NCBI GenBank assembly: GCA_029881175.1
Contig: JAOUNC010000010.1
Span: 1-18,572 of the forward strand
Source: Nitrospirota bacterium
GTDB taxonomy: Bacteria > Nitrospirota > Nitrospiria > Nitrospirales > UBA8639
DNA: 18,572 bases
Direction of reading: 5' to 3'
In this document: piece after piece, positions 1-18,572 of the stretch
Position numbering within the stretch: the stretch's first letter is position 1
Layout of the letters: the number at the start of each line of letters is the position of its first letter
Notes under the pieces: model-generated
The model's input: only the letters and a program-made list of their open reading frames with translations
Database searches by the model: none
Told to the model about the DNA's origin: nothing
Translations under genes and position numbers: made by a program

Positions 1-101
1 GGCTTTTTTTTATGGCATGGTGAAAAATGCAGTCCACAATTGCAAGCGATGGGAAAAGCCTCTGGCAGTTCGGAATCATTGAGTGAATCAGGATTGGGTG
101 T
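1..101 (+). other. Leader upstream of dabA, with possible end of an upstream terminator
   Basis: The window opens with GGC followed by eight T (1-11). This looks like the 3' arm and T-tract of an intrinsic terminator whose other arm is outside the window. The same GGC-plus-T-run pattern ends the hairpin at 3484-3540. A modest Shine-Dalgarno AGGA lies at 90-93, eight bases before the dabA ATG. I could not pick out a convincing -35/-10 pair. Confidence 0.35.
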
Positions 102-3100
102 ATGAATAAAACTGAACCGAACCATTTATCGTTGACTCAACGTGAGCAGCTTCGAAAAATTGTGACCGAGGCCTGTGGGCCAATTGGACCGTATTGGCCC
201 ATGAAAACCTTTGCCTATTACAATCCGTTAAGGGATCTTGAGCACTTTCCGTTTGCGGAGGCTATTGGAAAAGCCCAACATTTACTGGGGGGGCAGGGGT
301 TCCTCCCCCCTGAAGAATATCGAAAATTATTTCATCAAGGTCGAATCACCCAGGCTGCCGTTGCACGAGCTCTTCAACGGGTCGGTCCTCCTCTCCCTTC
401 TCCAGCCACTCTTCAAATTGGTGGCCGCACGATTCACGCAAGAGACATCTGGGGGCTTCATGCCAGGTATGGCCTGGAAGCGATGAACCCGATCCTTCTC
501 AAGTGGACCCTTGAAAACGAGGGGGCGACCGCACGGTTCCGATCCGATCTCCCGGAGGATTCTCAGCAAGTCATCATTGACCAAACGATTCGAGAATGTG
601 AGACATGCCGACATGATCCCGAAGTGGCCTATCTGCACAATCTCTGGAAAAGTTCGTTATCCGCCTTCCACTTGTCTGATCCTTTTTCGGGCGGTCATTC
701 CGTGTCGACTACGAATGTCGGGGGGGATTCTGATTCTTCCAACATGTCGGGCAATGCCATTGTGGTGGAATTGCCTCCAGACCGGACATTGGGTGATTGG
801 TTGGATAGTGTCACAGGAAGCACCCAGGTTGAGGCGATCAACCAGCAACTAGTCAAATGGATTGCCGCATTTGTTGACGAGGGGCTTGCAGGATGGAACA
901 TGCCTTCGCGAGAAAAGGGGTTCTACGCCGCCTGGCGAGAACTGGCCCAAGAGGATTATTCGACCAGGCTCCTAGGCATTGCACATGTTCAACAAAAAAT
1001 TCGTGAACTTCCTGATGATGCGGAGGAGGCATTGTTTCAGCATCTTCAGCGTCTGGACATTCCCAGTGCGCGTTGGCATGAATATCTCTCGCGGCACCTG
1101 GCTCAACTACCGGGATGGGCCGGGATGATTCGTTGGCGTGGAGAGAACCCTGGATATCCCGCACAACAACAGTATCCTATAGATCCGCTGCAATATCTGG
1201 CTGTCCGACTCTTTTATGAATCAGGAATCGTGGACGGATTGTGTGAACGGGAATGGGGAATTAGTGGAACTCTTTCTACACTGGTGGCGCATTGGACCAA
1301 ACACCCGGAGAACTATCAGGCCTTAGGGTTCTTTCAGTCCCATGAAGCCGGTCACCAAATGCATGGTGTGTGTCATAAGGCCTGGCGTCTTTTTCATCTT
1401 TCTCAATTTTTAGAATTACGCCCCATTGAGCTGCACGAATTGTCCTTCACCGAGGCTTCGACTTTAATGGAATGGTTGGACCTCTTCCCCAAGGAGGCTC
1501 ATGGGCCGGTATGGCTTGAAGCCTATGAAGAAGGTTACCGGGATTCTCTTCTGAAGAAGATTATTGAACAGCCAGGAGTGGCTTCGCTGGGTGAGGAACG
1601 TCCTCTGGCGCAAGGGATTTTTTGTATCGATGCTCGATCAGAGTCGTTTCGTCGTCATCTGGAGGACCAGGGGTCATATGAAACATTTGGGTATGCGGGG
1701 TTTTTCGGAGTGCCGATGAGTCATGTGGCATTTGATCGTCACGACCACCTGGCTCTGTGCCCCATTTTGTTGACGCCTAATTCGGAAGTTGTCGAGGTTC
1801 CGCGAGTGGGGCAAGATGAGACGCAGCGGAGCTATTTTTCCGGGACTCGGTGGCATCAACTCAGTCACCATCTGTTTCATGATCTTAAACACAATCCCAT
1901 TGCCTCCTTTATGCTCATTGATGTTCTCGGGATGTTTTTTAGCCTCGGGTTGGTTGGGAAAACGCTGTTTCGAACTACGTTCGATACCCTCAAGAATGGT
2001 GTCCACCACTGGCTTGGAAAGCCCGTTGCCACCTATATTCCGGTTGATCGGTCAAGTGAGGAGATGGAAAAGGGAAGCTCTCCAGGTCAGTTAGCTCATG
2101 GCTTTACTCTTCAAGAGCAAGCTGCTTTTGTGGAAGGTGGATTGCGTGTGATCGGGTTGACGAAAAATTTTGGACGGTTTGTCATGGTGTGTGGCCATGG
2201 AAGTCAGTCCGACAATAATCCCTATTATGCGGCCTTGGACTGTGGAGCCTGTGGCGGAAGCCATGGTGACCCGAATGCTCGCGTGTTTGCCGCGATGGCA
2301 AATAACTTGAACGTTCGAGCAATTTTGAAAGAGCATGGTCTGGCCATCCCAGAGGATACCTGGTTTCTTCCAGCCAAGCACAACACGACCACGGATCGCG
2401 TCACATTGTATGACCTGGTTGATATTCCTCCTAGTCATGGTGAGGATTTAAAACAGTTGATCAAGGATTTGGAACAGGCAGGGACTCATCAGGCCGTGGA
2501 ACGCTGTGGCCGAATTCCCGGTGCGCCGACAGCGGTATCGCCACAAGAGGCCTGGAAACATGTCAGAACACGCAGTATGGATTGGGCCAATTCCCGGCCT
2601 GAATGGGGGTTATCAGGAAATGCGGCTTTTTTGATTGGAAGGCGGGCCCTCACCAAGGAACTGGATTTGGGGGGGAGAGTGTTTTTGCATTCCTACGACC
2701 CTGGCTCAGACCCGGAAGGCAGTCTTCTAGAAAAAATCATGACGGCACCTTTGATCGTGGGGGAACTCATTAATTTGACGTATTATTTTTCGGCGGTGGA
2801 TCCTTGGGCCTATGGGAGTGGGAGTAAGGTCATTCACAACATGGTCGGTGGAATTGGTGTGATGTTAGGGAGCCAAAGTGATTTGCAAAAAGGCCTTCCT
2901 CTTCAATCGGTCAATGACGGGGCGCGACATTATCATGAACCCATGCGTCTGTTAGCGATCATTGAAGCGCCGCCAGATCGAATACGGTCTATCATTCAGA
3001 AGCACAGTCTTCTGCAGCATGTCTTTCATCATCAATGGATGAACTTGGTGGCTTTGGATCCGGACTCCCATGTATTTTCACGGTACCTCCCAAATGCAAC

Positions 3101-3128
3101 TTGGGAACCCGTGACTGCCAATACATGA
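102..3128 (+). CDS. dabA: DabA-type inorganic carbon transporter subunit (DUF2309/UPF0753)
   Basis: This 1008-residue protein belongs to the DabA family (DUF2309/UPF0753), the carbonic-anhydrase-like partner of a proton/cation channel in DAB CO2/bicarbonate accumulation complexes. It is expected at the cytoplasmic face of the inner membrane. The zinc site is visible: C508 and D510 in the CIDARS motif, H699 in CGHGSQSDN, and C714 in DCGACGG. The H-to-C spacing of 15 equals that of the known Halothiobacillus DabA site (C351, D353, H524, C539), and R512 follows as in beta-carbonic anhydrases. The family is mostly soluble and I see only weak hydrophobic stretches (around 605-625). The ATG has AGGA eight bases upstream. 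In the classic arrangement dabB (NuoL-like) is adjacent; here the candidate partner lies 4.6 kb downstream, beyond seven Mrp-type genes. Family assignment is near certain. Coupling to the downstream genes is inferred from position and direction. Confidence 0.95.
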   Translation: MNKTEPNHLSLTQREQLRKIVTEACGPIGPYWPMKTFAYYNPLRDLEHFPFAEAIGKAQHLLGGQGFLPPEEYRKLFHQGRITQAAVARALQRVGPPLPSPATLQIGGRTIHARDIWGLHARYGLEAMNPILLKWTLENEGATARFRSDLPEDSQQVIIDQTIRECETCRHDPEVAYLHNLWKSSLSAFHLSDPFSGGHSVSTTNVGGDSDSSNMSGNAIVVELPPDRTLGDWLDSVTGSTQVEAINQQLVKWIAAFVDEGLAGWNMPSREKGFYAAWRELAQEDYSTRLLGIAHVQQKIRELPDDAEEALFQHLQRLDIPSARWHEYLSRHLAQLPGWAGMIRWRGENPGYPAQQQYPIDPLQYLAVRLFYESGIVDGLCEREWGISGTLSTLVAHWTKHPENYQALGFFQSHEAGHQMHGVCHKAWRLFHLSQFLELRPIELHELSFTEASTLMEWLDLFPKEAHGPVWLEAYEEGYRDSLLKKIIEQPGVASLGEERPLAQGIFCIDARSESFRRHLEDQGSYETFGYAGFFGVPMSHVAFDRHDHLALCPILLTPNSEVVEVPRVGQDETQRSYFSGTRWHQLSHHLFHDLKHNPIASFMLIDVLGMFFSLGLVGKTLFRTTFDTLKNGVHHWLGKPVATYIPVDRSSEEMEKGSSPGQLAHGFTLQEQAAFVEGGLRVIGLTKNFGRFVMVCGHGSQSDNNPYYAALDCGACGGSHGDPNARVFAAMANNLNVRAILKEHGLAIPEDTWFLPAKHNTTTDRVTLYDLVDIPPSHGEDLKQLIKDLEQAGTHQAVERCGRIPGAPTAVSPQEAWKHVRTRSMDWANSRPEWGLSGNAAFLIGRRALTKELDLGGRVFLHSYDPGSDPEGSLLEKIMTAPLIVGELINLTYYFSAVDPWAYGSGSKVIHNMVGGIGVMLGSQSDLQKGLPLQSVNDGARHYHEPMRLLAIIEAPPDRIRSIIQKHSLLQHVFHHQWMNLVALDPDSHVFSRYLPNATWEPVTANT

Positions 3129-3594
3129 CTTGTGAAGCGGAAGAAACGTATGTTGAATCTGAAGAAGCACAGAATTCCTCCTCTTTTCGATAGGAGATTG
3201 TTGTGCATAGGGCTTTCGGTTGCCTCTATAGGGGCAGGTAGCCCCAAGTCAGATGGACATAGGACTCCACCATCATTTTTCCCTTTGCCTCGGAGTTGTG
3301 GATGGAATGTGGTGCTTGGTATAAGTTCAGAGGTCTATGTATTTTGAAAAAGATGAGGCCTCTTTTTAAATCGGCTGGACACCGAGTAGCGAGAGTGGGA
3401 ACATCTGGTTTGCCGAAACAGCATTCATAATGGTTGTAGGGTTTTCAGTTTTTCTGTATTTCAGGATAGGCTGGAGACAGTGCAAGCCAACCAGGTTTTT
3501 TTGAACACCTCATTCGAAAAATCTGTGGTTGGCTTTTTTTGTATCGTGTGGGGTTCATCGGGAAGAGCCCAACATGTTCGGGAGATTGCAGACC
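3129..3594 (+). other. Intergenic region between dabA and mnhE
   Basis: About 465 bases with no convincing gene; the short open frames here have no RBS or recognisable protein. It holds a weak A-stem/T-stem hairpin centred on the palindrome GAGGCCTC (AAAAAGA at 3347-3353, TCTTTTT at 3361-3367). This could act as a bidirectional terminator for dabA. A much stronger hairpin follows at 3484-3535. This is the only long gap between dabA and its downstream partners, so dabA expression may be separated from, or attenuated relative to, the Mrp genes. Confidence 0.5.
3484..3540 (+). terminator. Strong hairpin with T-run: terminator or attenuator ahead of mnhE
   Basis: A perfect 10-bp outer stem is formed by AAGCCAACCA (3484-3493) and TGGTTGGCTT (3526-3535). 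Inside it is a second 9-bp stem, TTTTTTGAA (3497-3505) with TTCGAAAAA (3513-3521), with one G-U pair and a 7-base loop (CACCTCA). The T-run reaches 3540. The hairpin ends only 33-54 bases before the possible mnhE starts, which leaves little room for a separate promoter. A conditional (attenuator-like) role in read-through from dabA is therefore plausible. Function is inferred from structure alone. Confidence 0.6.
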
Positions 3595-4086
3595 ATGAAG
3601 TCGTCTTTTCCGAAACAGTTTATGGCAAAAGGCCTAGCCCTTTTCGGCGTCTGGCTTGTCTTGTCGGGACGCTATGACCTTTTTCATCTGATCATAGGTT
3701 TTATAGTTGCCTGTGGCGTGGCCTGGTTAAATACCGGCTATTCTCATGCTGCCTTTCAGCAATTTCCATGGGTGCGGTCCGTGCTGTATGTCCCTTGGCT
3801 CTTTCTGCGGATTGTTCAGAGTAGTCTGCATTTGACTAAACTCATCCTTACTCGGTCCTTACCCATTCATCCCAAGCTGATTTCCTATCGGTCTCATTTG
3901 CAGCATCAGGGTGCGATCGTGCTGCTGGCGAATTCCGTGACCTTAACCCCTGGCACCATTACGGTGGAACTCAACGGGAACCACTTGTTGGTTCATGCCA
4001 TTGATGAGGTGGCCGCCGAGGATCTCACGAGCGGTCGGATGGAGAGAAAAATTGCCGGAGTGTTTCAGCAGGAGGCGAAGCGGTGA
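3595..4086 (+). CDS. mnhE: Mrp-type antiporter subunit E
   Basis: MnhE/MrpE-family membrane protein of 163 residues from this ATG. It opens with a hydrophobic helix (ALFGVWLVLSG) and has further membrane segments before a C-terminal cytosolic part. That part holds the family signature ANSVTLTPGTITVEL, followed by a small globular tail. MrpE is a small accessory subunit of multisubunit Na+(K+)/H+ antiporters. Two starts are plausible: ATG 3595 (GGAG eight bases upstream) and ATG 3574 (GGAAG eight bases upstream, 170 residues). The shorter form matches usual family length and N-terminus. Its stop overlaps the mnhF start, indicating translational coupling. It is the first gene of a seven-gene tightly packed run to mnhD. 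Confidence 0.88.
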   Translation: MKSSFPKQFMAKGLALFGVWLVLSGRYDLFHLIIGFIVACGVAWLNTGYSHAAFQQFPWVRSVLYVPWLFLRIVQSSLHLTKLILTRSLPIHPKLISYRSHLQHQGAIVLLANSVTLTPGTITVELNGNHLLVHAIDEVAAEDLTSGRMERKIAGVFQQEAKR

Positions 4087-4352
4087 TGACAGAATTTTTT
4101 CTGATGGTGCTAATTGTGCTTTCCCTCCTGATTCTCGTGTATTTGTACCGGGTCATTCAGGGCCCGACGGTTTTTGATCGGGTGTTGGGGCTGAATGGGA
4201 TTTCGACCAAAGCCATTATATTGGTCGTGGTCATGGGCACGGTCTATGATCGTGTGGACATGTTCGTCGATATTTCTACCGGGTATGCCCTTCTGAACTT
4301 GGTCGGGGCCTTTGCTATTGCCAAATTTCTTGAGCAGCGAGGCAACTTGTAA
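4086..4352 (+). CDS. mnhF: Mrp-type antiporter subunit F
   Basis: MnhF/MrpF of 88 residues with three predicted membrane helices. The family signature is clear: YRVIQGPTVFDRVLGLNG near residues 20-38 (the R-GP-x-x-x-DR-x-x-x-x-N pattern), then a helix ending in LVGAFAIAKFLE. The ATG at 4086 shares its A with the mnhE TGA. A GTG one codon earlier (4083) is seven bases from the GGAGG at 4071-4075 and may be the real initiator, adding one Met. MrpF is a core small subunit; in known Mrp structures E, F and G form one end of the assembly. Confidence 0.9.
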   Translation: MTEFFLMVLIVLSLLILVYLYRVIQGPTVFDRVLGLNGISTKAIILVVVMGTVYDRVDMFVDISTGYALLNLVGAFAIAKFLEQRGNL

Positions 4353-4652
4353 ATGGTTATCCTGGCGATTGCGTTTATCCTGGTGGGCCTGTTTTTTCTC
4401 GTGGTTGCGGCGATTGGCACGTTGCGTCTTCCCGATGTGTTTACACGGTCGCATGCGGTTTCCTTGACCGATTCGTTGGGGGCATTTTGTGTGTTGTTTG
4501 GGCTGTCTCTGTATCAGGGGTTTGGTATTAATATGTTAAAGATCCTGGTTGTGCTGGGCTTGCTCTTTCTGCTGAATCCCGTCATTGCCCATGCCACTCT
4601 TCGCGCCGCGTATCGGGTAGGTGTCAAGCCAAAGGCGGAGGAAGACGCATGA
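4353..4652 (+). CDS. mnhG: Mrp-type antiporter subunit G
   Basis: MnhG/MrpG of 99 residues with three membrane helices. The hallmark loop RLPDVFTRSHAVSLTDSLG between the first and second helices matches the family RLPD-x-x-x-R-x-HA pattern. The start ATG follows the mnhF TAA with no gap, and the RBS is weak (GCGAGG inside mnhF), suggesting coupled translation. Its stop overlaps the next start as ATGA. It is a small structural subunit with no catalytic residues expected. Confidence 0.92.
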   Translation: MVILAIAFILVGLFFLVVAAIGTLRLPDVFTRSHAVSLTDSLGAFCVLFGLSLYQGFGINMLKILVVLGLLFLLNPVIAHATLRAAYRVGVKPKAEEDA

Positions 4653-5182
4653 TCTATGCGGTGAATATTGCCCTGCTGTTGCTCTTATTGGTGACGGCAG
4701 CTAGCGCAACGTTTTTGGTGAAGGAATTGATGAGTTCGGTCTTTATCTTGGGCTCATACAGTTTCTTCCTGGCTTTGGTCTGGGCCTGGCTGGGTGCGGT
4801 AGATGTGGCATTTGTGGAGGCAGTGATTGGGGCCGGGTTGGCGACCGTGTTGTTTCTGATTACCTTGTTTGATACGGCTCCAAAAGACAGCCGTCTTCGT
4901 CGTCCACCTCCGCCATTGGCTGGAGTGCTGGGGCTTCCCTTACTGGGCATTCTCCTCTTATTCGCGGCGAATGATCTTTGGCCGTTTGGTGATCCGACCT
5001 CTCCGCCCAACATCCACATTTCTCCGGTGTACCTGCAGCAAAGTTTTGCGGACACGCTGACGCCCAATGTGGTCACATCAGTGCTCATGGACTATCGTGG
5101 GTTTGATACGCTGATTGAAACCGTGGTGATTTTTACCGCCGGGATTGCTTGTGCCTTGCTACTCAGGGAGCCCGGTCGATGA
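4649..5182 (+). CDS. MbhD-MbhE-like protein (stand-alone MrpA C-terminal region, DUF4040)
   Basis: A 177-residue membrane protein equivalent to the C-terminal part of MrpA. Residues about 1-85 are MbhD/DUF4040-like, with the motif D52-x-x-x-x-E57 in AVDVAFVEAVIGAGLAT; D and E here are the family's membrane acidic residues. A proline-rich linker (RRPPPP) follows. The tail from about N140 (NVVTSVLMDYRGFDTLIET) matches the MbhE-like end of MrpA (NVV-x-x-x-L-x-D-x-RGFDT). In canonical Mrp systems these domains are fused to the NuoL-like MrpA; here they are a separate gene and the NuoL-like part is encoded 2.6 kb downstream. GGAGGA lies six bases before the ATG, which overlaps the mnhG stop; its own stop overlaps mnhB. 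Confidence 0.82.
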   Translation: MIYAVNIALLLLLLVTAASATFLVKELMSSVFILGSYSFFLALVWAWLGAVDVAFVEAVIGAGLATVLFLITLFDTAPKDSRLRRPPPPLAGVLGLPLLGILLLFAANDLWPFGDPTSPPNIHISPVYLQQSFADTLTPNVVTSVLMDYRGFDTLIETVVIFTAGIACALLLREPGR

Positions 5183-5628
5183 AACGAATGCACGACAGTC
5201 TGATCGTCCAGACCATGAGTCAGTTGCTCATTCCTCTAGCCCAGTTATTTGCCCTGTATGTCTTGTTCTTCGGTCAGTATGGTCCGGGAGGAGGGTTTGT
5301 GGCTGGCGTGATTTGGACGACGAGCATGATCTTGACCTTTTTAGTGTTCGGGCTGAAGTCCCCCCAGGGGCGCTTCGTAGAAAAGATGCTGCATGGAGAT
5401 GGCCTGGGATTGATTGTTTTTGTCGGTGTCGGCGGTCTCTGTCTCATCGGTGGAGGAGAGTTTTTGAACTATGCCCACCTGGATATTCCAGGTGTAGATG
5501 CTCCTGCACGCCGGTATATTGGAATTCTCTTGGCGCAAATCGGGGTCGCCATTGATGTAGCGGTGACTGGGATCTCTATTGTGCTGAGCCTGGCCTATCA
5601 CGATACTGAACAGGAATATGATGTTTGA
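5179..5628 (+). CDS. mnhB: Mrp-type antiporter subunit B
   Basis: MnhB/MrpB of 149 residues. The signature GQYGPGGGFVAGVI (residues about 33-46) matches the family GHN-x-PGGGF-x-G loop, though His is replaced by Gln and Asn by Tyr. Four membrane helices are evident. The start ATG overlaps the preceding TGA (ATGA), with GGGAG about nine bases upstream; the open frame extends ten codons further back but that would run deep into the previous gene. The 3' end overlaps mnhC by eleven bases. MrpB is a structural/ion-pathway subunit next to the MbhD-like part. Confidence 0.9.
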   Translation: MKRMHDSLIVQTMSQLLIPLAQLFALYVLFFGQYGPGGGFVAGVIWTTSMILTFLVFGLKSPQGRFVEKMLHGDGLGLIVFVGVGGLCLIGGGEFLNYAHLDIPGVDAPARRYIGILLAQIGVAIDVAVTGISIVLSLAYHDTEQEYDV

Positions 5629-5998
5629 GTTGATCCAAGGGTGGCTGCAGCGTCCCAATTACATCGCGTTCGTGCTGTTATTTCTGTGGGGTATTTATAT
5701 CATGGTGACCCGGTATAACCTCGTGAAGAAACTCATCGGGATGTATCTCATGCAAACTAGTGTCATCTTCTTCCTGGTAACGACCAGTGCCAAGCAAGGC
5801 GCCACGGTGCCCATCTTACTGTCCACCACCGAGGCTATTCAGCCTGAAGTTTATACGAATCCTCTTCCTCATGTGTTGACCTTGACGGCCATTGTGGTGG
5901 GGGTCGCCACCCTGGGGGTCTCCTTGGCCCTGGCCGATGCCATTTATAAAAAATACGGCAGCCTGGATGAGGAAGAGATTCTTAAAAGGATGGAATGA
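5618..5998 (+). CDS. mnhC: Mrp-type antiporter subunit C (NuoK homologue)
   Basis: MnhC/MrpC of 126 residues, homologous to complex I subunit NuoK. Three membrane helices are visible. The last carries the conserved NPLPHVLTLTAIVVGVA stretch, matching the family DPLPQALVLTAIVI pattern with Asn for Asp. Two successive ATGs (5618 and 5621) could initiate. The start overlaps mnhB and the stop overlaps mnhD as ATGA. The middle contains YLMQTSVIFF, which fits the NuoK-type second helix. Confidence 0.93.
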   Translation: MMFELIQGWLQRPNYIAFVLLFLWGIYIMVTRYNLVKKLIGMYLMQTSVIFFLVTTSAKQGATVPILLSTTEAIQPEVYTNPLPHVLTLTAIVVGVATLGVSLALADAIYKKYGSLDEEEILKRME

Positions 5999-7464
5999 CG
6001 CGACACCTTCCCGCGATCCTTTTTCTGTTGCCCCTGGTATTAGCCATTTGTCTGCCGCTTATTGGCCTCAAGCACCGGGAATGGTGCCGGCCATTGGCCA
6101 TTACCACCTTGGTCGGAATGGTTCTGGTCTCCGTGGCCAATCTGGCGGGAATTCTTCAAACCGGCACGATTCATTATGCCTTTGGGGGATGGGCCGCCCC
6201 GGTCGGGATTGAGTGGGTGGCTGACGGATTGGCCGGCGTGTTGACAGTCGCCCTTAGCCTTGTTGGTTTGGTGTGTGTCATCTTCCTCAGCTCGGTCTTG
6301 TTTCCCTATCTGGGTAGCCGAATTGTTCCGTTTTATACGCTGGTCTTGCTCTTGATCGCCAGTCTGACCGGGATGGTGTTCGCCGGTGACTTGTTCAATC
6401 TCTTCGTGTTTTTAGAAGTGTCCGCGTTGTGCGCCTATGCCTTGGTGGGATTGGCTGGGGGAAAAGCCCTTTTTGCGGGTTTTCGCTATTTAATTCTGGG
6501 TACCTTTGGCGCCTCATTGTATCTCCTTGGAGTGGGGTACTTGTATGCGGAAACAGGCACGCTCAATATGGCGGACTTGGCCCTGCGGGTACCGCCCTTG
6601 GTTGGGTCAAAGGCTATCGCGGTCGGGGTGTTGTTCATGTTTATTGGGCTGGGGATCAAGATGGCCTTGGTGCCGCTTCACGGGTGGTTGCCGGATGCTT
6701 ATGCCTATGCTCCAGACCGTGTCTCTCCCATGCTGGCCTCGTTAGTGACCAAGGTGGCTTTATATGGATGGATTCGCATTATGTTTTGGGTGCTGGGGGC
6801 GCATGCCGTCGTGTACCAAATTCCCGTTCTGTTTTTAGTGGGATTCTTGGGAGCGGTGGCCGCGTTGATAGGTGCCTTCCTGGCCTTGTCCCAGGAAAAT
6901 ATTAAACGCATGTTTGCCTATGGAGGGCTTTCGCATATCGGGTTGGTTCTGGTGGGGATTAGTCTCGGGAATCAAACTGGATTTGCCGGGGGAGTGTTTT
7001 ATCTTTTGAATGATGCGGTGATGCAAGCTGGGTTGTTTTTCTGGGCAGGGGCCATTATTCATCTATATGGGGTTCGCAATATTGAGGACCTGACGCGATT
7101 GCATGGGGCCCCGGGTTGGATGTCGGTGGCCCTTGTGGTCATTGCCCTTTCGATGATCGGGATTCCTCCAACCGGTGGGTTTTTTGGCAAATGGTATATC
7201 ATTCTTGGCGCGGTGGAAGCGCAGAACTACCTGGCCATTGCGGCGGTGCTTATCGCGACCTTGTTAACGCTCGCCTATTTCCTGAAATTATTTGAACGGG
7301 TGTTTCGTGAAAGGTCGGCTGACCAGCCTCCCCTCATCCGTGAGGTGCCGTTGGCGGTGCGGGTGAGTCTCGGCGCCACATCGGTGGCGGTCATTGTTTT
7401 GGGGCTCATGAGCGATCACATTGTGAGCTTTCTCCTCAAGAACGCGGTTCCACCTGGGCTTTAG
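5995..7464 (+). CDS. mnhD: Mrp-type antiporter subunit D (NuoN/NuoM-like ion channel subunit)
   Basis: A 489-residue proton-antiporter-type (Proton_antipo_M) protein with about 14 membrane helices. The channel residues are present: E141 in the FLEVSALCAYALVG helix, K222 in GLGIKMALVPLHGWLPDAY, and K253 in SLVTKVALYGW. These correspond to the conserved Glu, helix-7 Lys and helix-8 Lys of Mrp D and complex I antiporter subunits. APDRVSPMLASLVTKVALYG is characteristic of the MrpD/MbhH side rather than NuoM. AAAGGA precedes the ATG, which overlaps the mnhC stop. It ends the compact gene run; the next gene is 300 bases away across a repeat element. Confidence 0.92.
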   Translation: MTRHLPAILFLLPLVLAICLPLIGLKHREWCRPLAITTLVGMVLVSVANLAGILQTGTIHYAFGGWAAPVGIEWVADGLAGVLTVALSLVGLVCVIFLSSVLFPYLGSRIVPFYTLVLLLIASLTGMVFAGDLFNLFVFLEVSALCAYALVGLAGGKALFAGFRYLILGTFGASLYLLGVGYLYAETGTLNMADLALRVPPLVGSKAIAVGVLFMFIGLGIKMALVPLHGWLPDAYAYAPDRVSPMLASLVTKVALYGWIRIMFWVLGAHAVVYQIPVLFLVGFLGAVAALIGAFLALSQENIKRMFAYGGLSHIGLVLVGISLGNQTGFAGGVFYLLNDAVMQAGLFFWAGAIIHLYGVRNIEDLTRLHGAPGWMSVALVVIALSMIGIPPTGGFFGKWYIILGAVEAQNYLAIAAVLIATLLTLAYFLKLFERVFRERSADQPPLIREVPLAVRVSLGATSVAVIVLGLMSDHIVSFLLKNAVPPGL

Positions 7465-7496
7465 TGGGATCGGGGTTAAGGTGTGCTTCTGATATA

Positions 7497-7692
7497 GGAA
7501 TGTTGAAAAAAGCCACCAGCGGCGTTCCCTGCCCTCGCCGTAGCGGCTTCGCGCAGGCAGGTCGCCCTTTTGTTGTGCTCACGCACTGGGAGTACGCTCC
7601 GCGCCTCAAAAGGGCTGTGGGCTTTCCTTCGGCATGGCTCAGAACAGGACGGACCCTTCGAAAGGCTCAGGGCATGCTTTTTTGACCATTCC
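7497..7692. repeat. MITE/REP-like inverted-repeat element inserted between mnhD and the nuoL-like gene
   Basis: A 196-bp element with imperfect terminal inverted repeats: GGAATGTTGAAAAAAGC at 7497-7513, and at 7676-7692 a sequence whose reverse complement is GGAATGGTCAAAAAAGC (15 of 17 match). Inside are shorter palindromes: CCTGCC/GGCAGG, and GCCCTTTTG paired with CAAAAGGGC. A CCTTCGAAAGGCTCAGGGC segment resembles a motif I recall as widely dispersed in bacterial genomes. Both outer flanks also carry TTCTGATAT in opposite orientation. A 73-codon open frame inside (7464-7685) is an artefact of the repeat. No transposase is present, so any mobility would depend on another element. The whole gap 7465-7766 contains no gene. 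Confidence 0.65.
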
Positions 7693-7766
7693 CGTTAGCT
7701 GACTGATATCAGAATTTTCCTGGCCCATATGTGGGCTATTATCGAGGATTATTCAACAGGCCCGAT

Positions 7767-9944
7767 ATGACATTTTTCATCCTCATTCCCTTTCTTCCGC
7801 TCATGGCGGTGCTGATGCTTGTGCTGGGGAAACCCTGGCTTGGAGAGCAAGGTCATAAGATCGGCATTCCCGCGATGGCCCTATCCTTTGGTTTTTCTCT
7901 CATGGCGTTTGTGCAGGTGGTCTCCCACGGGGCCTTCCTCATTCCCCTCTATCGACTGATTCATTCCGGAGACCTGGTTGTCGATTTGGGGCTCTATGTT
8001 GACCAACTCACCGTGTTGCTTCTGCTCCTGGTCACTGGAGTGAGTAGCGTGGTGCATGTGTACTCGTCCCGTTATATGATCGGCGATCCCCGGTATAACC
8101 GGTTCTTTGCGGTTATTGCCTTGTTCACTTTTTCTATGATCATGCTGGTCATGAGCAATAATCTGCTCATGATGTATGTGTTTTGGGAGATCATGGGGAT
8201 TTGCTCCTATTTGTTGATTGCTCATTGGGGCGAACGGCAGTCATCTGCTCAGGCCGCCACCAAAGCCTTTTTATTTAATTCGGTGGCTGATGTGGGCTTA
8301 GGTTTTGGAGTCATTCTGACCTATTCTACCTTTGGAACGCTGGATATCCAGACGATCTTGGCGGCAGCCGGGTCCATGCAGGGAACCACGATCAACCTGT
8401 TGGGGGGGGTGGGATTGGATGTTCCCGTTCACGTTTTAACTCTCATCACCATTTTTTTATTCATGGGGGCCATGGGAAAGTCCGCACAGGTGCCCTTCCA
8501 CGTCTGGCTCCCCTTTGCCATGGAAGCTCCCACGCCCGTTTCGGCCTTGATTCATGCCGCAACCATGGTCAATGCCGGACCCTTCTTGTTGGTTCGCATG
8601 AGTCCCCTCGTGATACTTTCGCCTGAAGCCATGATATTCATTGCGGTGATCGGAGGCATGACCGCGCTCTTTGCGACGGTCGTCTCCCTGACGCAGGTGG
8701 ATATTAAGCGCATGCTGGCGTTTTCCACGATTGGTCAAATCGGGTTTATGGTCATGACCTGCGGGGTCGGAGCCTTTGTGGTGTCGATTTTTCATATGCT
8801 GGCTCATGGATGTTTGAAGGCATTTTTATTTTTATCGACAGGAAATGCCCTCCGGTCAGTTGGTGCGCATGGGCGTGAATCCCCATCGGTCCCTCGACAT
8901 GGAGGCGCCACCCCTTACATGTGGCCATTTGTGTTAGGGGCGGTCCTGTTAGCCTGTTTCCCCCCTTTCCTTCTTTTCTCAGGGCCGTATGAACAATTGT
9001 GGATGGCTCAACCTCTGGCTTCCGCCCAATGGACATTTTGGATTCTGGGATTTCTGACGGTATTCTTCTCAGCCATGTATGTCATGAGGGGAGTTCTGGT
9101 CTTGTTTCATCAACCGGTATCGGCAGCCCATGGAGATGGAATGGGGTGGCAGGCCATACAGCCGCGTTTCTTCTCCCCCATCCATCTTCTGGGAATTTTG
9201 GCGGTCATTGGAATTGTCGGAAGCCTGTTGTTGATCGTGTGGAGTTGGTTTGCGGAATTTCTGTCTCCGGTTGTTGGTCATCGTGTGGCTCTTATTCAAG
9301 AAGAACCCTCGAGTGGGACGGGCTTGCAACTTATTCTTGCGGTTGCCGTGGCTGTTGGTGGTGTGGCCGTTGGGTACTTTTCCTTGACAAAATTTTCTGG
9401 ATCACGGTTTGGGCAATCTACTATGGGGAAACGTTGGTATGTCCATTTCCTGAATAAATTGTATTTCGACGAACTCTATGAAGCGTATGTTGTCCAGCCC
9501 ACTCTTCGCTTTGCCCAATGGTTGTGGCGCGTGGTCGACCGGCAGGTCTTTGACGCCCTGATCATGGGAATGGCTAGTGTCTCGGTGGTGTCAGCGAAGT
9601 GGTTGTGGCGTGTGGTGGATCTTCGTGGAATCGATGGGGTCGTGGTCGGCCTGGGGCAGCACAGTGTGGGATTGGCTCGATGGTTGTGGCGAGTAGTGGA
9701 TCTTCGTGGTGTGGATCGTGTGGTTGTGGGTATCGGCCAACAAAGCATGGGGATTGCCAACTGGCTCTGGAAAATTATCGACATCAAAGTTCTCGATAAA
9801 CATGTGAATCGCCAGCGGGTACAGGATGAGGCCGCAGGGGACATGAGGCAGGAGCTAGAGCCTCGTACGTTACAGCATCACTTGCTGGTGATGATTTTCT
9901 GGCTCATTGTAGGGATGGGACTGTTGTTCTGGTTTGTCGTGTGA
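7767..9944 (+). CDS. NuoL/MrpA/DabB-like ion-translocating subunit with four C-terminal tandem repeats
   Basis: A 725-residue antiporter-type membrane protein of the NuoL/MrpA/DabB superfamily and the likely functional partner (DabB role) of DabA. E141 (VFWEIMG) and K238 (GKSAQVPFHVWLP) are the conserved channel residues, and APTPVSALIHAATMV is intact. The usual Asp (complex I) or Asn (MrpA) after WLP is Phe (F250). After FDELYEAY (567-574), where NuoL normally has one segment before its last helix, there are four 27-residue repeats (585-692, consensus WLWRVVD-x-RG-x-D-x-VVVG). A final membrane helix follows (about 703-725). ATG 7767 has only a weak AGG upstream; GTG 7731 would add 12 polar residues and is less likely because the first helix starts right after M of MTFFILIPFLPL. 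It has no MbhD/E tail, as that is the separate gene at 4649. Confidence 0.9.
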   Translation: MTFFILIPFLPLMAVLMLVLGKPWLGEQGHKIGIPAMALSFGFSLMAFVQVVSHGAFLIPLYRLIHSGDLVVDLGLYVDQLTVLLLLLVTGVSSVVHVYSSRYMIGDPRYNRFFAVIALFTFSMIMLVMSNNLLMMYVFWEIMGICSYLLIAHWGERQSSAQAATKAFLFNSVADVGLGFGVILTYSTFGTLDIQTILAAAGSMQGTTINLLGGVGLDVPVHVLTLITIFLFMGAMGKSAQVPFHVWLPFAMEAPTPVSALIHAATMVNAGPFLLVRMSPLVILSPEAMIFIAVIGGMTALFATVVSLTQVDIKRMLAFSTIGQIGFMVMTCGVGAFVVSIFHMLAHGCLKAFLFLSTGNALRSVGAHGRESPSVPRHGGATPYMWPFVLGAVLLACFPPFLLFSGPYEQLWMAQPLASAQWTFWILGFLTVFFSAMYVMRGVLVLFHQPVSAAHGDGMGWQAIQPRFFSPIHLLGILAVIGIVGSLLLIVWSWFAEFLSPVVGHRVALIQEEPSSGTGLQLILAVAVAVGGVAVGYFSLTKFSGSRFGQSTMGKRWYVHFLNKLYFDELYEAYVVQPTLRFAQWLWRVVDRQVFDALIMGMASVSVVSAKWLWRVVDLRGIDGVVVGLGQHSVGLARWLWRVVDLRGVDRVVVGIGQQSMGIANWLWKIIDIKVLDKHVNRQRVQDEAAGDMRQELEPRTLQHHLLVMIFWLIVGMGLLFWFVV
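9519..9842 (+). repeat. Four in-frame 81-bp tandem repeats in the NuoL-like gene
   Basis: Copies begin at 9519, 9600, 9681 and 9762, exactly 81 bases apart, each opening with TGG encoding WLWRVVD (WLWKIID in the last). Copies 2 and 3 are the closest: 20 of 27 residues and, by my count, 56 of 81 bases. The ends diverge (copy 1 RQVFDALIMG, copy 4 IKVLDKHVNR). This points to internal duplication of a segment in the C-terminal lateral-helix region, with divergence since and the reading frame kept. Confidence 0.9.
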
Positions 9945-10084
9945 TCCTCAGTGAACCTTGCTGTCAGAGAGGGAGAACGAATGCGGCCAACAAGCATTCA
10001 ACGCTCTAGACGTTCTGAAGCAACTTTCAGTGGTTTCGATGCCTTGGTGGTGTCCATGATCGACTTTTCATTAAAGGGGAGTCT

Positions 10085-11593
10085 ATGAATACGATCTTCA
10101 CGGAACATCTTCTCAGTGTCATGATCGCTATCCCATTTTTGGGCATGGCGATTATTGCCTTTATTCATGATCAGGAATGGATTCGGCGGGTGGCGCTTGG
10201 ATGTACCCTTGGGGATTTGGTGCTCTCTCTTGGCCTGTTGAACGGGTTTGATTTTTCCAGCCATGGCATGCAATTCGTGGAGCGTATGGCATGGATGCCC
10301 ACCTTCAATATTCAATATGCCGTCGGGGTGGATGGCATTAGTCTTCTTCTTGTGTTGCTCACGACGCTGCTGTGCCCTTTTTGCGTGCTCTGCTCCTGGA
10401 AATCAATCACCACACGGGTGCGGTCGTTTATGGCGATGATTCTCTTGGTTGAAGGGGCCATGATTGTGGTGTTTACGGCGTTGGACCTGTTTTTGTTTTT
10501 CATGTTGTGGGAAGTCACGATGATTCCCATGTATTTCATGATCATCCTGTGGGGCGGTCCTCAACGCATTGCGGCCGGTATCAAATTTGTCTTGTACAGT
10601 TTGTCAGGAAGCTTGATCCTGTTGCTGGCGATACTCGGGCTGTACGTAGAAGGAGGCCGGACATTTGATATTTTAGCGTTGGCAGAGAAAACCTATTCCC
10701 CCGACGCCCAGTTTTGGATTTTTTTGGCCTTCTTTTTGGCCTTTGCCATTAAACTGCCCATGTTGCCGTTTCACACGTGGCTGCCAGATGCCCATTCCGA
10801 AGCGCCTACTGCTGGAAGTATCCTGTTGGCGGGAGTGCTTTTGAAAATGGGTGGGTATGGATTTTTACGATTTTGTCTTCCCATGTTTCCAGAGGCCTCA
10901 GTGACCTTTGCCCCGTATATCTTGTGGCTGTCAGTGGCGGCCATTGTGTATGGGGGGTATATGGCTTTGGCCCAGTCAGATCTGAAAAAGCTGGTGGCGT
11001 ATTCGTCTGTTTCACATATGGGATTTGTGACGTTGGGAATTTTTGTCTTTAATAACCATGGCATTCAAGGAGCCATTTTGCAAATGGTAAACCATGGTAT
11101 TACCACAGGAGCCCTCTTTTTGGCAGTGGGCCAATTGTATGATCGAACCCATAGCCGATTGATTCAAGATTATGGAGGAGTCCAAAAAACGATGCCTCGG
11201 TTTGTGGCATTCTTTTGTCTCTTTTCCGTGGCATCGTTTGGCTTGCCGGGAACGTGCAATTTTATTGGAGAATTTTTGGTTCTGGTCGGGACATCCTTCG
11301 AAAGTTATGTGATGGTTCTCCTCTCCATGGGCGGGATCGTCCTGGCTGCGGCGTACATGCTCTGGATGTTACAACGAGTAGTCTTGGGGCAACCCAAAAA
11401 TCCCACCATCTCCCAACTGACTGATCTCAGTATGCGAGAATTGGTGACAGTGGTTCCACTTGCGGTTCTTATTTTATGGATTGGTTTGTATCCTTCCCCT
11501 CTCATGGAAATGATGGATGCCAGTGTCACGCACTTAGTTCAACATATGGCGGTGTATCAGTCTCATCTCCCTGATCTTGTCGCGATTCGTTAA
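10085..11593 (+). CDS. NuoM-like ion-translocating subunit
   Basis: A 502-residue NuoM-type (complex I chain M) protein with about 14 membrane helices. Channel residues are all present: E143 (FMLWEVTMIPMYFMI), K223 (AIKLPMLPFHTWLPDAH), K254 (LLKMGGYGFLRF) and E396 (LPGTCNFIGEF). HSEAPTAGSILLAGVLLKMG is diagnostic for NuoM rather than MrpD or NuoL. The start has AAGGGGAG ending three bases before the ATG. It follows the NuoL-like gene by 140 bases with no hairpin evident, so it is probably co-transcribed. No nuoA-K genes are in the window, so this is unlikely to be part of an ordinary complex I operon; it gives the cluster a third antiporter-type channel. Confidence 0.9.
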   Translation: MNTIFTEHLLSVMIAIPFLGMAIIAFIHDQEWIRRVALGCTLGDLVLSLGLLNGFDFSSHGMQFVERMAWMPTFNIQYAVGVDGISLLLVLLTTLLCPFCVLCSWKSITTRVRSFMAMILLVEGAMIVVFTALDLFLFFMLWEVTMIPMYFMIILWGGPQRIAAGIKFVLYSLSGSLILLLAILGLYVEGGRTFDILALAEKTYSPDAQFWIFLAFFLAFAIKLPMLPFHTWLPDAHSEAPTAGSILLAGVLLKMGGYGFLRFCLPMFPEASVTFAPYILWLSVAAIVYGGYMALAQSDLKKLVAYSSVSHMGFVTLGIFVFNNHGIQGAILQMVNHGITTGALFLAVGQLYDRTHSRLIQDYGGVQKTMPRFVAFFCLFSVASFGLPGTCNFIGEFLVLVGTSFESYVMVLLSMGGIVLAAAYMLWMLQRVVLGQPKNPTISQLTDLSMRELVTVVPLAVLILWIGLYPSPLMEMMDASVTHLVQHMAVYQSHLPDLVAIR

Positions 11594-12040
11594 ATCGAAC
11601 AGCTGCTTCCATTCCTACTCTTGCTAAGAAAAAAGGCCACTCAAAGGGAGGTCTCTTTCTAATCATTTCTAGTAACGGGAGAAATCCATTCAATCTGTGA
11701 GGAAGAAACGAAGAGGTTTGCTCTCTTCATTTCAACTGTCCAACTGGCAGAAGGAAAGAGAATTGATGTGTAGGGGGTGTGCGAAGGAGTGTTGGGAGTC
11801 ATGGTGTTACCAAGCGAACTGGGGACGATAAAACATTTTCTGATAAGATTTGGTGATTTTCCTAAAGAATACGAGCTCTTCCCCTCTGTTACCTCAAGGG
11901 ATAGCCCAGAAAAACCGAAAAGGCAGGGAGAGTGCAAAAGTTAAGCCTTTTCGATTTGGGGTACCTTGGGATTTCGGACGATGAGCTTTTTGGTCATGAG
12001 AGGCGATGGCCTCGCAACCCGAACTAAGGGAGGCAAATCG
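11594..12040 (+). other. Gene-poor region after the transport cluster
   Basis: About 450 bases without a convincing gene. Shortly after the nuoM-like stop, AAAAAAGGCCACTC...GGGAGGTCTCTTT (about 11629-11659) can form an imperfect hairpin and may end the operon; this is weak. A 47-codon + strand frame (11801-11944, starts MVLPSELG) with AGGAG about 12 bases upstream is conceivable but has no recognisable family. A TTG-start frame on the other strand (11659-11937) is serine/threonine-rich and looks random. The next gene has an excellent RBS (GGGAGG at 12028-12033). Confidence 0.35.
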
Positions 12041-12304
12041 ATGCAGGATAGAAAATCCTTGATGATGTTTGGCTTGGCAATCTCGACGTTAGTTGTGCTC
12101 AGTCTAGGATGTAACCAGGTTGTCACTATCTATTGGGAAAAGCTAGGAGCAGGGAATGCTCAATTGATGAAGGATAAGGAGGAATGCCAGTCTCTACAAC
12201 GTGCAGTCGGTTTGAATGAAGAACGAATAGAGAAATGTCTGGAAGCGAAGGGATGGACCCCGGTCAGACAAGAAATAGAATCTGTTGCTCCAGATACCGA
12301 GTAA
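12041..12304 (+). CDS. Small predicted lipoprotein, function unknown
   Basis: An 87-residue predicted lipoprotein. It has a positively charged start (MQDRK), a hydrophobic core and a lipobox-like LSLGC with acylated Cys at 24; Ser at -3 is slightly off consensus. The mature part is short, charged and helical, with C49 and C66 set in an ECQSLQ...EKCLEAKGW pattern. This resembles small bacterial lipoproteins with two helices tied by a disulfide; that resemblance is only from the motif. The start at 12041 is chosen over an in-frame start 25 codons upstream because of GGGAGG seven bases ahead and because the signal peptide begins here. It is 71 bases from the OmpA-like gene and probably co-transcribed with it. 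Confidence 0.75.
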   Translation: MQDRKSLMMFGLAISTLVVLSLGCNQVVTIYWEKLGAGNAQLMKDKEECQSLQRAVGLNEERIEKCLEAKGWTPVRQEIESVAPDTE

Positions 12305-12375
12305 GCAGAAAAATTGGGATTCAATCTTGCGGAAATACGTGAAGGCGTTTTGAGATCAAGTGGAGGAGTAAGAAA

Positions 12376-13521
12376 ATGAATGCAGTAAAATTCATCTTTG
12401 TCATGCTCATGTGTATGATGGTGTTAGGCTGTATTAGCCAACAGGCCCATGAACGGGCCATGGAAGAGTTAGAAATGACTCACCAGAGTTCGGCTCAGGA
12501 AGTGGATCGGCTCAAAAAGGCTGTACAAAAGAAAGAAGAGTTAGTTGAGCAATTAGAAGAAGAGAAGCAGGCGTTCGAACAAATGTTAAGCGTGAAAGAC
12601 GCCACTGTGGTTCAACTCCAAGAAACGAACAAAGAGTTGGAAGCCGTGGTGGATGTTCAGGAGCAAGTCAAAGAGCAACAGTTAGAAGAGGTAAAAAAAG
12701 AGCTGCAAGCCTTATATTCCCAAGTGGCTGGCTTAGGAAGTCAGCCGGGGACGAATCCCGTCAAATTTTCTCCTGGCACAGATGCGAACGAGATGGATTT
12801 TGATGACGTGACGCAAGCCTTTCGGAACGTCCGATCAATGCTCGCATCACAAATGAAAGATTTCGGGCAATTGCATGCACAAAATAATCAATTAGAAGAA
12901 GAGATGAAGGAGTTAGAGGCGCGTCTCCGACATGTGGAACAGCTCAAGCAGGAACTCGAACAAGTGCGCGCGGCTCGAGAAACGCAAGAGGCCAAACTGG
13001 CCAGGGTAAGAGGTGAAGTGGAATCCGTTGGCAAAGAAATTGATCGAATTACCAAAGCACTCGAAGAAAAATTTGGAAAAAGCTTAAAGGTGACCCAACA
13101 TCAAGATCGGTTGGTTTTAACCATGCTTGGACAAATACTATTTGAATCCGGGGAAGCACACTTGACCCCGTTGGGATTAGATATCATGAAGCAAGTGGGG
13201 GAAGTGTTGGTCCCCTTACCGAATAAAAACATTCAAGTTGAAGGTCATACGGACAACAATCCGATTTATGGGCAATTGCAACAACGATATCCCACGAACT
13301 GGGAATTATCGACCGCTCGGGCCACCACCGTGCTCCGGTATTTAATTGAACAAACCGGTATGAATCCGACGGATTTCTCGGCGATGGGATACGCCGATAC
13401 CAGACCGGTGGTTGCCAATGATTCAGAGGAAGGACGGGCTCAAAACCGTCGGGTAGAAATTGTCCTGTATCCCGAACGAGTCACCAAAGAAAATCACACC
13501 GTTGCCACCCTTACCCGCTAG
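12376..13521 (+). CDS. Coiled-coil OmpA/MotB-family peptidoglycan-binding lipoprotein
   Basis: A 381-residue envelope protein. Residues 1-19 are a lipoprotein signal with lipobox VLGC (C19). Residues about 25-115 and 155-235 are Glu/Lys/Gln-rich with heptad character (long coiled coils), split by a Gly/Pro/Asn linker near 120-135. Residues about 246-370 are an OmpA_C/MotB-type peptidoglycan-binding domain: EGHTDNNPI (289-297, with D293), YPTNWELSTARAT, and QNRRVEI (R358/R359). NWELSTARA is nearer the MotB/flagellar type than Pal. GGAGGAG lies seven bases before the ATG. There is no MotB membrane helix or MotA partner, so it is probably a lipoprotein spacer linking a membrane to peptidoglycan rather than a stator. 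Confidence 0.88.
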   Translation: MNAVKFIFVMLMCMMVLGCISQQAHERAMEELEMTHQSSAQEVDRLKKAVQKKEELVEQLEEEKQAFEQMLSVKDATVVQLQETNKELEAVVDVQEQVKEQQLEEVKKELQALYSQVAGLGSQPGTNPVKFSPGTDANEMDFDDVTQAFRNVRSMLASQMKDFGQLHAQNNQLEEEMKELEARLRHVEQLKQELEQVRAARETQEAKLARVRGEVESVGKEIDRITKALEEKFGKSLKVTQHQDRLVLTMLGQILFESGEAHLTPLGLDIMKQVGEVLVPLPNKNIQVEGHTDNNPIYGQLQQRYPTNWELSTARATTVLRYLIEQTGMNPTDFSAMGYADTRPVVANDSEEGRAQNRRVEIVLYPERVTKENHTVATLTR

Positions 13522-13535
13522 CGGGTAAGGGTTTC
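13508..13535 (+). terminator. Perfect 24-bp palindrome with pyrimidine tail, overlapping the stop codon
   Basis: Positions 13508-13531 are a perfect inverted repeat with two 12-base arms (CCCTTACCCGCT and its reverse complement) meeting at 13519/13520, followed by TTTCTCTC. The stop TAG (13519-13521) sits at the centre, so the last codons of the OmpA-like gene are part of the stem. A few central bases would form the loop. The T-tail is imperfect, but position and stem strength fit an intrinsic terminator. Confidence 0.7.
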
Positions 13536-13690
13536 TCTCACAGATGTTCTCGCCGACACCTTAGCCATATCTTCAACATGCCCCCTCTGGGGAACCGTTA
13601 AAATTGTCTCATCCCCTTTTTTGACAGGATGACAGAGGATGAACAGTTGAGATCTCTTCGTAAGATCATACAGTCTTTTTGCATGGATCG

Positions 13691-15280
13691 TTAATGATGA
13701 ACCGACTCGCTCGTTTCAAGACTCGGTATTACATGATGGTGAATGAGGTTGATGTCGTAGAGAAAATTGGTGGTTGGTTCTAAGGCGACATAGACGGCCA
13801 ACAGGCCTACCAACGTCATGGTGATGGTATAGGGCAGAGCCATCCACACCATGCGCCCATAGGAGAGACGGATAATGGGGGCCAGCGACGAGGTCAGTAA
13901 AAACAAAAAGGCTGCCTGTCCATTGGGTGTGGCCACACTCGGAATATTCGTGCCCGTATTAATGGCGACCGCGAGGAGATCAAATTGATCTCGAGTGATC
14001 GTTCCGGCCTGTAGGGCTCGCAGGACCTCATTGATATAGACGGTGGCCACAAAGACATTGTCGCTGATGGCTGACAAAATGCCATTAGCCAAATAGAACA
14101 TAGCCGTTTGATGGGTCGCATCCAAACTCAGGCCATAGCCGATAATGCCGGCAAATAAATTCTGCTCTTGAATGACCGCCACAATTGCAAAAAAAACCAC
14201 CAACAATGCCGTAAATGGCAACGCTTCTTTGAAGGCTTCCCCGATTTGATGCTCCTCGATAATGCCATTCAACGCGGTAATAAACACGATGACCGTGAGG
14301 CCCACAATGCCGACTTCGGCAAGATGCAAGGCTAAGGCGATGATGAGCCAGATGCCCGCTACGCCTTGAACGATGAGTTTCGCCGTATCAGACTTATCGC
14401 GGCGCTTTTGTTGTTCAACTTCATATTCAATCAAAATATGGCGAACGGGATCTGAAAGTTGAAAGCCATAGTCGAACCACCGCATCTTTTCGACGATAAG
14501 ACAGGTGGCTAAGCCCATGGCAAAAACGGGTAATGTCACCGGCGCCATCCGAAATAAGAATTCCATGAATTCCCAGCCAGCCTTATCGGCAATCAAGAGA
14601 TTTTGGGGTTCGCCTACTAATGTACAGACGCCGCCCAAGGCCGTGCCCACCGCGCCATGCATCATGAGGTTCCGTAAAAATCCCCGAAAATTCTCAAGGT
14701 CTTCCCGATTCAATGCGTGGACTTCGTGGTCACTCGTATGATCATGGGAGGCATGGGAAGATTTGCCCGAAGCCACCCGGTGATAAATACTGTAAAATCC
14801 CGTGGCAACGGCAATGATCACTGCTGTGACAGTAAGAGCATCCAAAAATGCGGAAAGAAAGGCTCCCATGAGTGAAAAAAGAAGGCCCAGCCAGATTTTT
14901 GATCGAACACCCAAAAGGATTTTGGTGAACAAAAAAAGTAGCAGATCTTTCATGAAATAGATGCCGGCCACCATAAACATCAGGAGTAAAATCACCTGGA
15001 AATTATTGAGTGTTTCATGGTAGACCATGGCGGGTGTGGTCATCCCCAGGAGAACCGCTTCAATGGCTAACAAGCCACCCGGTTGAAGCGGATAACTTTT
15101 CAACGCCATGGCGAGGGTGAAAATGAATTCTAAGATCAGAACCCATCCGGTCACAAAGGGGCCGACCGTGACAACCAATACGGGGTTGAGAAGGAGAAAC
15201 CCTATTATGGTGAGCTTGTACCACATGGGTGTGTGTTTGAGAAAATTTTGTACCAATTCCTGAGGAATACTTCGGGTCAT
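13691..15280 (-). CDS. nhaB: Na+/H+ antiporter NhaB
   Basis: A 529-residue NhaB, an electrogenic inner-membrane Na+/H+ antiporter; the E. coli protein is 513 residues. Long stretches follow the E. coli protein as I recall it: [76 protein letters not shown]-type [16 protein letters not shown], and [20 protein letters not shown]. About 12 membrane helices fit. The cytosolic loop near residues 174-190 is His-rich (H176, H179, H181, H185, H188), unlike the E. coli loop. AAGGGA lies about 11 bases before the ATG. It is convergent with the OmpA-like gene. Its presence alongside Mrp genes suggests active sodium handling. Confidence 0.97.
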
Positions 15281-15492
15281 ATGCGTGTCGTCCCTTTCCG
15301 TAAAGACATATGCTTATCGTCAATGAGACGCTGAGCATGTTGGTCGAATGCGTCTAGCGAAGATTGAACATGGTGAATAGGGTGGGAAGCGCTTCATGGT
15401 GAGAAAGAGGTATTATAAGAAGGTGCTCTCCTGTAATGAAAGCATAAAAACGTGAAAACGACAAAAATCATTGTTCACCTCGGGGATGCCTG

Positions 15493-15858
15493 ATGGATCC
15501 GCAATCTTCGTTGACCAATGTGTATCACATTTCTGGGATTGATGATCGCGAGCGGGGCTTCAATCGACAAGCCCAGGTGATCGCTTATGGGGATGCGTAC
15601 CGGGCCCGCTTGCGTTATGAAGCCTTGCAGATTGAGGTGGAGTTCGTCGACACGGAAGACGCAGCTTTGCAACGCCTCATTCATACCTTACAGGCGCGTG
15701 GATATACCCAATTGCGCACTCAACGAATCTTTCAAGGTGAACAATATTTAGGCAATCAGGAATTGTGGGTGGATTATCCTGACCCTGACCCTCCAGATGC
15801 GCAATCAGTTTCCTGGTTCTTGAGAGTCCGACAGTTTTTGGGGATTGGGAAAAAGTGA
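15493..15858 (+). CDS. Uncharacterised small cytoplasmic protein
   Basis: A 121-residue soluble protein with no signal peptide or membrane segment; I do not recognise the family. It is rich in aromatic and charged residues, with a beta-like central region (YRARLRYEALQIEVEFVD), a helix (AALQRLIHTLQARGY) and a Pro/Asp-rich patch (DYPDPDPPD). It ends in a basic tail. The RBS is poor (GGGG about seven bases before the ATG). It is transcribed divergently from nhaB across a 212-base gap and converges on the HD-GYP gene. Sequence composition is consistent with a real gene; no function is assigned. Confidence 0.6.
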   Translation: MDPQSSLTNVYHISGIDDRERGFNRQAQVIAYGDAYRARLRYEALQIEVEFVDTEDAALQRLIHTLQARGYTQLRTQRIFQGEQYLGNQELWVDYPDPDPPDAQSVSWFLRVRQFLGIGKK

Positions 15859-15962
15859 AAAGTTAGAAGTGAAAAGTCAGGGGTTAGGATTAAAGAGGAA
15901 GAGACAAATTTTCGTAAAACTCCTGACTCCTCACTATTCACTCCTTACGTTTCTCTTTTCAC
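15855..15962. repeat. Imperfect palindromic repeat between convergent genes
   Basis: The 108-bp stretch is bounded by the perfect inverted pair GTGAAAAG (15855-15862) and CTTTTCAC (15955-15962). Inside, AGTGAAAAGTCAGGGGTTAGG faces ACTCCTGACTCCTCACTATTCACT in inverted, gapped similarity. Such GTGAAAAGT...CAGG palindromes occur as dispersed repeats in many bacterial genomes as I recall. It starts inside the stop region of the 121-residue gene and ends ten bases before the HD-GYP stop, so it could also serve as a bidirectional terminator. Confidence 0.55.
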
Positions 15963-15971
15963 GTCTTTCAG

Positions 15972-17399
15972 CTACTGTGCGACGCACGATTCGACGGGAG
16001 CGTTGGAGGGAAAGTAGCTGACCAAGCGTCTGGGGTTTAAGCATTCTCGGATTTTCGGTGTAAGATCACCGGGACGGATGGCTTCGGTAATCATTAAAGA
16101 ATCGTCCTCCTCCTCCAAGTTTAAGACAACAGGCTCTTCTGTGGAGGAATGTTCATCATACACCAGAATAATTGGCCGGAGTCGATTTTCAAAATTGACG
16201 CTCGTCACAATCCCAGTCTTTTGGTTACTCAAGTGAACCAATGAACCGGGAGGGTACACACCCAATTGTTTGATCAACGAGACGATGGCATCCTGCCACA
16301 GTGTTTGCCGACATTTTACATACAAATAGGAAAGTGCTTCCGAAGGAATGAGCGATCGTGCTGGGTCTGGATGATGACAGAGTTCATCATACAGATCCAC
16401 GACCATGACAATTTTTGCGAAAGTACTTATTTGAGCATCTTTTTTCCCTGAAGGCTGGCCTGAACCGTTCAAACGTTCGTGGTGTTGACGAATGACATCA
16501 ACGGCTTCGTAGGGGAAATTAGGGATTTTCTCGACTATGTCCACGCCATACTGAGGATGAGTTCGTAAAAACGTTTTCAGTTCACCCTGCCCCATTACCC
16601 CTTTTCGCAAGAGGGTTTCAGCCGGATATTTCAGTTCGCCGACATCATGGAAAAAGGCTCCCAAAGCCATTTTTTCATTGTCTTGGCGACTCAGGCCAAG
16701 ATCCAGCCCGATCATCATGGATAAGGAAGAGACATTAGTCGCATGGAAAAAAAACTCCTCACTCGTTTCATTTGAGCCAATCAGATTGAGTAGGGCTCGA
16801 GAATTGTCTGACCCATCAAGCAGATCAAGGAGATTGCCTACAATTTTTTGTGCCGTGCGAAGTCCACGCGGGCGACCAGCCACGACGTCCTGAACCGACT
16901 GTTTGGATTCCTGAATAAATTCCTGGAATTGATTCTCAACTTGTTGGAGATGTGATTGATAGTCTTGAAAGGCTTCGTGCTGGGCCACTTTCCGTTGTAT
17001 CGGATCTTCGGCTGCTTCCTCTACCTCCGGAGGGAATGAGGAGCCAGTATTATCTTGGGCAACAGCTGCCTCGACTACCGTATTGACTGGCTGTTCTCGA
17101 GTGGGTGATTCGGGGAGGTCAGGCGTGGCGTGATCCTCATGATCGGACCGTTCGAAATCAACGAATAATTTGACCTTCTTTAAGCCCTTCAGTGTCTCAA
17201 GGTCCTTTGATGCGGTAATCTTAAAAGAGTTCGTCGGAAAGGGGTGGCTGAACCAGGAGCTTTCAATCTTAATAAATAATCCCAGGCGAAGGGCGTTGGA
17301 TTCTAAGGGTACGAAGGGCATAGGGATTGCGACTAAATGGCGTTCTGTCAGGGGTCTGTTTTTACCGACATTCTTGTTAGGATCTTTTCGGATGCCCAC
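15972..17399 (-). CDS. HD-GYP domain protein with N-terminal DUF3391, altered GYP motif
   Basis: A 475-residue cytoplasmic protein. Residues about 20-85 (IPMPFVPLESNALRLGLFI...KVKLFVDF) resemble DUF3391, the usual N-terminal partner of HD-GYP c-di-GMP phosphodiesterases. An acidic, low-complexity linker (90-140) and a helical region follow, then the HD-GYP domain. Metal-site residues are kept: H219, H251-D252, H281, H306-H307, D335. However, the Lys of HDIGK is E255 and GYP reads G314-Q315-P316. The C-terminal about 100 residues (PPGSLVHLSNQKTGIV...) are the family's usual extra segment. The GTG start lacks a clear RBS; ATG at 17321 (M27) is an alternative. It lies 57 bases downstream of the PAS gene. 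Catalysis is uncertain; it may bind c-di-GMP instead. Confidence 0.85.
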   Translation of the reverse strand: MGIRKDPNKNVGKNRPLTERHLVAIPMPFVPLESNALRLGLFIKIESSWFSHPFPTNSFKITASKDLETLKGLKKVKLFVDFERSDHEDHATPDLPESPTREQPVNTVVEAAVAQDNTGSSFPPEVEEAAEDPIQRKVAQHEAFQDYQSHLQQVENQFQEFIQESKQSVQDVVAGRPRGLRTAQKIVGNLLDLLDGSDNSRALLNLIGSNETSEEFFFHATNVSSLSMMIGLDLGLSRQDNEKMALGAFFHDVGELKYPAETLLRKGVMGQGELKTFLRTHPQYGVDIVEKIPNFPYEAVDVIRQHHERLNGSGQPSGKKDAQISTFAKIVMVVDLYDELCHHPDPARSLIPSEALSYLYVKCRQTLWQDAIVSLIKQLGVYPPGSLVHLSNQKTGIVTSVNFENRLRPIILVYDEHSSTEEPVVLNLEEEDDSLMITEAIRPGDLTPKIRECLNPRRLVSYFPSNAPVESCVAQ

Positions 17400-17456
17400 A
17401 CCAGAAAATTAAGAACAATCGAGGGCTGGCCAATTGAGGTCGGGGTATGAGCTGAC

Positions 17457-18572
17457 TTAGGAGGGTGTGGCAGGGGGTGATTGTACGGCTGTTTTGAGGG
17501 ATTGTGAGGCGGTCGCCACCGAATCATAGATGCAAAAGAGATTGTCGCTCATCCGGGCCTGGATATCTTCACGGACAATTTTTCCCTGGCCCACTCGCTG
17601 AATAATACGACGAACCTGTTCCTGGACGGCAGGGGAATAATTCAGCCAATACGTGTCAATAAACGGTTTCCCAATGACGTCTTCCCGTGTTAAGCCAGCC
17701 ATGGTTACCGGAGCTTGGTTGCAGTCCAATACCACGCCATCCACCTTTCCAACGCCCACGAAATGGGTCATGGCATCCAGAATAGTCCGTAATTGTCGTT
17801 CGCTGGCATGCAGCGCTTCTTCCATGTGTTTCCGTTCGGTTAGATCTTTGCCAATGACCACAATTTCTTCAACCTCACGGCCTTCGTGTGGGAGGGGAAG
17901 ATAGGACACGGCCATATAGCGGCGATAATCATTGGCGAATGTGAACCAGGCTTCGTAGTGGATTTCTTCTCTCAGAAAGCACCGGTCCATCATGGGCTTC
18001 ACGGTTTGGTGAAAGACATCTTTGCCCAAGAGGTCTGACACGGACATCCCCAGGATTTGGTGACTGAATTTTTGATGAACGCTTAGGTAGGTGGCATTGA
18101 TTCGACGATATCGGTAATCCCGACCAACAATCGAGATATGGTCTGGAGACGTCATGAATACCAAATCAGTCAGGAGGAGATCTTTTTGGGCTTGCTTCCA
18201 GTGGGTGATATCTCGGGAAACGCCGACCACTCCAATGATGGTCCCCGCAGCGTCCAGAAGAGGAGATTTGGAAGAAGAAAAGACTTGCTGACGCCCTGCG
18301 ATGGATATGCTTTCTTCGATATTCAGAGTTTCGGCGTGAAGGAGCACCATGTCGTCAGATAGCTTGAGCGCCTTTGCGTCGTCCAAGCCATAGAGCTCGG
18401 AATCGTCCTTACCGATGATGGCTTCAGGTGGTTGACCAGTCATGTTGGCAGTCGCTCGATTCGCCAAAAGATACTTGCCTTCTTGATCTTTGGCATAAAT
18501 GGCATCTGAGGATGAATTGAGGATTGCTTCTAAGAGGGCATGTTGGGTGCGGAGTCGTTCCTCTGTAGCTTT
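17457..18572 (-). CDS. Multi-PAS sensory protein, cut at the window edge
   Basis: The 3' part of a gene; the frame is open to the right edge, so the N-terminus is missing (371 residues seen). It opens with a coiled-coil-like TEERLRTQHALLEAI linker typical between PAS domains. Then come three PAS modules: about 15-123 (SSSDAIYAKDQEGKYLLANR, ends VGVSRDITHW), about 135-246 (SPDHISIVGRDYRYRRINAT, ends VIGKDLTERK) and about 265-350 (DGVVLDCNQAPVTMAGLT). A TTG at 18467 is internal, not a start. After the third PAS the protein ends in a short Ser/Pro tail with no kinase, GGDEF or EAL domain, so output must lie upstream or in a partner. The HD-GYP gene follows on the same strand. Confidence 0.85.
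   Translation of the reverse strand, partial: KATEERLRTQHALLEAILNSSSDAIYAKDQEGKYLLANRATANMTGQPPEAIIGKDDSELYGLDDAKALKLSDDMVLLHAETLNIEESISIAGRQQVFSSSKSPLLDAAGTIIGVVGVSRDITHWKQAQKDLLLTDLVFMTSPDHISIVGRDYRYRRINATYLSVHQKFSHQILGMSVSDLLGKDVFHQTVKPMMDRCFLREEIHYEAWFTFANDYRRYMAVSYLPLPHEGREVEEIVVIGKDLTERKHMEEALHASERQLRTILDAMTHFVGVGKVDGVVLDCNQAPVTMAGLTREDVIGKPFIDTYWLNYSPAVQEQVRRIIQRVGQGKIVREDIQARMSDNLFCIYDSVATASQSLKTAVQSPPATPS

Follow-up and report, generated by a model that had tools for sequence, protein, structure and literature searches.

Gene content of the locus

The window, that is the whole stretch of 18,572 nucleotides analysed here, belongs to a Nitrospirota contig and carries ten genes on the plus strand between positions 102 and 11593. 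Profile searches with Pfam and NCBIfam assigned them, in order, to dabA, mrpE, mrpF, mrpG, an MbhD/E-like gene, mrpB, mrpC, mrpD, a nuoL-like gene and a nuoM-like gene, which confirmed all the families and the common strand listed in an earlier note on this DNA (there as mnh genes). The first gene, dabA (102..3128), encodes a predicted beta-carbonic-anhydrase-like cytoplasmic subunit of 1008 amino acids (PF10070, 865 bits). It is followed by mrpE (3595..4086; MNHE, PF01899, 114 bits), mrpF (4086..4352; MrpF_PhaF, PF04066, 47 bits) and mrpG (4353..4652; PhaG_MnhG, PF03334, 77 bits, with TIGR01300 above cut-off). The start of mrpE was corrected to 3595 as the likely one, because the same Met begins most of the relatives. 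The next gene (4649..5182) matched MbhD (PF13244), MbhE (PF20501) and, above cut-off, PRK12504 (DUF4040, 158 bits), and its alignment indicates a split-off, NuoJ-like C-terminal domain of MrpA. Then come mrpB with its PGGGF motif (5179..5628; MnhB, PF04039, 74 bits), the NuoK-like mrpC (5618..5998; Oxidored_q2, PF00420, 76 bits) and mrpD (5995..7464; PF00361, 199 bits, placed also by the tree).

The nuoL-like gene (7767..9944, TIGR01974 NuoL, 473 bits, above cut-off), whose product has a long lateral helix, was given a likely start at 7767 because the protein P0001 has 725 amino acids. The last gene, nuoM-like (10085..11593, TIGR01972 NuoM, 624 bits, above cut-off), is nearest in the tree to the canonical complex I NuoM of Nitrospirota and its proton-channel residues are intact. 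Proton_antipo_M (PF00361) was matched by MrpD, NuoL and NuoM alike. As the earlier note had stated, complex I hydrophilic and hydrogenase subunits are absent: by gene list and Pfam, none of the ten genes encodes a peripheral redox subunit of complex I type, and Pfam found no Mbh/Mbs hydrogenase or sulfane reductase subunit among them, though the MbhD/E-like gene is present. Other complex I-type antiporter-like genes of the same genome sit on C194 and C356. The window also encodes nhaB. It gave no Rfam match to a known RNA family, and promoter and terminator scans of it yielded nothing above shuffled sequences (3 promoter-like hits against 9.1 expected; 18 terminator-like hits against 14.0, sd 4.6). 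The window opens at the contig start, 101 bases before dabA, and so does not reach the MpsC and SulP genes that lie upstream in relatives.

Conservation and linkage

All ten genes occur in the same order in 11 of the 15 relatives with sequence past dabA, and the remaining four contigs end inside the cluster. The synteny of dabA with the mrp, nuoL and nuoM genes is thus conserved, and a chance neighbourhood is excluded. The same order was also present in five further genomes. The hosts belong to Nitrospirota, Nitrospinota, Myxococcota and Gammaproteobacteria and include marine nitrite-oxidizing bacteria. Among cultured bacteria, Nitrospira sp. MA-1 and Ca. Nitronereus thalassa have homologues of the NuoL-like protein. 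The suggestion that such groupings may exist in autotroph genomes held in part: in two gammaproteobacterial hosts neither RuBisCO nor the ATP-citrate-lyase domain gave a match. In the window's own family, ten sampled genomes had cassette DabA and MnhB both present (seven), both decayed (one), an MrpB relic only (one) or neither (one). A plasmid search with DabA returned 123 records, all below 60% identity.

The linkage of dabA to the other genes varies. With starts as called in this analysis, 7/17 loci have dabA and mrpE overlapping or separated by no more than 38 bp. In the window's lineage the gap is about 466 bp, so that separate transcription may occur, and in two genomes a second dab operon is inserted between the two genes. 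The single-contig genome G081 has one dabA, located 262 kb away from the arm genes. By gene order and tree, its 10 PF00361 genes comprise two complex I sets (seven genes) and the three of the arm; all being accounted for, another DabB candidate was not seen there. The gene trees of the cluster share only 3-5 of 8 splits, while their distances correlate (r = 0.75-0.94). An MpsC-family gene (PF10057) adjoins dabA in 13 of 22 cassette loci, and SulP (BicA-like) genes were found near the cluster in relatives.

DabA and its probable NuoL-like partner

DabA has a beta-carbonic-anhydrase-like fold. The zinc residues C508, D510, H699 and C714, reported earlier as intact, correspond to C351, D353, H524 and C539 of DabA2, and R512 corresponds to R355. 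This site is invariant in 121/121 cassette-type DabA (the window's and the best 120 of 698 matches), and a catalytically dead DabA is ruled out at the level of sequence. The finger helices span about residues 572-622, with D607 at the position of DabA2 E444. Among the same 121 proteins the finger residue is Asp in 120, the sole exception being P0151 with Glu, whereas 43/45 non-cassette DabA (24/25 and 19/20) have Glu. The acidic finger-tip residue typical of DAC/DAB systems is therefore present, but as Asp rather than Glu. L837, at the site of DAB2 L658, is Leu in all 121. Counts over the 120 DabA matches, like those over 120 NuoL matches below, describe the proteins irrespective of their gene context.

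The family assignment of the NuoL-like protein in the earlier note was correct, but it missed that, on tree and residue evidence, this protein is itself the DabB equivalent of the cluster. It clusters with DabB (98/90 and 96/91); the latter value marks a split from both complex I NuoL and MrpA, with four MrpA outside the group. Lys399/Asp400 of TM12 (E. coli NuoL numbering) are lost in 120/120 and Arg175 in 120/120 of the best 120 of 7,993 NuoL matches, the window's included, while complex I NuoL of Nitrospirota keep K399/D400 and R175 in 4/4. The DabB partner is thus NuoL-derived and altered at TM12, as in DAC/DAB systems. Glu144 is kept in the cassette protein, where its Arg175 is gone; DabB breaks the same ion pair from the other side, having lost E144 in 17/17. 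DabB is not clean at the TM12 sites, since Lys aligns at 399 in 5/17 and Glu at 400 in 1/17. The cassette NuoL also retains the lateral helix together with a further anchor helix, its second; 14/17 DabB lack both, and the other three carry an extra multi-helix domain. NuoM and MrpD were rejected as DabB candidates, because neither groups with DabB in the tree and both keep E144, K234, K265 (NuoM numbering) and the TM12 acid or Lys in 11/11 each; in the window's MrpD the latter residue is Lys.

The Mrp module

Of the parts expected of an Mrp antiporter, the cluster has MrpB to MrpG and the MrpA C-terminal domain. An MrpA-type N-terminal antiporter subunit was missing, the only candidate being the NuoL-like protein, which groups with DabB. 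Asp35 of MrpF, which lies in the cation path and is termed invariably conserved in an Mrp paper, is replaced in 22/22 cassettes (Asn in 18, Ala in 4) and is Asp in 4/4 canonical Mrp; the window has N38, counted from a GTG at 4083, in place of the Anoxybacillus flavithermus residue. At the cation site of MrpC, Thr stands in place of His37 and Ile in place of His40 in 22/22 (T47 and I50 in the window, A. flavithermus numbering for the His). Canonical Nitrospirota MrpC have His37 in just 2/4 and His40 in 0/4, so that both sites are poor markers. D792/E796 are kept in 24/24 and the Phe of the MrpB PGGGF motif in 19/20, with one gap.

The lateral helix

A stretch of the nuoL-like gene (9516..9839, limits approximate) codes for 27-residue repeats of the form WLWRVVDxRxIDxxVxGxxxxSxxxA, with four WLW units. 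Measured between motif anchors, the lateral helix of cassette NuoL is 83, 110, 137 or 164 residues long, in steps of about 27, that of the window being 137; the corresponding values are 25-30 in Mrp, 50-55 in complex I and 79 in 2M complex I. AlphaFold gives a helix at 567-640 in this region, with pLDDT of about 57-72, falling below 50 after 629. At the DNA level the repeats have diverged, since Tandem Repeats Finder picked up no 81-bp array. The helix might be a modular ruler with one repeat (about 40 angstroms) per antiporter-like unit. The window's NuoL would then span about five units beyond itself. As NuoM and MrpD are the only antiporter-like partners encoded, this would call for several NuoM copies or a helix across the whole Mrp module; the DabA-driven arm would be longer than any known to us, and its gear ratio would change by whole repeats between close relatives. 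We consider this decidedly unlikely, the more so as complex I values fall off the cassette ladder in a column-anchored measure. The stepwise helix is a natural test case for what determines the length of complex I-like arms.

A candidate DIC-accumulating complex

Taken together, these features suggest, with a little better than an even chance, that the cluster encodes one H+-driven membrane complex for vectorial CO2 hydration, a DIC-accumulating complex (DAC) on an Mrp-like arm. What we observe is the gene order, homology, residue states and evolutionary grouping; that the subunits assemble, in which direction they work, which ion they use and in what ratio is inferred. DabA would sit on the NuoL-like subunit acting as DabB, its finger inserted where the TM12 Lys-Asp pair was lost and D607 serving as the missing acid of the periplasmic half-channel. 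The long lateral helix may tie NuoL to NuoM and MrpD as well as to a small Mrp module made up of MrpC, the MbhD/E-like A' domain and MrpF, G, E and B. Protons passing through this arm down the membrane potential would gate DabA for one-way CO2 hydration and the bicarbonate would be trapped in the cell. With extra proton-conducting subunits the complex could use more ions for each CO2 and so pull harder at low CO2. The composite machine proposed in the earlier note gains support from the order kept across phyla, the close dabA-mrpE spacing in some loci, the shared loss, the gene set of G081 and the residue changes of DabA, which match those of NuoL. Against a single complex stand the displaced dabA of G081, the wide gap, the inserted dab operon, the partly incongruent gene trees and a lateral helix that seems to exceed what bridging two subunits requires. 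The exceptions at the TM12 sites of DabB and the finger Glu of P0151 also count against it.

It is unlikely that the cluster instead specifies two complexes, a simple DabA-NuoL DAC and an Mrp-type antiporter that consists of B-G, A' and NuoM and balances pH and salt, the genes staying together because both are needed in alkaline, carbon-poor water. The gap of about 466 bp and the unlinked dabA of G081 would fit, as would the antiporter annotation of the mrp/nuoL/nuoM genes in the available text of two Nitrospira papers (PMC7784846, PMC12342949). Such an antiporter, however, would have no MrpA N-terminal subunit except NuoL, which groups with DabB; this NuoL has the lateral and anchor helices that most DabB lack, and MrpF Asp35 is replaced throughout. 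One complex driven by sodium, in which Na+ entry via the small Mrp module would move H+ through MrpD, NuoM and NuoL and so drive DabA, is unlikely. The nhaB gene of the window, the SulP genes near the cluster in relatives, the retained D792/E796 and PGGGF Phe and the Na+ coupling argued for staphylococcal MpsAB (PMC6689103, in part) speak for it, while the MrpF and MrpC replacements and the Na+ independence of DAB2 (PMC13144422, in part) speak against it. As canonical Nitrospirota MrpC also lack some His ligands (His37 in 2/4, His40 in 4/4), their loss need not end Na+ transport, and for this reason the sodium drive was rated slightly higher and the H+-driven DAC slightly lower. The Na+ part of the earlier coupling proposal is accordingly unsupported, though contradicted only weakly.

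Reverse use, in which CO2 hydration at alkaline internal pH would yield energy and protons for outward ion pumping in pH or ion homeostasis, seems very improbable. A use of this type was proposed in general for ybcC operons, and the COGNAT authors put forward the translocation of several ions for those ybcC complexes that have several membrane subunits (PMC5700660, available text). DAB2, however, is argued in later work to be activated by proton motive force (PMC13144422, available text). The Leu at the L658 site, which replaces a Gln/His of beta-carbonic anhydrases, also counts against reverse use; the point is weak because, in the same source, L658 variants were active in vivo and L658Q showed no gain of free activity.

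Most relatives of complex I work in redox chemistry or antiport. If the H+-driven DAC with its near-complete Mrp/complex I membrane arm is real, the superfamily would gain a non-redox branch that captures carbon, and with it a clue to the relation between the two-subunit DAB and larger arms. Marine nitrite oxidizers would have a means of DIC uptake that current annotation treats as a salt antiporter, and the Asp/Glu finger and TM12 signatures make the cassette recognisable from sequence.

Comparison with known systems

The cyanobacterial CO2-uptake complex NDH-1MS (CupA, NdhF3, NdhD3) operates in a similar way, its CO2-hydrating subunit being carried by NuoL/NuoM-type subunits within a larger arm; CupA, however, is not known to be homologous to DabA, and NDH-1MS has the remainder of a complex I-type machine as well. 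DAB2 of Halothiobacillus neapolitanus (DabA2-DabB2, PDB 9rd0) shares with the cassette a PF10070 DabA, the zinc site, the finger motif and a NuoL-derived DabB with a finger acid replacing K399/D400. In the solved structure, finger E444 occupies the place of the NuoL TM12 Lys-Asp pair (PMC13144422, in part). DAB2, the best-studied machine of this kind, differs in having one membrane subunit, where the cassette has further arm genes and a NuoL with a long lateral helix, and a finger Glu instead of Asp; the cassette loses Arg175 and keeps Glu144, the reverse of DAB2. DAB2 chains were absent from the fold-comparison listings (library to 2026-04-08), which has no bearing on kinship.

MpsAB(C) of Staphylococcus aureus has DabA/DabB homologues, and its MpsC family is often represented beside dabA in cassette loci. 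To our knowledge the mps operon is without Mrp genes. Unlike the H+ reading of the cassette, MpsAB is argued to use Na+ (PMC6689103, in part). The ybcC (COG3002) clade C operons of COGNAT 2017 likewise have ybcC upstream of nuoL, with NuoM (COG1008) and SulP (COG0659) neighbours, and multi-subunit energy-converting complexes were proposed for them; the passages compared mention neither Mrp B-G genes next to ybcC nor residue changes (PMC5700660).

A DabA-Mrp link was not found in the open-access papers searched. One similar locus in print is described as a 'Group 3 Mrp' Na+/H+ antiporter in Ca. Nitrospira alkalitolerans and Nitrospirales lineage IV, and neither text contains the word DabA (PMC7784846, PMC12342949). 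Judging from the available parts of these papers, its neighbourhood is very like that of the window, with mrp genes followed by two NuoM/NuoL-like genes, nhaB, bicA and motB in one locus.

Conservation and hosts of the dabA-mrp cassette

The window is the entire contig C505 of a Nitrospirota MAG (3.07 Mb, 82% complete). On its forward strand (102..11593) lie, in order, dabA, mrpE, mrpF, mrpG, an MbhD/E-like gene, mrpB, mrpC, mrpD, a nuoL-like gene and a nuoM-like gene, together called the cassette; its mrp, nuoL and nuoM genes are referred to as the arm. They are followed by a 112-aa ORF, an OmpA-family gene, nhaB, a 121-aa ORF without Pfam family (15493-15858, forward strand; relatives near the cassettes of loci L013, 53%, and L048, 51%), an HD-domain gene and a PAS gene.

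A search of genome contigs with the window DabA returned 31 loci. Window-type DabA was found at 16 of them (L004-L018 and L020), typed by similarity and at 14 also by the finger residue (the DabA2 E444 position; D607 in the window, Asp in cassette DabA). The earlier note had treated dabA and the mrp, nuoL and nuoM genes as one locus, and this synteny was borne out in relatives: the contig continues beyond dabA at 15 of the 16 loci, the next recognised gene is mrpE in all 15, and the ten genes stand in complete order in 11, the other four contigs stopping within the cluster. In the relative at L007, nuoM lies in two frames (19707-21214), possibly an assembly error. Besides Nitrospirota MAGs, the hosts comprise Pseudohaliea rubra and a single MAG each of Nitrospinota, Myxococcota and Woeseiaceae. 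No Mrp matches occurred at the 15 loci with other DabA types.

Among 198 Nitrospirota genomes, DabA was detected in 83 and MnhB in 32. Nine of the 34 MnhB places follow a cassette-type DabA downstream on the same strand, at a distance of no more than 12 kb: six with the genes in plain order, two interrupted by a second dab operon between dabA and mrpE, and one decayed. A further MnhB, about 3 kb from DabA on the opposite strand, belongs to a different Mrp cluster, a second, divergent split-type one with three antiporter-like genes that adjoins a cassette (L045, 1596-9149, reverse strand). The remaining 24, including that of genome G081, have no DabA nearby.

The ten genomes of the window's family point to joint gain and loss. 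Seven carry cassette DabA together with MnhB; both are decayed fragments in G065, near a second dab operon (L043, 11771-15178); G173 has a 38-residue MrpB relic, also near a second dab operon (L050, 16021-16134), its sole DabA being of another type; and neither was found in G187. Across 11 cassettes, DabA distances correlated with those of MrpD (r = 0.75), NuoL (r = 0.89) and NuoM (r = 0.88), values reached in 0 of 2000 permutations. Tree splits agreed with DabA in 4/8, 3/8 and 5/8 cases, respectively. The cassette genes are broadly inherited together, though their trees are not identical.

The predicted membrane partner of cassette DabA

A tree of 71 antiporter-like proteins placed cassette NuoL (11 sequences) as sister to DabB (17 sequences), the NuoL-derived membrane partner of DabA, with support 98/90. 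The grouping held at 96/91 after addition of four MrpA and E. coli NuoL and removal of long branches. In the 71-protein tree, the sister group of cassette NuoM was NuoM of canonical Nitrospirota complex I, and that of cassette MrpD was another MrpD. Because of the tree grouping, with which residue states concur, the NuoL-like subunit is the predicted DabB of the cassette. Among the best 120 of 7,993 NuoL matches, the window's own included (E. coli numbering), TM12 K399 and D400 are missing, R175 is replaced by Ala or Ser, and E144 is retained, each in 120/120. All four residues are retained in 4/4 Nitrospirota complex I NuoL. In DabB, E144 is lost in 17/17, position 400 is Asp in none and Glu in one, a Lys aligns at position 399 in 5/17, and R175 is retained in 7/17. 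MrpD and NuoM (11/11 each) retain E144, K234 and K265 as well as the Lys or Glu of TM12.

Genome G081, a single contig rated 100% complete, provides a natural experiment. Its only DabA clusters with the cassette type and is encoded 262 kb away from the arm; a search of the 20 kb surrounding dabA recognised no antiporter-like gene. By gene order and tree, its ten PF00361 genes divide into four from a 2M complex I (complex I with an extra NuoM), three from a canonical one and the arm's three. A DabB in G081 should have been detected, because the same search detects that of G191. As judged from gene content, G081 DabA must then work with the arm, unless its partner is a complex I subunit or it has none.

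Lateral helix of NuoL

The span from the [YF]xDExY motif to LQH was measured in 118 of 131 sequences (the pattern gave no measurement for the other 13) and was 83 (2 sequences), 108-110 (46), 133-137 (52) or 163-164 (18) residues. Anchored on alignment columns, lengths in 120/120 database homologues were 43 (2), 70 (46), 96-97 (52) and 124 (20) residues, in steps of about 27. The window's NuoL (P0001) and its homologue P0002 are 89% identical and differ by one repeat. Longer NuoL has been proposed to accommodate the extra NuoM of 2M complex I (PMC9040806, PMC6606698). Motif-anchored spans were 55 in canonical Nitrospirota complex I, 79 in 2M complex I, 50 in E. coli and 25-30 in four MrpA, the MrpA anchor being placed by eye. 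Column-anchored complex I values (50 in E. coli, 53, and 67 in 2M) fall off the cassette ladder, so that comparison between families hinges on the anchors; these lengths count against a possible ruler of 27 residues per antiporter-like unit. The second anchor helix is missing at the end of 14/17 DabB, and the other three bear an extra multi-helix domain. The predicted NuoL model (mean pLDDT 71.8) has one helix at 567-640, with pLDDT of about 57-72, falling below 50 beyond 629.

Sodium-path residues

Two structure papers (PMC7419157, PMC9568556), from which the residue list was taken, place MrpC H37/H40, MrpF D35, MrpA E706/D792/E796 and the Phe of MrpB PGGGF on the Mrp cation path. In cassettes, Thr replaces H37 and Ile replaces H40 (both 22/22), and D35 gives way to Asn (18) or Ala (4). 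Gly occupies the E706 position, and an MbhD-type Glu precedes it by four residues (22/24, two gaps); D792 and E796 are retained in 24/24, and the PGGGF Phe in 19/20 with one gap. Four canonical Nitrospirota Mrp (L090, L091, L092, L095) served as controls: Asp35 is present in 4/4, His37 in 2/4, and Asn takes the place of His40 in all four, which makes the MrpC His sites poor markers. The cassette states are mostly common to other split-type Mrp clusters (L045, L093, L094, L096). The canonical Na+ route is without support in the cassette and is weakly disfavoured by the replacement of MrpF D35; Na+ could still be transported.

Cassette neighbours and carbon metabolism

An MpsC-family gene (PF10057) adjoins dabA at L005 (9205-9630, reverse strand) and 12 more of the 22 cassette loci, the upstream sequence being short at some of the 22; one of these genes was assigned by Pfam and the others by similarity. 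This runs contrary to a published statement that mpsC-mpsAB linkage is confined to staphylococci. A protein of about 222 aa, with the N-terminus MTQxRxLTHDEKKA and no Pfam family in the one member scanned, lies up- or downstream of the cassette in 13/22 loci (among others L005, 8362-9030, reverse; L009, 21230-21904, forward; L042, 15418-16155, forward). One SulP (BicA-like) gene type lies upstream in 6/22, and other SulP genes occur in L018, L020 and L037.

The host MAG of the window encodes an ATP-citrate lyase citrate-binding domain and, at 82% completeness, gave no RuBisCO match, a gene content in keeping with a reductive TCA cycle. It also has a second DabA, of non-cassette type, in pieces on two contigs. 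The gammaproteobacterial hosts G198 and G199 (one a MAG, possibly incomplete) gave no match to RuBisCO or the ATP-citrate lyase domain, which makes autotrophy less likely there than provision of bicarbonate to ordinary carboxylation reactions.

Comparison with known systems

The non-cassette dab operon at L036 (7918-14544, reverse strand) comprises DabB, a protein that has about nine hydrophobic helices and belongs to no Pfam family, DabA and a P-II gene. L116 (G154 C39, 250001-260000) is a further DabA locus with several antiporter-like genes: matches to NuoM, NuoM, NuoL, DabA and NuoM share one strand, and Leu aligns with the DabA finger position.

In the COGNAT study (2017), ybcC was placed upstream of nuoL, with NuoM and SulP nearby, and energy-converting complexes were proposed. 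Nitrospira papers call the mrp, nuoL and nuoM locus an antiporter, and no link between DabA and Mrp genes was found in the open-access literature searched. From its genomic record, the cassette is predicted to encode a variant form of the DIC-accumulating complex (DAC).
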